The notes under the pieces are model-generated. The model searched no databases. It was given only the letters and a program-made list of their open reading frames with translations, and was not told the origin of the DNA. The position numbers and the translations under genes are program-made. A stretch of DNA of 64,000 bases, from contig NZ_PVTE01000030.1 of the NCBI RefSeq assembly GCF_003002825.1, forward strand, positions 1 to 64,000, in the 5' to 3' direction. Source of the stretch: Spirosoma oryzae (GTDB taxonomy: Bacteria; Bacteroidota; Bacteroidia; Cytophagales; Spirosomataceae). Below, in pieces: positions 1-64,000 of this stretch. The stretch's first letter is position 1, and every line of letters starts with the position of its first letter.

Positions 1-1930
1 TGGGCAACGGTCGCGTTACCACCATTGCCCAGTGTGGCGGGCTGACCATTGACCACATCGTTAGCGGCTACGTTAGCCACTGGCGTGCCACCCGTACCTG
101 CACTAGCGGTGCCTGCGTCAGGGTTGGCTACCGAAGACGCGGTAACTGTCAGACTAACGATGGCGGTGGTACACGTCACCGGGGTGAGCTTGTCGCAGAG
201 CTGGTAGGCCAGCGTGTAGGAGCCAGGGGCGGTACCAGCAGCGACGGACACGCTGCCCGTGGCGGGGTTGAGACTGATGCCGGTGGGGTAGGTGCCCACC
301 TGAGCAACGGTCGCATTGCCGTTGGTACCCAGGGTAGCGGGTTGTCCGTTGACTACATCGTTAGCGGCTACGTTAGCGACTGGTGTACCACCCGTGCCCG
401 CACTAGCGGTACCTGCGTCAGGCGATGCCGTGACAGCCGGGGTGACGGTGAAGCTGACCACGCCGGTGGTGCAAGTCACTGGGGTGAGCTTGTCGCAGAG
501 CTGGTAGGCCAGCGTGTAGGAGCCAGGGGCGGTACCAGCAGCGACGGACACGCTGCCCGTGTTGGGGTTGAGACTGATGCCGGTGGGGTAGGTGCCCACC
601 TGAGCAACGGTCGCATTGCCGTTGGTACCCAGGGTAGCGGGTTGTCCGTTGACTACATCGTTAGCGGCTACGTTAGCGACTGGTGTACCACCCGTGCCCG
701 CACTAGCGGTACCTGCGTCAGGCGATGCCGTGACAGCCGGGGTGACGGTGAAGCTGACCACGCCGGTGGTGCAAGTCACTGGGGTGAGCTTGTCGCAGAG
801 CTGGTAGGCCAGCGTGTAGGAGCCAGGGGCGGTACCAGCAGCGACGGACACGCTGCCCGTGGCGGGGTTGAGACTGATGCCGGTGGGGTAGGTACCCACC
901 TGGGCAACGGTCGCGTTACCACCATTGCCCAGTGTGGCGGGCTGACCATTGACTACATCGTTAGCGGCTACGTTAGCCACTGGCGTGCCACCCGTGCCCG
1001 CACTAGCGGTACCCGCGTCGGGCGATGCCGTGACGGCCGGGGTGACGGTGAAGCTGACCACGCCGGTGGTGCAGGTCACCGGGGTGAGCTTGTCACAGAG
1101 CTGGTAGGCGACGGTATAGCTGCCCGGCGGTGTGCCAGCGGCTACGGACACACTACCCGTGGCGGGGTTGAGACTGATGCCGGTGGGGTAGGTGCCCACC
1201 TGGGCAACGGTCGCGTTACCACCATTGCCCAGTGTGGCGGGCTGACCATTGACTACATCGTTAGCGGCTACGTTAGCCACTGGCGTGCCACCCGTGCCCG
1301 CACTAGCGGTACCCGCGTCGGGCGATGCCGTGACGGCCGGGGTGACGGTGAAGCTGACCACGCCGGTGGTGCAGGTCACCGGGGTGAGCTTGTCACAGAG
1401 CTGGTAGGCGACGGTATAGCTGCCCGGCGGTGTACCAGCGGCTACGGACACGCTGCCCGTGGCGGGGTTGAGACTGATACCGGTGGGGTAGTTGCCTACC
1501 TGCGCGACCGTGGCGTTGCCGTTGGTACCTAGGGTAGCGGGTTGGCCATTGACCACATCGTTAGCCGTGACGTTGGCTACTGGTGTGCCACCGGTGCCTG
1601 CGCTAACAGTGCCTGCGTCAGGGTTGGCTACCGAGGAAGCGGTGACGGTGAGGCTAACGACGGCCGTGGAGCAGGTCGGTGTGCTGAGCCGATCGCAGAG
1701 TTGATAAGCGACGGTGTAGCTGCCCGGTGCCGTGCCTGCCGCGATGAGGAGCGAGCCATTCGCGGGGTTGAGACTGATGCCCGGGGGGTAGGTGCCCACC
1801 TGAGCGACGGTAGCGTTACCACCATTGCCCAGGGTAGCGGGTTGTCCGTTGACCACATCGTTGGCGGCTACGTTAGCCACTGGCGTACCACCCGTGCCCG
1901 CACTAGCGGTGCCCGCGTCGGGCGATGCCG
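1..1930. repeat. Tandem 300-bp coding repeats (about 6.4 units)
   Basis: Units begin at 1, 301, 601, 901, 1201, 1501 and 1801 with an exact 300-bp period, 100 codons, so they keep frame in the adhesin. Units 301-600 and 601-900 differ at only three bases (562, 563 and 593). The 901 and 1201 units are also nearly identical, while the 1501 and 1801 units are more diverged. The match fades after about 1930. Near-identity of neighbours points to recent unequal crossing-over or gene conversion. The array continues beyond the left edge. Confidence 0.95.
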
Positions 1931-4900
1931 TTACTACAGACGTGAAGGGAACGCTAATCGAACCGGTAGCCGTACTCTCCTGCCGTGCATTGTCGATGGC
2001 ACGGAAGGGAATGCTTACTGTCACTGGTCCGTCGATAGGGTCGATGAGTACGGTACTACCCGTCAGGGCGGTTACTCCGCCAGCAGGGAAGGAGGTAGAT
2101 GTATAAGCCGTAGTGCCGATCGTCAGCGAAGCGACATTCGTTGGGAATGTGGTGAATCGAATTGCCGTGACGGAGCCATCAGCATCCGTACCGGTGAAGC
2201 TCGCGGGTGGTACACTGATCGCGTTGGTACCGCCGGGGTTGGCTTGTGCCGTCAGCGCAGCTGACGTTGGTACGGGAAGCTGATCGAGACCGAAGTTTAC
2301 ACTGGTCGAACTGGCCGTTGTCACGGTTACGGGGGTGATACCATTGGGCGTACCATCACCAGCCGGAGTCGTACCTTCGCCGGTAAACGTCCAGCCGGTA
2401 GGTACGCTTACCGCTGGTGCCGGGTTACCGGCAGCCACGGCGGAGGTGCTGAGTTGAACGCTGTAGGTACCGGCTGCGACACCGGTAAAGCTATATACAC
2501 CGGTTGCTGGTACCGCCTGAGACGCAACCACGTTGCCGGAGCCATTCACCAGATTGACGAACAGGCCACCTGCATTGGTACCTGTGCCATTGATTGTGTT
2601 ATCGGTTAGCCCATTGCCGTCGTTGAGTACCGTACCCGATACGACCAGCCCCGTAAACGGTACGGATATACTACCGGTGGTGGCGGTAGTACTTTCTACC
2701 CCCGCATTGTCGATAACCCGGAACGGAATCGCTACAGTTACGTTCCCATCGACTGGGTCAACGCTTACGGCTGTTCCAGTGGTGGCTGTTACGCCACCAG
2801 CGGGGAAGACGACAGCTCCTACTGGAATACCAACGCCGAGGCTAAGTACATAAACAGTATTGCCTATCGTGATGCTATTGGCATTCGTCGGGAAAGCCGT
2901 GTAGCGAATGGCTGCGACAGTGCCATCAGCGTCGGTACCCGTGAAGCTGGCCGGGGGAATGGTCACGCTGGTGAGTCCACCGGGATTAACCTGAGAAACC
3001 AGCGTGGCCGATGTCGGAACCGGTAGTTGGTTCAGGCCGAAATTGACTGCCGTCTGACTGGCGGTGTTGGTCAGGGTAACGGGTGTAATACCGTCTGGCG
3101 TTCCATCGCTCGTTGTGCCGATACCTTCACCTGTGGTCGTGTAGCCCGTGGGTACCGATACGGCGGGGGGCGTGGAGCCGACTACTGCCGAGGTGGTACT
3201 CAGACGCACTGAATACGTCCCGGCACTCAGACCGGTGAAGCTGTAAACGCCGTTGCTACTGACTGGTACGCTGGCCAGTACAGAGGTCGAAGCTGCATTG
3301 GTCAGGATGGCAAAAAGACCGCCGGCAGTGTACGCCGTGCCATTGATCTGGCTATCCGTTAAGCCGTTTCCATCGTTGTAAACTGTACCAGAGATTACTG
3401 GTGTGACTGCGAAAGTGGCGATGGCCGTCGTACAGTTGACGGGGGTAAGCTTGTCGCAGAGCTGGTAAGTAACCGTATATGAACCCGGGGCCGTGCCTGC
3501 CGCTACCGACAGCGAGCCCGTGTTGGGATCAAGCGTGACGCCGGTGGGGTAAGTACCTACCTGAGCCACCGTGGCGTTGCCGCCATTGCCCAGGGTGGCG
3601 GACTGACCGTTGACCAGGTCGTTGGCCGCAACGTTGGCTACGACCGTGCTGCTGATGGCCGAGCTGACGGTGAGGCCCGCATCGGGGCTGGCGCAGGGGA
3701 CGATCACCACCACCACGGGCGATGCCTTGGTGAAGCAGGTGCCGTCGTAGAAGGCCGCGTAATAAGTGCCCGAGCGCAGGGCGGAGACGTCGGTAATGCG
3801 GTTTGCTGCGGTGGCCGTGGCGCTGGAATGCCAAGTCAGGGTGGTCGACGCGGGCTGGTTGGAGACGGTAATTGTCGCCAGACTGACGCTGGTGGCGGGG
3901 CAGGTCGAGGTAACGGCGGTGGTGCTGAGGACGGGCTGGATAACCTCGAAGAACTGGATGTCGTCCAGGGCATAATCGTTGCCTCTACCTGCGGGGGCAT
4001 TGCTGACCAGTTCGAAGCGGACCGAGTTGGTGCTGGCTGTAAAGCTCATCGACTGGGGTAACCAGGTCAGTGTCGTTGCTGGGGCAATGTCACCGGTCGA
4101 GACCGATGCCAGCACGTTGTTGTTGGCATCGCTGACACGTAGGATCAGGTTTGGTTTGATTTCGCCGGTGCCCAGCACGGCCTCGTTGAAGATGTTGGCG
4201 ACGTAGGTACGCAGCGAGTAGAAGCGGCCGATGACCAGGCCCGAGACGGGTTCAGAGTAAGCGACCTGGTTCGGGTTCGACCCATTGATAACCAGCATGC
4301 GTCCATTGGGGTTGCCTGTATGGTCGGGACCGTGTAACCATACGTTAGCCGTTGCGAAATCGTCAGCCTGGTCAGGATTGTTAACGATAGCGTAGGAGCC
4401 ATCATTGGTCGGGTCGGTATTGGAGTAATTGTAATTCGTAACGCCGGCAGGGAGGGGTAGGCCAAAGCCAGTTCCGGCCCCGAAGTCTTCGTTGAAGAAA
4501 AGCACCTGCGAGTTACAGAAATCGGTTACCAGCAGGAAAGGAACCCCCAGCGTTGCCGTAGTCGTGCTTTCGATTCCGGCATTGTCAATAACGTGAAAAG
4601 GAATACCCGCCGTTACTTTTCCGTCGTTAGGGTCAATGCGTACAGCCGTACCTGGCGCTACCGTAACACCATTAGCCGGAAAGGTGCTTGACGTATACGC
4701 TGTCGTACCAATCGTCAGTGACGTAACGTTTGTTGGAAAGGCCGTGTACCGAATGGCAGAAATCGTCCCGTCGGCGTCGGTCCCGGTAAAGCTACTGGGG
4801 GGAATACTGAAAGCAAGAGAACCGCCGGAGTTGGCCTGAGCTGACAGGGTCAGGCTTGTTGGAACCGGTAGCTGGTTCAGACCGAAATTGATGGCTGTCT

Positions 4901-6911
4901 GGCTGGTAGTGCCCGTTAGCGTGACGGGGGTGATACCGTTTGGTGTTCCGTCACTTGTGGTACCAGTACCTTCACCCGTAAAGGTGTAGCCTGTTGGGGC
5001 CGACGCTGTGGGGGGCGTGGTGCCGACTACGGCTGAGGTGGTACTCAATCGCACCGAGTACGTTCCTGCATTTACGACGGTGAAGCTGTAACTCCCGCCA
5101 GTGCTCACAGGTGCATTGGCCAGTACGGAGGTCGAAGCTGCGTTGGTCAGGATGGCAAAAAGACCGCCGGCAGTGTACGCCGTGCCATTGATCTGGCTAT
5201 CCGTCAAGCCGTTAGCGTCGTTATAAACCGAACCTGCTATGGTTAATGACGTTACGCTGAAGGTGGCCGTGGCCGTCGTACAGTTGACGGGGGTAAGCTT
5301 GTCGCAGAGTTGATACGTGACCGTGTAGCTACCCGGTGCCGTGCCTGCCGCCACCGACAACGAGCCCGTGTTGGGATCAAGCGTGACGCCGGTGGGGTAA
5401 GTACCTACCTGAGCCACCGTGGCGTTGCCGCCATTGCCCAGGGTGGCGGACTGACCGTTGACCAGGTCGTTGGCCGCAACGTTGGCTACGACCGTGCTGC
5501 TGACGGCCGAGCTGACGGTGAGGCCCGCATCAGAGCTGGCGCAGGGAACAATCACCACCACCACGGGCGATGCCTTGGTGAAGCAGGTGCCGTCGTAGAA
5601 GGCCGCGTAATAAGTGCCCGAGCGCAGGGCGGAGACGTCGGTAATGCGGTTTGCTGCGGTGGCCGTGGCGCTGGAATGCCAGGTCAGGGTGGTCGACGCG
5701 GGCTGGTTGGAGACGGTGATTGCCGCTAGACTAACGCTGGTGGCGGGGCAGGCCGAGGTAACGGCGGTGGTGCTGAGGACGGGCTGGATAACCTCGAAGA
5801 ACTGGATATCGTCCAGGGCGAAATCATTACCATTTCCTGCGGGCGCATTACTGACCAGTTCAAACTTGACCGAGTTGGTGCTGGCTGTAAAACTCATCGA
5901 CTGGGGTAACCAGGTCAGTGTGCTTGGCGCCGGGATATTGCCGGTCGAGACCGATGCCAGCACGTTGTTGTTGGCATCGCTGACACGCAGGATCAGGTTT
6001 GGTTTGATTTCGCCGGTGCCCAGCACGGCCTCGTTGAAGATGTTGGCGATGTAGGTACGCAGCGAGTAGAAGCGGCCGATGACCAGGCCCGAGACAGGTT
6101 GCGTATAAGCGATCTGGTTCGGGTTCGACCCGTTGATAACCAGCATGCGTCCATTAGGGTTGCCTGTATGGTCGGGGCCATGTAGCCATACATTGTTAAC
6201 GCCACCAAAATCGTCGCCCTGGTCGGGGTTATTGACAATGCCGTATTGCCCGTCGTTAATCGGATCAGTGCTCCGATATGTGTAGCCAGGTACGACCGAC
6301 GTTGAGAGGGGTGGCCCATAACCGGTTCCGGCCCCGAAGTCTTCGTTGAAGAAAAGCACCTGCGAGTTACAGAAATCGGTTACGACCAGAAAGGGTACAC
6401 CCAGTGTGGCCGTGACCGTGCTTTCATCGGAGGTATTATCGATGACATGGAATGGGAAGTTTACCGTCACCGTTCCGTCGACAGGGTCTATTCGCACCGT
6501 TGTACCTACTACAGCCGACACGCCACCGGATGGGAAACTGGTCGCGGTGTAGGGCGTAGTGCCAATGGTCAGTGAAGTGACATTGCTTGGGAAAGCAGTA
6601 TACCGAATGGCGTTGACGGTGCCATCCGCGTCGGTACCCGTAAAGCTATTGGGAGGAACCGTAACGGCTTTTGTTCCGCCCGGATTCGGTTGTCCACTGA
6701 TTGTCAGGCTGGTGGGTACGGGCAACTGACTGGCGAGCCGATTGGTAACTTCGGTATTAACCCTGCTGGGAGTCAGCTTTGCGTTTCGACAGAACGATTG
6801 GGTCGCTGTAAACAGACTTAACAATAAAAAAGCAAACAAGCATACTAACCTTGATAATCGAGGGCGAAACTGTTTGCTTTTGATGTGTGAAGATGTGTAG
6901 AGTGTAGTCAC
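1..6911 (-). CDS. Giant secreted repeat adhesin, 5' part (C-terminus beyond left edge)
   Basis: One minus-strand frame appears open from a GTG at 6911 to the window edge, at least 2303 codons; I translated both ends and most module types. An in-frame TAG lies just upstream of the GTG. Residues about 20-42 form a signal peptide (SRLVCLFAFLLLSLFTATQS). Then come modules with SFTGTDADGTV, and two copies of a jellyroll-like block starting FFNEDFGAGTGYG (near residues 190 and 805). SdrD_B-like units (VYNDGNGLTDSQING) follow, and from about residue 1600 on, 100-residue Ig-like repeats (PTGISLNPATGSVSVAAGT, YQLCDKLTPVTC). Proteins of this build in Bacteroidota are cell-surface adhesins exported by the T9SS; the C-terminal sorting domain that would prove this is not in view. 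Function as an adhesin is inferred from architecture only. Plus-strand ORFs across the repeats are antisense shadows. Confidence 0.85.
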   Translation of the reverse strand, partial: MTTLYTSSHIKSKQFRPRLSRLVCLFAFLLLSLFTATQSFCRNAKLTPSRVNTEVTNRLASQLPVPTSLTISGQPNPGGTKAVTVPPNSFTGTDADGTVNAIRYTAFPSNVTSLTIGTTPYTATSFPSGGVSAVVGTTVRIDPVDGTVTVNFPFHVIDNTSDESTVTATLGVPFLVVTDFCNSQVLFFNEDFGAGTGYGPPLSTSVVPGYTYRSTDPINDGQYGIVNNPDQGDDFGGVNNVWLHGPDHTGNPNGRMLVINGSNPNQIAYTQPVSGLVIGRFYSLRTYIANIFNEAVLGTGEIKPNLILRVSDANNNVLASVSTGNIPAPSTLTWLPQSMSFTASTNSVKFELVSNAPAGNGNDFALDDIQFFEVIQPVLSTTAVTSACPATSVSLAAITVSNQPASTTLTWHSSATATAANRITDVSALRSGTYYAAFYDGTCFTKASPVVVVIVPCASSDAGLTVSSAVSSTVVANVAANDLVNGQSATLGNGGNATVAQVGTYPTGVTLDPNTGSLSVAAGTAPGSYTVTYQLCDKLTPVNCTTATATFSVTSLTIAGSVYNDANGLTDSQINGTAYTAGGLFAILTNAASTSVLANAPVSTGGSYSFTVVNAGTYSVRLSTTSAVVGTTPPTASAPTGYTFTGEGTGTTSDGTPNGITPVTLTGTTSQTAINFGLNQLPVPTSLTLSAQANSGGSLAFSIPPSSFTGTDADGTISAIRYTAFPTNVTSLTIGTTAYTSSTFPANGVTVAPGTAVRIDPNDGKVTAGIPFHVIDNAGIESTTTATLGVPFLLVTDFCNSQVLFFNEDFGAGTGFGLPLPAGVTNYNYSNTDPTNDGSYAIVNNPDQADDFATANVWLHGPDHTGNPNGRMLVINGSNPNQVAYSEPVSGLVIGRFYSLRTYVANIFNEAVLGTGEIKPNLILRVSDANNNVLASVSTGDIAPATTLTWLPQSMSFTASTNSVRFELVSNAPAGRGNDYALDDIQFFEVIQPVLSTTAVTSTCPATSVSLATITVSNQPASTTLTWHSSATATAANRITDVSALRSGTYYAAFYDGTCFTKASPVVVVIVPCASPDAGLTVSSAISSTVVANVAANDLVNGQSATLGNGGNATVAQVGTYPTGVTLDPNTGSLSVAAGTAPGSYTVTYQLCDKLTPVNCTTAIATFAVTPVISGTVYNDGNGLTDSQINGTAYTAGGLFAILTNAASTSVLASVPVSSNGVYSFTGLSAGTYSVRLSTTSAVVGSTPPAVSVPTGYTTTGEGIGTTSDGTPDGITPVTLTNTASQTAVNFGLNQLPVPTSATLVSQVNPGGLTSVTIPPASFTGTDADGTVAAIRYTAFPTNANSITIGNTVYVLSLGVGIPVGAVVFPAGGVTATTGTAVSVDPVDGNVTVAIPFRVIDNAGVESTTATTGSISVPFTGLVVSGTVLNDGNGLTDNTINGTGTNAGGLFVNLVNGSGNVVASQAVPATGVYSFTGVAAGTYSVQLSTSAVAAGNPAPAVSVPTGWTFTGEGTTPAGDGTPNGITPVTVTTASSTSVNFGLDQLPVPTSAALTAQANPGGTNAISVPPASFTGTDADGSVTAIRFTTFPTNVASLTIGTTAYTSTSFPAGGVTALTGSTVLIDPIDGPVTVSIPFRAIDNARQESTATGSISVPFTSVVTASPDAGTASAGTGGTPVANVAANDVVNGQPATLGNGGNATVAQVGTYPPGISLNPANGSLLIAAGTAPGSYTVAYQLCDRLSTPTCSTAVVSLTVTASSVANPDAGTVSAGTGGTPVANVTANDVVNGQPATLGTNGNATVAQVGNYPTGISLNPATGSVSVAAGTPPGSYTVAYQLCDKLTPVTCTTGVVSFTVTPAVTASPDAGTASAGTGGTPVANVAANDVVNGQPATLGNGGNATVAQVGTYPTGISLNPATGSVSVAAGTPPGSYTVAYQLCDKLTPVTCTTGVVSFTVTPAVTASPDAGTASAGTGGTPVANVAANDVVNGQPATLGNGGNATVAQVGTYPTGISLNPATGSVSVAAGTAPGSYTLAYQLCDKLTPVTCTTGVVSFTVTPAVTASPDAGTASAGTGGTPVANVAANDVVNGQPATLGTNGNATVAQVGTYPTGISLNPNTGSVSVAAGTAPGSYTLAYQLCDKLTPVTCTTGVVSFTVTPAVTASPDAGTASAGTGGTPVANVAANDVVNGQPATLGTNGNATVAQVGTYPTGISLNPATGSVSVAAGTAPGSYTLAYQLCDKLTPVTCTTAIVSLTVTASSVANPDAGTASAGTGGTPVANVAANDVVNGQPATLGNGGNATVA
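3400..4240. repeat. Long direct repeat, copy A (partner at 5248-6088)
   Basis: About 840 bp matches 5248-6088 at a constant offset of 1848 bp (616 codons), checked at 3543/5391, 3913/5761 and 4211/6059. Similarity continues to about 4520 after a 6-bp shift. In the protein this duplicates an Ig-like repeat plus the adjoining FFNEDFGAG jellyroll-like block. The in-frame spacing shows duplication of a multi-domain cassette inside the adhesin gene. Confidence 0.9.
5248..6088. repeat. Long direct repeat, copy B (partner at 3400-4240)
   Basis: Second copy of the 616-codon-spaced cassette in the adhesin gene. It differs from copy A by scattered substitutions and, further on, by a 6-bp indel near 6300. 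The 3400 side also carries a diverged version of the Ig-like unit that makes up the 300-bp array. Confidence 0.9.
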
Positions 6912-7147
6912 GTTCTAATCGTTACGAAAAGTAGGCGGTTTTGCCAGCTGCGGAGTAGTACTTGTTCAGTAAAGAGTACATGTGTAAGCAAAAAAGTAAC
7001 TATACACGCAAAAAGCTTAACTAGCCGAAAAGCAAAATCTGAGCCAGTTTCTGGTTATACCTATGTAGTAATGAGTGTAAAGCACTACTGCAAACAGAAA
7101 TTCGTTACCAGGCTGGCAATCGCCGGATTGCGGTTTATTTTTACGGC
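6912..7147. other. Divergent intergenic region, adhesin / aroB
   Basis: These 236 bp separate the minus-strand adhesin start from the plus-strand aroB start and must hold both promoters. The part from 6960 to 7040 is AT-rich. I found no clear TTTG / TANNTTTG promoter pair on either strand and no ORF worth reporting. Confidence 0.5.
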
Positions 7148-8188
7148 ATGTCTTTAGTATCGATCGCTTCGCTGGCGGAAAGCCTGCCAACTTTCCTAGA
7201 ATCCGCTGATTATTCAGCCATTACGCTCATCGCCGATAATCACACGTACCGGCACTGCTACCCACTGCTGAAACCGCTGCTGCCGAAGCATACGGTCATT
7301 CGCATCAAAGCGGGGGAGGAGCAAAAGAATCTGACCACCTGCGAGCAAATCTGGCACGCCCTAACCCGTGCCAATACCGATCGGCACGCCCTGGTGCTCA
7401 ACCTGGGGGGGGGCGTTATCGGCGATATGGGTGGGTTCTGCGCGGCTACCTACAAGCGGGGGATCGCGTTTGCGCAATTACCAACTACCCTGCTGGCGCA
7501 GGTCGATGCCAGCGTAGGGGGTAAGCTTGGTATTGACTTTCAGGGGCTTAAAAATCATATCGGCGTTTTTCAATTACCCGATGCCGTACTGATCGATCCT
7601 GCCTTTCTGAAAACGTTGCCCGAACGCGAACTGCGCTCAGGCTTCGCCGAAATCATAAAACATTGTTTGATCGCCGATGCGTCGATGTGGGATACCGTCC
7701 GGGTGCGGGATCTTGACGAACAGAACTGGCCGGCGCTGATTAAGCACTCGGTTGCTGTGAAGGAGAAAATCGTAACGGAAGACCCGCGCGAGAAAAACGT
7801 CCGCAAAACGCTCAACTTCGGTCATACGCTAGGGCATGCCGTCGAAACGTACTTCCTGAACGGTACCGATAAACGCGGGCGGCTGCTGCACGGCGAAGCA
7901 ATTGCCGTCGGGATGATAACGGAAGCATACATCGCCTGCCAGAAAAAAATGATTGACGAGTCACTGCTGAGTCAAATCGAAGAATACCTGTTCGCCGTAT
8001 ATGGACAGGTACGCATACTACCTGCCGACATCGAACCGATCCTGACGCTGACCTTACAGGACAAGAAAAATCGGGGCAATCAGGTACGGATGGCGCTGCT
8101 CGATGGGCCGGGGCACTGTGCGTATGACGTACCGGTGACGGCGACTGACATGCGCCGGGCGATTGCGTTTTATACCGGGGTCGAATAA
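7148..8188 (+). CDS. aroB: 3-dehydroquinate synthase
   Basis: Converts DAHP to 3-dehydroquinate, the second step of the shikimate pathway for aromatic amino acids, in the cytoplasm with NAD+ and a divalent metal. The 346-residue length fits the family. The nucleotide-binding GGGVIGDMGGF (residues 87-97), PTTLLAQVDASVGGK, the metal-binding region FAEIIKHC and NFGHTLGHAVE are all present. The ATG at 7148 is the first in-frame start. The gene stands alone, divergent from the adhesin. Confidence 0.96.
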   Translation: MSLVSIASLAESLPTFLESADYSAITLIADNHTYRHCYPLLKPLLPKHTVIRIKAGEEQKNLTTCEQIWHALTRANTDRHALVLNLGGGVIGDMGGFCAATYKRGIAFAQLPTTLLAQVDASVGGKLGIDFQGLKNHIGVFQLPDAVLIDPAFLKTLPERELRSGFAEIIKHCLIADASMWDTVRVRDLDEQNWPALIKHSVAVKEKIVTEDPREKNVRKTLNFGHTLGHAVETYFLNGTDKRGRLLHGEAIAVGMITEAYIACQKKMIDESLLSQIEEYLFAVYGQVRILPADIEPILTLTLQDKKNRGNQVRMALLDGPGHCAYDVPVTATDMRRAIAFYTGVE

Positions 8189-8372
8189 CCGGTCAGGACC
8201 GTTAAATCAACAGAAAACACGGGCGTATTCAGTCCGTGTTGACGTATAGTAGAAATAAAAATCCATTCGGTTGTTTGTCAAACATTTACCGGTATTTTTG
8301 AATTAAGTCAGTATTGTTTTTTAGTACGCGTAACCCAAAGAATGATTGATTAAAACCTTTACAGCACTTAGT

Positions 8373-8906
8373 ATGAAAGCCTGCGTTGGATTTTTGTTTA
8401 TGCTAGCCGTTGTGGCCGTGACCAGTTGTTCGCCAAGCCGCTTATTTGTTGAACACGATTACAGCTACGAGGGTCATTTTAAAAACTACGAATCGTTTAA
8501 TTTCCTGGAGTGCGAATTTGTCGATTCAACGCTACTTTGCTCCGACATACAGGACGCCATCCGCCATCAGATGGAAGCGCGCGGCTACCGCGTCAGCAAC
8601 CGGAGTCCGAACCTGCTGATTTCCTACAATATCTTCCGGTCCGATCTGCGGTTTCGCGGCTATCAGCAGCCAGTCATCAAGGATTGGGTCGTACGTGAAG
8701 ACGATGATGCAACCTACAAACGCATCGACTACAATCTCGATGAGGGCACGCTGATGATCTCGCTGATCGACGCAGAATCATATCAGGTAATCTGGAAAGG
8801 CTATGCGTCGAAGATGATGCGCAATCAGAATTTCAAGAACAACTACTTTAAAGGTATCGTCCGCTCGATCTTCGATCAGTACCCACTGATGGCGACGGTG
8901 AAATAG
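8373..8906 (+). CDS. DUF4136-like lipoprotein
   Basis: The 177-residue product starts MKACVGFLFMLAVVAVTSC, a lipoprotein signal peptide with a VTSC lipobox, so it is probably anchored in the outer or inner membrane. The body (YEGHFKNYESFNFLE near the start, LISLIDAESYQVIWKGYASKM later) has the layout of DUF4136 lipoproteins, whose role is unknown. A TTG nine codons upstream is a possible start, but the ATG gives the better signal peptide. The family call rests on pattern memory. Confidence 0.75.
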   Translation: MKACVGFLFMLAVVAVTSCSPSRLFVEHDYSYEGHFKNYESFNFLECEFVDSTLLCSDIQDAIRHQMEARGYRVSNRSPNLLISYNIFRSDLRFRGYQQPVIKDWVVREDDDATYKRIDYNLDEGTLMISLIDAESYQVIWKGYASKMMRNQNFKNNYFKGIVRSIFDQYPLMATVK

Positions 8907-8907
8907 G

Positions 8908-8937
8908 TTGTCCGTTTACGGTTTTCGGTTTACAGTT
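8908..8937. repeat. Single arm of the CGGTTTACGGT repeat family
   Basis: The stretch cgtttacggttttcggttta directly after the lipoprotein stop uses the same words as the paired arms at 20430-20584, 21419-21526 and 27612-27724. Here no second inverted arm is seen, so it looks like a half or decayed element. It runs straight into a terminator hairpin. Confidence 0.5.
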
Positions 8938-8973
8938 GAAACGCCCGAAGTCTCGCAAGATTTCGGGCGTTTC
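8938..8973. terminator. Bidirectional terminator hairpin
   Basis: Perfect 12-bp stem gaaacgcccgaa / ttcgggcgtttc around a 12-nt loop, between the convergent lipoprotein gene and gldA-like gene. There is no long T-run beyond the stem on the plus strand. Confidence 0.65.
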
Positions 8974-8981
8974 TATGCTGT

Positions 8982-9023
8982 ATAGCCTGGACCGGTCCGC
9001 GCCACGGTGGCCGATCCAGGCTA
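8982..9023. repeat. GTAGCCTGGA-type inverted repeat
   Basis: The ends tagcctgga and tccaggcta are perfect inverted copies enclosing about 24 bp of GC-rich sequence. The stop codon (TAG) of the gldA-like gene is the outer end of the repeat. Related elements lie at 59716-59818 and, in part, at 38632-38670. Confidence 0.7.
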
Positions 9024-9956
9024 CTGCGTAAGTGAACGGAAAATGCCTTCCAGTGAATTTTCCTGCTGCCGGAGCCCGACCAGCGTCAGGTTCTGATCGG
9101 CAGCCAGCCGGAACACCGCCGAGCGCAGATCGGTACCGGCGGATGCTGTCAGGCGATACTGCCCGTTGCCCAACGTGTCGACCGCCAACACGTCGGGTAG
9201 CCGCAGTACGTCAGGGTCGGGAAGCGCCTGCTCAAACTCGGCGACGACGACAACCGACATATCTCCGCTACCGGTAGTCGCCCGTAACTGATTCAGTGGA
9301 CTATCGGCTACGATCCGCCCCCGGTTGATGATGACGACCCGGTCGCAGAGCGCTTCGACTTCCTGCATGATGTGGGTCGAGAAAAGCACGGTTTTATCGC
9401 GCCCGGCTTCGCGGATGACCTGCCGAATTTCGGTCAGCTGATTCGGATCGAGACCGGTCGTCGGTTCGTCCAGAATCAGTACGGGTGGGTTATGCAGCAT
9501 GGCCTGCGCCAGTCCGACGCGTTGCCGATACCCTTTCGACAGTTGACCGATGCGTTTGTGCTGCTCGCGTCCCAGCCCCACCCGGTCGATGATATCGCGG
9601 ATTTGATGGCTTAGCGCACCACCCGACAGGCCGTGCAGCGATCCGGCAAAGCGGAGGTATTCGTTCACGTACAGGTCGAGATACAGGGGGTTGTGTTCCG
9701 GCAGGTACCCGACGCTCCGGCGAACGTCCATCGATTGCGCACGAACGTCGAAGCCGTTGACTTCGATGGTGCCGGTTGTGGGGGAAAGGTAACCCGTGGC
9801 GATCTTCATCGTTGTCGATTTGCCGGCCCCGTTCGGCCCCAGAAAGCCAACGATTTCGCCGGGCTGGGCTGCAAACGAAATGGCGTCGACGGCCCGCTGC
9901 GGCTGCCGCCCGGCCTGTACATACTCTTTGCTCAGGTCCAGAACCCGGATTGACAT
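9021..9956 (-). CDS. gldA: ABC transporter ATP-binding protein, GldA-like
   Basis: A 311-residue cytoplasmic ATPase. It has Walker A GPNGAGKST, signature LSKGYRQRVGLAQAM, Walker B VLILDEPTTGLDP and the switch FSTHIMQE, followed by a family-specific C-terminal domain. In Flavobacterium johnsoniae GldA works with GldF and GldG in gliding; no such permease genes lie next to this one, so the partner is unknown. I chose the ATG at 9956 (MSIRVLDLSKEY) over an upstream TTG because the core ABC fold starts there. The assignment to GldA rather than a generic ABC-2 type ATPase is likely but not certain. Confidence 0.8.
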   Translation of the reverse strand: MSIRVLDLSKEYVQAGRQPQRAVDAISFAAQPGEIVGFLGPNGAGKSTTMKIATGYLSPTTGTIEVNGFDVRAQSMDVRRSVGYLPEHNPLYLDLYVNEYLRFAGSLHGLSGGALSHQIRDIIDRVGLGREQHKRIGQLSKGYRQRVGLAQAMLHNPPVLILDEPTTGLDPNQLTEIRQVIREAGRDKTVLFSTHIMQEVEALCDRVVIINRGRIVADSPLNQLRATTGSGDMSVVVVAEFEQALPDPDVLRLPDVLAVDTLGNGQYRLTASAGTDLRSAVFRLAADQNLTLVGLRQQENSLEGIFRSLTQ

Positions 9957-10054
9957 ACGATGTGCTTTTAGTATTACAACGTACAAAAAACCGGAAAGTA
10001 TCTCTATTTTTAGCGGTTTAAGATGAAATAAGCCGGTTTCGGCCCAGTATCTAT

Positions 10055-11719
10055 ATGTCTCTTTTTCGAAAAAAAACCGTTTCCCAAATACTGATAGACG
10101 CTAACAAGAGCGACGCGGGCGACATGGTCAAAACGCTCGGCGTCCGCGACCTGACCTCGTTCGGGATTGCCGCTATCATCGGAGCCGGGATTTTCAGTAC
10201 CATCGGACTGGCCAGCTACAACGGAGGACCGGCGGTGTCGCTGCTGTTTGTCTTCACCGCCATTGCCTGTGTGTTCACTGCCCTGAGTTACGCCCAGTTT
10301 GCCAGTACCGTGCCGGTCAGCGGTAGTGCCTACACCTATGCGTACGTGGCCTTCGGGGAGATTTTTGCCTGGGTGATCGGTTGGGCGCTCATCCTCGAAT
10401 ACGCGGTCAGCAACATGGTCGTGGCCATTTCCTGGTCGGAGTATTTCACATCGATGCTGGCGGGTTTCGGTATCCTATTTCCCAAATATTTCGCCATCGA
10501 CTACGGCTCAGCCGCTCGCGCCTACGAGCAGGTACAGCAGCTAACGCAGGCCGGTAGGCCGTTGACAACACTGCCCGACAACACGCGCGTCCTGGCCGAT
10601 GCTTATACCGCTGCCCCATCGGTTGGCGGATTGAAGCTGATTGCGAACCTGCCTGCCGGGGCTGTTACGGTGCTGATTACGGCGCTGGTCTACATCGGCA
10701 TCAAAGAGTCGAGAACGGCCAGTAACATTCTGGTGATTCTGAAGTTAGCCGTGATTGGCCTGGTGATCGCCGTGGGGGCCTTTTACGTCAAACCCGCTAA
10801 CTGGTCGCCGTTCGCGCCGAACGGTATTTCGGGCGTACTAAGTGGGGTGGCTTCCGTGTTTTTCGCCTTCATCGGCTTCGATTCGATTTCGACCACGGCC
10901 GAAGAATGTAAAAATCCCCAGCGTGATCTGCCCCGCGCCATGCTGTACTGTCTCGGCATCTGTACGGTGCTGTACGTGCTGATTACGCTGGTGCTGACGG
11001 GTATGGTGAATTACAAAGAGCTTGGCGTCAGCGATCCGCTGGCGTACGTGTTCCAGAAAGTACAACTTGACTTTGTAGCGGGTGTTATTTCGGTTAGCGC
11101 CGTGGTTGCCATTACCAGTGCCTTGCTTGTGTATCAACTGGGGCAGCCACGCATCTGGATGACGATGAGCCGTGACGGACTACTCTGGAAACGCTTCGCA
11201 ACGATTCACCCGAAATTCAAAACACCGTCGTTCGCGACGATCATCACCGGTATTCTGGTCGCGGTGCCGTCGATGTTTATGGACCTGAAATTCTTCGTCG
11301 ACCTGACCAGTGTCGGAACGTTCTTCGCGTTCATCCTGGTCTGCGCGGGCATCCTGTTTCTCGACGCGAAAGGGCTATCCCGCCAGTCGAAATTCAAAGT
11401 GCCATACGTCAACGGAAAATACATTATCGGCCTGGTGCTGCTAATCGTGTTGACCGAGTCGTTGCTGAACAGCCATCATCTGTTGGAAACACTGGAAGCA
11501 AAGCCACTACTAGGCGTATTCTGGATCGCATGGGCCGTGCTGGCCGTACTGGGCTATCAGCGTAATTTCTCACTGCTCCCTGTTATCGGCATCCTGACAA
11601 ACCTGTACCTGATGACCGAGCTGGGCGCGAGCAACTGGCTGATTTTCGTCATCTGGCTGGTTATCGGTCTAGGCATCTACTTCTCCTACGGCTTCCGACA
11701 TAGCAAACTGGCACAATAA
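10055..11719 (+). CDS. Amino acid permease (APC superfamily)
   Basis: Inner-membrane cationic/neutral amino acid transporter of 554 residues. It shows the APC start GIAAIIGAGIFSTIGLASYNGGPA, then GFDSISTTAEE in the middle and about twelve hydrophobic segments. An insert at residues 145-190 between early membrane segments is typical of CAT-type permeases in Bacteroidota. Substrate cannot be told from sequence. It is divergent from the gldA-like gene, about 100 bp apart. Confidence 0.9.
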   Translation: MSLFRKKTVSQILIDANKSDAGDMVKTLGVRDLTSFGIAAIIGAGIFSTIGLASYNGGPAVSLLFVFTAIACVFTALSYAQFASTVPVSGSAYTYAYVAFGEIFAWVIGWALILEYAVSNMVVAISWSEYFTSMLAGFGILFPKYFAIDYGSAARAYEQVQQLTQAGRPLTTLPDNTRVLADAYTAAPSVGGLKLIANLPAGAVTVLITALVYIGIKESRTASNILVILKLAVIGLVIAVGAFYVKPANWSPFAPNGISGVLSGVASVFFAFIGFDSISTTAEECKNPQRDLPRAMLYCLGICTVLYVLITLVLTGMVNYKELGVSDPLAYVFQKVQLDFVAGVISVSAVVAITSALLVYQLGQPRIWMTMSRDGLLWKRFATIHPKFKTPSFATIITGILVAVPSMFMDLKFFVDLTSVGTFFAFILVCAGILFLDAKGLSRQSKFKVPYVNGKYIIGLVLLIVLTESLLNSHHLLETLEAKPLLGVFWIAWAVLAVLGYQRNFSLLPVIGILTNLYLMTELGASNWLIFVIWLVIGLGIYFSYGFRHSKLAQ

Positions 11720-11765
11720 GAGCCATTTCTGTGTAAATTGACTTGTCGCAAATGCATTGACTACT

Positions 11766-11990
11766 ATGGAAGCCGCAGACTACACCGCACGTTCACTCTT
11801 TGTCGTGTACAAACAGTTGCCAGAAGATGCACAGAAGGCATTCAAAGCACTTATTGACAACGACAAAGAAAATGGGTATACGAATAGCGAATGGGTAGCT
11901 TTCTCAAGCCCGTCGCTAGCTGAACTCTGGGACGCTCCTGAGGAAGACTACTGGGACGAATTGTACGCTAAACAACACGCCAATGGCTGA
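11766..11990 (+). CDS. Putative antitoxin of a MazF-type pair
   Basis: Small 74-residue protein with an acidic tail (DAPEEDYWDELY), a common feature of the toxin-neutralising end of type II antitoxins. It overlaps the following PemK/MazF-like gene by 8 bp, which suggests translational coupling and is the main ground for the call. I use the ATG at 11766 rather than a TTG three codons upstream. No DNA-binding domain is obvious. Confidence 0.6.
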   Translation: MEAADYTARSLFVVYKQLPEDAQKAFKALIDNDKENGYTNSEWVAFSSPSLAELWDAPEEDYWDELYAKQHANG

Positions 11991-12336
11991 CTACGCGTAT
12001 GCTCAGGGTGATATTGTTTGGGCATACTATCCGCTTACGGACAAAATAGATAAGCACAAAAAGCGGCCTGTGTTAATTATCAGCAACAAGACATCAAATG
12101 ACCTGGATAACGATTATATAGTATTGCCTATTACGAGAGCAATCCGCAGCGAGCCATTCTCGGTGTTGATCGACCCAGCCAGTGTGAAGGGCAATCTGCC
12201 TGTTGCTAGTGAAGTACGATGTAACAAACCGTTCACAGTTCGGCAATCGCTACTGTTGGAAAAAATTGGGGAACTAGCTACCGAAAAAGTACAAGTGGCC
12301 AGCGCGTATATGTGCCAATCAATTCGTGTCAATTAA
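11983..12336 (+). CDS. PemK/MazF-family toxin
   Basis: 117 residues with the family hallmarks GDIVWAYYPLTD, KKRPVLIISN and IVLPITRAI, followed by a strand with RCNKPFTVRQS. Family members are endoribonucleases that cut mRNA, held in check by the upstream antitoxin. It starts inside the last codons of that gene. The family is clear; toxic activity is inferred. Confidence 0.85.
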   Translation: MADYAYAQGDIVWAYYPLTDKIDKHKKRPVLIISNKTSNDLDNDYIVLPITRAIRSEPFSVLIDPASVKGNLPVASEVRCNKPFTVRQSLLLEKIGELATEKVQVASAYMCQSIRVN

Positions 12337-12352
12337 TTAATTCTGGCTGGCC

Positions 12353-13078
12353 TTACTTCCCAAAGAATAGAATGTGCTGCTGCGGTAGCCGTTTGTCAGT
12401 GTTGAGCAGGCGCAAGCCGACAGCTTTCAGTTCTTTCGATGCCTGCGCGACACTCAACTTGTGCAGCGGTTTGATCGGTACGTTGGGATCTTCGGCTCTG
12501 TATTCGACCAAGGCAACCCGGCCCCCCGGTTTCAGGGCGTTGGCAATGTGCTGCATCATCTCGCGGGGGTACGAAAATTCGTGATACGCGTCGATCATGA
12601 TGGCCAGATCGATACTGTTGGCGGGTAATTTGGGATCGCTTTCCGTACCCAGGATTGGCTGCACGTTGGAAGCCTTGCGCTTAGCTCGTCCCTCGTTCAG
12701 ATAATCGATCATTTCGGGCTGAATATCGACGGCCAACACCTTACCCTGTGGTACCTTGGGTGCCATCAGAAACGTAAAAAAGCCCGTTCCGGCACCGATG
12801 TCGGCGACGACGTCGGTTGGTTTCAGTGCCAGTGCCTTCAGCAGCAAGTCTGTTCGTTCTTCCTGTTCGCGTTCGGGCCGTTCGAGCCACGACGCGCCAA
12901 GGTGCCCCATCACCTGCGCAATCTCCCGCCCTTTATATACTTTACCCGTGCCGTCCCGGCTCGCATCCTGGTATTGATAAACCGTGTCGGCGCGGGTTTC
13001 TGTTGCCGATTGTTGCTGCGAAGAACCCCGCCCGCAGGCCATCAGGGTGATAACGACGAGAATCAAAAGCCGATGCAT
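12353..13078 (-). CDS. SAM-dependent methyltransferase-like lipoprotein
   Basis: 241 residues with a class I methyltransferase core: VADIGAGTGFFTF (SAM-binding glycine loop), KVLAVDIQPEMIDYL and DLAIMIDAYHEF. In front is a lipoprotein signal peptide, MHRLLILVVITLMAC with a LMAC lipobox. An upstream ATG at 13111 would add eleven residues, but the second Met gives the better signal. Such exported methyltransferase folds are odd because SAM is a cytoplasmic cofactor. The gene is convergent with the toxin gene, 16 bp away. Confidence 0.85.
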   Translation of the reverse strand: MHRLLILVVITLMACGRGSSQQQSATETRADTVYQYQDASRDGTGKVYKGREIAQVMGHLGASWLERPEREQEERTDLLLKALALKPTDVVADIGAGTGFFTFLMAPKVPQGKVLAVDIQPEMIDYLNEGRAKRKASNVQPILGTESDPKLPANSIDLAIMIDAYHEFSYPREMMQHIANALKPGGRVALVEYRAEDPNVPIKPLHKLSVAQASKELKAVGLRLLNTDKRLPQQHILFFGK

Positions 13079-13155
13079 AGAACGTTGAGATGCGTATGGT
13101 GGATAAACCATCGGTTTAGCGAAACGGTTGTCCTGAAAACCAATCCCCTACACGT

Positions 13156-13554
13156 ATGAATTTTATACTCCATCTTTTGCTGGATGCCGCCGTAATTTTC
13201 GGGCTGGCGTACATTATGCCACAAGTCGACGTGAAAAGCTTTGGCACAGCACTGCTCATCGCCTTCCTACTGGCCGTCCTTAATTTTTTCGTTGGCTGGA
13301 TTATTCGTTTCCCCCTGAACCTTGTCACCTTCTTCCTGCTGACGGGGCTCGTCCGACTGGTTGTAACGGCCATCATGCTTAAGCTGATCGACAGCTTTAT
13401 GGATAGCTTTACCATCGTCGGGTTCTGGCCTGCGCTGGTCATTGCGCTGGCGGTCGCGGTAGCGGGCATGCTGATCGACCGGTCGGCTCCTTCGAAAGAG
13501 ATGGTCGAGTCGGGCTACGTGGTGGCGCAGTACGTAGGACTCCGATTTGCGTAG
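13156..13554 (+). CDS. Phage holin family 4-type membrane protein
   Basis: 132 residues with four hydrophobic segments and the pattern of the PF04020 group (FGLAYIMPQVDVKSFGTALL, AVLNFFVGWIIRFPLNLVTF). Despite the name these are chromosomal inner-membrane proteins of unknown function in most bacteria. No phage genes are nearby. It is divergent from the methyltransferase-like gene. Confidence 0.8.
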   Translation: MNFILHLLLDAAVIFGLAYIMPQVDVKSFGTALLIAFLLAVLNFFVGWIIRFPLNLVTFFLLTGLVRLVVTAIMLKLIDSFMDSFTIVGFWPALVIALAVAVAGMLIDRSAPSKEMVESGYVVAQYVGLRFA

Positions 13555-13598
13555 CTCTAAAAGGGTTCAAAAATCGTTTAGGGCTGTCTTGTAACAAT

Positions 13599-13634
13599 AA
13601 AAAATCCCCCAATCGAAATGGCTGGGGGATTTTT
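13599..13634. terminator. Bidirectional Rho-independent terminator
   Basis: A-run plus tccccca stem, short loop, tggggga plus T-run. It sits between the convergent holin-like and metallopeptidase genes and can serve both strands. Confidence 0.9.
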
Positions 13635-13659
13635 GTGTCTGATCGTGTTAGCTATGCGA

Positions 13660-14346
13660 CTAATCGCTACGACGACCACCAGAGAGCAGGCTGGCGTAGT
13701 AGAGCAACGTAGCCAATGAGCCGAGAGCCGCTACGACGTAGGTCATGGCAGCCCACCAAAGTGCATCCTTCGCAAAGCCATATTCGCGTTCCGTTACCAC
13801 GTTGTGGCTTTGAATCCAGGCCAGTGCCCGGCGGCTGGCGTCGAACTCTACTGGTAGGGTGATAAAGCTAAAAAGCGTTGTCAGGGCAAATAGGCCAACA
13901 CCAATGGCCAGTGGAATGGGCGTCGTGTTAAGCAGGAAGATCCCTGCCAGGATAATCCATTGCATGTACTGTGAGGCCACCGACAGGGCCGGTACCAGCG
14001 CCGAGCGCAGCTTCAGTGGCGCGTAGGCTTTCTGGTGCTGCACAGCGTGCCCGCACTCGTGGGCCGCGACAGCCGCTGCGGCAACACTTCGGCCGTAATA
14101 GACATCGCTGCTTAGGTTGACCGTTTTGTCCTGTGGGTTGTAATGGTCAGTCAGCATGCCCTCCGTCGATAGCACGCGCACGTCGTAAATGCCATTTTCG
14201 TTCAGCATATGCTGCGCGACCTCTGCACCGCTGAGACCATTGCTCAGCGCAATCTGGGAATATTCGTTGAACTTACTTTTCAGTCGCCAGCTAACAAACG
14301 CGCTGACACCGAAAATAAGAATCATCAGAAGCCAGGGGGAAATCAT
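13660..14346 (-). CDS. Zinc metallopeptidase, YugP family
   Basis: Membrane-bound peptidase of 228 residues with an N-terminal membrane segment, the zinc site HECGH in AAVAAHECGHAVQHQ, two or three later membrane segments and LPVEFDASRRA. This matches the PF04298 (YugP/neutral zinc metallopeptidase 2) group. Substrate unknown. The only in-frame early ATG is at 14346. Confidence 0.9.
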   Translation of the reverse strand: MISPWLLMILIFGVSAFVSWRLKSKFNEYSQIALSNGLSGAEVAQHMLNENGIYDVRVLSTEGMLTDHYNPQDKTVNLSSDVYYGRSVAAAAVAAHECGHAVQHQKAYAPLKLRSALVPALSVASQYMQWIILAGIFLLNTTPIPLAIGVGLFALTTLFSFITLPVEFDASRRALAWIQSHNVVTEREYGFAKDALWWAAMTYVVAALGSLATLLYYASLLSGGRRSD

Positions 14347-14472
14347 AGGGGTTTAATCGAGTTTTAATGATGCGAACTTGCATTGTCTTCTCTAACTAAA
14401 CAAGAAAAAGAGCCAAAGTGTCCCAAAGAGGTTACCGTTTATCCAGCAGCGCACCCATTCGACACGCATGAA

Positions 14473-14506
14473 AAAGCCCGCTTCCTTTTGGTTAGAAGCG
14501 GGCTTT
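14473..14506. terminator. Terminator after the DUF2147 gene
   Basis: Perfect 12-bp stem aaagcccgcttc / gaagcgggcttt with a 10-nt loop, 17 bp downstream of the minus-strand DUF2147 stop and followed on that strand by further T residues. Confidence 0.85.
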
Positions 14507-14522
14507 CAGTGAGGAAACGGGC

Positions 14523-14942
14523 CTATACCGCCCGCGTCATAACAAATCGTTTATGCAAAAATTTGATGCCCTTATAGATCGTGACGGTCAGTGCCTGCGG
14601 ATTACTCATCGTTAATTCAACGTCCAGATGCGTACCGGTTTTGGGATGTATCAATTCGCCTTCCGACCAGTTTTGTCCGTCGAAAGCGAGGTTACTGATC
14701 AGAATTTTGTCTTTTGCGAGTCCGTAATTTTTCTGTCCGGCATGATCGACTTCGGCCACGCGGGCAAAATAGCGATCACCAATCCGAAACACGTCTACGC
14801 TTGACCCCTTCGTCGGAAACAGCCACCGCCCGAGAATCCGGTCACCGGTACGGTCGATAGACGATCGGCCACTGATGGGGACGGCAAGCAGTACTAAAAG
14901 CAACGTCAGCTGAACCAGGCGGATGTTAATGAGCAATAGCAT
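14523..14942 (-). CDS. DUF2147-like exported protein
   Basis: 139 residues starting with a hydrophobic signal region (LVQLTLLLVLLAVPISG). The mature part has GRWLFPTKGSSVDVFRIGD, the conserved segment ILISNLAFDGQNWSEGELI and HPKTGTHLDVELTM, which I read as DUF2147. Function unknown; family members are periplasmic or surface-exposed. It stands alone, closed by its own terminator. Confidence 0.75.
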   Translation of the reverse strand: MLLLINIRLVQLTLLLVLLAVPISGRSSIDRTGDRILGRWLFPTKGSSVDVFRIGDRYFARVAEVDHAGQKNYGLAKDKILISNLAFDGQNWSEGELIHPKTGTHLDVELTMSNPQALTVTIYKGIKFLHKRFVMTRAV

Positions 14943-15128
14943 AGGTCAGAAGTAATGTTGTTTGGTTCGCAACGAGTCGATGAACTGACTGATATTGCGT
15001 ATGTCGACACAGTAAATCTAACGATTGTGCGGCTTAATTCTATCTTTCGAATAGATTAAAAACGGACGCATTATCAGCAGCTTCTCTAAAACTAACCGTC
15101 CGCCTTGTGAACTGTTTACCGACGGTGG

Positions 15129-15608
15129 CTAAAAACTTTCTTTGATTCGTGCAATCAGCGACGTTGTCGAGTAGCCCGGTACCAGCGCCACCGTTTCAAC
15201 ACGACCACCATTGTCTAGTACAAAATCAGCGCCAACGATCGAGCTAATCGAATAGTCGTCGCCTTTGACCAGAATGTCGGGCTGGACGGCTTCGATCAGG
15301 GCCAACGGGGTGGGTTCGTCGAACAGCGTAACGGCGTCGACAAACGCGAGGGCCGCCATCAGTCGGGCACGGGCGTACTCGTTCACGACCGGGCGCAGCG
15401 GGCCTTTGATTCGGCTGACCGATGCGTCGGTGTTTAACCCCAGGATCATGCGTTGCCCCAGATTCCGGGCTTTTTCGAGGTAGTCGATGTGGCCGAGGTG
15501 GACAATGTCGAAACAGCCATTTGTGAAGACAATGGACTCACCGGCGGCACGCCACGCGTTTGCCTGTTCAACAGCCTGTTCGCGGGTTACGATCTTTGAT
15601 TCAGTCAT
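15129..15608 (-). CDS. rfaE2: D-glycero-beta-D-manno-heptose 1-phosphate adenylyltransferase
   Basis: Forms ADP-heptose from heptose 1-phosphate and ATP for the lipopolysaccharide inner core. The 159-residue stand-alone nucleotidyltransferase has FTNGCFDIVHLGHIDYL (the HIGH-like site), LNTDASVSRIKG and LVKGDDYS. It corresponds to the C-terminal half of E. coli HldE; the kinase half is not in the window. It lies 18 bp downstream of the UPF0104-like gene, so both are probably co-transcribed. Confidence 0.93.
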   Translation of the reverse strand: MTESKIVTREQAVEQANAWRAAGESIVFTNGCFDIVHLGHIDYLEKARNLGQRMILGLNTDASVSRIKGPLRPVVNEYARARLMAALAFVDAVTLFDEPTPLALIEAVQPDILVKGDDYSISSIVGADFVLDNGGRVETVALVPGYSTTSLIARIKESF

Positions 15609-15626
15609 AGCAAACTTAGCCGAAGC

Positions 15627-16697
15627 TTATTTCTCCAGTCGGATAGCGTTAGGGTCGGTGAGTACGTCGTCGGTCTGGGCCATGCGGCTGCTTTGCCGGG
15701 TCAGTATATACAGAATACTGCTTATACCCAGCAGAATAATCATCAGCGTCGACACACCGTGAATAAACGTGGCCAGAATCTGCCCATCCTGACTGGTCAG
15801 TCCGTACAACAGCGCGACTTGCCCTACCAGCAGGTGAAACGAGCCAATACCGCCGGGGGTAGGGGCTGCCATGCCCAGTGTACCGACAACGAGAATCGTC
15901 AGGCCCGCCAGCGGCCCCAGGTTGGCCGTAGCCGGTAAGGCGAAGAACAGCGTGTACGACATCAGGTAGTACATCGTCCAGATCAGCAGCGTATGAAACA
16001 CAAACGCGCCCGGCCGACGGAGTTTCCGCACGCTCATCAGTCCGTCGAGCAGGCCGTTGAGGAAAGCCGCCACTTTCTGATAAACCGGGTGTTTACCCAG
16101 CGCCGTACGGTATCGGTTAAACAGGAACCAGCCCAGCAGACCTATGCCGACCAGCACCACGGCCGCCAGTAACAGCACCCCCGCTCCACTGGTACCTTTG
16201 GGTAGCTTGCCACCCAGAAACTCCATGAAGAACTGGCTGAGCCGGTCGAATTCGAGAACAAACGTTGCGCCCAGTAGGAGTACCAGCATCAGCAGATCGA
16301 ACAACCGCTCAGCCACGACGGTCCCAAAGCTAACGTTCACCGGCACAGGCTCACCCGTACGGCTAGTCAGTCGGTACAGGGTGCCGCAACGGGCTACTTC
16401 ACCGGCGCGGGGCAGGGCCAGGTTTGCCAGATAACCCGTCAGCACGCTGGCGGTAGCGTCGAGCGAAGAAGGCGTCTTGGCCACAACCGGTTCCAGCAGG
16501 GTGCGCCAGCGTTCGGCGCGGCTCCAGTGGGCGACAATGGTTAGTACGGCCGAGACCAGCACCCAGCGGTAATCGGCTGCTTTGATCTTGCTCCACAAGT
16601 CAGCCGCGTCGATGTGACTTTGCTGAAAGGTGAACCACAACAGCCCGCCCGCGATAGCCAGCGACAGTGCGTATTTGACAATATTTTTCAGATTCAT
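15627..16697 (-). CDS. Lysylphosphatidylglycerol synthase-type membrane protein (UPF0104)
   Basis: 356 residues with about eight hydrophobic segments, matching the PF03706 membrane-domain family: WSRAERWRTLL, TGYLANLALPRAGEVARC, VAERLFDLLML and APTPGGIGSFH. Only the membrane part is present; there is no tRNA-dependent aminoacyl transferase domain, so lysine transfer should not be assumed. Family members act as lipid flippases or transporters in several bacteria. Upstream of rfaE2 in one likely operon. Confidence 0.88.
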   Translation of the reverse strand: MNLKNIVKYALSLAIAGGLLWFTFQQSHIDAADLWSKIKAADYRWVLVSAVLTIVAHWSRAERWRTLLEPVVAKTPSSLDATASVLTGYLANLALPRAGEVARCGTLYRLTSRTGEPVPVNVSFGTVVAERLFDLLMLVLLLGATFVLEFDRLSQFFMEFLGGKLPKGTSGAGVLLLAAVVLVGIGLLGWFLFNRYRTALGKHPVYQKVAAFLNGLLDGLMSVRKLRRPGAFVFHTLLIWTMYYLMSYTLFFALPATANLGPLAGLTILVVGTLGMAAPTPGGIGSFHLLVGQVALLYGLTSQDGQILATFIHGVSTLMIILLGISSILYILTRQSSRMAQTDDVLTDPNAIRLEK

Positions 16698-16722
16698 AAA
16701 CCAGGGAAGTGGGTGTAAAGAA

Positions 16723-16760
16723 AAACGGTTGGTAACCTTCTACGTTGGTACCAACCGTTT
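16723..16760 (-). terminator. Terminator after panD
   Basis: Perfect 12-bp stem aaacggttggta / taccaaccgttt, loop 14 nt, followed on the minus strand by TTTTTCTTT. It lies 4 bp after the panD stop and separates panD from the UPF0104-like gene. Confidence 0.92.
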
Positions 16761-16764
16761 GCGG

Positions 16765-17118
16765 CTATCCGTTTACCAGCCGGTTGTTCTCGTCGGGGAA
16801 AACAACGATCGGTTTGTGCGTGCGGGCTTCCTCGCCGGAAAGCATCGTGTAGGCGATGATGATGATAATGTCGCCAACCTGCGCCCGGCGGGCTGCAGCC
16901 CCGTTGAGGCAGATGATTCCCGACCCGCGTTCGCCTTTGATGACGTAGGTGATGAGCCGTTCCCCGTTGTTGTTGTTGACGATGTGAACCTGCTCATTTT
17001 CAAGCAATCCGGCGGCATCCATGAGGTCTTCATCAATGGTGATACTACCGACGTAATTAAGCTCCGCCTGCGTGACGCGCACCCGGTGAAGCTTGGACTT
17101 TAGCATGGTGAGAAACAT
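16765..17118 (-). CDS. panD: Aspartate 1-decarboxylase
   Basis: Makes beta-alanine from aspartate for pantothenate and coenzyme A. The 117-residue proenzyme cuts itself at Gly24-Ser25 (NYVGSITID) to form the pyruvoyl cofactor. [27 protein letters not shown] and [12 protein letters not shown] are all family motifs. The start at 17118 (MFLTMLKSK) lines up with the known E. coli N-terminus. Flanked by terminators on its 3' side, so likely its own unit. Confidence 0.97.
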
Positions 17119-17181
17119 AATTCAGCGTAAGAAATCGTTGAGTGACCCTTCAGCGACGCGGCAAAGGTACAGGGAATTCAT

Positions 17182-17258
17182 AAAACGGCGGCTGCGAAAA
17201 GCAATAACCACCTTCGTCGCCGACTTAGGTAGGTAGTGCCGTTCGCAGCCGCCCGTTT
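17182..17258 (-). terminator. Long hairpin after the MoeB-like gene
   Basis: Arms aaaacggcggctgcgaa (17182-17198) and ttcgcagccgcccgttt (17242-17258) pair almost fully across a 43-nt loop, 11 bp past the minus-strand stop. Probably a transcription terminator; the large loop is unusual. Confidence 0.6.
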
Positions 17259-17269
17259 CGTACCGTTGG

Positions 17270-18406
17270 TTAATAAACCGCCATCTCGGGTTCGATATCG
17301 CGTGCCCAGGCGTTGATCCCCCCGTCGAGGTTATACAGATTGGTTAAGCCTTCCTGCGCGTAGAGGTACTGGACCACATTCGCCGAACGCATACCGTGAT
17401 GGCAATACACGACAACCGGCCGGTCAGTTGGAATGCGTTTACGGTTGTTCGGGATCATGCTGACGGGAATCAGCGTCGCTCCGTCGAGATGGCACAGGTC
17501 GTATTCGGGCCGCTCGCGCACGTCGAGCAGGAAGATCGAATCGTTTCTGTCGAGTCGTTCGGCCAGTTCCTGCACCGACATTTTCTGGGGACCGGCGGCT
17601 GCTGCCGACACTTTATTGCCGGTGGTTAGTCCCTGTCGCGCCAGTTCGTCGGCATCGGTCCGGCGTTTAGTCCGAATCTTTTGCTGTTCCATGCTGAGCA
17701 GGTCGATCATCAGTAGCTGCTGCGTCAGCGGTTGCCCGATACCGGCAATCAGTTTGATGACTTCGTTGGCCTGATAGGTGCCGATGACACCGGGCAGCAC
17801 CCCCAGTACGCCCGTGTCGTTGCAGTTTGGAATCTCGATATCGCTGGGATATTCCGGAAACAGGCACCGGTACGTCGGCCCGCGCTGCCCATTGCCCAGG
17901 TCGGCATTTAATACCGCCACCTGCCCTTCAAACCGGTGAATCGCTCCGTACACGAAGGGCTTTCCCAAGGCCACGCACACGTCGTTGACCAGGTAGCGAA
18001 CTTTGAAATTGTCCGTACAATCGACAATGATATCGTATTCCTGAATGACCGTCCGGGCATTACCGGTATCGAGGGCCGAGGTGTACGTATCGAAGGTTAT
18101 GTCGGGATTGAGTCGGTTCAGGTGGGCAACGGCGATTTTCGCCTTGGGTTTGCCGACCTCATCGGTCGTGTACAGTACCTGCCGCTGCAAATTGCTCAGG
18201 TCGACAACATCGGGGTCGATAACGCCAATCGTACCAACACCGGCCGCCGTCAGGTAAAGCAATACCGGGCACCCCAGTCCACCGGCACCAACAACCAGTA
18301 CGCGGGCATTTTTAAGGCGAAGCTGCCCGGCCGTTCCTAGTTCGGGTAAGTTCAAATGTTTCTGGTAACGTTGCTTTTCGGCGGGGACGAGGGTAGTCGC
18401 TTCCAT
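17270..18406 (-). CDS. moeB: MoeB/ThiF-type adenylyltransferase fused to rhodanese
   Basis: 378-residue two-domain enzyme. An E1-like domain (residues 12-250) has the ATP-binding VVGAGGLGCPVLLYL, SNLQRQVLY and DCTDNFKVRYLVND. A C-terminal rhodanese domain (about 280-375) has the active-site loop YCHHGMRSA. Such proteins adenylate and thiocarboxylate ubiquitin-like sulfur carriers for molybdopterin or thiamin synthesis. The first zinc-knuckle position reads TYRC instead of the usual CxxC and I see no second CxxC, so structural zinc may be lost. Whether it serves MoaD or ThiS is not shown by the neighbours. Confidence 0.9.
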   Translation of the reverse strand: MEATTLVPAEKQRYQKHLNLPELGTAGQLRLKNARVLVVGAGGLGCPVLLYLTAAGVGTIGVIDPDVVDLSNLQRQVLYTTDEVGKPKAKIAVAHLNRLNPDITFDTYTSALDTGNARTVIQEYDIIVDCTDNFKVRYLVNDVCVALGKPFVYGAIHRFEGQVAVLNADLGNGQRGPTYRCLFPEYPSDIEIPNCNDTGVLGVLPGVIGTYQANEVIKLIAGIGQPLTQQLLMIDLLSMEQQKIRTKRRTDADELARQGLTTGNKVSAAAAGPQKMSVQELAERLDRNDSIFLLDVRERPEYDLCHLDGATLIPVSMIPNNRKRIPTDRPVVVYCHHGMRSANVVQYLYAQEGLTNLYNLDGGINAWARDIEPEMAVY

Positions 18407-18575
18407 GGGTTAATTGCTATACTGTAATCCAACTATCTACTGCTATAATCCAACAGAATTCGAACGGCGAAAATTGCATCGTTCGGTAAATATCGGTTCA
18501 TGCAAAATTAATATATAGACATATGTTAGTATTGATTGTAGTCTGGCTTTGTACGAACGGTTGCAACGGGTTTGT

Positions 18576-19544
18576 TCAATGGTGATGGACAGTAGGCGTT
18601 ACGCAATTGTCGGTGCCGCAGTTATCGGTCGCCAGTTCTGTTTCGAGGGTCGCGTGCCCGACGTTGCGATGTTCCAGCCGATGTCGCACGTCCGTTTTCA
18701 GTCGTTGTTCATCAGTCGGCGACAGGCCGGGGGCCAGTACAAGGTGAGCCGTCAGCGCGTTTTCGGTGGTACTCATCGCCCAGACATGCACATGATGGAC
18801 ATCCTGAACACCCGGAACGGTTCGTATGTCGGCAACCAGCGCGTTCAAGTCCAGGCCGGAGGGAATACCATCGAGCGAAAGCCGCAGACTGTCGAACAGC
18901 AACCGCCAGGTCGACGCCAGTATGACGATGCCAACAACCAGCCCAATGATCGGATCGAGCCAGGTCCAGCCCGTGTAGCTGATCGTTATGCCGGCGATAA
19001 CCACGCCCAGCGACACCAGCGCATCGGCCATCAGGTGCAGGTAAGCGCCTTTGACGTTCAGGTCATGGTCTTTATTTCGGAAGAAGAGCAGCGCCGAAAT
19101 CGTATTGACCAGTATACCGGCACCGGCAATCCAGGCTACCTGCGTACCCGCTACCGGCTCCGGAGAGCGAAACCGTTGTATACTTTCCCACAGAATCACG
19201 CCGACGGTGATCAGCAGGACAACCGCGTTGGTCAGCGAAGCCAGTACCGTGCTTTTTCGGTAGCCATACGTAAAGGTGGGCGTGTTGCGAACTTTAGCCA
19301 GCCGGAAGGCCAGCAGCGAGAGCAATAGCCCGGCAACGTCGCTGAGGTTGTGCCCCGCGTCGGCCATAAGTGCCACGGAGTTGTAATACACGCCCATGCC
19401 AAACTCGACCACGACATACAGCGTGTTGAGCACGGCACCGATAATCAGGGCTCGGTTGACGCTCGTTAGGGTTACCGGACCGTGGTTATGTCCGGCATGG
19501 CTATGTCCGGCGTGTCCATGCTGGTCTTGACGATCGTGATCCAT
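18576..19544 (-). CDS. Cation diffusion facilitator (zinc/cobalt/cadmium efflux)
   Basis: 322 residues. A His-rich N-terminus (HGHAGHSHAGHNHG) precedes six membrane segments with the metal sites ALMADAGHNLSD and HLMADALVS, then a cytoplasmic C-terminal domain (DVHHVHVWAMS) and a terminal HHH. This is the CzcD/ZnT type that exports divalent cations against protons. Zinc is the likeliest substrate from the HxxxD sites; this is inferred. A single gene with no visible regulator beside it. Confidence 0.93.
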   Translation of the reverse strand: MDHDRQDQHGHAGHSHAGHNHGPVTLTSVNRALIIGAVLNTLYVVVEFGMGVYYNSVALMADAGHNLSDVAGLLLSLLAFRLAKVRNTPTFTYGYRKSTVLASLTNAVVLLITVGVILWESIQRFRSPEPVAGTQVAWIAGAGILVNTISALLFFRNKDHDLNVKGAYLHLMADALVSLGVVIAGITISYTGWTWLDPIIGLVVGIVILASTWRLLFDSLRLSLDGIPSGLDLNALVADIRTVPGVQDVHHVHVWAMSTTENALTAHLVLAPGLSPTDEQRLKTDVRHRLEHRNVGHATLETELATDNCGTDNCVTPTVHHH

Positions 19545-19588
19545 TGAACGAGTACGTTAATCACGGTAAATATCGCGAATGCAGTTGA

Positions 19589-19622
19589 TTTGTTCAGCTA
19601 CAGCCCCGGTAGCCTATCTTTG
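19589..19622 (+). promoter_or_regulatory. Bacteroidota-type promoter
   Basis: TTTG at 19589-19592 and TATCTTTG at 19615-19622, spaced 22 bp, fit the -33 TTTG / -7 TANNTTTG consensus of the Bacteroidota primary sigma factor. Transcription would start near 19629, about 70 nt before the lipoprotein start at 19700. Confidence 0.7.
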
Positions 19623-19699
19623 TGAGGGCTGGATGGGTGTAGCCCGGCCACACGTTTGCCAGGCTATACGCACACTGTCTTTAAACTCCGTAATCAATT

Positions 19700-20125
19700 A
19701 TGCAATCAACACGAAACCTTCTGTTCAGCCTGAGTTTGCTCGTTGCCGTCAGCTTCGCCTGTGGGTCGAAGAAAGAAGAAGCGAAAACTGATGAAGTCAC
19801 GACGACCGACCCGGTGAAACAACTGGAAGAAGCAGTTATGGCCCAGCACGATAGCAGCATGAACCTGATGGGCGATATTGCCAAATTAAAGAAGCAGGTA
19901 AGCCAGAAAGCAGCCGGTGCAGCGGCCGGAAAGGTACTGATCGACAGCCTGACCGTTGCCGACGACGCCATGATGGACTGGATGCAGCAGTACAACGGCG
20001 ATACGCTCGGCAAACTCGACCAGACTAAAGCGCTTGACTATCTCAATAGCCAGAAGAAAAGCATCGATCAGGTGCAGCTGCGGATGAAAAAAAGCATCGC
20101 CGAGGCCAGTCAGTATGTGAAATAG
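19700..20125 (+). CDS. Hypothetical lipoprotein, helical
   Basis: 141 residues. MQSTRNLLFSLSLLVAVSFAC gives a lipoprotein signal with an SFAC lipobox. The mature part is charged and mostly helical (KQLEEAVMAQHDSSMNLM, KKSIDQVQLRMKKSIAEA). I do not recognise a named domain; proteins of this layout are common in Cytophagales. Preceded by a well-formed promoter. Confidence 0.8.
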   Translation: MQSTRNLLFSLSLLVAVSFACGSKKEEAKTDEVTTTDPVKQLEEAVMAQHDSSMNLMGDIAKLKKQVSQKAAGAAAGKVLIDSLTVADDAMMDWMQQYNGDTLGKLDQTKALDYLNSQKKSIDQVQLRMKKSIAEASQYVK

Positions 20126-20221
20126 TACCAACGGGCAGACCGGTTGAACGGGAGCTGGTTTAGTATTTTTTAACGAAATAGAACACATAATTCGTCGTTA
20201 CACTACCAAGCCAGTTCCCAT

Positions 20222-20425
20222 ATGCCTCGTCGTGTGCCGCCGATTATTCAGTTTATTTTCTACGGCATGGTCGCGTCGTGTATAGGGGCGCTGGCCGGGC
20301 TGATTCACGAATTACTACATAAACCACTCGATGCTGCCAGTGCGCTGATCTGGTTATTTCTGATGGGCGTTAGTGGGGGTATTGTCGCGCTGGTGTTGTT
20401 GTATAAGTGGAATCGGCTGGGCTAA
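20222..20425 (+). CDS. Small two-TM membrane protein
   Basis: 67 residues with two hydrophobic segments (FIFYGMVASCIGALAGLIH and ALIWLFLMGVSGGIVALVLL) separated by a short polar loop. Function unknown. Lies between the helical lipoprotein and the MbnP-like gene, all on the plus strand. Confidence 0.6.
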   Translation: MPRRVPPIIQFIFYGMVASCIGALAGLIHELLHKPLDAASALIWLFLMGVSGGIVALVLLYKWNRLG

Positions 20426-20429
20426 AGCC

Positions 20430-20584
20430 GGTGTCCGGTACACGGTTATCGGTATTCAGTATACGGTTTACGGCGGCAACCCTCAGGATAGGGCAAACGT
20501 CGAATTGATACGCTGTAAGGGAAGCTGCACAGCTACAACCGAAAACGGAATACTGTAGACCTTAAACCGTATACCGTAAACCGA
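20430..20584. repeat. Inverted repeat element, CGGTTTACGGT family (1)
   Basis: Left arm 20435-20476 and right arm 20538-20583 are inverted relatives built from words such as cggtttacgg, cggtatacgg and acagtat, around a unique core of about 60 bp. The right arm ends 14 bp before the mbnP-like start codon. No ORF or transposase is inside. Confidence 0.75.
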
Positions 20585-20597
20585 TTACTAAACCGCC

Positions 20598-21416
20598 ATG
20601 CTACGTTCCCTGCTCGTTCCACTTTTAGCCGCTGCCCTGTTTGTCTGGGGCTTTCTGGCCTGTCATCAAAACGACGTTGCTGCCACCCAAACCGGGTCGC
20701 TGCAACTGCGCTTCGATAATGTCGTCGGTAGCAACAACCTTGTGCTGAACGCCAATACGTATCAGAACGCAGCGGGTGAATTGTTTAACGTCAGCAAGTT
20801 CAATTACTTCGTCAGTAATATCCGCCTGCGTCGGGCCGACGGTACCGATTTCATCGTGCCACAGGACAAAAGTTACTTCCTGGTCGAAGAGGAGCGTCCG
20901 GCTTCGCAAACGCTCACGCTGACGGGCATACCCGTTGGTACGTATACCGGCATCGGCTTTCTGATCGGGGTCGACAGCACACGGAGTCTGGCCGACATAA
21001 GCCTGCGCACGGGCGTACTTGACCCTGGCACAACCGACCATGACCCCATGTACTGGGACTGGAATACGGGTTATATCTTTATGAAGCTGGAAGGTACGTC
21101 TGCCGTAGCGCCGGCGGCTCAGAATCACTTGTTTCAATACCACATCGGCGGATTTGGCGGTGGCTACGATGGCAAAAAGACGATCAACAACCTACGGTCG
21201 GTTGCGTTGCCATTCGGCAGCGATCAACTGGTAATCGGTAGCAGCCTGACGCCAATCATCGATTTCCAGACCGACGCCTTGCAGGTCTTCAACGGGCCGA
21301 ACAAACTAAGCATTGCCCAGAACTCGTCGGTCATGTTTGCCCCGTTGTCGGGCAGCATCGCCGACAATTACGCCAATATGTTCCGTTATAAAAGCGTCAC
21401 GGCGGGAAGTAAATGA
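20598..21416 (+). CDS. MbnP-like periplasmic lipoprotein
   Basis: 272 residues with a lipoprotein signal (AALFVWGFLAC). The mature domain begins GSLQLRFDNVVG and has NVSKFNYFVSNIRLRRADG, GIGFLIGVDS and DPMYWDWNTGYIFMKLEG, the pattern of the MbnP family (PF20243). In methanobactin operons MbnP is a copper protein whose tryptophan is converted to kynurenine by the di-heme enzyme MbnH. Here Trp153 and Trp155 are candidate targets. A di-heme peroxidase gene follows directly, so the pair is conserved. Copper binding is inferred. Confidence 0.85.
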   Translation: MLRSLLVPLLAAALFVWGFLACHQNDVAATQTGSLQLRFDNVVGSNNLVLNANTYQNAAGELFNVSKFNYFVSNIRLRRADGTDFIVPQDKSYFLVEEERPASQTLTLTGIPVGTYTGIGFLIGVDSTRSLADISLRTGVLDPGTTDHDPMYWDWNTGYIFMKLEGTSAVAPAAQNHLFQYHIGGFGGGYDGKKTINNLRSVALPFGSDQLVIGSSLTPIIDFQTDALQVFNGPNKLSIAQNSSVMFAPLSGSIADNYANMFRYKSVTAGSK

Positions 21417-21418
21417 GT

Positions 21419-21526
21419 GTTTCGTTTACAGTATACAGTCTACGGCGGCTGTCGCACGATTCATGCGGTAATGTTAACCGTAGCGTATACACCGTAAACT
21501 GAAAACCGAAAACCTGTTAACTGTAC
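21419..21526. repeat. Inverted repeat element, CGGTTTACGGT family (2)
   Basis: Left arm 21419-21448 (cgtttacagtatacagtcta) and right arm 21477-21522 (cgtatacaccgtaaactgaa and on) are inverted relatives of the 20430 element. The end lies 4 bp before the start codon of the di-heme peroxidase, and the beginning lies 3 bp after the mbnP-like stop. Confidence 0.75.
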
Positions 21527-21529
21527 AAA

Positions 21530-22636
21530 ATGAAACACCTGGGACGAATCGGACTGGCGGTTAGCATGGCGTTGTTTGGGCTGGCAGTAGCATGTCAGAC
21601 CAAGCCCGGTGGCGAGCCCACGCCCGATCCGACGCCCAACCCGCCCGGTTCGGGGGGCGGGGTTACGTACCAGACAACACCCGTTCCTTTTCGGCAACCG
21701 GCTAACTTCCCGTCACCACTCTACAACCTGGATAGCAACCCGCTGACGGCCGAGGGGATCACCCTGGGTAAGACGCTGTTCTACGACAATCACCTGTCGG
21801 TCGATACCACCGTCAACTGCGGCTTCTGCCATCAGCAGTTTGCGGGTTTTGCCCATTCCGATCACTCGCTGAGTCACGGGGTCAAGGACCGAATCGGGAC
21901 GCGCAACGTGCCCAGCTTGCAGAACATGGCCTGGTATCGGGAGTTTTTCTGGGACGGCAGCGTCACCAGTCTCGATGAACTGCCGATGTCGCCCATCGCC
22001 CGTCGTGAGGAAATGGACCTGCCGTTTGCCGACGCGCTGAACCGGGTGCGTAAAAGTGCCAAATACCCGCCCATGTTCAAGGCGGCTTTCGGTTCGGATA
22101 CAATCACGACTGCCCGGTTCCTGAAAGCGATTTCGCAGTTTGTGCTGACGCTCGTCTCCGCCGATTCCCGCTACGACAAATACGTGCGTAAGGAAGCCGG
22201 GGGCGACCTGACAACCGATGAACTGGCCGGACTGAGTCTGTTCCAGCAAAACTGCGCTAGCTGTCACGCGACCGATCTGTTTACCGACCGGAGTTATCGC
22301 AATAACGGCCTGCCCATCTCCGCCATCAACGATCAGGGGCGCTACACGATTACGCTACAGGAAAGCGACCGGCTGAAGTTTCGGGTACCCAGTCTGCGCA
22401 ACGTCGAACGGACGTTTCCATACATGCACGATGGTCGTTTCCTGACGCTGGAACAGGTGATGAAACATTATGCCGGTGGGGGCGTGACCGACAGCCCGAC
22501 GCTTGATCCGCTGCTGAAACAGAACGGTAAACTCGGTATCGCCCTGACTACTACCCAACAGGCACAGCTTATTGCTTTTCTCAAAACGCTGACGGATAAC
22601 ACGTTCCTCACCAATCGCGCATTCGCTCCCAACTAA
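21530..22636 (+). CDS. Di-heme cytochrome c peroxidase / MbnH-MauG family
   Basis: 368 residues with a lipoprotein signal (LAVACQTKP) and a Pro/Gly-rich linker. Two c-type heme sites are present, CGFCH at residues 97-101 and CASCH at 242-246, with RNVPSLQNMAWYREFFWDG and MHDGRFLTLEQVMKHY. The family reduces peroxide or, in MauG/MbnH, oxidises a partner protein. Position right behind an MbnP-like gene favours the MbnH-type role. The fold is certain; the substrate is inferred. Confidence 0.9.
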   Translation: MKHLGRIGLAVSMALFGLAVACQTKPGGEPTPDPTPNPPGSGGGVTYQTTPVPFRQPANFPSPLYNLDSNPLTAEGITLGKTLFYDNHLSVDTTVNCGFCHQQFAGFAHSDHSLSHGVKDRIGTRNVPSLQNMAWYREFFWDGSVTSLDELPMSPIARREEMDLPFADALNRVRKSAKYPPMFKAAFGSDTITTARFLKAISQFVLTLVSADSRYDKYVRKEAGGDLTTDELAGLSLFQQNCASCHATDLFTDRSYRNNGLPISAINDQGRYTITLQESDRLKFRVPSLRNVERTFPYMHDGRFLTLEQVMKHYAGGGVTDSPTLDPLLKQNGKLGIALTTTQQAQLIAFLKTLTDNTFLTNRAFAPN

Positions 22637-22682
22637 CGTGCTGACCGACAGTTACAGCCAGGACTCTAACACTGTCGTTAAC

Positions 22683-22998
22683 ATGACTAGTCTGGTAGCG
22701 GTGGCCAAGGGTAAGCTCGGTGGTCGTACCATCAGGGCGTTGCTTGCGCACGGCGCTACTGGGCGAGCGCTGGTCCGTGCGGTCACCGATCCGGGTCAGT
22801 AGTGAAGGCGTCGATTGTGTCGTGTCGGCGTTGCAGGGGCTTCACAACGTACTTGCTGAACTGTAATCGCGGCTACTCAATGCGACTGTCGAAGCCGGAG
22901 TGACCCGGTTTATTCCCCTCGATACCGGCCGCTACATCAGCACTCATTGGACAATCGCGGAACAAGTGTTGCCGGACTATATGACTACGAATTCCCCC
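22683..22998 (+). pseudogene. Decayed NmrA-family NAD(P)-binding gene
   Basis: Frame 1 from ATG 22683 reads MTSLVAVAKGKLGGRTIRAL and on for 40 codons, the NAD(P) glycine-loop start of NmrA-like reductases, then a TAG. After a frame change the sequence reads EGVDCVVSALQGLHNVLAEL, a TAA, then SRLLNATVEAGVTRFIP, which are later parts of the same family. So there is an internal deletion with a frameshift plus a nonsense codon, and the C-terminal half is missing. It runs convergent into the HxlR gene. Confidence 0.8.
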
Positions 22999-23354
22999 TG
23001 ATCGACTACGATCTGATTGCCGCAGTTGGTAATGGCATCCAGAACCGGAATGAAGCGTCTGCCAAAATCGGTCAGGCTGTAGATGACTTTGATCGGTGGT
23101 TTATCGCCATACACTTCCCGCTTTATCAAGCCATCCTTTTCCAGTTGCTTCAATTGCAGGCTCAAGGTCATTTCCGTCACCGAAGGCATTTCCTTACGAA
23201 GTTCGTTGTAGCGCTTTTCTGACGCTTGCAAATGATAGAGGATGGACGCTTTCCATTTGCCCCCGATCAGGTCCATCACCAGACTGGTTGTGCAGGGGTA
23301 TACCTTATCCCGGACCCGTACGTAATTGCTAAGACACTCTATTTTGATGGCCAT
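22977..23354 (-). CDS. HxlR-family transcriptional regulator
   Basis: 125 residues. MDLIGGKWKASILYHL, FRYNEL-like KRYNELRKEMPSVTEMTLS and QLKQLEKDGLIKREVY are the winged-helix signature of the HxlR group, which often senses electrophiles or quinones through an N-terminal Cys (here VYPCTTS). I use the ATG at 23354, three codons after a TTG. It is divergent from an NAD(P)H oxidoreductase with a palindrome between them, so it very likely controls that gene. Confidence 0.92.
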   Translation of the reverse strand: MAIKIECLSNYVRVRDKVYPCTTSLVMDLIGGKWKASILYHLQASEKRYNELRKEMPSVTEMTLSLQLKQLEKDGLIKREVYGDKPPIKVIYSLTDFGRRFIPVLDAITNCGNQIVVDQGEFVVI

Positions 23355-23416
23355 ATGCTGCAACCTATCGCTTTTGATAGGTATTGCCGGTCAGCGCGCC
23401 GGCAGCTAGGTTTGCG

Positions 23417-23433
23417 ACTATAAACTTTATAGT
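23417..23433. promoter_or_regulatory. Candidate HxlR operator
   Basis: actataaactttatagt is a perfect 17-bp palindrome midway between the divergent regulator and oxidoreductase genes, 16 bp before the oxidoreductase start. HxlR proteins bind such dyads as dimers. Binding is inferred from position and symmetry. Confidence 0.65.
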
Positions 23434-23449
23434 TCAAGCGTAACGAAAA

Positions 23450-23995
23450 ATGGCTTTATTGATTTTGGGTCATCCGACCTACGAACGTTCGCTGGCCAAC
23501 CGACAAGTTGTCGAACACGTGCAAAACAGTGCGCTGAACCTGGAAATCAGGCATATTCAGCAGCTCTACCCTGATTACCGAATCAATGCACGGGAAGAAC
23601 AGAACGCCTTACTGAGACACCAGACGGTTGTCTTTCAGTACCCATTTTACTGGTACAATATGCCGGCCATCCTGAAGCACTGGTTTGACGTCGTATTCAC
23701 CTATGGCTTCGCGTACGGTCAGGGGGGCGATAAGCTGAAGGGTAAAAATTTTATGGCCAGCTTCACGATCGGCGGTCCGCAGGAAAGCTATACGACGCTT
23801 GGCAAAAACCATTTCCGGGTCTATGAATACTGCAAAAACCTGGAACAGACGGCCTACTTTGCGCAGATGAACTACATCGAGCCGTTCTATTTCCACGGCA
23901 CTTCGTTACATGCCGGTTATACCGAACAGGATGTAGTGAGAGAAGCCAGGAAACACGCACAGAAATTGGTTACGCGGTTAGCTAACCTGCCGTAG
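23450..23995 (+). CDS. NAD(P)H oxidoreductase, flavodoxin-like (KefF/NQO type)
   Basis: 181 residues with the flavodoxin-like fold of PF02525: LILGHPTYERSLANRQ, VFQYPFYWYNMPAILKHWFD, YGFAYGQGGDKLKGK and SFTIGGPQESY. It would reduce quinones or electrophiles with an FMN/FAD cofactor in the cytoplasm. The divergent HxlR gene and its operator suggest induction by reactive compounds. Confidence 0.9.
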   Translation: MALLILGHPTYERSLANRQVVEHVQNSALNLEIRHIQQLYPDYRINAREEQNALLRHQTVVFQYPFYWYNMPAILKHWFDVVFTYGFAYGQGGDKLKGKNFMASFTIGGPQESYTTLGKNHFRVYEYCKNLEQTAYFAQMNYIEPFYFHGTSLHAGYTEQDVVREARKHAQKLVTRLANLP

Positions 23996-24035
23996 ATGGT
24001 GGAAGTCGTCTGTTGACACTATGCCCTACAATAGC

Positions 24036-24071
24036 AAAGCCAGCTGCCTGACGATGCAGACAGCTGGCTTT
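24036..24071. terminator. Bidirectional terminator
   Basis: Perfect 11-bp stem aaagccagctg / cagctggcttt with a 14-nt loop, between the convergent oxidoreductase and merC genes. Confidence 0.8.
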
Positions 24072-24092
24072 ACTGAAAATACTTTATATCGG

Positions 24093-24476
24093 TCAGTGGG
24101 CGTGTTGCAGGCGGTGCTGTCGGATGTTCACAAGGTGGGTGAGCATAAGACCAGCGGAGGCCACATAGCTGATATATTCGAAAACGTCATTGACGTCTTC
24201 CAACAGGACAGACGCGGTGAAAAGACTCAGAAATCCCCACAGCGACCGCCGTACCGCTGCCGATGCATAATGGCGGGTAGCGAAGTAGACGGCCGCAATA
24301 TTGACGGCGATAAAAACGTAATCCAGACTCAGGTAGCCGACTCGGATATGGTCGTTGGTTTGTAACAGCCGCGAACTCATCAGCAGCATCGGCGTGGCAA
24401 CGCAGTGAACCAGGCACAGCAGCGAACCAGTGATACCAACGTAATCGGCTTTGCGAGTCAGGAAATCGAGCTTCAT
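24093..24476 (-). CDS. MerC-domain membrane protein
   Basis: 127 residues with four hydrophobic segments and GSLLCLVHCVATPML near the N-terminus; the Cys-x3-Cys pair is the metal site of MerC-type carriers (PF03203). The C-terminus is His-rich (RQHRLQHAH). In Bacteroidota these proteins are often under Fur-family control and linked to zinc uptake. I use the ATG at 24476, which starts the conserved region; the upstream TTG would put codons over the operator-like palindrome. Confidence 0.85.
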   Translation of the reverse strand: MKLDFLTRKADYVGITGSLLCLVHCVATPMLLMSSRLLQTNDHIRVGYLSLDYVFIAVNIAAVYFATRHYASAAVRRSLWGFLSLFTASVLLEDVNDVFEYISYVASAGLMLTHLVNIRQHRLQHAH

Positions 24477-24533
24477 AATTGGACAGCGAACGTACAGCGC
24501 GTCTTGGGAGACGTAGTGTGCTAACCGTTTTCT

Positions 24534-24550
24534 TTGCAACAAAGTTGCGA
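24534..24550. promoter_or_regulatory. Candidate Fur/Zur-type operator of merC
   Basis: ttgcaacaaagttgcga is a 7-3-7 dyad with one mismatch pair, 58 bp upstream of the merC start. On the minus strand it overlaps CAACTTTG, close to the -7 consensus TANNTTTG, as expected for repression. Regulator assignment is inference; no fur/zur gene is in view. Confidence 0.45.
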
Positions 24551-24586
24551 ACTTACGAAAAAAGGTTTGTTGTCCGACCCTGTCGG

Positions 24587-25282
24587 TCAGTTGATTTTGC
24601 TGAGCAGCGTGTAACCCATCAGCTTGCCGTTTTTGTTGTACGTCTCTGATTTTACATCGAACAGCAGATCGTTGGTCCGGTAGCTGACGGTTTTCATTGT
24701 CGACCGGATCGGAATGCCCATTGCCCGGTTGTCGAAGGCTACGTCGGACGTAATCTTGTAGGCGTTGAACGTACCGGCGGGCGTGGTGATAGACTCCTGT
24801 CCGTCGACTTTTCGGTTGGTCATGGCCATGCTCATCGTCATCATAACGTTACCTCCGTTCGCCATGTCGACGTCCATCTGTCCATCGCTCAGACTAGCGC
24901 CGACCGACAGCTTCGCCGGGTAGACTAGCCGGTTGGTTTTTACGGTCATCTCCATGTCTCGCGAGTTCATGCCCGTCATGCCCTGCATCACTCCCGACAG
25001 GTCGGCCTGTATTTCGGTACCGGTGCAGGTGTAATGAATCGTATACGGCGTTTTGCTGCGCCCTGCTTCGTCGGTAAACTGGGCCGTGATGTCCATGATG
25101 GTGTTATTACCCTGCGTTTTGGCGTTGTCGATGTGGTAGCGGATACGGCCGGTTGGCTTGTCTTTGGCGTTGAACGTCGACAGTTCGTAGGTCATGCCCG
25201 GCTTGATGGTAAAGCCCATACACGACTGGGCAAACGAGAAAGCGGGTTGGAGTAGTAACAGACTGATGAGTAGGAGTTTCAT
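24587..25282 (-). CDS. Exported TapB-like / DUF3108-like protein
   Basis: 231 residues with signal peptide MKLLLISLLLLQPAFSFAQ. The mature protein has strands such as TYELSTFNAKDKPTGRIRY and ITTPAGTFNAYKITSDVAF, the latter typical of the DUF3108/TapB-type beta-barrel-like fold that ends with a remark on cofactor-free lipoprotein-like binding in several structures. Function unknown. Met-rich stretch near residues 140-175 (GGNVMMTMSMAMTNR). ATG at 25282 chosen for the signal peptide. Confidence 0.65.
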   Translation of the reverse strand: MKLLLISLLLLQPAFSFAQSCMGFTIKPGMTYELSTFNAKDKPTGRIRYHIDNAKTQGNNTIMDITAQFTDEAGRSKTPYTIHYTCTGTEIQADLSGVMQGMTGMNSRDMEMTVKTNRLVYPAKLSVGASLSDGQMDVDMANGGNVMMTMSMAMTNRKVDGQESITTPAGTFNAYKITSDVAFDNRAMGIPIRSTMKTVSYRTNDLLFDVKSETYNKNGKLMGYTLLSKIN

Positions 25283-25363
25283 ACGATATGGCCTGTTTTG
25301 GTTAACCATATCAAAACTATCAAAATTGCGCAATTTGTCGGCAAGCCTTTGATTAACCGGAGG

Positions 25364-26239
25364 TTAGGCCCAAACCATGCTAACGACGCCCAGTAGCATG
25401 ATGAGTTTACACAGGTTGCTCAGATACCCGAAATCCCGGCGCGTATCGGCCCGGACGAGCTGATAGATCAGCCAGCTGATGGGGACGAGCAGCAGTAGAA
25501 AAATCAGGTTCAGGTGCAGATTGGCCAGCGAATCGGTAATCAGGAAAATGGTCAGAATCAACGACGCTACGAGTACGTAAAGCAGGTACTTCGTCCGGCG
25601 CAGGCCCCACACGATCGGTAGTGTCCGGCAGCCGAACCGCGCATCGCCCCGAATGTCCTGCATGTCTTTGATGATTTCCCGAATCAGCGAGATGCCGAAG
25701 GAGAAAACGGCGTAGATCAGCAGCATATGGGCGTTCTGCCGGTAGTAAACGGCTAGTACGATCAGCGACAGGGCCGTCAGCAGCGACACAACGATATTGC
25801 CGATGGCGGGTTGCCGTTTCAATTTTGCGGAGTACAACCACAGCAAGGCTACGCAGAACACGTCGAGCATGAATACCCACTTGCTCAGGTACAGGCCGAT
25901 CAGGCAACCGATCAGGTTGAGCAATTGATGCGTTCCCATCGCCACCCGACGGCGCAGGTAACGGCCGATGATAACACGCTCCGGCTTGTTGATCAGATCG
26001 ATTTTGATGTCGAAGTAATCGTTGATGATGTAGCCGGCAGCGGCTATGCAAACCGTCGAGGAGGAGAGGAGCCAGATCGTCGGGTCGATGAGCAGCTGCC
26101 GCCAGTCGAGCCGGGGGCCGACCAGAAAGATGCGCGCCAGAAACTGCGTCAGCACCACGATCATCAGGTTCTGCACCCGTACGAGCCGCAGAAAACCGAG
26201 TATGAAGGCTGGAAACGAAATAGGGTGACGCGCGACCAT
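25364..26239 (-). CDS. UbiA-family prenyltransferase
   Basis: Integral membrane enzyme of 291 residues with about eight membrane segments and the two Asp-rich motifs that bind Mg-prenyl diphosphate: NDYFDIKIDLINKP and KDMQDIRGDARFG. The family moves prenyl chains onto aromatic or glycerol acceptors. Bacteroidota members are often annotated as geranylgeranylglycerol-phosphate geranylgeranyltransferase; the acceptor here is not evident. Divergent from bshA. Confidence 0.88.
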   Translation of the reverse strand: MVARHPISFPAFILGFLRLVRVQNLMIVVLTQFLARIFLVGPRLDWRQLLIDPTIWLLSSSTVCIAAAGYIINDYFDIKIDLINKPERVIIGRYLRRRVAMGTHQLLNLIGCLIGLYLSKWVFMLDVFCVALLWLYSAKLKRQPAIGNIVVSLLTALSLIVLAVYYRQNAHMLLIYAVFSFGISLIREIIKDMQDIRGDARFGCRTLPIVWGLRRTKYLLYVLVASLILTIFLITDSLANLHLNLIFLLLLVPISWLIYQLVRADTRRDFGYLSNLCKLIMLLGVVSMVWA

Positions 26240-26471
26240 GTAAGCAAACTGGCTTTCGGCAAAAATAACGAATCCGGTCCAGAAAGGCGCAGGCTGACTA
26301 CCCGTCTACTAAGTAATGAACGGCTCATCTAGTGAGCGGTAGGCCGTTTTGTTGATGGTATGATAATCGACGTCCGGGATTCTTTTGCCCGCCGTTTGTT
26401 GTTAGCGTAGCAACCGATCAGCGCCGGTACCGGACGTGTCAGTCGCTGTTTACTTATTTGCCCGTTTATTC

Positions 26472-27608
26472 ATGAAAATAGGTATTGTGTGCTACCCGAC
26501 CTTTGGGGGCAGTGGCGTGGTGGCTACCGAGTTGGGAAAAGCACTCGCTAAGAATGGCCATCAGATCCATTTTATCACCTACCAGCAACCTCCTCGCCTT
26601 GATTTTTTCAGCGAAAACGTATTCTACCATGAAGTAAATATACCCACTTACCCCCTGTTTCAGTACGCCCCCTACGAGTCGGCGCTGACGAGTGAGATGG
26701 TCAATGTCGTGCTCAATGAAGACGTCGATCTACTGCACGTTCATTACGCCATCCCGCATGCATCGGCGGCTTATATGGCCAAGATGATTCTGCGGTCGCA
26801 GGGGCGCACGGTACCGGTTGTCACGACCTTACACGGTACGGACATCACCCTGGTCGGTAAGGATGCTTCCTACGAACCCGTCGTTACGTTCAGCATTAAC
26901 GAGTCGGATGGTGTGACGTCGGTATCGGAAAATCTGCGGCAGGATACCTACGCCCATTTCAACGTTCACCGTGATATTGAGGTGATTCCAAACTTTATCG
27001 ACCTAAGCCGGTTCAAAAGACAGAAAAAAGAGCATTTCAAGCTGGCCATCTGTCCGAACGGTGAAAAGCTGATTGTGCATACCTCGAACTTCCGGCGGGT
27101 CAAGCGGATAGACGACGCGGTCATGGTCTTTTACCATGTGCAGCAGAAGATGCCCGCCAAACTGTTGCTGGTTGGCGACGGTCCCGAGCGGGCGCGTATC
27201 GAGCGGCTGGTGCGGGATCTGGGCATCTACGATCAGGTGCGTTTCCTGGGCAAGCTCGACGCGGTTGAGGAAGTTCTGTCGGTCGCTGATCTATTCCTGA
27301 TGCCATCGGAAAACGAAAGTTTCGGATTGGCAGCACTGGAAGCCATGGCCTGCGAAGTGCCCGTTATTTCGTCGAACGCTGGTGGTTTGCCCGAATTGAA
27401 TGTGCAGGGTGTTTCCGGCTTTTTGAGCCCCGTCGGTGACGTCGATGACATGGTCAAGAATGCACTACACGTACTCGACGACGCCAATCTGCCGACGTTC
27501 CAGGCGAATGCGTTGGCCAGGGCGCAGGAGTTTGAACTGTCGAAGATATTACCCTTGTACGAAGCGTATTACGAGCGCGTGTTGCAGGAGTCGACAGCTA
27601 AGGTGTAA
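26472..27608 (+). CDS. bshA: N-acetyl-alpha-D-glucosaminyl L-malate synthase
   Basis: First enzyme of bacillithiol synthesis, joining UDP-GlcNAc and L-malate in the cytoplasm. The 378-residue GT4 fold begins MKIGIVCYPTFGGSGVVATE, with HVHYAIPHASAAYMA, VTTLHGTDITLVG, NFIDLSRFKR and the donor site PSENESFGLAALEAMACEVP. The GTG twelve codons upstream is less likely than this ATG. bshB/bshC are not in the window. Confidence 0.95.
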   Translation: MKIGIVCYPTFGGSGVVATELGKALAKNGHQIHFITYQQPPRLDFFSENVFYHEVNIPTYPLFQYAPYESALTSEMVNVVLNEDVDLLHVHYAIPHASAAYMAKMILRSQGRTVPVVTTLHGTDITLVGKDASYEPVVTFSINESDGVTSVSENLRQDTYAHFNVHRDIEVIPNFIDLSRFKRQKKEHFKLAICPNGEKLIVHTSNFRRVKRIDDAVMVFYHVQQKMPAKLLLVGDGPERARIERLVRDLGIYDQVRFLGKLDAVEEVLSVADLFLMPSENESFGLAALEAMACEVPVISSNAGGLPELNVQGVSGFLSPVGDVDDMVKNALHVLDDANLPTFQANALARAQEFELSKILPLYEAYYERVLQESTAKV

Positions 27609-27611
27609 ATA

Positions 27612-27724
27612 TTCTCGGTATACGGCGGTCCGACGCGTCGGTTTTCAGTTTACGGTAGGTGAAACCGCGTAGATTGTCGGTTAATACGCACAGACGACCG
27701 AAAACTGTATACCGAAAACTCGAC
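27612..27724. repeat. Inverted repeat element, CGGTTTACGGT family (3)
   Basis: Left arm 27613-27659 (cggtatacggcgg, cggttttcagtttacggt) and right arm 27697-27722 (accgaaaactgtataccga) are inverted, around a unique core. It starts 4 bp after the bshA stop and ends 8 bp before the ndh start. Confidence 0.75.
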
Positions 27725-27731
27725 TGATACG

Positions 27732-29069
27732 ATGAATCCAAACATACCGAAGACAGACCTGAAGCGGGTTGTAATCGTAGGTGCCGGCTTTGGCGGCCTG
27801 AAACTGGCCCGCAAACTGGTTGGCATGCCGGAGTTTCAGATTGTTCTTATCAACAAGAATAACTTCCACGAATTTCAGCCGCTGTACTACCAGGTAGCGA
27901 CGGCTGGTCTGGAAGCCAATTCCATTCTGTTTCCCCTGCGGGCTGCTTTCGGTGACAGGAAAAACCTGCACATTCGGGTTACCAACGTTACTGGTGTCCG
28001 GCCGGCTGATAAAGCGATTGATACCGAACTCGGTCCGATCGAGTACGACTATCTGGTGATGGCGACGGGGGCCGACAGCAACTTTTTCAACCAGCAGAAT
28101 ATCATCAATAATGCCATGCCGATGAAATCGATCGGTGAGGCCATCGCGTTGCGGAACCGGATGTTGCAAAACTTCGAGGATGCGCTGAGCGTCGAAACGC
28201 TGGACGAGAAAGAAGGATTTATGGATGTCGTGGTCGTTGGGGGCGGGCCTACAGGCGTCGAACTTTGCGGCACACTGGCGGAGATGCGCCGGACGGTGCT
28301 GCCCCGCGACTATCCTGAGCTGGATTTTCGGATGATGGACATTCACCTGATCGAATCGGGTGGGGAACTGCTCGGGCCTATGTCGCCCGAATCACAGCAG
28401 CACGCCCTGAAATACTTGCAGGATCTGGGCGTACACGTTCGGCTAAACACCCGCGTGCAGGACTTCGACGGCCGTATCGTAACCATCAACGACGGCACCA
28501 CCTTACGGACCAACAACCTGATCTGGGCAGCGGGCGTAAAAGCCAGTGTGCTGGCGGGGCTGCCGAGTGAGGTACTCGGGCGCGGGGGGCGTGTGCTGGT
28601 CGATCGCTACAGCCGGGTCAAGGATGTTCCCGACGTGTTTGCGATTGGCGACGTGGCGTTAATGGTCGAAGACAAGTGGCCAAACGGGCACCCGCAGGTT
28701 GCGCAGCCCGCCATCCAGCAGGGGAAACAGCTCGCCAAAAATCTGCGTCATCTCGTACGAAACGAGCAGCTGGAAGAGTTTACGTATAAAGACCTGGGCA
28801 GCATGGCGACGATCGGCCGGGGGCTGGCCGTGGTCGATCTGCCCTTTTGGAAATTTCAGGGATTTTTTGCCTGGCTGACATGGTTATTCGTCCACCTGAT
28901 GGCGATCGTCGGCGTGAAGAACCGGTTGTTTATTTTTATCAACTGGATGACTAACTACCTGACGTACAAGAACGACTTACGGTTAATCATTCGGCCGAAG
29001 CTGCCGAAAAACGTAATGGCCGCGATGGAAGAGGAAATGACCAACCACGCGGAGCCGAACAAAGCCTGA
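27732..29069 (+). CDS. ndh: Type II NADH dehydrogenase
   Basis: 445-residue flavoprotein that passes electrons from NADH to quinone without pumping protons. FAD loop VVIVGAGFGGLKLARKL, NADH loop VVVVGGGPTGVELCGTL, DYLVMATGAD and the FAD-ribityl motif VFAIGDVA are present. The C-terminus has hydrophobic/amphipathic helices (FFAWLTWLFVHLMAIVG) for membrane attachment. Follows bshA across the repeat element. Confidence 0.93.
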   Translation: MNPNIPKTDLKRVVIVGAGFGGLKLARKLVGMPEFQIVLINKNNFHEFQPLYYQVATAGLEANSILFPLRAAFGDRKNLHIRVTNVTGVRPADKAIDTELGPIEYDYLVMATGADSNFFNQQNIINNAMPMKSIGEAIALRNRMLQNFEDALSVETLDEKEGFMDVVVVGGGPTGVELCGTLAEMRRTVLPRDYPELDFRMMDIHLIESGGELLGPMSPESQQHALKYLQDLGVHVRLNTRVQDFDGRIVTINDGTTLRTNNLIWAAGVKASVLAGLPSEVLGRGGRVLVDRYSRVKDVPDVFAIGDVALMVEDKWPNGHPQVAQPAIQQGKQLAKNLRHLVRNEQLEEFTYKDLGSMATIGRGLAVVDLPFWKFQGFFAWLTWLFVHLMAIVGVKNRLFIFINWMTNYLTYKNDLRLIIRPKLPKNVMAAMEEEMTNHAEPNKA

Positions 29070-29123
29070 CCCGTATTTAGTAAACTTATTGTACTATTTA
29101 GCGAAGTAGACCCGATAAACGAT

Positions 29124-29131
29124 TATTTTTG
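29124..29131 (+). promoter_or_regulatory. Possible -7 promoter element
   Basis: TATTTTTG fits TANNTTTG and lies 25 bp before the hydroxylase start. No exact TTTG is present at the right -33 distance (closest TTTA near 29097), so the promoter is tentative. Confidence 0.3.
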
Positions 29132-29156
29132 CCCCATTACTTTTCCGTTGTGAATT

Positions 29157-29804
29157 ATGGCAGCACGTATTGACGACCTGGAGACATTGGCAGGTCATGG
29201 CAAGACCCGGCCGAAGAATACCGGTACCAAAAAATTGTTTGATAACCCCATCCTGGAAGCGCTCTCACGGACGCATATTATGGTTCCGGTCACGATGTGG
29301 CTGGTGCTGTCGGCGTTTCTGTGCTGGTACGCGTTCAACTACACCGATATGGGGGCCACCAAGATCGCGGCTCTGTTTGTAACGGGCCTGTTTGGCTTTA
29401 CCCTGTTCGAGTACATCCTGCATCGGTACCTGTACCACATCGCACCGACAACGCCGAAGCGGGCTAAGATTCAGTACACCTTCCACGGCGTACACCACGA
29501 ATATCCGAAAGACAAAACCCGGCTGGCTATGCCCCCCGCACTGGCAATCTTCGTCGCTGCGTTTTTCTTCGGCATGTTTTTTCTGCTGATGGGCGAAGCG
29601 GCCTACGCGTTCTTTCCTGGTTTTCTGGTAGGGTACACCGGTTACCTGTCGGCGCACTTCATCGTGCATGCCTACCCGCCACCGAAGAATTTCTTCAAGC
29701 AACTCTGGATCAACCACAGCGTACACCACTACAAGAATCCGGATAGCAACTACGGTGTGTCGTCGCCATTCTGGGATCATATATTCGGCTCGTTCCAGAA
29801 GTAA
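29157..29804 (+). CDS. Fatty acid hydroxylase / sterol desaturase family protein
   Basis: 215-residue membrane diiron enzyme with four membrane segments. The histidine clusters are EYILHRYLYH, HGVHHEYPKDK, HFIVHAYPPP and HSVHHYKNPDSNYG. In related bacteria the enzymes 2-hydroxylate fatty acids, including those of sphingolipids; the exact substrate is inferred only. Separated from ndh by 87 bp with a possible own promoter. Confidence 0.88.
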   Translation: MAARIDDLETLAGHGKTRPKNTGTKKLFDNPILEALSRTHIMVPVTMWLVLSAFLCWYAFNYTDMGATKIAALFVTGLFGFTLFEYILHRYLYHIAPTTPKRAKIQYTFHGVHHEYPKDKTRLAMPPALAIFVAAFFFGMFFLLMGEAAYAFFPGFLVGYTGYLSAHFIVHAYPPPKNFFKQLWINHSVHHYKNPDSNYGVSSPFWDHIFGSFQK

Positions 29805-29824
29805 GCCTTTCTTAGCGACTATTT

Positions 29825-29867
29825 CAGCCCCGGCCTTATCAGATCAAATCTGGAAGGGCCGGGGCTG
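29825..29867. terminator. GC-rich terminator hairpin
   Basis: Perfect 11-bp stem cagccccggcc / ggccggggctg with a 21-nt loop, 21 bp after the hydroxylase stop. It marks the boundary between the core region and the AT-richer accessory island. Confidence 0.8.
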
Positions 29868-30134
29868 ATCTGTTTGAGGGATGTTAATTCGTATACAGCT
29901 ATAGAAAAAGAGCCTTTTGTGAGATATATCAAAATATTCATCAGTTCAACGTACAACTGAACGTTTACTGGGTCGGTAGGTAACAAACACCTATTTAGTT
30001 AAATGCTAGTCAATCTCGCTGAAGACTTGTAAATAAACTCCAAGACAAGATTAGCGTTTCTATCGCTTCATTCCCGCTCAGGGGCTAGCTATTACCCTGA
30101 AGGACTTAGCATTTTGGTACACAGGAAAATACAA
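29868..30134. other. AT-rich spacer, no gene seen
   Basis: About 270 bp without a credible ORF on either strand, clearly richer in A and T than the preceding genes. No tRNA, attachment site or repeat was recognised at this island edge. Confidence 0.5.
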
Positions 30135-30572
30135 TTAAGTTCGTAGGACTTCTCTTAACTTTTTGTGCGTAGAGCCAGTAATTTCAAACAAAGCTGCTCC
30201 ATCGCTTTGAAGCAGAAACTGGTAGATATTAATGAGAAATAGAAGCGTATTATCGCGACCCATATTGTGTAAACTGTATGTTCGGCCAAACACCTCCTTG
30301 TCTATAAACGCGTCCTCTTTCCGGAAGCGGCCTTTCCATTCTGAATGATCCGGTGGAAGCGAAGCGTCAATCGCTAGTTGCTCCCGTAAAGTTGTCTCCA
30401 CTTTTTGGGTTAGTTCGGGTGTGGTAACGTTGACGACACTCAGTGGTTGTCGGCTATCTAACGCGCTCTGGTTTCTTTCCAGTAATTGATTCCAGGCCTG
30501 TAGTCGGTCACTGTGCCTGCTGGCTACTTCGACAATACGTAATGTAGCATCAACGATGTATAGAAATTTCAT
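30135..30572 (-). CDS. Hypothetical protein (accessory island)
   Basis: 145 residues, soluble, starting MKFLYIVDATLRIVEVASRH. I recognise no domain. The C-terminus (LLFLINIYQFLLQSDGAAL, FEITGSTHKKLREVLRT) reads as an alpha/beta protein. It is the first of a series of small minus-strand genes in an AT-rich stretch; a role as an immunity-type protein is only suggested by that company. Confidence 0.65.
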   Translation of the reverse strand: MKFLYIVDATLRIVEVASRHSDRLQAWNQLLERNQSALDSRQPLSVVNVTTPELTQKVETTLREQLAIDASLPPDHSEWKGRFRKEDAFIDKEVFGRTYSLHNMGRDNTLLFLINIYQFLLQSDGAALFEITGSTHKKLREVLRT

Positions 30573-30730
30573 AAAGAGGTTTTTCTTAGAATATTCACTA
30601 TGTGAAAAAGCTAAATAAGATCAGCCGCTATATCGATCAACCATCTCGTTCGATACCTAGCTTGTAAGTAATTTTGGTAGGCTTGAATCTGCTCATCCTA
30701 CCAGGGCATAATTAACCACGCCTATTCTTT

Positions 30731-31231
30731 ATGCTGAAAACGCTACCGTGCTGTTGTTTACTCGTCTATCTTCTAACGGCATGTGCTCTTAGTAACCACT
30801 CGGACGACCAGGGCGACTACTACCTGCATTACAAAAATGGCCGGGTTCTGTCTGAAACGGATTCCACATCACAAGTTTACATTCGCCTACGGGGTGACGG
30901 TACCTATACCATTAAAGATGCGCGCGGTAGCGAAGAAGGCCGGTGGAAAACAATAGATTACGATATTCTTATTACCTACTTTTACCCGAATTATTTATGC
31001 GCTTTATTGCGCGTTGGCGAAGTGGGAGATTGTGTGATCAATACGGCTCCCAGCGATCTGGAGACAAAAGTATTCACAGGCATAAACTGGCATAAGCCGG
31101 GAAGGTTAGCGGATAGGTCAAAAGATCAAGTCCTATTCTGCCAATCAAAAAAAGTACTTGCTCCAAACGATTTAAGCGCAATCCTTACCATGAATTATGG
31201 TAACGTATTAAGAAAAGCAGACGTAAAATGA
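30731..31231 (+). CDS. Hypothetical lipoprotein
   Basis: 166 residues with lipoprotein signal LPCCCLLVYLLTAC. The mature part (GDYYLHYKNGRVLSETDSTS, RLRGDGTYTIKDARGSEEGRW) looks like a small beta-rich sensor or inhibitor-like fold. It is the only native plus-strand gene in the island. Function unknown. Confidence 0.7.
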   Translation: MLKTLPCCCLLVYLLTACALSNHSDDQGDYYLHYKNGRVLSETDSTSQVYIRLRGDGTYTIKDARGSEEGRWKTIDYDILITYFYPNYLCALLRVGEVGDCVINTAPSDLETKVFTGINWHKPGRLADRSKDQVLFCQSKKVLAPNDLSAILTMNYGNVLRKADVK

Positions 31232-31658
31232 CTAAAGTAAACGGTTGTATTGGTTTAGATGGTCGAGTTATTATCTGAAAACAAATAGCACGATCGAATG
31301 CTGGGATAATCATCTTCCATTAATGTGCTGTATATATAGCCAATGAATGATGAGTGAACCTGGCCACTTTTCCCCTGAAGCTTAGGCTCCCACGTTTCCT
31401 GGTCTTCATCCAAGATCATTAGCCAGTTTCCTTCCCGGTTTGCCCGGTAAACTTCACCCACACAAGCGATGAGTTTTAGAATATGTTCTTTAACAAACCG
31501 TTCATCAATAATCGATACATTCGCTATCAAGAAATAGTCAATCAAATAAAGGCTGTCAACCGATTGGTCTAACGTTTCAATTGGGATAGTGAAATCAACA
31601 GCGATTTGCTGAATTAATTCAGTAGTGTAGAAAGGAAACTCACGATTGTATGGATTTA

Positions 31659-32535
31659 GAACGTGTTTGGAGATTGGTAAAGGCTGAGCGTCGAGCCATT
31701 TTTGTATCGACCAAGATGCAAAGCAATGACTAAACAATGGAAACCACTGACCGACGCCCAGTGGGATGCAATTTCTCCTTTTTTACGACTTGACCGGCAA
31801 CGAACTCATGATTTACGGCGGATTGTCAACAGTATCTTATGGCTATTACGTACAGGGTGCCAGTGGCGCAACCTGCCTGATGAATGGCCTAACTGGCAAA
31901 CCGTATATTACTATTTCAGGCGTTGGAAGCGGGATGGTACTTTTCAGCAAATTAATCTTGCCTTGAACCAACTTGACCGGAAGCGGGTCGGAAGAGCGGC
32001 ATACCCATCAGCACTCTGTATTGATTCACAGAGCATTAAGTTAGCTCCTATGATTTGGGAGAATCGAGGTATAGATGCTAACAAACGCGTCAACGGCCGC
32101 AAGAGGCAGTTTGTCGTTGATACCCAGGGGCGGCTATGGATGGCCGATGTTCATTCCGCAAATCGAGCGGATGGCCCTTCGGCCATATCGCTAGTTAGTG
32201 AATTACTATGGCTCGTTGGAGAACGTTTGGAGAAAGTGTATGGTGATCAATCTTACAATGGTGTTTTTGCCCAAGAGTTAGCTAAATGGAGTCTTGAGTT
32301 TGAAAAAGCCTCCCGTCCTCCATCCGCTCTGGGCTTTGTACCAGTGGCCAAGCGGTGGGTAGTGGAGCGGAGCATTGCCTGGACGAATTACTTCCGGCGG
32401 GTTGTCAAAGACTATGAATACACCACGGTCCGCCGTTGCGGTATCATCTTCGGTTTGCTGGCTGTACTTAGCTAACATTCAGATCATGCTGCAACGAATT
32501 ATTTAAATTGCAAAAGATAATTCCCAAACACGTTC
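31659..32535 (+). mobile_element. IS5-family insertion sequence, complete
   Basis: 877 bp bounded by perfect 12-bp terminal inverted repeats gaacgtgtttgg / ccaaacacgttc and flanked by TTA at 31656-31658 and 32536-32538, a 3-bp target duplication of the TNA kind seen in the IS1031/IS5 group. One transposase gene fills it. Intact ends and an open transposase suggest recent, possibly active insertion. Confidence 0.95.
31726..32475 (+). CDS. IS5-family DDE transposase
   Basis: 249 residues. The N-terminal DUF4096-type part has LTDAQWDAISPFL and LLRTGCQWRNLPDEWPNWQT; the catalytic domain has candidate triad Asp100 (CIDSQSIK), Asp174 (YGDQSYNG) and Glu214 (VERSIAW). Catalyses cut-and-paste of the element. 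ATG at 31726 preferred to a TTG eight codons upstream. No frameshift. Confidence 0.93.
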   Translation: MTKQWKPLTDAQWDAISPFLRLDRQRTHDLRRIVNSILWLLRTGCQWRNLPDEWPNWQTVYYYFRRWKRDGTFQQINLALNQLDRKRVGRAAYPSALCIDSQSIKLAPMIWENRGIDANKRVNGRKRQFVVDTQGRLWMADVHSANRADGPSAISLVSELLWLVGERLEKVYGDQSYNGVFAQELAKWSLEFEKASRPPSALGFVPVAKRWVVERSIAWTNYFRRVVKDYEYTTVRRCGIIFGLLAVLS

Positions 32536-32613
32536 TTAACCCTTTTAAGACGTGTTGGTGCATGACAGACTGACAGGACTTTTAACAAAGCGCTACCCTA
32601 TAAATTAGATGAC

Positions 32614-33009
32614 TTATCTGCGCTTTCTCGCCAGATTCAGCCCAATATAATGTAAGCAGAGTTCAATCAGCAGAAACAAAAGAAAGAACTGAGCCAGTAC
32701 ATTTCTGGCCATCGGTTGAAAAAAAGAAGCAATCATATACGGGCCCGCTCTCAAGCCATAGATCACTACGTAGATAACGAGAATGAGCATGAAGCGGCTG
32801 ATCGGATTGAACAGTTTCAGTCGGATCAGTTCGGTCAGCTTCACCACAGTTATCGCAGAGCAGATCATCACGCCATCGCTCTTGGTAATAGTCAACAATA
32901 AACTGTATTCATCAAGAGGATCCTTTATCAAGAAACGTAAGGCAACTAGATAAATACCTAACACGAGCCAACTAATCCAAATAGCGGAAACTTCGTATTG
33001 CGTTTTCAC
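32614..33009 (-). CDS. Hypothetical membrane protein
   Basis: 131 residues from a GTG start with three to four hydrophobic segments (IWISWLVLGIYLVALRFLI, FMLILVIYVVIYGL, FFLLFLLIELCLHYIGL). No family recognised. The start is uncertain because no early in-frame ATG exists. Lies between the split gene and the next island gene on the same strand. Confidence 0.6.
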   Translation of the reverse strand: MKTQYEVSAIWISWLVLGIYLVALRFLIKDPLDEYSLLLTITKSDGVMICSAITVVKLTELIRLKLFNPISRFMLILVIYVVIYGLRAGPYMIASFFQPMARNVLAQFFLLFLLIELCLHYIGLNLARKRR

Positions 33010-33101
33010 TCAGCCAACATTTTTTGTCCGGAAGATAATAGGCGTAGCGATAGTAAAAAACGGGAAGCCATCTGTGTCGCTTTCATTGAGACTAGCGATC
33101 G

Positions 33102-33830
33102 TTATAGGAGACTGACTTTACGAATGACTAGATCTGATTTTTCTAAGGCTTGAAGCAGATAAAGCAGCCCAGCCGACGAAGAGGAGCCCAGATCAATAGC
33201 GATTACTAGCTCGTCGTTTACGACTTTTTCTAGCCATAAGTTGTGAATTAAGCCACCATATTCGGATGTTGATAATTCACTTTTTTTGTTCCATTCCTCC
33301 ATCGCGTCACCCAGTATGCCTTCTACTAGCCTCCCCTCAGTCGAGGTCTGGATGCGTAGACGTACATCGGGGGGCATACAGGTGCGTTTTTCGCGAAACG
33401 CAAACCGAAAACCAGGGTTGATCAATAGGGGTGAGGTCGTATCCTTGATGACTTCAGACCAGGAATCCTGAATAGTCAATAACTGGTCTGGAGAAGGGAA
33501 ATCTAGTAGCTCAAATAGTAAACTTCCCTTCTCCACTGGCTGGTAAGGGTGGATGACGAGTCCCTGTCGGTGACGGTATGATAAGCCAAAGGTGAATAGT
33601 AGACCACTGATGGCGCTCAGCTTGATCTGGATCTCGTTCCAGACCAGTGTTTGACCATCTGTTTGCAACGTAGGAAGCCCTTCTCCCTGCAATTCCAGTA
33701 CGTCTGGATCAAAATACGAATAAAGGGTTTGCTCGAAAAGTGGAGTCAGCACTCGTTTTGCTTCTTTTTTGAAGGACGGTGAAGCGTTGATCATCTCCTG
33801 ATGTTCGAACCAATAGAAGGCAAATCTCAT
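33102..33830 (-). CDS. Hypothetical protein (accessory island)
   Basis: 242 residues, soluble, ATG at 33830 chosen over a TTG two codons earlier. Segments such as MRFAFYWFEHQEMINASPSF and LVIAIDLGSSSSAGLLYLLQ give no known domain. Its size, lone occurrence and neighbours fit an immunity-type or otherwise accessory protein, which is inference. Confidence 0.65.
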   Translation of the reverse strand: MRFAFYWFEHQEMINASPSFKKEAKRVLTPLFEQTLYSYFDPDVLELQGEGLPTLQTDGQTLVWNEIQIKLSAISGLLFTFGLSYRHRQGLVIHPYQPVEKGSLLFELLDFPSPDQLLTIQDSWSEVIKDTTSPLLINPGFRFAFREKRTCMPPDVRLRIQTSTEGRLVEGILGDAMEEWNKKSELSTSEYGGLIHNLWLEKVVNDELVIAIDLGSSSSAGLLYLLQALEKSDLVIRKVSLL

Positions 33831-33896
33831 GAGCAAACACGGTAATGGTGGTGATTGACTAGATCAAGTGTACTTACTAGCTGCGACTGTATCGAT

Positions 33897-34529
33897 TTAC
33901 TGCACTCGTCGTCTCAATTTTCTGCCAGACTTGGTTTTGCATTGCCCGAATAGCGCTTCCAGAACTGGCGTAATCGGTCGATAGGGCATGCCCGCTAACC
34001 GCCAATCGCTATCTCTGGCCGTCATGATATACTTGTCTTCCTGGCCATCAGGGTACCACCTTATTGAATCCAGCTGCCCACCCACATATGTGATCTGACA
34101 GACAAACGCTTCTGGTCCGGCGGCTTCATAGTGAAGTGGGCTCTCCGGGTTGTGGAAGTGGTATAAGCTGTTATTAAAGTCGGCACCGTAGGCATAGTAA
34201 TTGGCCGTATACAGCTCGTATTTTTCGAGCGCAATCGTATCGACAGACCGGCAGAAATGATCCGCAATCAGGGTCATAATAGCGCTACTATCGGAGCGAT
34301 CAATGTGGTTGATGCCGTAGGAGTCTGTTCGGCTGGCGTAGGGATAGCTTCCTGGCTGGGTCAAATTCACCTCCTTATTGACCAAAATTTCAGGCGGTGG
34401 CATGGCCACGACTTCTTTGTTTTTAGGGATTCTGGCATCTTTAATTTGTGCATTGACTAACCAGACCAGATAATAAATAGCGAAACCCGAGATAACAGTG
34501 TATTCCCAATGTTTAAAAATGAATTTCAT
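33897..34529 (-). CDS. Hypothetical single-pass membrane protein
   Basis: 210 residues. An N-terminal membrane anchor (TVISGFAIYYLVWLVNAQ) is followed by a presumably periplasmic domain with ALEKYELYTANYYAYGADF and a basic tail (KSGRKLRRRVQ). ATG at 34529 preferred to a GTG eight codons upstream. No family recognised. Confidence 0.6.
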   Translation of the reverse strand: MKFIFKHWEYTVISGFAIYYLVWLVNAQIKDARIPKNKEVVAMPPPEILVNKEVNLTQPGSYPYASRTDSYGINHIDRSDSSAIMTLIADHFCRSVDTIALEKYELYTANYYAYGADFNNSLYHFHNPESPLHYEAAGPEAFVCQITYVGGQLDSIRWYPDGQEDKYIMTARDSDWRLAGMPYRPITPVLEALFGQCKTKSGRKLRRRVQ

Positions 34530-34750
34530 GCAACGAGTTAATGATAATAGCACCCTAATTGGAGAAGTAAGGAAAAAATGCAGTTGAGCTTACTAAAATT
34601 CTCCTCATAAAACGGCCGGACTTGCCTGTTGCCATGTAGAGAATGAAGGTTCATATTGTGTTCGAAAAAGTAGTGATACCTATAATTGAAATCTATTTTA
34701 TTCAGCCCAACAGGACATCGTATTTTTATAGGTAGTTGATAAAGGTGCTT

Positions 34751-35197
34751 CTAGGCAACATAATCGGTAATCACACCTCTTTTGATTAGGTATCTATTTT
34801 TTAGATAAAGAACGGGAAATGCGATTAGGATAAAGTAAATGTAGCCAACCCATCGGCTAGGAAACTCAAGGCTAAAATTATCAACCAGGGGCCAGATAGG
34901 AACAAGCATCAAAATAAACCATTCCGTGGCCATAAACCGATTAAAACGTAGTTGCAGCGGAATGAGAAATAAATCTATTAGAAAGCTAAGTATGCCCATG
35001 CCAGCCCAGATTGGCAATGTGTATAGTAAAATTAGTATAACGCTGACTGAGTTCTGGCAGAAAGTTAAGAAGCTGGCGTAGTTTTCAATTACAATCGAGC
35101 CCAATCCTATAAGGATAACTGGCAAAAAAGTACATAGTACGATCGCAACAATAAAAAGTAAATTTGCTCTGATTATGATACCTATATTACTACCCAT
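34751..35197 (-). CDS. Hypothetical polytopic membrane protein
   Basis: 148 residues with four strong hydrophobic segments (LLFIVAIVLCTFLPVILIGL and others). Codon use is A/T-rich compared with the flanking core genes. No family recognised; could be an ion or toxin-immunity membrane protein, but nothing shows it. Confidence 0.6.
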   Translation of the reverse strand: MGSNIGIIIRANLLFIVAIVLCTFLPVILIGLGSIVIENYASFLTFCQNSVSVILILLYTLPIWAGMGILSFLIDLFLIPLQLRFNRFMATEWFILMLVPIWPLVDNFSLEFPSRWVGYIYFILIAFPVLYLKNRYLIKRGVITDYVA

Positions 35198-35238
35198 CTA
35201 ATTCATTGGATAATGAGTAAGTCAACAAACGTATAATC

Positions 35239-35296
35239 AATAACTTTATCTAGTGTTATTAGCCTGGACGGGCTAATAACACTAGATAAAGTTATT
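35239..35296. terminator. Perfect 26-bp hairpin over a gene end
   Basis: aataactttatctagtgtta and on (35239-35264) pairs without mismatch with 35271-35296 around a 6-nt loop tggacg. The right arm includes the last codons and stop of the 35282 gene. A terminator or RNA-stabilising stem is likely, but the length and perfection are unusual and there is no T-run. Confidence 0.7.
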
Positions 35297-35953
35297 CTCC
35301 TTTTTGAATTTTTCATAATAAGGAAGCCAGTTGTGTAGATTATACTGGGGATCATAAAAGATATTATCTACGTAAGTTACTTTTGCCAGTATTTGTGGAT
35401 CGTTGCACAAGTTAGCAATTCGTAAACCTCGCAGGAAATGGTCAGCTTGTCCGCCCAACAGCTTACGCCAGTATTGACCCGTTGCGTGAAGTGTATTTAG
35501 TTCATTCAGTATATTAGGTAATCGGCTATATCGCTCAAGAAAAGCCCAACCACGCGTTTCCATATAATCGATGACAATTTGCGCAAATCGCTCGGCCCCT
35601 TTAGTGGTCGATGTTGACTGTTTACTGTGTTCGTAACTCACCGTTTGCTGCGAGTCGTACACGGTACAACCAGAGTAGTCATCATTAAGAATTCTATTAG
35701 AAAAATCAACCTGTGGGTTGCCTATACTGACCATAAATTTTTCAATGTCAGCATAAGATAGGCCGAGACTAAAACAAGTTTGTCCTGCACTGATAAAATG
35801 AAACATAACAAAGGCTACGCCAAAGTCAGTTTTAGCGATAAAACAGCTACTCATGCCTTGGTGCAATTGTCTTTTAAAACCGAAATCTTGGAAATAAGGA
35901 TTAAGTAGGTCCAGCACAATGGTTTCCTGCTCGTTGATGCTTAATCGTTCCAT
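35282..35953 (-). CDS. Hypothetical protein, possibly DUF4304-like
   Basis: 223 residues, soluble. LLNPYFQDFGFKRQLHQG near the N-terminus followed by FVMFHFISAGQTCFSLGLSY loosely recalls DUF4304, a family common next to immunity genes; I am not sure. The C-terminal part (YWRKLLGGQADHFLRGLRIA) has no motif I know. ATG at 35953 chosen over a TTG. The coding end forms half of the 26-bp hairpin. Confidence 0.6.
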   Translation of the reverse strand: MERLSINEQETIVLDLLNPYFQDFGFKRQLHQGMSSCFIAKTDFGVAFVMFHFISAGQTCFSLGLSYADIEKFMVSIGNPQVDFSNRILNDDYSGCTVYDSQQTVSYEHSKQSTSTTKGAERFAQIVIDYMETRGWAFLERYSRLPNILNELNTLHATGQYWRKLLGGQADHFLRGLRIANLCNDPQILAKVTYVDNIFYDPQYNLHNWLPYYEKFKKENNFI

Positions 35954-36002
35954 TATCAATATTTACGGGTTGTATCGGTAACATGAACGGGTTTACCCGC
36001 TC

Positions 36003-36104
36003 CTATTGACAGACCAAATACCAGGATTCTTCGTTGACTGATGCGTTCATAAAAATACAACATTCCAATTCGCCGTAAACGTACAGGGTGTAGAGTTGAG
36101 GCAT
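36003..36104 (-). CDS. 33-codon ORF coupled by TAATG
   Basis: Its ATG shares one base with the TAA stop of the upstream 36104-36670 gene (TAATG), a classic re-initiation site. It encodes MPQLYTLYVYGELECCIFMN and 13 more residues. It may be a tiny coupled gene or the remnant of a longer one. Low confidence. Confidence 0.3.
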   Translation of the reverse strand: MPQLYTLYVYGELECCIFMNASVNEESWYLVCQ

Positions 36105-36670
36105 TAAATCGCCTTCTGCCGAAATAAATTGTATATGGTCTGATCAGCCTCTATATGAGCCATTCCGTAAACAATACCTGAGCTGGGCCCTCTCATATCG
36201 CCATCTTTATGGCCCAAACAAACTAGTGTTTTGCAACGCGGATCACCATCCTGACTTTCTGCCAGGAGTACCCTGGTGTCGTATGACCTCACGCGTAGCT
36301 GGCCGTAGTCGAATTTTTGATACGAGCGACTTTCAAACCGTATATCGTAGCCGAAGCTCCCGGTCAGATCAGGGTGCCGGGAAATGTCATATCGGTATAA
36401 CCCCCACAGTTCGCCCAAGCGTTCGATAAAACGCTGCTTGCGTATAGATGCGGTAGGACCTGTGGTATAAAAAGATAGATTCAGGTGTGCCCCAAAATCG
36501 TTGGTGTTACTGTTGTCCAGCAGTGGTTTCGAATCGAAGGGAGCCAGGCGGACGGTGGTACGATCCGCAAATGCTGACGGTGTAAAGTCAAACTCGACGG
36601 GAATCGGATAGGCGCGGCCGTTGATCCAGACCGAACCGTCTATTTTCTTGAGTGTAAATTCGTCATTCAC
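36104..36670 (-). CDS. Hypothetical protein (accessory island)
   Basis: 188 residues from a GTG start. The first half resembles a beta-rich domain (GSVWINGRAYPIPVEFDF); later YDIRFESRSYQKFDYGQLRV and the short C-terminal IYNLFRQKAI. No domain recognised. The start could lie elsewhere because no ATG occurs near the front. Confidence 0.6.
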   Translation of the reverse strand: MNDEFTLKKIDGSVWINGRAYPIPVEFDFTPSAFADRTTVRLAPFDSKPLLDNSNTNDFGAHLNLSFYTTGPTASIRKQRFIERLGELWGLYRYDISRHPDLTGSFGYDIRFESRSYQKFDYGQLRVRSYDTRVLLAESQDGDPRCKTLVCLGHKDGDMRGPSSGIVYGMAHIEADQTIYNLFRQKAI

Positions 36671-36813
36671 GTTTCGTCAAAGAATCATCAGGTGAGTACG
36701 CTTCTTTTTCCGCCATCTCCCCGGCTGATCGCCGAAGCGATCGTCAATGATACGCTACTCATGCAAATACGCAGTGGTAGCCTAAAATTACTATGAACTG
36801 GTATGGCTACTGC

Positions 36814-37473
36814 CTATAGAAAAGTCTCAATGGCTTTGCCACGGATGGCGGGGGGTACGGCTGAAAACAAAACGGTTGTCTTGATTTGGTACTTTTGGGT
36901 CATCAAAAACTCGGCATCCCACTGGTTGGTTTGGTATTCTTGGTAAGCCAACCCAAGCTTACGCATCCACTCCATCGTGATCCGATGGTGAAGAAAGGCT
37001 ATGTTGAAATGGGTTAGCCAACCCAGATGCTTAACTTGTTCGTAGGTAGCGTACGCCGGATAATAGTCTGACAAGGCACCGCCCCAGAATACCCGCCAGG
37101 TTGCATCCTGAGAAACAACTTCATAGGAAAACGGCTCGTCGGATTCATGAATATACCCCTTCGATTCAGGCAGTACATAGTCAAAGGCAGTCAGGGGCAA
37201 GTAGCCTAAAGGTTTCCAGCGGATGTCGCCTGTGCGTTGCGGTGGCGTACCCATGGCTAACAAGTGACTAGTCAGCAGGTCAAGTTGTCCGAAAAAAGCA
37301 GGATCAAATTTCTTTATTGGTAAGTCGGAACGATAATCGAGAATTTTCACTAAAAAGGAAGGCGATACGTGCCCTAACTCATTAGGATTGATGGTCTGCA
37401 CATAGGCATAGCCGAGCTGGCTGGTCAGCGGCACTTCCCATATTAGACTTTGGTACCCATTTACTAATTTCAT
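36814..37473 (-). CDS. Imm26-like protein (tentative)
   Basis: 219 residues. LIWEVPLTSQLGYAYVQTIN followed by PSFLVKILDYRSDLP has the general look of the Imm26 immunity domain, where an SH3-like start carries IPL..GYAYG. The C-terminal third (HRITMEWMRKLGLAYQEYQ) is extra. The call rests on remembered patterns and island context. Confidence 0.5.
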   Translation of the reverse strand: MKLVNGYQSLIWEVPLTSQLGYAYVQTINPNELGHVSPSFLVKILDYRSDLPIKKFDPAFFGQLDLLTSHLLAMGTPPQRTGDIRWKPLGYLPLTAFDYVLPESKGYIHESDEPFSYEVVSQDATWRVFWGGALSDYYPAYATYEQVKHLGWLTHFNIAFLHHRITMEWMRKLGLAYQEYQTNQWDAEFLMTQKYQIKTTVLFSAVPPAIRGKAIETFL

Positions 37474-37639
37474 TCAAAACGGCAGACTGGTGTTTATGTA
37501 CATGAATCCGGGCCGCGCGTAGGCCAGTTTACGTGAATTACCATATTTCTACCAATGCGTGTAGACTACGGGCGTTACAGGATAGTTATGGCGACAGAAA
37601 CGCTTCAGTCAAGAACTCATTGTTCTCGTGAGTCGTCGT

Positions 37640-38086
37640 TCAATCGAGGCTAGTCATCGTCACCTTTGATTGACTGACTAACTCATCAGCAATTGACAGG
37701 ATAAATGCCAGTTCCCGGGCCGAGTAATAGGCAACCGAAAGCGGCTCATTGGTTTCAACCCAGACCCATATCGTTCGACTACATTGGTGCTTGAGTTTAA
37801 GCATTTGGAGCCGGTCTATTTTTCCACGAAAGAGTTTATCAAACTGGTCAAGGTGGGGGTGGAGGTTGGGGGTGTGCTGACTAAGTTGGTTTGTGGAAAC
37901 CGACCAACGGGTATTTGTGCGTTGGTCGGTTTCGTTTGGGTAGGGATTGTATGGGCTCCTGGACGTGTAAAGATCCCCTTTGTTAAAGGCATGGTCCGCC
38001 GTGAGCCCCAAAATGGTAGAAATATCCTCCACTGATAGCGAGTCTGATTCAATCAGGTACTGGCATTTGACATTGTATAAGCTCAT
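37640..38086 (-). CDS. DUF4279 family protein
   Basis: 148 residues. MSLYNVKCQYLIESDSLSVE, then ISTILGLTADHAFNKGD and the Trp-rich middle (TIWVWVETNEPLSVAYYS) match DUF4279, a domain frequent beside polymorphic-toxin immunity genes. Role unknown. The ATG at 38086 starts the conserved part; an earlier ATG at 38104 adds six residues. Confidence 0.7.
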   Translation of the reverse strand: MSLYNVKCQYLIESDSLSVEDISTILGLTADHAFNKGDLYTSRSPYNPYPNETDQRTNTRWSVSTNQLSQHTPNLHPHLDQFDKLFRGKIDRLQMLKLKHQCSRTIWVWVETNEPLSVAYYSARELAFILSIADELVSQSKVTMTSLD

Positions 38087-38227
38087 GATGGATGGGCCCA
38101 ACATAGATGGCGTTGGTAGCAGGCAAGTTTACGAATTTAGTGTATGCCAAATGCCCATTTCCTGAGGAGATCCCTAAACTTCTAATTATACCTTTTGCTG
38201 TGGCTTACCCAGTATCAAATTGCCGTC

Positions 38228-38608
38228 TCACATATCAACGTCTAGAAAAATAGAGCGTAGTTGAGTTTGTAAAACTGTTGCTTTCCATTTTTGGGACAAT
38301 TCAGTTCGTGTATCAGTGAATCTGATGAACTCGTAGTACATCGCATTTTCGCTTCGGCCACATACGTGCAAAAGGTGGCTTGCCGATTCCCGGACCACCA
38401 AGTTGCCGGTGCAGTGGTGTAGTCTGTCAGTAATTATCACCGCCGTCCATTAGTAACTCCCATCCGCTGATTGTCTGCCAACTATAAATGAGCACAACAC
38501 AGCCCCAAATGCTGCCGCTATAAACAACCACCCTGACAGATACCCGGATGCAGAGAGCCAGCGTACATAACGCCCAAGCTGCATAATGTTTAGGGAGCAG
38601 TTGCCCAT
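38228..38608 (-). pseudogene. Membrane-anchored hypothetical gene with in-frame stop
   Basis: From ATG 38608 the frame reads MGNCSLNIMQLGRYVRWLSA, a membrane segment (GWLFIAAAFGAVLCSFIVG), then TAA at 38450-38452. The same frame continues open past the stop as WTAVIITDRLHHCTGNLVVR and on to 38228. One nonsense mutation in a 126-codon gene explains both halves; two short separate genes (the second from a GTG at 38440) is the alternative. Confidence 0.45.
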
Positions 38609-38631
38609 ATCGGCAGTTTTTTGGTCGCTGG

Positions 38632-38672
38632 TGCGCCCACCCGATCCAGGATACGCAACCGGCAGGCTACGC
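38632..38672. repeat. Partial GTAGCCTGGA-type repeat
   Basis: cccgatccaggatacg and ccggcaggctac resemble, in part, the inner and outer words of the elements at 8982-9023 and 59716-59818. It lies directly downstream of the MazG-like gene stop and marks the right edge of the accessory island. Confidence 0.4.
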
Positions 38673-38674
38673 AT

Positions 38675-39001
38675 TTACTTTAGCTTCTCGTTGTTCAGGT
38701 GGCGGGTGGCGTCGCGGCTGTTTTTTTTGTCGAGGTTACGCTGGAACGCATCGGTCAGGTTGATACCCGTCTGATTGGCGAGGCAGAGCAAGACCCAGAG
38801 AACGTCGGCCATCTCGTCGCCGAGGTCTTTGGCCTTGTCGGACTCCTTTTCCGACTGCTCGCCGTAACGTCGGGCGATGATGCGGGCTACCTCGCCAACC
38901 TCTTCGGTCAGCATGGCCATATTAGTCAGTTCGTTGAAATACCGAACGCCGACGGTTTTGATCCAGTCGTCGACGGTGCGTTGGGCGTCGTCCAGTGTCA
39001 T
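38675..39001 (-). CDS. MazG-like nucleotide pyrophosphohydrolase
   Basis: 108 residues of the all-alpha NTP pyrophosphatase fold. Metal-binding residues sit in MLTEEVGEVARIIARRYGE and LGDEMADVLWVLLCLANQTG. It would hydrolyse non-canonical or excess (d)NTPs. ATG at 39001 is used; it overlaps the stop of the DUF4177-like gene (ATGA), so the two are translationally coupled. Confidence 0.88.
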   Translation of the reverse strand: MTLDDAQRTVDDWIKTVGVRYFNELTNMAMLTEEVGEVARIIARRYGEQSEKESDKAKDLGDEMADVLWVLLCLANQTGINLTDAFQRNLDKKNSRDATRHLNNEKLK

Positions 39002-39198
39002 GATAGTTCTCGTTTCAGCATGATAAGCACGTTGCGCGATGAACCGTTCCCCCAGTTCAGGTCGACTGACGATGCAATCTCCCAACCTTCCCGGCCCAGT
39101 CGGTTCAGCTCGTCGGTCAGTTCCTGTATGTCTACTTTGCCACCCCAGAAGCCACGGTTGGCGGATACATCAAGGGTGCGGTACTCGAATCGTTTCAT
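38998..39198 (-). CDS. DUF4177-like small protein
   Basis: 66 residues, MKRFEYRTLDV, then LTDELNRLGREGWEIASSVD and a final VLIMLKRE, the compact pattern of DUF4177. Function unknown. Overlaps the MazG-like gene by four bases. Confidence 0.8.
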   Translation of the reverse strand: MKRFEYRTLDVSANRGFWGGKVDIQELTDELNRLGREGWEIASSVDLNWGNGSSRNVLIMLKRELS

Positions 39199-39337
39199 GG
39201 TATAGTTTGTCTGGTTGATTTATTTTGGTAGTCAGCGCGGTTACCTAAGGTAGCGATGCAACATCGTCTATCGCCGTAAAATGAACAATCAGTCCGCTAC
39301 AACTGGCTGGTTTTACGGCTGACCGGTTCGTTTTCGA

Positions 39338-39345
39338 TATATTTG
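39338..39345 (+). promoter_or_regulatory. Candidate -7 element of the GMC operon
   Basis: TATATTTG fits TANNTTTG; TTTT/TTTA at 39311-39314 is a weak -33 match at 23 bp. Transcription from here would begin near 39352, which argues for the ATG at 39388 and against the TTG at 39343 as start of the GMC gene. Confidence 0.45.
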
Positions 39346-39387
39346 TCTATTGCGACAACCGAAACAGGACACCAAAAACTGCACACG

Positions 39388-41115
39388 ATGACGATAACCG
39401 GCGATGCAACAGCAAACCAGACCTACGATGCCATTGTGATTGGTTCGGGCATAAGCGGGGGCTGGGCGGCCAAAGAACTTTGTGAGCAAGGTTTGCGGAC
39501 GCTGGTGCTGGAACGCGGGCGCGACGTACGCCACATCACCGATTACCCTACCGCAACGCTCAATCCGTGGGATTTTGCCCACCGCAACCGTATGCCGGAA
39601 GCGTTTGATCGGGAGAACCCGGTCGCCACGAAATGCTACGCACTGGATGAAGCCACGCAGCAGTTCTTCGTGAAAGACGCCGAGCATCCATACGTGCAGG
39701 AAAAGCCGTTCGACTGGATTCGGGGGTATCAGGTAGGGGGGAAATCGCTGATCTGGGCGCGACAGACGCAGCGCTGGAGTCGGTTCGATTTCGAAGCCAA
39801 CGCCCGTGATGGTGCTGCTGTCGACTGGCCGATTCGGTACGACGACATCGCGCCCTGGTATAGCCATGTCGAAAAATTTGTGGGTATCAGTGGTAATCGC
39901 GACGGGCTGGAGACGCTTCCTGACGGCGAGTTTCTGAAACCGTGGGAACTGAACTGCGTCGAGAAACAGATTCAGCAGCGGGTGGCGCAGCATTATAAAG
40001 ATAGGTACGTCATCGTTGGTCGTTGTGCGCACCTAACCGAGCCGAAGCAGATCCATTATGATCAAGGGCGGGCACAGTGTCAGGCGCGGCATCTGTGCTA
40101 TCGGGGCTGTCCGTATGGTGGTTATTTCAGCAGCAATTCCAGCACACTGCCGTGGGCGGCAAAAACCGGTAAGCTGACATTGCGCCCGGATTCGGTCGTT
40201 CACTCGATCATTTACGACGATACGACACAACGGGCGACGGGCGTACGCGTCGTCGATGCCCATACGAAGCAGATGACCGAGTATTTCGCCAAGATTATCT
40301 TTGTCAATGCAGCCTGTCTGAATACCAACCTGATTCTGCTCAACTCAACGTCTCGCCGATTCCCGACCGGATTGGGTAACGACAGCGGTGTACTGGGCCA
40401 ATACGTTGCTTTTCATAACTACCGGGGTAATATCGTCGCCGATTTTGCCGGCTTTCCTGACGGCTACTACTACGGCCGCCGACCGACTTCGGCCTTTATG
40501 CCCAACTTCCGCAACGTGAGTCGGCAGGAAACGAGCGGCCCGGCATCCCGGTTTCTGCGCGGCTACATGGTGGCCTTCAGTGCAGCGCGGGGCGGCTGGC
40601 AGCGGGGCACTAGTCAGGAAGGGTTCGGAGCAGCTTTCAAAGATGACCTGAGTGATCCCGGCGCATGGCATGTGTCGATGATGATGCAGGGCGAAACGAT
40701 TCCTAAAAAAGAAAACCACGTCCGGCTCAGCACCGATAAAAAGGATACCTGGGGTATTCCTCAACTGGTCACGTCGATTGATTACGACAATAACGATCTG
40801 GAGTCGATGCGCGATTTTCTGACCCAGGGTAGCGAGATGCTGGAGAAATCGGGTTGCCGTAATATCCGACCCTACGACGATCACCGCAACCCCGGTCTCG
40901 ACATTCACGAGATGGGGGGGGCGCGCATGGGCCGCGATCCGAAAACATCGCTGCTCAATGCACACAATCAATTACACAGCGTGAAAAACGTGTTTGTCAC
41001 GGATGGGGCGGCAATGACTTCGACCGGAACTCAAAACCCGTCGATCACATTCATGGCGCTCACGGCCCGTGCCGCACGTTACGCTGTGAGTGAACTGAAA
41101 AAGAAAAATCTGTGA
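39388..41115 (+). CDS. GMC-family oxidoreductase
   Basis: 575-residue FAD enzyme of the glucose-methanol-choline type. FAD loop AIVIGSGISGGWAAKELCEQ, a GYQVGGKSLIWARQ segment, and the C-terminal HEMGGARMG with DGAAMTSTGTQNPSITFMAL, carrying the active-site His and Asn. The Cys-rich CYRGCPYGGY is usual for the bacterial gluconate/sorbose dehydrogenase-like branch. No Tat signal or subunit 3 gene is seen, so the acceptor and substrate are open. Confidence 0.9.
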   Translation: MTITGDATANQTYDAIVIGSGISGGWAAKELCEQGLRTLVLERGRDVRHITDYPTATLNPWDFAHRNRMPEAFDRENPVATKCYALDEATQQFFVKDAEHPYVQEKPFDWIRGYQVGGKSLIWARQTQRWSRFDFEANARDGAAVDWPIRYDDIAPWYSHVEKFVGISGNRDGLETLPDGEFLKPWELNCVEKQIQQRVAQHYKDRYVIVGRCAHLTEPKQIHYDQGRAQCQARHLCYRGCPYGGYFSSNSSTLPWAAKTGKLTLRPDSVVHSIIYDDTTQRATGVRVVDAHTKQMTEYFAKIIFVNAACLNTNLILLNSTSRRFPTGLGNDSGVLGQYVAFHNYRGNIVADFAGFPDGYYYGRRPTSAFMPNFRNVSRQETSGPASRFLRGYMVAFSAARGGWQRGTSQEGFGAAFKDDLSDPGAWHVSMMMQGETIPKKENHVRLSTDKKDTWGIPQLVTSIDYDNNDLESMRDFLTQGSEMLEKSGCRNIRPYDDHRNPGLDIHEMGGARMGRDPKTSLLNAHNQLHSVKNVFVTDGAAMTSTGTQNPSITFMALTARAARYAVSELKKKNL

Positions 41116-41579
41116 GTATACAGTCCGAACAACCTATCCGGCAGGCCCTGCTTACCGCTTGCCAGACCTACGTACAACAACGCATCGATACGGCCCGGCA
41201 GGCCATGGAAGCGGCACAGGCGTCGGCCAACGAAGAGTCGAAAAGTAGTGCGGGTGATAAATATGAAACTGGCCGGGCAATGGCGCAGATCGAACGGGAC
41301 CGCCATGCGCAGCTGCTAGCCGAAGCACTGAAGCTACAGCAGGAACTGGCCCGAATCAACATCGATAAAGCGTACGAGACGGTGCAGCCGGGTAGCCTGG
41401 TCAGTACCGACCGGGGCCGTTTCTTCATCAGCATCAGCGCCGGTAAGCTGACCCATGCTGGTGTCGATTACTTCGCCGTGTCGCCGGCGTCGCCGATTGC
41501 AGCCCTGCTGGTCGGTAAACGAATCGGGGATGTCGTGACCTTCAACCGCCAGCCATACCGCCTGCTGACTGTGGAGTAG
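41112..41579 (+). CDS. GreA/GreB-like C-terminal domain protein
   Basis: 155 residues. An N-terminal coiled coil (ARQAMEAAQASANEESKSSA, RDRHAQLLAEALKLQQELAR) is followed by a GreA-type C-terminal domain (PGSLVSTDRGRFFISIS, SPIAALLVGKRIGDVV, end of FKBP-like fold). Often misnamed 3-oxoacyl-ACP synthase in databases. It starts at a GTG overlapping the GMC stop (GTGA). A role at RNA polymerase is inferred. Confidence 0.7.
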   Translation: MSIQSEQPIRQALLTACQTYVQQRIDTARQAMEAAQASANEESKSSAGDKYETGRAMAQIERDRHAQLLAEALKLQQELARINIDKAYETVQPGSLVSTDRGRFFISISAGKLTHAGVDYFAVSPASPIAALLVGKRIGDVVTFNRQPYRLLTVE

Positions 41580-41645
41580 CAGCAGGGGCTGATAAAATTG
41601 TGGGTTACTGGTAGGAAAGAACGCCACCTAATAACGAGCATTTGG

Positions 41646-42242
41646 ATGAAGCCGGAAACCAACACGTTCTTCCCAAAAAATCGTCAGCAATGGCGCGACT
41701 GGCTGGCGGAACACCACGATAAGCAGCCGTCTGTCTGGTTGCTGTATGCAAAGAAAAAGTCAGGCTTGCCGGGCATAACCTACGACGAAGCGGTGGAGGA
41801 AGCCCTGTGTTTTGGCTGGATTGATAGTACGGCCAAACCCGTCGATGCCGATACGTTCATGCAGTTTTTCTGTCCGCGCAAAGCCAAAAGTGGCTGGTCG
41901 AAAGTCAACAAAGAGCGTCTTGTGCGGCTAACCCATGCCGGCTTGATGATGCCGGCTGGTATTGCCAGCGTTGAACGAGCTAAAGAAAACGGTTCGTGGG
42001 AACTACTGGACGAAGCCGAAGCACAGATTATTCCGCCCGACCTGGCGTCCGAACTCGCCAAACGGCCCGTTGCCAGTGATTTCTTCACGAACCTGTGCCG
42101 TTCGGATAAGCGAGCGATTCTGATCTGGATTTCGGCGGCAAAGCGTAGCGAAACGCGGCAGAAACGAATTGCCGAACTGATTGACTGTACCGATCAGCGT
42201 CGTAAGCCCAGGTTACTACAGCCAACGAAAAAGAAGCTGTGA
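41646..42242 (+). CDS. YdeI/OmpD-associated family protein
   Basis: 198 residues. FPKNRQQWRDWLAEHHDKQP, YDEAVEEALCFGWIDSTAK and FCPRKAKSGWSKVNKERLVR are the family signature; the C-terminal FFTNLCRSDKRAILIWISAA and AKRSETRQKRIAELI also fit. Related to proteins linked with resistance to cationic peptides, but the biochemical role is unknown. ATG at 41646 chosen because the conserved region begins there. Confidence 0.88.
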   Translation: MKPETNTFFPKNRQQWRDWLAEHHDKQPSVWLLYAKKKSGLPGITYDEAVEEALCFGWIDSTAKPVDADTFMQFFCPRKAKSGWSKVNKERLVRLTHAGLMMPAGIASVERAKENGSWELLDEAEAQIIPPDLASELAKRPVASDFFTNLCRSDKRAILIWISAAKRSETRQKRIAELIDCTDQRRKPRLLQPTKKKL

Positions 42243-42289
42243 ACGGCTGTTGCCCGGTCATTGCCGAAACGACCGGACAACAGCCGTTT
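42242..42289. terminator. Bidirectional terminator
   Basis: aacggctgttgcccggtc pairs with gaccggacaacagccgttt with one bulge around an 11-nt loop, between the convergent YdeI and glycosyltransferase genes. Confidence 0.85.
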
Positions 42290-42294
42290 ACGAG

Positions 42295-44118
42295 CTAGTA
42301 CCGGTACGTAGTCCCCTCGAAATCGAATAGGGTGATAAGACGGCCTGTGTTACCTTTCTTCAGCAGAATACGGTCAGTTTGTGTCGTGTCCATGCGCTGT
42401 ATGTAGGTCGCCTTGTGAGGCAGGTACAGGTTAGTAAGCTGGGCGTCGGCGACAGAGTAGTTCGAGAATGTTTTCTCTACCTCGTCGCGGGGCGTGTTGC
42501 GGGGCGATGGGTAGAGTATCGTATCACCGGGCATGTACAACCGATTGATCTGTTCAGCAGCCCGCATGTACGGATTGCTTTCACGATACCGACCGAAATA
42601 CGTGTATTTGGGGGCATGGTCTTCATAAATCTGATCCAGTAGTTTAGCTATGTATCCAAGCTGAATCAGTAAGACGGCACTCAGTGTCCAGCGTATGTAA
42701 GCCGGCTCGTGGAAAACTTGCCAGATGGTTATACCCACCAGCACAATGGCATACGGAAACGAGAAACTGGTGTAGCGCTGGGTGATGCCGTAGGTGTGCC
42801 CATTGCGAAACGCCATAACGACGATAAACAGCGTAGGGACGATTGTCAGCAAGCCCATCAATACCACAAAACGATGTATGGACGACTGATCGAACGATTT
42901 AATCGCCCGGTAGGCCATGAACAGCAGAAGCGGCAAGGCAGCGGCCACGATGAGTCGTAGCGAGTGAATAGGGGAAACAAAATAGGCCACAACCAGCAAC
43001 AGCGGGAGCGCTACTTTCACCCACAAGGGTGTCGTTTCCTGTCGGCTGAACCGATAGACCAGGCCAGTTGCGAGTAGCCCCAGTGCCGTTGCAATGACCA
43101 GATTACGAAAACCAAGCGCCCCGCCAGTTACGCCGTTGGACAGCATGAACAGGTCAGCCACGATCAGTTCCATTCGGCGGAATACGTTGATCAGCGTGGC
43201 GGGTAGAATAAGCCCAAACCCGTTGTTAGTCGGGTTCGTGTCGGCCAGATGCTTGTAAAACTGAGCCTGGTACGCCATCGTCATGAATATGTACTTGCCC
43301 CCACCGACGATAAACCAGGGTAGGATAGCGACGAAGGCGGTGACACCGGTGACGCCCAGCCCGGCATACGTACGCCAGTCGCGGACGTAAAGGAGCATGT
43401 ACAGGCCATGACAGAAAAAAACCAGCGCCCCCAGATAATGACCTAGCATGGTCAAGGCAAAAGTCAGCCCGTAGCCGATGTACAAACCGATGGGTTGTTT
43501 GCCTTCTGACCGCCGGTCAAGGATGCGTAGGAAGAGATAGGTAGCCAGCAGCGACATGAAAATGGTCGTGCAGTAGCTGCGGGCCATGTGGCTGTAGGCA
43601 ATAAAAAACGGCTCGATTGCTGCCAGAAACGCGCACAATAGCGCAATGGATTCCGACTGCATGTAGCGCCTGACCAGCCCGTAAATCAGCAGTACGATGA
43701 GGGTGCTGAACAGGACGGATGGGAAGCGAATCGAAAAATCACTGATGCCAAATACGTCGATCCAAGCCGACAACATAGCCGTGTAAGCGGGGCTATTGCT
43801 GATGTCACTCCGGATGATGGCTTCGTTGTAATCGTTCAGCGTTTTGGGCTTCCAAAACTCGGCCGGCGTAAAGTAAGTCTTACCGGGTGTGAAAAATACG
43901 TCGTGCTGATTGGACCCTTCATACACAACGCCCTGCGTGCAGACCAGCGTTAACTTCTCATCCAGATAAATACCGTGAACGCCTGACTTATAGACGCGCA
44001 GGCCAAACGCCAGCGCGATGAGTACCAGCAGGATAATAGATGACGGTATCCTGGACTTACGAGACCGACTGGAGAGTGGTGTTGCCTGGTCATCGTGAGT
44101 GGGTATAGCAGTAAACAT
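42295..44118 (-). CDS. Glycosyltransferase family 39-like membrane protein
   Basis: 607 residues with about a dozen membrane segments. The first periplasmic loop has the acidic pair IYLDEKLTL and later FSIRFPSVLFSTLIVLLIYG, the layout of the PMT/ArnT-type (GT39/GT83) polyprenyl-phosphate sugar transferases. It probably glycosylates proteins or lipids at the outer face of the inner membrane. Donor and acceptor unknown. Stands alone. Confidence 0.8.
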   Translation of the reverse strand: MFTAIPTHDDQATPLSSRSRKSRIPSSIILLVLIALAFGLRVYKSGVHGIYLDEKLTLVCTQGVVYEGSNQHDVFFTPGKTYFTPAEFWKPKTLNDYNEAIIRSDISNSPAYTAMLSAWIDVFGISDFSIRFPSVLFSTLIVLLIYGLVRRYMQSESIALLCAFLAAIEPFFIAYSHMARSYCTTIFMSLLATYLFLRILDRRSEGKQPIGLYIGYGLTFALTMLGHYLGALVFFCHGLYMLLYVRDWRTYAGLGVTGVTAFVAILPWFIVGGGKYIFMTMAYQAQFYKHLADTNPTNNGFGLILPATLINVFRRMELIVADLFMLSNGVTGGALGFRNLVIATALGLLATGLVYRFSRQETTPLWVKVALPLLLVVAYFVSPIHSLRLIVAAALPLLLFMAYRAIKSFDQSSIHRFVVLMGLLTIVPTLFIVVMAFRNGHTYGITQRYTSFSFPYAIVLVGITIWQVFHEPAYIRWTLSAVLLIQLGYIAKLLDQIYEDHAPKYTYFGRYRESNPYMRAAEQINRLYMPGDTILYPSPRNTPRDEVEKTFSNYSVADAQLTNLYLPHKATYIQRMDTTQTDRILLKKGNTGRLITLFDFEGTTYRY

Positions 44119-44222
44119 GAGTGGTCAGCGAAGAAACAGCGCGCAAAATAAGGCTATTTCCCCCCTTATCATAAAGTGACCGGGAACCTGCCGGGATTAA
44201 CTAGGCTACGGCTAGGTACGGG

Positions 44223-45872
44223 CTAGTTCTGACCAGAACCAAAAACTTTTTCGCCATTAATCCACGTCTGCCGGACTTGCGTACCGCGCAGCTGTTCGTT
44301 GGGAACGGTCATAATGTCACGGTCAAGCACGACGAAATCCGCTTGTTTGCCGGGGGCAATGCTGCCACGCAACTGCTCTTCAAAACAGGCATAAGCTGCC
44401 CAGCGGGTCATTGCCAGTAAAGCAGACCGGCGATCGACGGCATTCTCCATCTGGTAACCGGCAGCCGGGAAATTCTTGGCATCCTGTCGGGCCACGGCTG
44501 CGTGAAAACCAAAGAGCGGGTTGGGCGCTTCGACTGGGAAGTCGCTGCCGAACGCGATGACCCCCATCTGCTTCATCAGGTCGTTGAACGCATAAGCCCC
44601 TTTCACACGGATGGGGCCAAGCCGGTCGGCGGCCCAGTACATATCAGAGGTCGCGTGGGTAGGCTGAACGGAGGGGATGATGGCGTACCGGCCAAACTTG
44701 GCCACGTCTTCCGGCGAAACGACCTGCGCGTGCTCGATGCGCCAGCGACGGTCGTTTTTGCCTTTCAACAACTTGCCGTACAGGTCGAGCATCAGGTGGT
44801 TGGCCGAGTCGCCGATGCAGTGAGTGTTGGCCTGAAAGCCGGATTTATACAGCAGGGCCGTTACGCGTGCCAGTTCATCGGGGGCCAACAACAGAAAGCC
44901 GCCCGTTTGTGGCCGATCGGTATAGGGTTTTCGCAGGCAGGCTCCGCGCGATCCCAGCGCACCATCGGCATACAGTTTAAACGACTTCACCGTCAGTCGG
45001 TCGGTTTGGAACGGGCCTTTTTTGAGATACAGGTTTAGATTCGGCTCGCCCAGGCTGACCATGGCGTAGTCCCGAATTTTCAACTGCCCCGCTTTATGCA
45101 GACTGTCGATCAGGTCGATTTCAGCGGGGCTGATGCCCGCGTCGGAAATCGTGGTCAGACCCAGCGCTACGCAAACGCGCTCGGCAGCTTTCAGCATCCG
45201 GGCTTTGTCGGCGAGGGTAGGCTGGGGGAGTACCCGCCGAACCAGCTGCATGGCATTGTCGACCAGCACGCCGGACGGTTGCCCATTCTGTAACACTACT
45301 TCACCACCGGCCAGCCGCGAACCGGCGGTAATCTGTGCCAGCCGTAACGCTTTCGAGTTGACCAGCAACGCGTGCCCATCGACCCGCATCAGCGCAACGG
45401 GTATGTTCGGGAAAGCGGCATCCAGTTTTTCTTTGGTGGGGAATTGCTTGTCTGCCCAGTCATTCTGATCCCAGCCGCGCCCCGTAAGCCATAGCACCTG
45501 CGGATGTTGCTTATAGAAGTTTTTGAGCCGGGCAATCACGTCGTCGTACGAATCGGCCCCGACCAGGTCGGCCTGATCGAGTACTTGTCCCAGGCCCAGA
45601 AAGTGGCTGTGCGGGTCGTAGAAGCCCGGATAGACGGGGGCTCCGCCCAGATCGACTGTGCTGTCGGCGTCGTATTGTTTCCGAAGCTCGTCGGCTTTTC
45701 CCACGGCCAGAAACGTGCCGTCGTTCACGACGAAGGCATCGGCCGTCGAAAATGCCGAATCGGCGGTATAAACGTGGGCGTTGGTGACGAGCAGATCCGC
45801 CGATTTTTGACTGCTACAGGCTAGCAGCCAATAGGCGCAGAGGGGTAGAAAGCGAGCGACAACGTGTTTCAT
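44223..45872 (-). CDS. Amidohydrolase, YtcJ-like, exported
   Basis: 549 residues with a lipoprotein signal (LPLCAYWLLAC). The metal-dependent hydrolase domain has VYPGFYDPHSHFLGLG (HxH), QANTHCIGDSANH, WRIEHAQVVSPED and FGSDFPVEAPNP. This is the amidohydrolase 3 / YtcJ type that hydrolyses C-N bonds; substrate unknown. The start at 45872 gives the signal peptide; the open frame extends 49 codons further upstream. Confidence 0.88.
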   Translation of the reverse strand: MKHVVARFLPLCAYWLLACSSQKSADLLVTNAHVYTADSAFSTADAFVVNDGTFLAVGKADELRKQYDADSTVDLGGAPVYPGFYDPHSHFLGLGQVLDQADLVGADSYDDVIARLKNFYKQHPQVLWLTGRGWDQNDWADKQFPTKEKLDAAFPNIPVALMRVDGHALLVNSKALRLAQITAGSRLAGGEVVLQNGQPSGVLVDNAMQLVRRVLPQPTLADKARMLKAAERVCVALGLTTISDAGISPAEIDLIDSLHKAGQLKIRDYAMVSLGEPNLNLYLKKGPFQTDRLTVKSFKLYADGALGSRGACLRKPYTDRPQTGGFLLLAPDELARVTALLYKSGFQANTHCIGDSANHLMLDLYGKLLKGKNDRRWRIEHAQVVSPEDVAKFGRYAIIPSVQPTHATSDMYWAADRLGPIRVKGAYAFNDLMKQMGVIAFGSDFPVEAPNPLFGFHAAVARQDAKNFPAAGYQMENAVDRRSALLAMTRWAAYACFEEQLRGSIAPGKQADFVVLDRDIMTVPNEQLRGTQVRQTWINGEKVFGSGQN

Positions 45873-45978
45873 GCTGTGTTGACGGGTAAAAAAGGCAAGA
45901 TACGCGAAAGCAATAAACCGCCCGGCAATCTGATAATCTCGTATTTTTGAGGTTAAAGCTAGTTTTAACTCTCCGTCA

Positions 45979-47376
45979 ATGAAACTCGGCAGTTGCGTTT
46001 TTCTCCTACTCCTCCCCACCGCACTCGTTGCTCAAAAAATTACCAATGCTGACAATGCTGTTCAACGCGCCCGTCAGCGGGCCTTTACGGTAGCGACAAT
46101 TCCGCAAATCGGCGATCCGATTACGCTGGCGCAGGCAGCCAGTCAGGCAATTGAAACGAACTACCAGATTCGCATCAACCGGTCGCAGGAGCAGATTGCC
46201 CGTAACAATTTTACGCGGGGCAACGCCGGCTATCTGCCCAGTCTGACGGGTAACCTGAACTCCAACGGTGGACTGCAAAGCTTTTACCAGACCTATCTCG
46301 ATGGGTTACGGCCCCCGCAGCAAGTCAATGGTATCTTCAACCGCACGACAAACCTGGGCGTCAACCTCAACTACACCGTGTTCAACGGGTATGCCCGATC
46401 TGCTACATACAGTCAGTTGCAGCAGTTGCTGAATCTGGCCAGCGTAACGACCCGCGCCAATGCCGAAGCGACATTAGCCAGTGTCGCGACGACCTATTAC
46501 GACGTAATCCGGCAGCTACAGCGGCTGATTGCCTTTAGTCAGGCGCTCGACGTATCCCGCGAACGGCTCGACCTGGCACGGGCAACGTATGAGGTGGGCA
46601 CGCGCTCGAAAGTCGATTTTCTGAGTGCTCAGGTCGATTATAATGCCGACAGTGCCGCCGTCATTCAGCAGGAGCAGTTTCTCCGTGATGCCAAGGTTAC
46701 GCTGAATACGCTGCTCGTGCGCGACCCGCAGACGGAATTTGCGATTCGGGATACGATTCTGGTCAATACGAATCTCCAGTTTCAGGCACTGGAGGAATCA
46801 ATGGCTGGTAACAACCCCTTGCTGGCCACGGCGGTGCTGAACCGAACGATCGCGGACATCGGCATTCGACTGGCGAACGCTCAGCAACTGCCGTTGGTGA
46901 CCGCGCAGACAGGCTATAACTACCAGTTTGTTGATAACCAGGGCGGCTTCGGTATTCGCACCGGGCGGACAAGCGCGGTGACGTATTTGCTGACGGCTAC
47001 CATTCCCATTTTCAACGGCTTTAACCTGAAGCGGCAGATCCAGAATGCGAAGGTGAACACGCTTATTGCCCGCGATCAGGAAAGTAATCAGCGGCTGCAA
47101 TTACAAACGGCCCTGACGCAAACGTACCAGTTGTACCGCAATAGTCTGAAACTGTTGAATCTGGAAGTGCTGAACAATCAATTGGCCAATCAGAACGTCG
47201 ATATTGCGTACGACCGCTACCGGATCGGTAACTCGACTTTCGTCGAATTTCGCGATGTGCAGCGTACGCTGATCGACGCGCAAACCCGGCTGATCGACGC
47301 CGAATTCAACGCCAAAGCCGCCGAAATCGAATTGTTACGGCTTAGCAGTACCATTTCGCAGGCGCTGGTTCAGTAG
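45979..47376 (+). CDS. TolC-family outer membrane efflux protein
   Basis: 465 residues with signal peptide MKLGSCVFLLLLPTALVAQ. Two long helical repeats follow, with QAIETNYQIRINRSQEQIAR, LDLARATYEVGTRSKVDFLS and the matching second-half YDRYRIGNSTFVEFRDVQRT. Forms a trimeric channel across outer membrane and periplasm. No RND or ABC pump partner is adjacent. Confidence 0.92.
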   Translation: MKLGSCVFLLLLPTALVAQKITNADNAVQRARQRAFTVATIPQIGDPITLAQAASQAIETNYQIRINRSQEQIARNNFTRGNAGYLPSLTGNLNSNGGLQSFYQTYLDGLRPPQQVNGIFNRTTNLGVNLNYTVFNGYARSATYSQLQQLLNLASVTTRANAEATLASVATTYYDVIRQLQRLIAFSQALDVSRERLDLARATYEVGTRSKVDFLSAQVDYNADSAAVIQQEQFLRDAKVTLNTLLVRDPQTEFAIRDTILVNTNLQFQALEESMAGNNPLLATAVLNRTIADIGIRLANAQQLPLVTAQTGYNYQFVDNQGGFGIRTGRTSAVTYLLTATIPIFNGFNLKRQIQNAKVNTLIARDQESNQRLQLQTALTQTYQLYRNSLKLLNLEVLNNQLANQNVDIAYDRYRIGNSTFVEFRDVQRTLIDAQTRLIDAEFNAKAAEIELLRLSSTISQALVQ

Positions 47377-47408
47377 TCCACCGCGCGACGGAAAACACAC
47401 GGTGAATT

Positions 47409-47433
47409 AGTTGGTTAGTAGTAGTAACCAACT
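47409..47433. terminator. Small hairpin after tolC-like gene
   Basis: Perfect 9-bp stem agttggtta / taaccaact with a 7-nt loop, 33 bp past the stop; T-poor, so a weak terminator or processing site. Confidence 0.4.
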
Positions 47434-47444
47434 GGTTCTCGATC

Positions 47445-47654
47445 ATGCCCTACACTCGAACGGACTATCCCGACTCGCTGAAATACTTCATGGCCCCGGT
47501 TCGCAATAAGGCCATCGACATTGCCAATGCGTTGCTGGCCGAAGGAAACGACGATGCCAAAGCGATTGCTATCGCCACCGCCCGCGCGGAAGAATGGGCA
47601 CTCAAGCGCAGCATAAAAGTCAGAAAGGATAACGCACCGGAAAACCGTTCATAA
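47445..47654 (+). CDS. Small conserved hypothetical protein
   Basis: 69 residues: MPYTRTDYPDSLKYFMAPVR, then NKAIDIANALLAEGNDDAKA and IATARAEEWALKRS. Short proteins of this pattern are common in soil Bacteroidota and I know no function. It sits 8 bp before the DUF421 gene and is probably co-transcribed with it. Confidence 0.75.
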   Translation: MPYTRTDYPDSLKYFMAPVRNKAIDIANALLAEGNDDAKAIAIATARAEEWALKRSIKVRKDNAPENRS

Positions 47655-47662
47655 GGCCGACT

Positions 47663-48361
47663 ATGCAGCAGCCTATTGAGGTTTTCGACTGGCACCGTAT
47701 TCTGATCAAGGAACTACCCTGGACGTTTCTGGGGGAAGTTGCTTTCCGTACGGTGTTTATGTTTATCATTCTGCTGACGGCGCTCACCGTTTCGGGTAAG
47801 CGCGAAGTCCGGCAGCTATCGATTTACGAACTGGTGCTGGTCATCGGGCTGGGCTCAGCGGCTGGCGATCCGATGTTCTACGACGACGTGCCATTGAGCA
47901 GTGCCGTAGTCGTCTTCGTAGTCATGATGGCCTGCTATAAACTGGTTACGTACATCAGCGATCATTACGGAAAAGTACGAAACGTGCTGGAAGGAACACC
48001 CGTTTACATTGTCGAAGACGGGCGTGTGCTGATCGATAATCTGAAAAGCGAAGACATTACCCGCGAGGAACTGTTTGCTGACTTGCGCGTACAGGGCATC
48101 CGGCAGTTGGGACAGGTCCAGACAACGATTCTCGAACCAAACGGGCAGATCAGCGTCTTTCCGTTCAAAGAGGGGGCCGTGCTCGATGGTCTGTCAATCA
48201 TGCCCAGACTGCTGGATGCGCGTACCGAGCGACTTACCACGCCCGGTACGTATGCCTGTTATACCTGCGGTCACGTCGAGCGTTTCGACCAACCCGTCGA
48301 CGCGCCTGTCTGTCGACACTGTGGGCAAACCAAGTGGTGTATGACCGTGCGGGATACTTAG
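47663..48361 (+). CDS. DUF421 (YetF-like) membrane protein with zinc ribbon
   Basis: 232 residues. Three membrane segments (FRTVFMFIILLTALTVSGKR, ELVLVIGLGSAAGDPMFYDD) and the cytoplasmic YetF domain (GTPVYIVEDGRVLIDNLKSE, LFADLRVQGI) are typical. Unusual is the C-terminal zinc ribbon, CYTCGH and CRHCGQ about 20 residues apart. Function unknown. Its stop overlaps the convergent topoisomerase stop by four bases. Confidence 0.85.
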   Translation: MQQPIEVFDWHRILIKELPWTFLGEVAFRTVFMFIILLTALTVSGKREVRQLSIYELVLVIGLGSAAGDPMFYDDVPLSSAVVVFVVMMACYKLVTYISDHYGKVRNVLEGTPVYIVEDGRVLIDNLKSEDITREELFADLRVQGIRQLGQVQTTILEPNGQISVFPFKEGAVLDGLSIMPRLLDARTERLTTPGTYACYTCGHVERFDQPVDAPVCRHCGQTKWCMTVRDT

Positions 48362-49455
48362 GCTACTGCTTTTGTTCGGGCCGCTTTCTTGACGGTGCGC
48401 TTTACCTGATCATTCAGAAACTTCAGCAGTAGTTTCTCCACACCATCGAGTCCGTTAGGGCTCGTCTGCCGATAGCGGCCTTTATTCTTGATGTACGGGT
48501 TCAGATCACGGCATTCGTAGGCTTCCAGAATTTGCGGGTGGACGTAGTGCTTCCGGCAAACCGTGCGGGTGTTGCCGAGCTTGTGCGATACCTCATCAAG
48601 AATTGTGTTGACATTTTTCTTCAGTTCTTTCTCGCTCTCACAAGGCTCCAGCTCGACCAGCAGGCGCAACGCGTTGACGGTACCCGCCCAGGTACGGAAA
48701 TCCTTGGCTGAGAATTCGTCGCCCATCGTTTCCTGCAAATAGTCATTGACCATCCCGGAGTCGATGGGATGCCGGTTGCCCTCCGCGTCGAAGTATTGAA
48801 ACAGTTCTTTGCCGGGAATGTCGCGACAGTCTTTCACCAGCTTCGCCAGGCGTGGGTCGTGCAGCGTGATGTCGTGAAAGATGCCCTTCTTACCCTTGAA
48901 ACTGAACCGGACCTCACCGCCGTCGGCTTTGACGTGCCGGTCTTTTAACGTCGTCAGCCCGTACGATCCGTACTCTTTTTCGTAAGCTGCGTTACCGACG
49001 CGAATCAGCGTCTGTTCCATTACGCTGAGCGCGATGGCAATCACTTTGTCTCGATTCAACGTGCGCTGTTTCAGATCTTTCGCCAGACGAGCCCTAAGTT
49101 TAGGCAGTGCTTCGCCAAAGGATGTCATTCGGAAAAACTTTGTTTCGCTGCGAATGGCGTTCCAGGCTGTGTGGTATCGATACTGCTTCCGATTCTTCGT
49201 ATCGATGCCAGTAGCCTGTAAATGACTGTTTGATTTCGGGCTGATCCAGACCCGTTCCCAGGCGGGGGGAAGCGCCATACTCCGAATACGACGTAGCGTA
49301 TCTTCATCGTCGATGGGTTCACCTTTGGCGTCGGTATACGTGAAATGGTCGCCCGCCTTTCTACGGTTAATGCCTGGAATTGTATCGCTGACGTACAAAA
49401 GCCTGGCCGCCTTGGCCGTTTGTACCGGATCGTGCATGAGTTGAGCCGTGTTCAT
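48358..49455 (-). CDS. DNA topoisomerase IB
   Basis: 365 residues of the poxvirus-like bacterial type. It has LPPAWERVWISPKSNSHLQ, YHTAWNAIRSETKF, SAKDFRTWAGT and the active-site Tyr304 in CRKHYVHPQILEAY. Relaxes supercoils by a 3'-phosphotyrosine intermediate. ATG at 49455 preferred to a TTG five codons earlier. Convergent with the DUF421 gene. Confidence 0.94.
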   Translation of the reverse strand: MNTAQLMHDPVQTAKAARLLYVSDTIPGINRRKAGDHFTYTDAKGEPIDDEDTLRRIRSMALPPAWERVWISPKSNSHLQATGIDTKNRKQYRYHTAWNAIRSETKFFRMTSFGEALPKLRARLAKDLKQRTLNRDKVIAIALSVMEQTLIRVGNAAYEKEYGSYGLTTLKDRHVKADGGEVRFSFKGKKGIFHDITLHDPRLAKLVKDCRDIPGKELFQYFDAEGNRHPIDSGMVNDYLQETMGDEFSAKDFRTWAGTVNALRLLVELEPCESEKELKKNVNTILDEVSHKLGNTRTVCRKHYVHPQILEAYECRDLNPYIKNKGRYRQTSPNGLDGVEKLLLKFLNDQVKRTVKKAARTKAVA

Positions 49456-49538
49456 AACGTTGTGTCGCAATAGGATGGTTTGGAAACCGATTGTACACCG
49501 ATATGGTTTGCGCTGCGCTCAGGGCATTGACCGACCGG

Positions 49539-50117
49539 TTACCGGGGCTGGGCTGACTTGCCAAAAAACCAGAGGGCCAGGGCGTTGGCGTAGTGATCGA
49601 AATCGATTGGGCTCATGACGTTGGTGAAGGCGGGCGCTTTTGTGGCCAGCCCCATCATCATGGCTGCCAGCACAACCCAGAGCCCTCGTTTGTTGCGTTG
49701 CAACAGCGCATGCACTGCTATCAGCATCAGCAGAAGAATACCCAGCGAGGGGACGATCGGCGTAAACACCTGTACTTCGGGTAACAGCAGTACGACGAAT
49801 AGGGCAACGCCTGGAACAACCGTCAGCAGAAAACCGCGCTGACTATAGGTGATCCGGTTGAGTAGCCCCCAGGTAGCGACGACGGCGCAGAAAATGCCCA
49901 GACTATCTGCCAGTATGCGCATCGAGCGATGCAGCGGTTCGAGTGATTCCGAGCCCGTGTAATGAAAGACGCCGATGACAGCCCCCAGCGAAACTGTCAG
50001 GAAGAAGAATCCCCACAGCAGCCGATTGAAGAAGGGTACCTGCTGAAAAAAGCGCCAGAACACGCCGAAGCCAGTACCAGCCAGTATCGAACTGGAGAGG
50101 ATGTGCGAAAAAATCAT
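49539..50117 (-). CDS. Polytopic membrane protein, DUF6962-like
   Basis: 192 residues with about six membrane segments (LLWGFFFLTVSLGAVIGVFH, GFLLTVVPGVALFVVLLLPE and others). The FSHILSSSILAGTGFGVFWR start and the conserved HYANALALWFF end recall DUF6962, which I hold with moderate confidence. ATG at 50117 preferred. Confidence 0.65.
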   Translation of the reverse strand: MIFSHILSSSILAGTGFGVFWRFFQQVPFFNRLLWGFFFLTVSLGAVIGVFHYTGSESLEPLHRSMRILADSLGIFCAVVATWGLLNRITYSQRGFLLTVVPGVALFVVLLLPEVQVFTPIVPSLGILLLMLIAVHALLQRNKRGLWVVLAAMMMGLATKAPAFTNVMSPIDFDHYANALALWFFGKSAQPR

Positions 50118-50277
50118 CACGAAATTTAGCAAGATTCGGCTACTTTTGCCCAACTTTTTCGGAGACGACTACGCTGTCAGGAATCGTCGCCATGCTTATT
50201 TTCTGGCTGGCTACGCAGGATTATGACAGGGTATGTCGCCGGCCCTAACTGCATCGCCAACGATTTAATAACCAGTC

Positions 50278-51162
50278 ATGAGTGTTTTAGTTAACAAAGA
50301 CTCCAAAGTAATCGTCCAGGGTTTCACTGGTTCGGAAGGCAGCTTTCACGCCCAGCAGATGATCGAATACGGTACCAACGTGGTTGGTGGCGTAACGCCC
50401 GGTAAAGGTGGCCAAACCCACCTCGATCGCCCTGTTTTCAACACGGTCCGTCAGGCCGTTGAAGAAGCGAGTGCGGATACGTCGATCATTTTTGTTCCAC
50501 CCGCGTTTGCCGCCGACGCCATCATGGAAGCCGCTGATGCAGGCATCAAAGTCATTATCTGCATTACGGAAGGTATTCCAACCGCAGACATGGTTGCGGT
50601 GAAGCACTACCTGTCTGACATCAATAAAGACGTAAAACTGATCGGCCCGAACTGCCCCGGCGTAATGACCGCTGAAGAATGCAAGGTGGGTATCATGCCC
50701 GGCTTCATTTTCAAGAAAGGTACGATTGGTATCGTTTCCAAGTCAGGTACGCTGACCTACGAAGCGGTCGATCAGCTGACGAAAGCAGGTCTGGGCCAAA
50801 GCACCGCTATCGGTATCGGGGGTGACCCAATCATCGGTACGACGACCAAACAGGCCGTTGAACTGCTGATGAACGATCCGGAAACCGAAGCCATCGTCAT
50901 GATCGGCGAAATCGGTGGGGGCATGGAAGCCGAAGCCGCCCGCTGGATCAAAGCCGACGGTAACCGCAAGCCGGTCGTTGGCTTTATCGCCGGGCAGACA
51001 GCGCCGAAAGGTCGTCGGATGGGCCACGCCGGTGCAATTGTCGGTGGCGCTGACGATACTGCCGCGGCTAAAATGGCCATCATGCGCGAGTGCGGTATTC
51101 ACGTTGTTGAATCCCCCGCTCTCATCGGCGACACGATGCTGAAGGCACTAGGCAAAAATTAA
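50278..51162 (+). CDS. sucD: Succinate-CoA ligase, alpha subunit
   Basis: 294 residues. [19 protein letters not shown] binds Co[21 protein letters not shown] follows, and the phosphorylated His250 is in [10 protein letters not shown]. With SucC it makes succinate and ATP/GTP in the citric acid cycle; sucC is not in the window, which is usual for Bacteroidota where the two genes are split. Confidence 0.97.
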
Positions 51163-51163
51163 T

Positions 51164-51292
51164 GCGTGAATGAGTGAATGGGTGAATGAGCGATTACGAC
51201 ACAACGCAAAAGAACGGGCCATTTTTCGGCGATTCGATCTTTTGCTTTTTGTCCTATTCACGCATTCACTCATTCTTTCATTCACTCATTCT
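51164..51292. repeat. Inverted repeat built of GTGAATGA words
   Basis: Left arm 51164-51190 (gcgtgaatgagtgaatgggt and on) and right arm 51256-51292 (attcacgcattcactcattc and on) are inverted copies of an 8-bp word around a 65-bp core. It begins 2 bp after the sucD stop and extends into the N-terminal coding part of the DUF4271 gene. Confidence 0.8.
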
Positions 51293-52408
51293 ACCACTGC
51301 CCAGCCCCGCAACGAAGGGATCGGACCGGGCGGACAATATTATCCGGTTCACTCGTTTCAGGACGATTTTCAGGTGTTCGATGCCGCTACGCAGGCGTAC
51401 GTTCCTTACATTCCTGAACTCCATGCCACGCAAACGGCACTCAGTGCTTATGTCGATTTGGAAAGTAACCGGCATTACAAGCTGTTGCTGACTACGAAAG
51501 ACGATGGCTACCTCTTCATCAATGCCGCACTTCGGCGTAATTTACGAGCTGGTACATGGCTGATACTCGACATCGACAGTCTGTTCCGAGCCTACCGCCG
51601 TCCCGAAATTTTTCTAACCGTATACGGGTCACCGGGTGTTGCGGGTAAGCAGCTGTACATTGCCTATCCGCGTTCGGCTGCGCAGAAAACCATCGTACTG
51701 CGCGACGACAATCTCAGTGTGCGGCCCCGACCTGTATCGGTCTACACCAACCTGCTGGGTGTAGGCCTACTGATCATACTGGCGTTCTTCGCGTTTCTGT
51801 TTTCGTTTCACAACCGGGCGTTCGAACGGTTTTTCAGCCCGCGTGATCTGCTGTCCGTTCGGGCGCAGGAGGAGTCATTTCTGATCGGCAGGCCACTAAG
51901 CAGTGTGAATCTGCTGTTTACGCTGGGGCTGAGTTTGCTCACGAGCTACCTGATTATGCTCGCCCAGAGCCACCGTGTCGACGTTTTTTCGGCCCGCTTG
52001 TTATTGCCTAACCTGACGCAGTGGGGCGGTGTCGGCACAGAATACGTAGTACTGACGGTGCTGGCATTCGGGGCGCTGATCGGTAAATATGCCTTGATTG
52101 ACGTGATTAGTGGGCTGTACAAACTCCACGAAATCGCTAATGTCCATTTCTTTAAGATACTTCAGTCGTCGCTGCTGTTCTTCACGTCGATGACGCTGGT
52201 ACTGCTGGTCATATCCTATAATATTGATCAAACGGTTTGGTCGGAAAACGCGCTGCTGTTTCCCCTAATCGGCTTTTATACAGCACGGGTAGCCTTGCTC
52301 TATGTGGTGATCCGGGCGAGTGAGTCTATCAAGAATCTTTATTTATTTTCGTACCTTTGCATCGTCGAACTGATACCGCTCATCATCGGATTGCGCTTCA
52401 TTCTCTGA
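51170..52408 (+). CDS. DUF4271 membrane protein
   Basis: 412 residues. After a signal-like hydrophobic stretch (FDLLLFVLFTHSLILSFTHS) comes a soluble domain, then about six membrane segments with the DUF4271 pattern (LFTLGLSLLTSYLIMLAQS, FGALIGKYALIDVISGLY, RASESIKNLYLFSYLCIVEL). The gene is a regular neighbour of hemD and gliding genes in Cytophagales. The first 12 residues and the signal are encoded inside the GTGAATGA repeat, so the true start may be later. Confidence 0.8.
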   Translation: MSEWVNERLRHNAKERAIFRRFDLLLFVLFTHSLILSFTHSTTAQPRNEGIGPGGQYYPVHSFQDDFQVFDAATQAYVPYIPELHATQTALSAYVDLESNRHYKLLLTTKDDGYLFINAALRRNLRAGTWLILDIDSLFRAYRRPEIFLTVYGSPGVAGKQLYIAYPRSAAQKTIVLRDDNLSVRPRPVSVYTNLLGVGLLIILAFFAFLFSFHNRAFERFFSPRDLLSVRAQEESFLIGRPLSSVNLLFTLGLSLLTSYLIMLAQSHRVDVFSARLLLPNLTQWGGVGTEYVVLTVLAFGALIGKYALIDVISGLYKLHEIANVHFFKILQSSLLFFTSMTLVLLVISYNIDQTVWSENALLFPLIGFYTARVALLYVVIRASESIKNLYLFSYLCIVELIPLIIGLRFIL

Positions 52409-52506
52409 TGAGCCGGCAGCAGTAATCGCGCTGTCATGACAAACGTAAAGGACTTGCTCCGACGGCGCGAAGACAGCCATTTGACGAACCGAGCGTACCA
52501 GACTCA

Positions 52507-53289
52507 ATGAACGAGACCAATACCGCACAAACCCAAAATCGAGAGACGAAAGTTAACCGGTTGCTAGTATCTCAATCGCGACCTGCAGACGAAAAGTCTC
52601 CTTACTTTGATCTAGCCTCTAAATACAATATTCAGGTCGAATTCCGCCCGTTTATTCAGATACAGGGCATCTCGTATAAGGACTTTCGCAAGCAAAAAGT
52701 TAATATTCTGGATCATACGGCCGTTATTTTCACCAGCCGTAATGCCATCGATCACTTTTTCCGCCTGTGCCAGGAAGGGCGGGTTGAAGTGCCAGCCGAC
52801 ATGAAGTATTTCTGCATCTCGGAGCAGACAGCCAACTACCTACAGAAGTACATCGTCATCCGGAAACGGAAAATATTCACCGGTACCAAAACGGCCGCTG
52901 AGTTGTTCGATCTGATCAAAAAGCACAAGAACGAGAAGTTTCTGTTCCCGTGCTCCAATATCCGGCGAAACGATATTCCCGAATTCATGGATACCAGCGG
53001 GCTGCATTTCACCGAAGCAGTTATCTACGAAACCGTCGCTACCGATCTGTCGGATATCGATATTCATCAGTTCGACATCATCGCGTTTTTCAGCCCATCC
53101 GGTATTGCGTCGCTGTTGGCCAACTTCCCTAACTTCGAACAAAACGGTACACGTCTGGCCGCCTTCGGCCCCACGACGGCGAAAGCCATCGTCGACGCCG
53201 GTCTGCACCTCGATATAGAAGCACCACTACCCAATGCGCCGTCGATGACCGGCGCGCTGGAGCTGTACATCAAGAAAGTAAACGGCTGA
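52507..53289 (+). CDS. hemD: Uroporphyrinogen-III synthase
   Basis: 260 residues. LLVSQSRPADEKSPYFDLAS, HTAVIFTSRNAIDHFF, FCISEQTANYLQKY and IAFFSPSGIASLLANF with RLAAFGPTTAKAIVDAGL follow the HemD two-domain pattern. It closes and flips ring D of hydroxymethylbilane for heme and siroheme. Co-directional with the DUF4271 gene. Confidence 0.9.
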   Translation: MNETNTAQTQNRETKVNRLLVSQSRPADEKSPYFDLASKYNIQVEFRPFIQIQGISYKDFRKQKVNILDHTAVIFTSRNAIDHFFRLCQEGRVEVPADMKYFCISEQTANYLQKYIVIRKRKIFTGTKTAAELFDLIKKHKNEKFLFPCSNIRRNDIPEFMDTSGLHFTEAVIYETVATDLSDIDIHQFDIIAFFSPSGIASLLANFPNFEQNGTRLAAFGPTTAKAIVDAGLHLDIEAPLPNAPSMTGALELYIKKVNG

Positions 53290-53312
53290 TAACCGCTTAC
53301 ACTATGTTTAGC

Positions 53313-53372
53313 CGGCAGACGGATAGGATATGGGTTCAGTAACTCATTTTCTGTCCGTCTGCCGTTGTTTTT
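53313..53372 (+). terminator. Terminator after hemD
   Basis: cggcagacggatag / ctgtccgtctgccg form a near-perfect 14-bp stem with a 24-nt loop, followed by ttgttttt. It separates hemD from the T9SS genes. Confidence 0.85.
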
Positions 53373-53519
53373 GGCTCAATAAAGTGGTGTCCCGGGCGTT
53401 TATTTGTATACTGCAACGGTCTTTAGCGCGCAACAACCGAAGTCGTAACTGAGTATTCTGATTACTAAGGGTTTCGGTCGAGTGCCGGCCCCGCCTGACC
53501 TGATTTGCCTGAACAGTCT

Positions 53520-54479
53520 ATGATTCGCACAGTTTACCGCCTTACTTTTCTGTTACTACTCGCCGGGGCCGGCCCGACGCTGGCGCAGCAGGAACCGCAG
53601 TTGAGTATGTACATGTACAATCCGCTATACTACAACCCGGCCGCAGCTGGGTCGGAAGGCGTATCACGGATTCAACTGACACAGCGTACGCAGTACCTCG
53701 GTTATCAATCAATCGGGAGTAATGATGAGGCCGTTCAAAATTCACAGGTGCTGTCATTCAACATGCCCCTGGCCGGAATCAAGAGCGGAATCGGTATTTA
53801 TGTATTGAATGACAAAGCTGGTCCGAACATCAACCAGTCGGTACAGGCGTCGTATGCGTACCGTTTGCCCTTGAAAAGTGGAACACTGGCACTGGGTATC
53901 CAGGCCGGGTTGTTTAATAAAGGATTTGACTTCGGCCTGTTTCGACCGGAAGTACCCGATCCACTTGTGCCGTCCGGCCGTGTAACGCAGGCGCGTCCTG
54001 ACTTTGCTGCCGGTGTGTATTATAACACGACCGATTACTGGGTAGGGGTAAGTATGAACCACCTCAATCGGGCAGAGTATACCCTTGGTACGGCTACGTC
54101 TACGCTGCCTTTAAACCCGAATGCTTACCTGACGGCGGGTTACCGGCTGGGCGTTGGCTACGATATCGATATTCAGCCATCTATTCTGATTCAGTACAGT
54201 ACCCTGGGCGGTATCCGTGACTCACAGGCTACGCTGAACGTCGTCGGTACATACGCGAATCGGTTCTGGGCGGGGGTAGGGTACCGGCTCCAGGAGTCCG
54301 CTCTGTTTACTGGGGGGATCAACTTCGGTCGGGCTCGATTTGGCTATTCACTGGATTTGGTACTGGTAAGTACGCAAGCCCGGAGTCTGACATCGCATGA
54401 ACTCATTCTGGGGTATGCACTGCCAGCGCCGGACGCTCGTAAAAAGCCGATCGTACGAACGCCCCGTTTCCGGTATTAA
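53520..54479 (+). CDS. Type IX secretion outer membrane protein PorP/SprF
   Basis: 319 residues with signal peptide MIRTVYRLTFLLLLAGAGPTLA. The mature part begins QEPQLSMYMYNPLYYNPAAAG, the PorP/SprF hallmark, and continues as a beta-barrel (SYAYRLPLKSGTLALGIQAG, YWVGVSMNHLNRAEYTLG). In F. johnsoniae SprF assists export of the SprB adhesin. ATG at 53520 used. It precedes gldK, so is probably part of the T9SS locus. Confidence 0.93.
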   Translation: MIRTVYRLTFLLLLAGAGPTLAQQEPQLSMYMYNPLYYNPAAAGSEGVSRIQLTQRTQYLGYQSIGSNDEAVQNSQVLSFNMPLAGIKSGIGIYVLNDKAGPNINQSVQASYAYRLPLKSGTLALGIQAGLFNKGFDFGLFRPEVPDPLVPSGRVTQARPDFAAGVYYNTTDYWVGVSMNHLNRAEYTLGTATSTLPLNPNAYLTAGYRLGVGYDIDIQPSILIQYSTLGGIRDSQATLNVVGTYANRFWAGVGYRLQESALFTGGINFGRARFGYSLDLVLVSTQARSLTSHELILGYALPAPDARKKPIVRTPRFRY

Positions 54480-54569
54480 TCCATTATATAACAGGATTGT
54501 ACAGGCGTAGTAGCGGAGTATCCCAACAGTTTGGCAATATTGTTGTTAGGCAGAATGCCGTTAGCGACG

Positions 54570-54577
54570 TATTTTTG
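54570..54577 (+). promoter_or_regulatory. Possible -7 element upstream of gldK
   Basis: TATTTTTG fits TANNTTTG, 157 bp before the gldK start, in a 254-bp gap without an ORF. A matching TTTG at -33 is not clear, so this is tentative. Confidence 0.3.
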
Positions 54578-54733
54578 AGGATGACCGGGCTGTCAGTGTC
54601 GTAGTGGCGTCACTTACAATTTACTTAAGCCACATTAAAGAAATAATGGGCATTCGTACGGCAGCATACAATAACCAAACGGATTTTCGTTTTTAGACTG
54701 GTCTCGCACAGCAAGGTAAAAGATAACCGATAA

Positions 54734-55873
54734 ATGAACAAGTACAGCAGCTTTACAGTCAACGCAACCCGGGGGGTGATGGTAGTGGCCGTGATTCTGG
54801 TTATGCAGAGTTGTGGCTTCGTCAAATCAAAGTTTGGCGGCAAGGGTGGCAAAGGGGGCGAAGTAGGCGTCACCAATGGTGAGATAACAGCTACTGCACG
54901 TAAAGGCTATCGCCAGAATACGCCCTACGGCATGGTACTGGTCCCATCGGGATCGTTCATTATGGGGCAGGCCGACGAAGATGTGGCTGCGACCCAGATC
55001 AACATGAACCGTCAGGTAACGATCAGTTCGTTCTATATGGACGACGCAGAAATATCGAATCATAAGTACCGGCAATATGTGAATGCATTGTTGGCTGACT
55101 CCGTGTCGACGTTAGGCGAGGAGGAAATCATGGCCAAGTATTATCCGGATACAACGGTATGGAAAAACGACTTTACGTACCACAACGGCGATCCGATGCT
55201 GGAATACTACTTCTCGCACCCTGCCTTTGACACGTACCCGGTAGTGGGTGTGAGCTGGAAAGCAGCGCAGCACTTCAGTCAGTGGCGCACCAACCTGCTG
55301 AACGATCATCAGGCGAAAGAAGGCCAATTCAGTTCGCCCCGTTTCCGGCTTCCCTCGGAAGCAGAGTGGGAGTGGGCCGCCCGTGGCGGTAAAAACGGTG
55401 CTAAATACCCTTGGGGTAACCCATACGTAGCCAACGGTAAAGGTTGCTACCTGGCCAATTTCAAACCACAGCGCGGTAACTTCGACGCCGATGGTTATCC
55501 GTACACGGCACCGGCAAACGCCTACAACCCAAACGATTACAACCTGTACAACATGGCTGGTAACGTCGCCGAATGGTGCCGTGACGCCTACGCTGATAAC
55601 TCGAATGCAGTGGTGTGGGATATGAACCCCGACAACCAAAACGCCGACGAGCCACGCAAAGTAGTCCGGGGTGGTTCCTGGAAAGATATTGCGTATTATC
55701 TGGAAACGGGTACGCGTTCCTACGAGTACGAAGATCAGAAGCGCTCGTATATCGGATTCCGTTGCGTAATGGATAACCTTGAAGGCCGTACGGCATCGGC
55801 ACGTGGTGGCCGGGCAAGTGGCAGCCGGTCGAGCAAGAGTAGCAAAAAGGCGTCTAAGCAGACGAAAGCATAA
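54734..55873 (+). CDS. gldK: Gliding motility lipoprotein GldK
   Basis: 379 residues with lipoprotein signal (VVAVILVMQSC). The formylglycine-generating-like domain has NTPYGMVLVPSGSFIMGQ, RLPSEAEWEWAARGG, MAGNVAEWCRDAYADN and VVRGGSWKDIAYYLETG. GldK/PorK forms the periplasmic ring of the T9SS with GldN. Followed by gldL, gldM and gldN. A Ser/Lys/Arg-rich tail (SGSRSSKSSKKASKQTKA) ends it. Confidence 0.95.
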   Translation: MNKYSSFTVNATRGVMVVAVILVMQSCGFVKSKFGGKGGKGGEVGVTNGEITATARKGYRQNTPYGMVLVPSGSFIMGQADEDVAATQINMNRQVTISSFYMDDAEISNHKYRQYVNALLADSVSTLGEEEIMAKYYPDTTVWKNDFTYHNGDPMLEYYFSHPAFDTYPVVGVSWKAAQHFSQWRTNLLNDHQAKEGQFSSPRFRLPSEAEWEWAARGGKNGAKYPWGNPYVANGKGCYLANFKPQRGNFDADGYPYTAPANAYNPNDYNLYNMAGNVAEWCRDAYADNSNAVVWDMNPDNQNADEPRKVVRGGSWKDIAYYLETGTRSYEYEDQKRSYIGFRCVMDNLEGRTASARGGRASGSRSSKSSKKASKQTKA

Positions 55874-55890
55874 GCAGAAAAAGCACATAG

Positions 55891-55932
55891 CGCTGAACGG
55901 CAGATAGCACACGAACCATCTGTCGTTCAGCG
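55891..55932. terminator. Hairpin between gldK and gldL
   Basis: cgctgaacggcagat / atctgtcgttcagcg pair over 15 bp with one G-T, loop 12 nt. With only a weak T-run it may reduce rather than stop transcription, setting gldK above gldLMN, or stabilise the mRNA. Confidence 0.6.
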
Positions 55933-55976
55933 TTTGAGTATCAGACAAAAGATAAACAACTCAATAAACCGTTACC

Positions 55977-56801
55977 ATGGCATCTGCAAAGTCCACCAAT
56001 TTCTTCTGGGATCGTTTAGTACCAACTATTTATAGCGCCGGTGCCGCCGTTGTGGTACTTGGAGCAATGGCCAAAATTCAGCACATCTCGTCGTTAGGCT
56101 GGCTGCTGACAGCCGGTCTGATTACAGAGGCTGTGATCTTTGGTTTGTACGCCTTGCAAAGCTTTCTGTTTCCCGTCGCTTCGGACGCATCGGGTTATGC
56201 CTGGGAGCGTGTTTACCCCGAATTGGCCGACGACTACAAAGGTGAAGCCCGCAAGCCCGCCCCACAAACCAACGGTCTGACTGGCAACATGGATCAGATG
56301 CTGGCCCAGGCCAAAGTTACGCCCGACGTATTCGAGCGCTTAGGAACGGGTTTCCGCAGCCTGAACGATACGGTATCGAAACTGTCTGACTTGACGGACG
56401 CGACAGTGGCTACCAATGATTACGCCCGTAATGTGAAATCGGCATCTAGCTCGATCAGCGAGATGAACAAGTCGTACGGGACAGCAATCACGGCGATGAA
56501 CTCGATGGCCGACGCCACGACCGACGCTAAAGATTACCGCGACCAGTTCCAGCGTGTTACGAAAAATATGGGTGCCCTGAACGCGGTATACGAACTGGAG
56601 TTGCAGGATACAAATAAGCACCTGAAAGCGATGAACGCCTTCTACGGTAGCATGACGAGTGCTATGGAGAACATGGCCGATGCAAGCCGGGATGCGCAGC
56701 AATTCAAAGGTGAAATGGCGAAACTGACGGGTAACCTGGCATCGCTGAACAATGTCTACGGCAGCATGCTGACGGCTATGCGCGGTAGCCAAGCCATGTA
56801 A
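55977..56801 (+). CDS. gldL: Gliding motility / T9SS protein GldL
   Basis: 274 residues. Two membrane helices near the N-terminus (RLVPTIYSAGAAVVVLGAMA, GWLLTAGLITEAVIFGLYAL) followed by long helical segments with repeated LxxMNxxY-type units (NKSYGTAITAMNSMAD, LKAMNAFYGSMTSAMENMAD). With GldM it forms the proton-driven motor of the T9SS in the inner membrane. Confidence 0.95.
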   Translation: MASAKSTNFFWDRLVPTIYSAGAAVVVLGAMAKIQHISSLGWLLTAGLITEAVIFGLYALQSFLFPVASDASGYAWERVYPELADDYKGEARKPAPQTNGLTGNMDQMLAQAKVTPDVFERLGTGFRSLNDTVSKLSDLTDATVATNDYARNVKSASSSISEMNKSYGTAITAMNSMADATTDAKDYRDQFQRVTKNMGALNAVYELELQDTNKHLKAMNAFYGSMTSAMENMADASRDAQQFKGEMAKLTGNLASLNNVYGSMLTAMRGSQAM

Positions 56802-56806
56802 ATGAG

Positions 56807-56932
56807 TTGGAAAGTTAGGGAGTCGTAGGGTTGTAAAGTTGCTGGCGCGTTACGTGCGCTGCCGGATGGCAACTTTACAACGCTGCGTCTCTATAACTCG
56901 GCAACTGCACAATTCCACAACTCCAAAATAGT
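56807..56932. repeat. Inverted repeat built of GTTGTAAAGTTG words
   Basis: Inner arms gttgtaaagttgc (56829) and gcaactttacaac are perfect inverted copies; outer arms agttggaaagttagggagt and ttccacaactcc continue the pairing less exactly. Fills almost the whole gldL-gldM gap and ends about 18 bp before the gldM start. Confidence 0.75.
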
Positions 56933-56950
56933 ATAACCTAGCTACAATTC

Positions 56951-58540
56951 ATGGCAGGCACAAAAGAGACACCCCGTCAGAAGATGATCGGGATGATGTA
57001 TCTGGTACTGACCGCGCTGTTGGCCCTTCAGGTCACCTCGGCCATTCTGGATAAGTTCGTCTTGTTAAATAACAGCCTGGAGCAGTCAACCGCTGCGGCC
57101 AGCAAAGTCAACCAGTCAACTGTTGATAACATCCGCGCTACTGTTGAGAAATCCGGTAACCGCGCTACCGATCTCGCCATTGTTAAACAGGCTGAGGAAG
57201 TTCGTAAGCAAACAGCCGATGTAATCGCGCAGATGGATGCGCTGAAAGAACGGATCGTTAACGAAGCGGGCGGTGGTACCGACGAAGCCGGTAATATCCG
57301 GAACCTGAGCGAAGAAGAGAAAGTCGCGCAGATGATGGTTGGTCCCAACCACAACGGAGAGGCATACAAACTGAAAAAGCAACTCGACGATTACACGGCC
57401 GGTCTGTCGAAGTATTCGAATGCGAAATACCCATCGCTGGCGCTCGACGGCAAGGATGATCCCATCTCCAGCCGTTCGCCTGAACAACGGACGAAAGACT
57501 TCGGTGAACTGAACTTCGCCCAGACCCCGGTACCAGCTGCTCTGGCGGTATTGAGTCAGCGGCAGACGGACGTTCGCCGGATTGAAGGCGAAGTACTCGA
57601 CGTACTGGCCAGCAAAGTCGGTGCGCAGGATGTTAAGTTCGACAAGATTCTGGCCATGCTGAGCATGGATTCGAAAGTCGTAGTTGCCGGTACGAAGTTC
57701 AAAGGACAGATGTTTCTGGCTGCTTCGTCGTCGGGTATTCAGCCACGCATGAGCCTGAACGGCGCTCCCGTTCGGATGCAGGACGGACAGGGAATTATCG
57801 AGTTTACAGCACAAGGCGGTTCGTATGACAAGAACGGTCTGGCCCGCCGGACACTGACGGGTGCGATCTCGTACCAGACGGCCAATGGCCTGAAAACGGT
57901 ACCACTCTCGGCCGAATATTTCGTGGCGAAACCTTCGTATCAGGTAGAAACCGGAACGATGCCTCCGCTGTACCTCGGTTGTGCAAACAAGCTGAGCATT
58001 CAAAGCCCGCAACTCGGTGCCCTCTGGAACCCAAGTTTCTCAGCTGATGGCGCGCAGGTTATCCAATCGGGTGAAAAAGGTAAGATTACTGTCGTACCAA
58101 GTTCAGCACAGGTAGCGCTTAATATCAGCAACTCGGGTAGCCTGCTGGGTACGGAGCGCTTCCGGGTAAACCGGGTTCCAAAACCAACGCTTGAGTTCTA
58201 CGTTGGCGGTACGAAAGTCGGTGATCCCCGTGGTGTACCCGCCGGTCAGGCGCGTAGTGTACGGGTGAACGCCGTTGCTGATGAAAGCTTCCGCAACTAC
58301 TCGCCAGATGACGCCAATTTCCGGGTGACGGGTATCACCGTTATTCTGGCCCGTGGTACACGCAAAATCGGTCAGGTGAACCTGGGTCCAGGTGGTGGTT
58401 CGTTAGGGGCGCTTGCGGCTGATATTCAGCCTGGTGATCGTCTGGCAATCACTGTTGACGGTGTACAGCGTCGGAACTTTAAAGGCGACATCAGCGAAGT
58501 TTCGATTGGCAATCCGCTGCAAAACGTATCCCTGTACTAA
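56951..58540 (+). CDS. gldM: Gliding motility / T9SS motor protein GldM
   Basis: 529 residues. GTKETPRQKMIGMMYLVLTA and LLALQVTSAILDKF form the conserved N-terminal membrane helix; a long periplasmic part with four beta domains follows (VVVAGTKFKGQMFLAASSSG, PPLYLGCANKLSIQ near the middle, GDRLAITVDGVQRRNFKGDI at the end). It spans the periplasm to the GldK/N ring. Confidence 0.96.
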   Translation: MAGTKETPRQKMIGMMYLVLTALLALQVTSAILDKFVLLNNSLEQSTAAASKVNQSTVDNIRATVEKSGNRATDLAIVKQAEEVRKQTADVIAQMDALKERIVNEAGGGTDEAGNIRNLSEEEKVAQMMVGPNHNGEAYKLKKQLDDYTAGLSKYSNAKYPSLALDGKDDPISSRSPEQRTKDFGELNFAQTPVPAALAVLSQRQTDVRRIEGEVLDVLASKVGAQDVKFDKILAMLSMDSKVVVAGTKFKGQMFLAASSSGIQPRMSLNGAPVRMQDGQGIIEFTAQGGSYDKNGLARRTLTGAISYQTANGLKTVPLSAEYFVAKPSYQVETGTMPPLYLGCANKLSIQSPQLGALWNPSFSADGAQVIQSGEKGKITVVPSSAQVALNISNSGSLLGTERFRVNRVPKPTLEFYVGGTKVGDPRGVPAGQARSVRVNAVADESFRNYSPDDANFRVTGITVILARGTRKIGQVNLGPGGGSLGALAADIQPGDRLAITVDGVQRRNFKGDISEVSIGNPLQNVSLY

Positions 58541-58606
58541 TTGACACTAAAGCGCGCGTGTTTGGCGTTATAACCGCGAGCAACAGACGCAACACAAAAG
58601 GTCAAC

Positions 58607-59659
58607 ATGAAACAATTGAAAACGATGGCTGTGACCGCTGCAATGCTGGCGGTCGCCGGTGGCGTGGCGATGGCACAGGAGAAGTCGAGCACCGGGACAA
58701 ACCCGCTATCGGTTCGGCCTGTCAACGATAATGACATCATGATGAAGAAAACTCTTTGGCGTCGGATCGACCTCAAAGAGAAGCAGAATCAGTCGATGTT
58801 CTCGAAGAATAACGAAATATCAAAGTACCTGATCGAAGCGGTAAAAGCTGGTTTGATCGATGCGTATGAGAATGATTCGGTAGCGACCAAGCTGACGATG
58901 GATAAATTCCAGAAGCGGATGATCATGCCGAACTCACAACCTCAATTGTCGGCGGAAGAGATCGCGGCTGGCTTCGGTAACGAAACCACCAACGGTAATT
59001 CAGACGGCTGGGGCGATACAAAAAAGAAAGACAACAAGACGACCGCAAAACCAGCTGATGATGGCTGGGGAACGCCTAAATCGTCGGCTGCCGCCAAAGC
59101 CCAACCGGCTGATGATGGCTGGGGAGCACCAGTAAAGAAAAAATCGTCGGTTGCAAAAGGCAAAAAAGGCAAAGGCAAGGCAGCGCCCGTTGTTGAAGCG
59201 CCAAAGCCTGATACCGTCGCTAAAGCTGCTCCAGTCTTTATGGGCGACGAGTATTTCGCCAAGGAATTCAATGTCATGGAGATCAAGGAAGACTGGATCT
59301 TCGACCGGAAGCGTTCGCGTCTGTACTACGACATTCAAACGGTAACAATCTTCCTGCCGTCTGACAAAAATGCAGCTGGTGTAGAAACGCCATTGGCAAC
59401 GTTCAAATACAAAGATCTGGACAAGCTGTTCCGTTCGGACCCGAAGAAGTTTATCTGGTATAACCCACAGAACCAGGCTCAGCACAAAAATCTGGCTGAT
59501 GCGTTCGACCTTCGCCTGTTCTACGGTCGGATCACGAAAGTTGCCAACCCTGGCGATGCTGATCTGGTCGGTATGTACGGCGACAAGGAAGGGCTGATGA
59601 AGTCGTACCAAACAGAGTACGAACTGATGGAAACCGAACACGGTCTTTGGGAGTACTAA
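58607..59659 (+). CDS. gldN: Gliding motility / T9SS protein GldN
   Basis: 350 residues, signal peptide ending AGGVAMAQ. The conserved parts are VRPVNDNDIMMKKTLWRRID and EDWIFDRKRSRLYYDIQT with RLFYGRITKVANPGDADLVG. Between them, residues 125-208 are a low-complexity Lys/Ala/Pro insert with repeated ADDGWG units, longer than in most GldN proteins. Forms the periplasmic ring with GldK. Confidence 0.95.
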   Translation: MKQLKTMAVTAAMLAVAGGVAMAQEKSSTGTNPLSVRPVNDNDIMMKKTLWRRIDLKEKQNQSMFSKNNEISKYLIEAVKAGLIDAYENDSVATKLTMDKFQKRMIMPNSQPQLSAEEIAAGFGNETTNGNSDGWGDTKKKDNKTTAKPADDGWGTPKSSAAAKAQPADDGWGAPVKKKSSVAKGKKGKGKAAPVVEAPKPDTVAKAAPVFMGDEYFAKEFNVMEIKEDWIFDRKRSRLYYDIQTVTIFLPSDKNAAGVETPLATFKYKDLDKLFRSDPKKFIWYNPQNQAQHKNLADAFDLRLFYGRITKVANPGDADLVGMYGDKEGLMKSYQTEYELMETEHGLWEY

Positions 59660-59676
59660 GAAGTTACATGCATGGA

Positions 59677-59704
59677 GAAAGGCGAGTCGAGAGACCCGCC
59701 TTTC
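59677..59704 (+). terminator. Terminator of the gld operon
   Basis: gaaaggcg-a-gtc / gac-c-cgcctttc with a 4-nt loop, then ttgttt; lies 17 bp after the gldN stop. Confidence 0.85.
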
Positions 59705-59715
59705 TTTGTTTATAT

Positions 59716-59818
59716 GTAGCCTGGACGTCCACGTCCGGGTGGACATGATAGCGGCCAACAAAGCTGTCGCCCAACATAGTTGCCCTGATGGGCATCCAGA
59801 CGTCCACGTCTGGGCTAC
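59716..59818. repeat. GTAGCCTGGACGTCCACGT inverted repeat
   Basis: Left arm 59716-59746 (gtagcctggacgtccacgtc) and right arm 59788-59818 (cagacgtccacgtctgggct) are inverted with a few mismatches, around a 41-bp core. Placed between the convergent gldN and amylase stops, 1 bp from the latter. Confidence 0.8.
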
Positions 59819-59819
59819 A

Positions 59820-62663
59820 CTACTGCTTCAGCACGGTAAGCTGCGTGCGTTGGTCGCCCTGTTTGACTATCATAAAATAGGTGCCTGCCTGCACCGTCTG
59901 TAGGTTTACGGCCTGTTGCAGGCGATCCGTCGTTTTCGAAAATTGGAGTTGATGGACTGTTCGCCCGGCGGCATCGATCACTGTTAAATTGACAATGCCC
60001 CGGTAAGCACCGTCAAGCGCAACGATAGCCTGGTCGTGTACTGGATTGGGCGACAGCGTTACTGTGCCCATGGATGGCTCGTTGATAGCCGTTACCAGGT
60101 TCGGAACGACGGAAAAAGGGAATAGACCCGCTTCGGGTGTTGTTTGTTTTGTGGTTGTGTAGAGATGAAACGCGCCCGGCTCCAGCGTTACCGATTGATT
60201 AACGTCACTCACCTGCACGGCCTGACCGCTGAAATGGTGGTACCAGGTACCGGTGCTAGGCATGCCAAGCGACACTGTTTGCGGACGGGTATCGAAATTG
60301 CCGATCAGGAAAGCCGAACCAGTTGGGCTACGTACTGTCAGTCGTTTCACCGTGCCGGAATAATCAGTGGTGAAGTCGGTAGTCGCAAACGCCGGGACGA
60401 CCGTTCGCAGCCGGAACAGCTCAGCATAGACCTTGTAAAGCTTCTGTCGATCTGCGTTCTGGTAATAGTCCCAGCGCACGGGTTTGGCGGCTGTACGGCA
60501 GTCGTCGCGAATCGTCGTGCCGTCGGAGCAGGTGTTGATGGATAGGTCATAGCCTAATTCGCCAAACTGCCAGATCATCTTCGGGCCGGGCGTCAGCAAT
60601 AGGAAAGCAGCTGCCAGCTTAGCCCGGTCGAGGGCCGTTGATAGGGTTCGTACCGAATAAGTACCGCTGGTCTGTCCGGTCTGTTTCATATCGTAGACCA
60701 GCCGTTCTTCGTCGTGGCTCTCAGCATAGCCGATTAGGTTGGGCTGGTTGAAGCCGCGCTTCTGGTACGAAAGTCCTGAAAGATCAGCGCTAGCCGGGCG
60801 TAGCGCGTTGCGAAAATCGTAGTTGTGATTCCCCCACAGTAGCATCCCGTAATCCGCCAGTTCTTTTTCTTCCTGCGCGTCGGCGAAGTGCTCCAGAATG
60901 ACATAGGCCGATTTGTCGACGGTGCGTATCTGGTCGTAAATACGCTTGAGAATAGCAACCCGACTGGCGTCGTACGCACTCCACAAACTCACGTTGTTAC
61001 CGGAGTTGGTCTGGGTGAACCCTTTCGATAGATCGAATCGGAATCCGTCGACTTTGTATTCTTGTAGCCAGTATGCGCAGACCCGGTCGACAAAAGCGTT
61101 GGTCGCTGGGCTTTCGTGGTTGAAGTCGAAGAAAACGCTGTACGGGTGCGTCGTCTGCTGGTTAAAATAGGGGCTGTCGGCAGACGGCTGACTGCCATTC
61201 CAGTACAGTTTGACGTACGGAAACTCGTAATCGGTCTGATTGAAGACAACGTCGAGTACGATGGCGATACCCTGTTGATGCGCTGCGTCGATGAATGTTT
61301 TCAGCGCGGTTTTCGTGCCATACGCTTTGTCGGGCGCGAGGTAAAAGATTGGGTTGTAGCCCCAGGAATCGTTGCCCGTAAACTCCATCACCGGCATCAA
61401 CTCGATGGTATTGATGCCCAGCCGTTTCAGGTAGGCCAGGCTGTCCGTCAGCGTCTGATAGGTACGCGACTGGACAAAATCGCGGACAAGCAATTCGTAG
61501 ATCGCCAGTTTGTTGACGGCCGGTCGCTGAAAGTTGGTGGCCTTGAACACGTACGGCGTCTGATTCGTCTGTAGCACCGATACGATGTTGGTCGGTGCTT
61601 TGTCGGGGAAGGCTTTCAGCGATGGATAGGTGTTGGTCGGAATGTACTTGTCGTTGTTACGGTCGAGAATTTTGTCGGCGTAGGGATCGGCGGTAGCGAT
61701 GGCCCCGTCGACCAGGTACGCGAAGGCTACTTCCTGGCCTGCTGGCAGGCCCGTTATTTCCAGCCAGTAGCGATTACCGTCCGGCGTTCGTTTCATCAAA
61801 TAAGCCGGTCGCATGGCCCAGTCGTTGAACTCACCCAGCAGATGCACGAACGTCTTTTGGGGGGCATAAAGGACCAGCGTAGCCGTCGTCGCACCGGTGT
61901 AGTTGATACCGTCCTGTAAGCCGGCCGGCAGCGCAGCTACAGTCGGTTGCGGACGAACGGTAAATCGAAACGTGTCGGCGACAGACTCCGGCGAGGGGCG
62001 ATCCAGGTCGATAGCTTGGGCGATCACCGTTCGTTGCTGTCCCGGATTGGTACCGGCCGACAATACCGTCCGCAGTGAGTCGGTGTTGGTTAGGGTGAGT
62101 GTTTTCTGACCATCGACCGTTAAGCTGAGCGTTGCCTTCCGGGAGGCCTTGTATCGCACCGTAATCAGTTGATTCGTGTCGACAAAAAAAGAGGAAGCTG
62201 TTGGCTGTTGCCGCAGCAGGCTCAGCCTGTTGTCGTAGATCGGAATAACGAAATCTTCGGTCTGCGCCTGTCCGTTCCCGCTTTTTAGCAAGAGCCCTAG
62301 CTGCCGGATAGGCGTATTAGCGGGAACGCCAAAATAAGTACGGGGAACCAGTTTTATTTGCCAGCGATCGTTGCCCAGCGCCGTCATACGACCCGGTGTA
62401 AACGGCTGGCCAAAATTGGTTTGTCCCGCAGGCTGAAATTCGAACGCATTACCACCCTGCACTGAGCCGGCTCCCGACCACAGGTACACATCATCGGTTT
62501 TTCCCAGTAAGCCCTTAGCCCGACCGTCTTTGGCCTGCTTTAGATCGAAAACCAGGGTTAGCTCGGCATCGGCCGTCGGGAACGTTGGTTGCGTCGTTAC
62601 GACCTGCGCCTGCGTACTGGTGATAGTCGCTATGAAAAGAACTATTCGTAGAAAATATTGCAT
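59820..62663 (-). CDS. GH13 alpha-amylase-like enzyme with T9SS sorting domain
   Basis: 947 residues. Signal peptide 1-19; a starch-binding-like E-set domain near 260-335 (FVHLLGEFNDWAMRPAYLMK); GH13 barrel about 385-760 with Asp544 (DGFRFDLSKG) as nucleophile, Glu591 (VILEHF) as acid/base and Asp651 (ESHDEER). The final 80 residues (SPNPVHDQAIVALDG, GTYFMIVKQGDQRTQL) form a type A T9SS C-terminal signal, so it is secreted or cell-surface bound by the machinery encoded next door. Confidence 0.95.
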   Translation of the reverse strand: MQYFLRIVLFIATITSTQAQVVTTQPTFPTADAELTLVFDLKQAKDGRAKGLLGKTDDVYLWSGAGSVQGGNAFEFQPAGQTNFGQPFTPGRMTALGNDRWQIKLVPRTYFGVPANTPIRQLGLLLKSGNGQAQTEDFVIPIYDNRLSLLRQQPTASSFFVDTNQLITVRYKASRKATLSLTVDGQKTLTLTNTDSLRTVLSAGTNPGQQRTVIAQAIDLDRPSPESVADTFRFTVRPQPTVAALPAGLQDGINYTGATTATLVLYAPQKTFVHLLGEFNDWAMRPAYLMKRTPDGNRYWLEITGLPAGQEVAFAYLVDGAIATADPYADKILDRNNDKYIPTNTYPSLKAFPDKAPTNIVSVLQTNQTPYVFKATNFQRPAVNKLAIYELLVRDFVQSRTYQTLTDSLAYLKRLGINTIELMPVMEFTGNDSWGYNPIFYLAPDKAYGTKTALKTFIDAAHQQGIAIVLDVVFNQTDYEFPYVKLYWNGSQPSADSPYFNQQTTHPYSVFFDFNHESPATNAFVDRVCAYWLQEYKVDGFRFDLSKGFTQTNSGNNVSLWSAYDASRVAILKRIYDQIRTVDKSAYVILEHFADAQEEKELADYGMLLWGNHNYDFRNALRPASADLSGLSYQKRGFNQPNLIGYAESHDEERLVYDMKQTGQTSGTYSVRTLSTALDRAKLAAAFLLLTPGPKMIWQFGELGYDLSINTCSDGTTIRDDCRTAAKPVRWDYYQNADRQKLYKVYAELFRLRTVVPAFATTDFTTDYSGTVKRLTVRSPTGSAFLIGNFDTRPQTVSLGMPSTGTWYHHFSGQAVQVSDVNQSVTLEPGAFHLYTTTKQTTPEAGLFPFSVVPNLVTAINEPSMGTVTLSPNPVHDQAIVALDGAYRGIVNLTVIDAAGRTVHQLQFSKTTDRLQQAVNLQTVQAGTYFMIVKQGDQRTQLTVLKQ

Positions 62664-62696
62664 AGGATTGGCGCTAGTTGCGCAAACCTACGCTTT

Positions 62697-63296
62697 TCAT
62701 AGACCAGTTGTATAGGATTTTAACAGCTGATAAACCCGATGCGTAGGCAGTCCCATAACCGTGTAGAAAGACCCGTCGAGCCGCTCGATGCCGACCAGAC
62801 CGATGAAGTCCTGCGCCCCGTACGAACCGGCCTTGTCGAACGGATGACAGGTATGAATATAGTAGGTGATTTCGTCGTCGGTCAGCGGGGCAAACGTAAC
62901 CGTGGTTTCGTCGGTAAACGAGTGCATGACAGGCGCTTGGCTGTCGGCTGCGGGGGCGAGCAGACAGACGCCCGTGCGGACCCGGTGCGTCTGGCCGGCT
63001 AAGGCCGATAGCATCCGGCGCGCGTCTGCTTCGTCGGCCGGTTTGTTGAGGATTTGGTTGTCCAGAATGACCACGGTATCGGCGCATAGTACCAGCCGAT
63101 CACCCAAATCGTCGACAAACTGTTCGGCTTTCTGACGGGCTAGGTATTCGGCCACGTCATCGGCTGGCAGGTCGGCTGGGAATGACTCGTCGGTGGGGCG
63201 AACCTCGATCGTAAAAGTAAAGCCAGCATCGGTCATTAACTGCCGACGGCGGGGGGAGCCGGAGGCCAGAACGAGGGGGTAGCGAAGTTGGTGCAT
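62697..63296 (-). CDS. maf: Maf-family nucleotide pyrophosphatase
   Basis: 199 residues: LVLASGSPRRRQLMTDAGF, ESFPADLP, VLCADTVVILDNQILNKP and DKAGSYGAQDFIGLVGIE are the family motifs. Hydrolyses dTTP/UTP or modified nucleotides, and takes part in septum arrest in Bacillus. Co-directional with the amylase gene upstream of it. Confidence 0.94.
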   Translation of the reverse strand: MHQLRYPLVLASGSPRRRQLMTDAGFTFTIEVRPTDESFPADLPADDVAEYLARQKAEQFVDDLGDRLVLCADTVVILDNQILNKPADEADARRMLSALAGQTHRVRTGVCLLAPAADSQAPVMHSFTDETTVTFAPLTDDEITYYIHTCHPFDKAGSYGAQDFIGLVGIERLDGSFYTVMGLPTHRVYQLLKSYTTGL

Positions 63297-63650
63297 GCAG
63301 ATTATAGGCTGTAAACAGACAAAAATAGAACACTACCCTTGCTTTCTGCGTACCTTGATGGGAAACCTTACGTCCTGTATGACCATTCGTGCCGCAACGC
63401 TGGCCGATAGCGAAACCGAAGCCCAGCCTGCTCAGCCGACCATGCGACCGGTATTCGGCTCACCGCATAACCCGGCCGAACGTATTAAATGAATATAGGC
63501 AGTCAGCCTAGAGCCGAAGTGGCATTTTAGCCGTATGTAACGCGGTTGGACCGTTCTTTGCACAACGCGTAGCCAATGCCCCACAAAGATTAGTTACCTA
63601 TCTACTAAACCGATCGCTCAAAACGGGGTCTTATTGCTGTAATACCTGTT
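63297..63650. other. Divergent gap with one tiny ORF
   Basis: 354 bp between maf and an outer-membrane protein gene. It contains a 37-codon plus-strand ORF (63379-63492) starting MTIRAATLADSE, which recalls the first strand of GNAT acetyltransferases but then leaves the family. Nothing else is recognised; the promoters of both flanking genes must be here. Confidence 0.4.
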
Positions 63651-64000
63651 ATGAACAACCTGTACCTGACCGGGCTTCCACGACTCCGCCATTTGCTGAC
63701 GGGGCTGCTGCTGCTTTGGCTGGTGGCAACGACAGGCTGGGCGCAGATAACACCCGACACGACTAAACTTCCCCCCGTGGGCGTTGACCGGCGTACCGAC
63801 TCGCTGTCGAGTAAACACTCGCGGGTTATTGCCGACAGCGTACTCAAGCAGCGCGACAGTGTGTTTTACTCCGGGTTGAAACGACGTATGTACAAGCACC
63901 GGCTAACCCGGCAATTGTACGACGCTGTTTTCCACGACGTATACAACAGTCAGCAAAGCACGGGCGAGGTCAGTACGATTGAAGTCAACCCATTCAAAGA
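63651..64000 (+). CDS. Outer-membrane protein, BamA/surface-antigen-like (start only)
   Basis: The first 116 codons of a gene cut off by the window edge. Signal peptide LLTGLLLLWLVATTGWAQ is followed by DSVLKQRDSVFYSGLKRRMY, RLTRQLYDAVFHDVYNSQQS and VSTIEVNPFK, the front part seen in BamA/TamA-type outer membrane proteins of Cytophagales. The assignment rests on the N-terminal pattern alone. Confidence 0.65.
   Translation, partial: MNNLYLTGLPRLRHLLTGLLLLWLVATTGWAQITPDTTKLPPVGVDRRTDSLSSKHSRVIADSVLKQRDSVFYSGLKRRMYKHRLTRQLYDAVFHDVYNSQQSTGEVSTIEVNPFK

Follow-up and report, generated by a model that had tools for sequence, protein, structure and literature searches.

How did the gene for a membrane protein of Spirosoma oryzae come to begin inside an inverted repeat, and is any of that repeat translated? 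The site is the junction between sucD and a DUF4271 gene, in a window of 64,000 nucleotides (the whole stretch of DNA that was analyzed; positions are counted from its first letter). The answer we think likely is that the hairpin at this junction takes the place of a hairpin at the 3' end of sucD, that the putative signal peptide of the DUF4271 protein is read through the right arm, and that the words in the arms turn over between species.

The hairpin and the reading frame behind sucD

The features at the junction are as follows.

50278..51162, + strand: sucD, succinyl-CoA ligase alpha subunit (PF02629, PF00549); its stop codon touches the left arm
51161..51291, no strand: octamer-word inverted repeat, one long hairpin (inverted-repeat search and RNA folding)
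51161..51198, + strand: left arm, purine-rich, with GTGAATGA words; holds ATG 51170
51256..51291, + strand: right arm, pyrimidine-rich; encodes FTHSLILSFTHS, part of a hydrophobic N-terminal stretch
51170..52408, + strand: ORF of the DUF4271 membrane protein, longest form, with its ATG within the left arm
51242..51244, + strand: TTG, alternative start, which would give a putative signal peptide of 20 residues
51170..51301, + strand: putative signal peptide, longest form, judged by eye; cleavage presumed between TTA and QPR
51764..52402, + strand: Pfam DUF4271 domain (PF14093)

As the sequence-only reading had noticed, an inverted repeat of short words lies right behind sucD. Its left arm begins at the sucD stop codon (51160-51162), which is followed by GTGAATGA words and their variants; the complementary words lie 62-68 bases further on. 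The arms form two overlapping pairs that are 85% and 81% complementary. RNA folding of positions 51140-51310 gave -66.5 kcal/mol, compared to -36.4 (standard deviation 3.8) for shuffled sequences (z = -7.85), and none of 200 shuffles was as good. As a single word, GTGAATGA is not clearly enriched in the window, with 4 matches versus 2.05 expected (15 of 100 shuffles reach 4). An Rfam match was to a microRNA family, at 24.3 bits against a cutoff of 86, and we took it as chance.

The DUF4271 frame is open from ATG 51170 through the right arm, which does encode part of the signal-like stretch, as had been proposed. Near the N-terminus, this frame contains ATG 51170, GTG 51182, and TTG 51242, and the next ATG, GTG, or TTG is codon 69. 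Thus, a protein that begins at a usual start and includes its conserved N-terminal part must contain the residues of the right arm. It had also been claimed that the only good start lies in the left arm: ATG 51170 does lie there, but TTG 51242, ahead of the right arm, is usable as well, and both are possible starts in the window. The PF14093 match (E = 6.4e-17) covers residues 199-411 of the ORF. By eye and by hydropathy, the N-terminus has a charged n-region, a hydrophobic core (weakened by H and S residues in this genome), and an A-x-A-like cleavage site, which we place between TTA and QPR because protein conservation starts just behind it. From its appearance, then, this N-terminus is a putative signal peptide.

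Word-type inverted repeats across the genome

The window hairpin has a stable stem and arms of repeated complementary words, like the dispersed word-type intergenic hairpins of its genome (G000). In a 1.1-Mb sample of G000, our search for inverted repeats with arms of at least 24 found 109; a Markov shuffle of one 0.4-Mb stretch (C1) gave 0, versus 41 in the real sequence. By a strict measure, a period of 7-9 bases is present in 24 of the 109 left arms, against an expectation of 0.3; by extrapolation, the genome would have about 650 inverted repeats, of which about 140 are strictly word-periodic. Three fetched stretches that were chosen for holding matches (C7, C18, and C2:100001-120000) were excluded from all counts. 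The word dialects of G000 include GTGAATGA, TTGAATGATTGA, GAAAGAGTG, GGTTTACGGTATTCGG, and GACAGGATT, and a two-word GTGAATGA pattern with at most 2 mismatches has 179 matches in the genome, versus 9 for the reversed control. Within the 1.1-Mb sample, several dialects of word-type repeats coexist with other long palindromes.

These dispersed repeats are features of the 3' ends of genes. Using a crude gene caller and leaving out the 24 of 109 repeats that overlap ORF ends, we found that 29 of the remaining 85 lie between convergent genes, which account for 16% of intergenic bases (over-represented, p = 4e-5), and 7 between divergent genes, which account for 19% (p = 0.012). Where the two neighboring genes are codirectional, the median distance from the upstream stop codon to the left arm is 7 nt (n = 69, inverted repeats of all kinds). 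The dispersed hairpins, and the junction hairpin with them, may act as terminators. A strict scan found no terminator at the window site, where the right arm ends with no more than two T in a row, and the genome-wide directional comparison of T-runs behind the arms gave 1.88 versus 1.87 (n = 69, p = 0.88). An excess of T-runs at the junctions (4.47 versus 2.54) was not used: it counts the last 8 bases of the arm and is confounded by pyrimidine words.

Elsewhere in the window, a hairpin at 53313-53364, behind a HEM4-domain gene (52507-53289), is kept in the genome G020 with changed arms, and at 20445-20588 there is an inverted repeat of CGGTTTAC words, which are rearranged at the same place in G020. 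For five of the six inverted repeats of the window, the corresponding place in G020 was found; a relaxed search, run with no shuffle control, shows a hairpin with changed arms at each.

How often does such a repeat enter a protein? Of the 109 repeats, 20 overlap the 5' end of a crude ORF call; by eye, a usual start follows the arm in most of them. We then surveyed 276 inverted repeats with arms of at least 18 (552 strand-sites) in 1.16 Mb of G000 and 0.4 Mb of G020. At seven sites, the right arm shares its frame with an ORF of 100 codons or more, and the 20 codons that follow contain no start. Two of these are the sucD-DUF4271 junctions of G000 and G020, and four have an ATG 24 to 37 codons on. 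The seventh (G000, C5:4100-4271) is a GACAGGATT-word repeat whose last bases are the ATG of an ORF of 810 residues; the encoded N-terminus is hydrophobic, and the start codon is all that the repeat contributes. The sucD-DUF4271 junction is therefore the only site that forces such a fusion among the 276 inverted repeats sampled in the two genomes.

The same junction in related bacteria

Searches for DUF4271 gave 60 loci, and we kept the 53 with sucD directly upstream; for the seven that were dropped (L024-L030), no sucD was found beside the gene or there was no DUF4271 match. The interval from the sucD stop codon to the mature part of DUF4271 (marked by a GxGP motif) was compared to 200 dinucleotide shuffles. 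In 47 of the 53 junctions, there is an inverted repeat at p <= 0.01, the exceptions being L008, L015, L016, L020, L149, and L150, and the RNA fold has z < -3 in 46 of 53 (median -5.6). L149 and L150, from the outgroup g45, have hairpins at p = 0.08 and 0.06 whose stems end in seven T. A scan of named genomes, with alignment, found 33 named loci, which were not added as many repeat the genomes of the 53. Twenty-seven of these reach p <= 0.01; among the six that do not are short hairpins (L194, L195, L196, and L199). The words at the junction vary by species (GTGAATGA, GAAAGAGC, AAAATGA, AATTAAG, ATGAATGATGA, and mixtures), and the two arms match each other within each junction although the words differ between species. 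L004, L005, L009, L011, and L013 also have a non-periodic module like GCCGCAACGGATGTTGAAAG among the words; similar modules occur elsewhere in few copies, for instance in G005 and G018 (18 genomes searched).

We called a junction strictly fused if the inverted repeat was significant and its right arm lay in the DUF4271 frame, with a usable start before the right arm and none after it that leaves 15 residues. Strict fusion was found in 34 of the 53 junctions, all within one clade of 43 rows (34/43); the nine unfused rows of that clade (L004, L008, L015, L016, L019, L020, L122, L132, and L142) include several borderline cases. As for the proposal that a repeat was co-opted as a signal peptide, dispersed hairpin-type DNA does give part of the hydrophobic N-terminus, both in the window and across the fused junctions; the part about function is suggested by the look of the N-terminus. 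The data do not support an event of one gene in one species: the overlap spans the 43-row clade, the words differ by species, and outgroups already have a hairpin at the junction.

The fusion would be an artefact if DUF4271 were translated from a later or unusual start and had no signal peptide in Spirosoma. The frame upstream of the gene can indeed be without any start: L122 (G206) has no in-frame ATG, GTG, or TTG upstream of mature DUF4271, and nine consecutive T lie at the end of its right arm. This may be due to a frameshift, to slippage, or to a sequencing error, which look alike here. We consider an artefact very unlikely, given the lack of ATG, GTG, or TTG from the right arm to codon 69 in the window, the open and start-bearing frame that 34 of the 53 loci keep through the arm, and the hydrophobic N-termini of outgroup homologues, which by eye resemble signal peptides.

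The outgroups suggest a direction of change. In a midpoint-rooted tree of SucD and DUF4271 for the 53 rows, the deep fork with the 43-row clade has support of 93/94, not starred. Outside the clade, the unfused rows are eight from genera g30 and g40 and two from g45. At eight outgroup loci (seven from Emticicia and one from a Cytophagaceae MAG), the hairpin is compact and comes with six or seven T, and the hydrophobic N-terminus is separate from it; in the Emticicia junctions, the T-run is right behind the stem. Four of five Larkinella loci have word-type inverted repeats; the start comes later there, and the hydrophobic N-terminus lies behind the repeat. Because outgroups hold a hairpin and a separate N-terminus, the hairpin at the junction looks older than its overlap with coding sequence, and the overlap looks derived.

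Is the overlapping part under selection as coding sequence? We counted substitutions by codon position in eight close pairs (one row serves in two pairs). Rates at the three positions were 0.05/0.01/0.26 in the mature part of DUF4271, 0.14/0.07/0.23 in the signal-peptide part (codons -26 to -4), and 0.25/0.23/0.23, that is, no bias, in codons -46 to -26. Length differences in two of the pairs blur the upstream class; without those two pairs, hand sums gave 15, 5, and 27 changes in 132 codons of the signal-peptide part and 16, 17, and 18 changes in 120 codons upstream. Because of the codon-position bias, the part that holds the right arm appears to be coding, under a constraint weaker than that on the mature part. 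The counts are flat where the left arm and the loop would be read, and translation of the left arm in the window genome is at most suggested.

Perhaps, then, only the right arm is coding: translation would start at TTG 51242 and give a signal peptide of 20 residues, which is an ordinary length, and the left arm would be an untranslated hairpin at the 3' end of sucD. Conservation with the nearest relative begins at about that codon, and the flat substitution counts lie before it. Other loci do not fit as well. Three loci have a single usable start, defined as leaving 15-75 residues before the inferred cleavage site: an ATG in L007 and in L123 and a GTG in L018. It precedes the called left arm by 2-3 bases, and translation from it should include that arm. 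In L131, the only ATG is just behind the called left arm. Also, L001 and L002 both have 147 nt from the ATG to the GxGP motif, though the stretch before the ATG differs by 8 nt. A start at TTG 51242 is a real possibility, but our judgment leans against it and toward a reading in which the left arm would, in some species, be translated as well.

Comparison of close relatives shows that the words turn over. L141 and L143 are 94.2% identical in sucD and 94.2% in DUF4271, but just 68.0% in the interval: one has AAGAGTTA words and the other has ATGATGA words, and the hydrophobic stretch behind is kept. Their arms match those of Larkinella humicola (L190) and Larkinella sp. C7 (L191) letter for letter, and both genomes contain both words elsewhere. 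Similarly, L131 and L132 are 93.1% identical in sucD, 84.7% in DUF4271, and 61.0% in the interval; the N-terminus is rewritten, and the arms are as in S. luteum (L184) and S. spitsbergense (L185). Other close pairs (L014/L016, L011/L013, and L126/L127) keep the interval at 93-95% identity, so the exchange of words is occasional. Smaller changes gave a mixed picture: compared to L126 and L127, L128 has two adjacent paired changes that preserve pairing (these may be one event), and L011 and L013 differ at seven pairs with 0 compensated. It is less clear that a junction takes the words of its own genome. Junctions of the AATTAAG type (L138, L139, and L141) are in genomes rich in AATTAAG, in which the reversed control is also high; comparing the GTGAATGA and GAAAGAGC dialects between junction and genome gave p = 0.053 with L135 placed by hand; and G005 is rich in ATGATGA words, yet its junction has another dialect.

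The repeat might instead be a by-product: the signal peptide would be old pyrimidine-rich coding DNA, and the upstream arm would have been copied from it by template switching in a hairpin. Such copying could account for arms that match within each junction while the words differ between species, and it fits the coding constraint on the right-arm part. Four Larkinella loci already weakened this idea, as they have a like repeat at a like place with the hydrophobic N-terminus behind it, and the words recur many times elsewhere in the genomes. Furthermore, in L008, L015, and L019, a compact hairpin with an ATG of its own close behind stands in place of the word repeat, and the N-terminal residues are different and unrelated. 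Homologues without the repeat thus do not keep the same N-terminus, and the claim of co-option survives this comparison. We think that copying from old coding DNA is quite unlikely and that the hairpin came before the coding overlap. L008, L015, and L019 also carry a TA(T/C)CTTTG box, which we take to resemble a Bacteroidota promoter motif; if it is a promoter, their hairpin would sit near the 5' end of the DUF4271 transcript.

A possible history and known systems

Why could a hairpin spell a signal peptide? An 8-base word gives one cyclic octapeptide in all three frames: this is SFTHSLIH for the complement of GTGAATGA and ALSLFRSF for that of GAAAGAGC, and left-arm words read as VNE-stop-MSE-stop or ERAKERKS. 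Words of 7 or 8 bases would spell the same cyclic peptide whatever the frame. A purine-rich arm would encode K, E, R, and S and its pyrimidine-rich complement F, L, S, I, and H. Reading one and then the other would give start codons and charged residues followed by a more hydrophobic peptide, which is the order of a signal peptide, if the stop codons of the left arm are avoided. The repeat could work as a signal peptide because its complementary arms give a charged and then a hydrophobic peptide, with the frame irrelevant. Not every word is suited: what the 9-base GACAGGATT word encodes depends on the frame, and the complement of CGGTTTAC reads as hydrophilic residues with a stop codon.

In the history that we propose, a word-type inverted repeat would have taken the place of the hairpin at the 3' end of sucD, a presumed terminator or stabilizer of the transcript end. 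In an ancestor of the Spirosoma group, the hairpin would have come to enclose the DUF4271 signal peptide, with the right arm read as part of the hydrophobic core; where the sole usable start precedes the left arm, that arm would supply the charged N-region. When the hairpin is replaced by one with other words, perhaps by some kind of swapping, the N-terminus would be rewritten and its class kept.

A stronger version holds that word hairpins are exchangeable, frame-independent signal-peptide cassettes and that the DUF4271 start, paired in the left arm, is translated only when ribosomes terminating on sucD re-initiate and melt the hairpin. We consider this unlikely. If it is true, one RNA would be the 3' end of sucD, a translational coupler, and a signal peptide, despite replacement of its letters.

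If the proposed history is correct, this junction is a replicated natural experiment in which non-coding hairpin DNA turned coding, with 34 of 53 loci fused; the outgroups suggest the direction, and close pairs show the exchanged DNA. It would also suggest that the change is easy, since purine and pyrimidine arms give charged and then hydrophobic residues and a word length that is not divisible by three makes the frame irrelevant. For annotators, ORFs near such hairpins would often be over-extended, yet sometimes truly pass through them.

In the openly licensed literature, we found no report of a clade in which exchanged words of an intergenic hairpin rewrite the signal peptide of a conserved gene, and nothing on point about Spirosoma repeats, DUF4271, or hairpin terminators of Bacteroidetes. 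Several known systems are related. The signal peptide of YPO1552 of Yersinia is described as partly formed by an RU-2/YPAL element (Delihas 2007, PMC2759123; review, PMC2229807). There, as here, a predicted signal peptide begins in a dispersed repeat that can form a hairpin; as described in those sources, that case involves a single element family and a single putative gene of close relatives, whereas ours involves a family-wide conserved gene, a whole clade, and several dialects. Rickettsia palindromic elements (105-146 bp) are reported to be translated in frame in conserved genes (PMC2229807). In our case, too, a palindromic repeat may be read in frame, as the lack of a start right after the right arm and the codon-position bias suggest. 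According to that review, the Rickettsia elements sit in 19 reading frames of various genes; ours is a word-arm hairpin at a gene junction, with one forced site among 276 inverted repeats, and unlike a single family in many genes, its words differ between species.

Coding palindromes are described in Nematomorpha mitochondria, where long inverted repeats have their two arms within coding sequence (PMC6649704). As here, hydrophobic residues of one arm are faced by hydrophilic ones; those are mitochondrial genes with perfect arms that encode conserved regions, and the part of that source used here does not mention dispersed words. PARCEL is described as palindromic repeat DNA co-opted in membrane-targeted proteins (PMC2996958), but it is a tandem protein motif of 25 residues and not a signal peptide derived from a hairpin between genes. 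TAACTGA heptamer repeats near start codons, also reported in five Bacteroidetes (PMC4679880), are likewise short-word repeats directly upstream of start codons; they differ in that one word is repeated in direct orientation (in the genome described there, 169 sets are direct and one is indirect). A repeat-derived signal peptide had already been proposed, and in-frame palindromes were known; as far as we found, the rewriting of a signal peptide across a clade by the exchange of words would be the new part.
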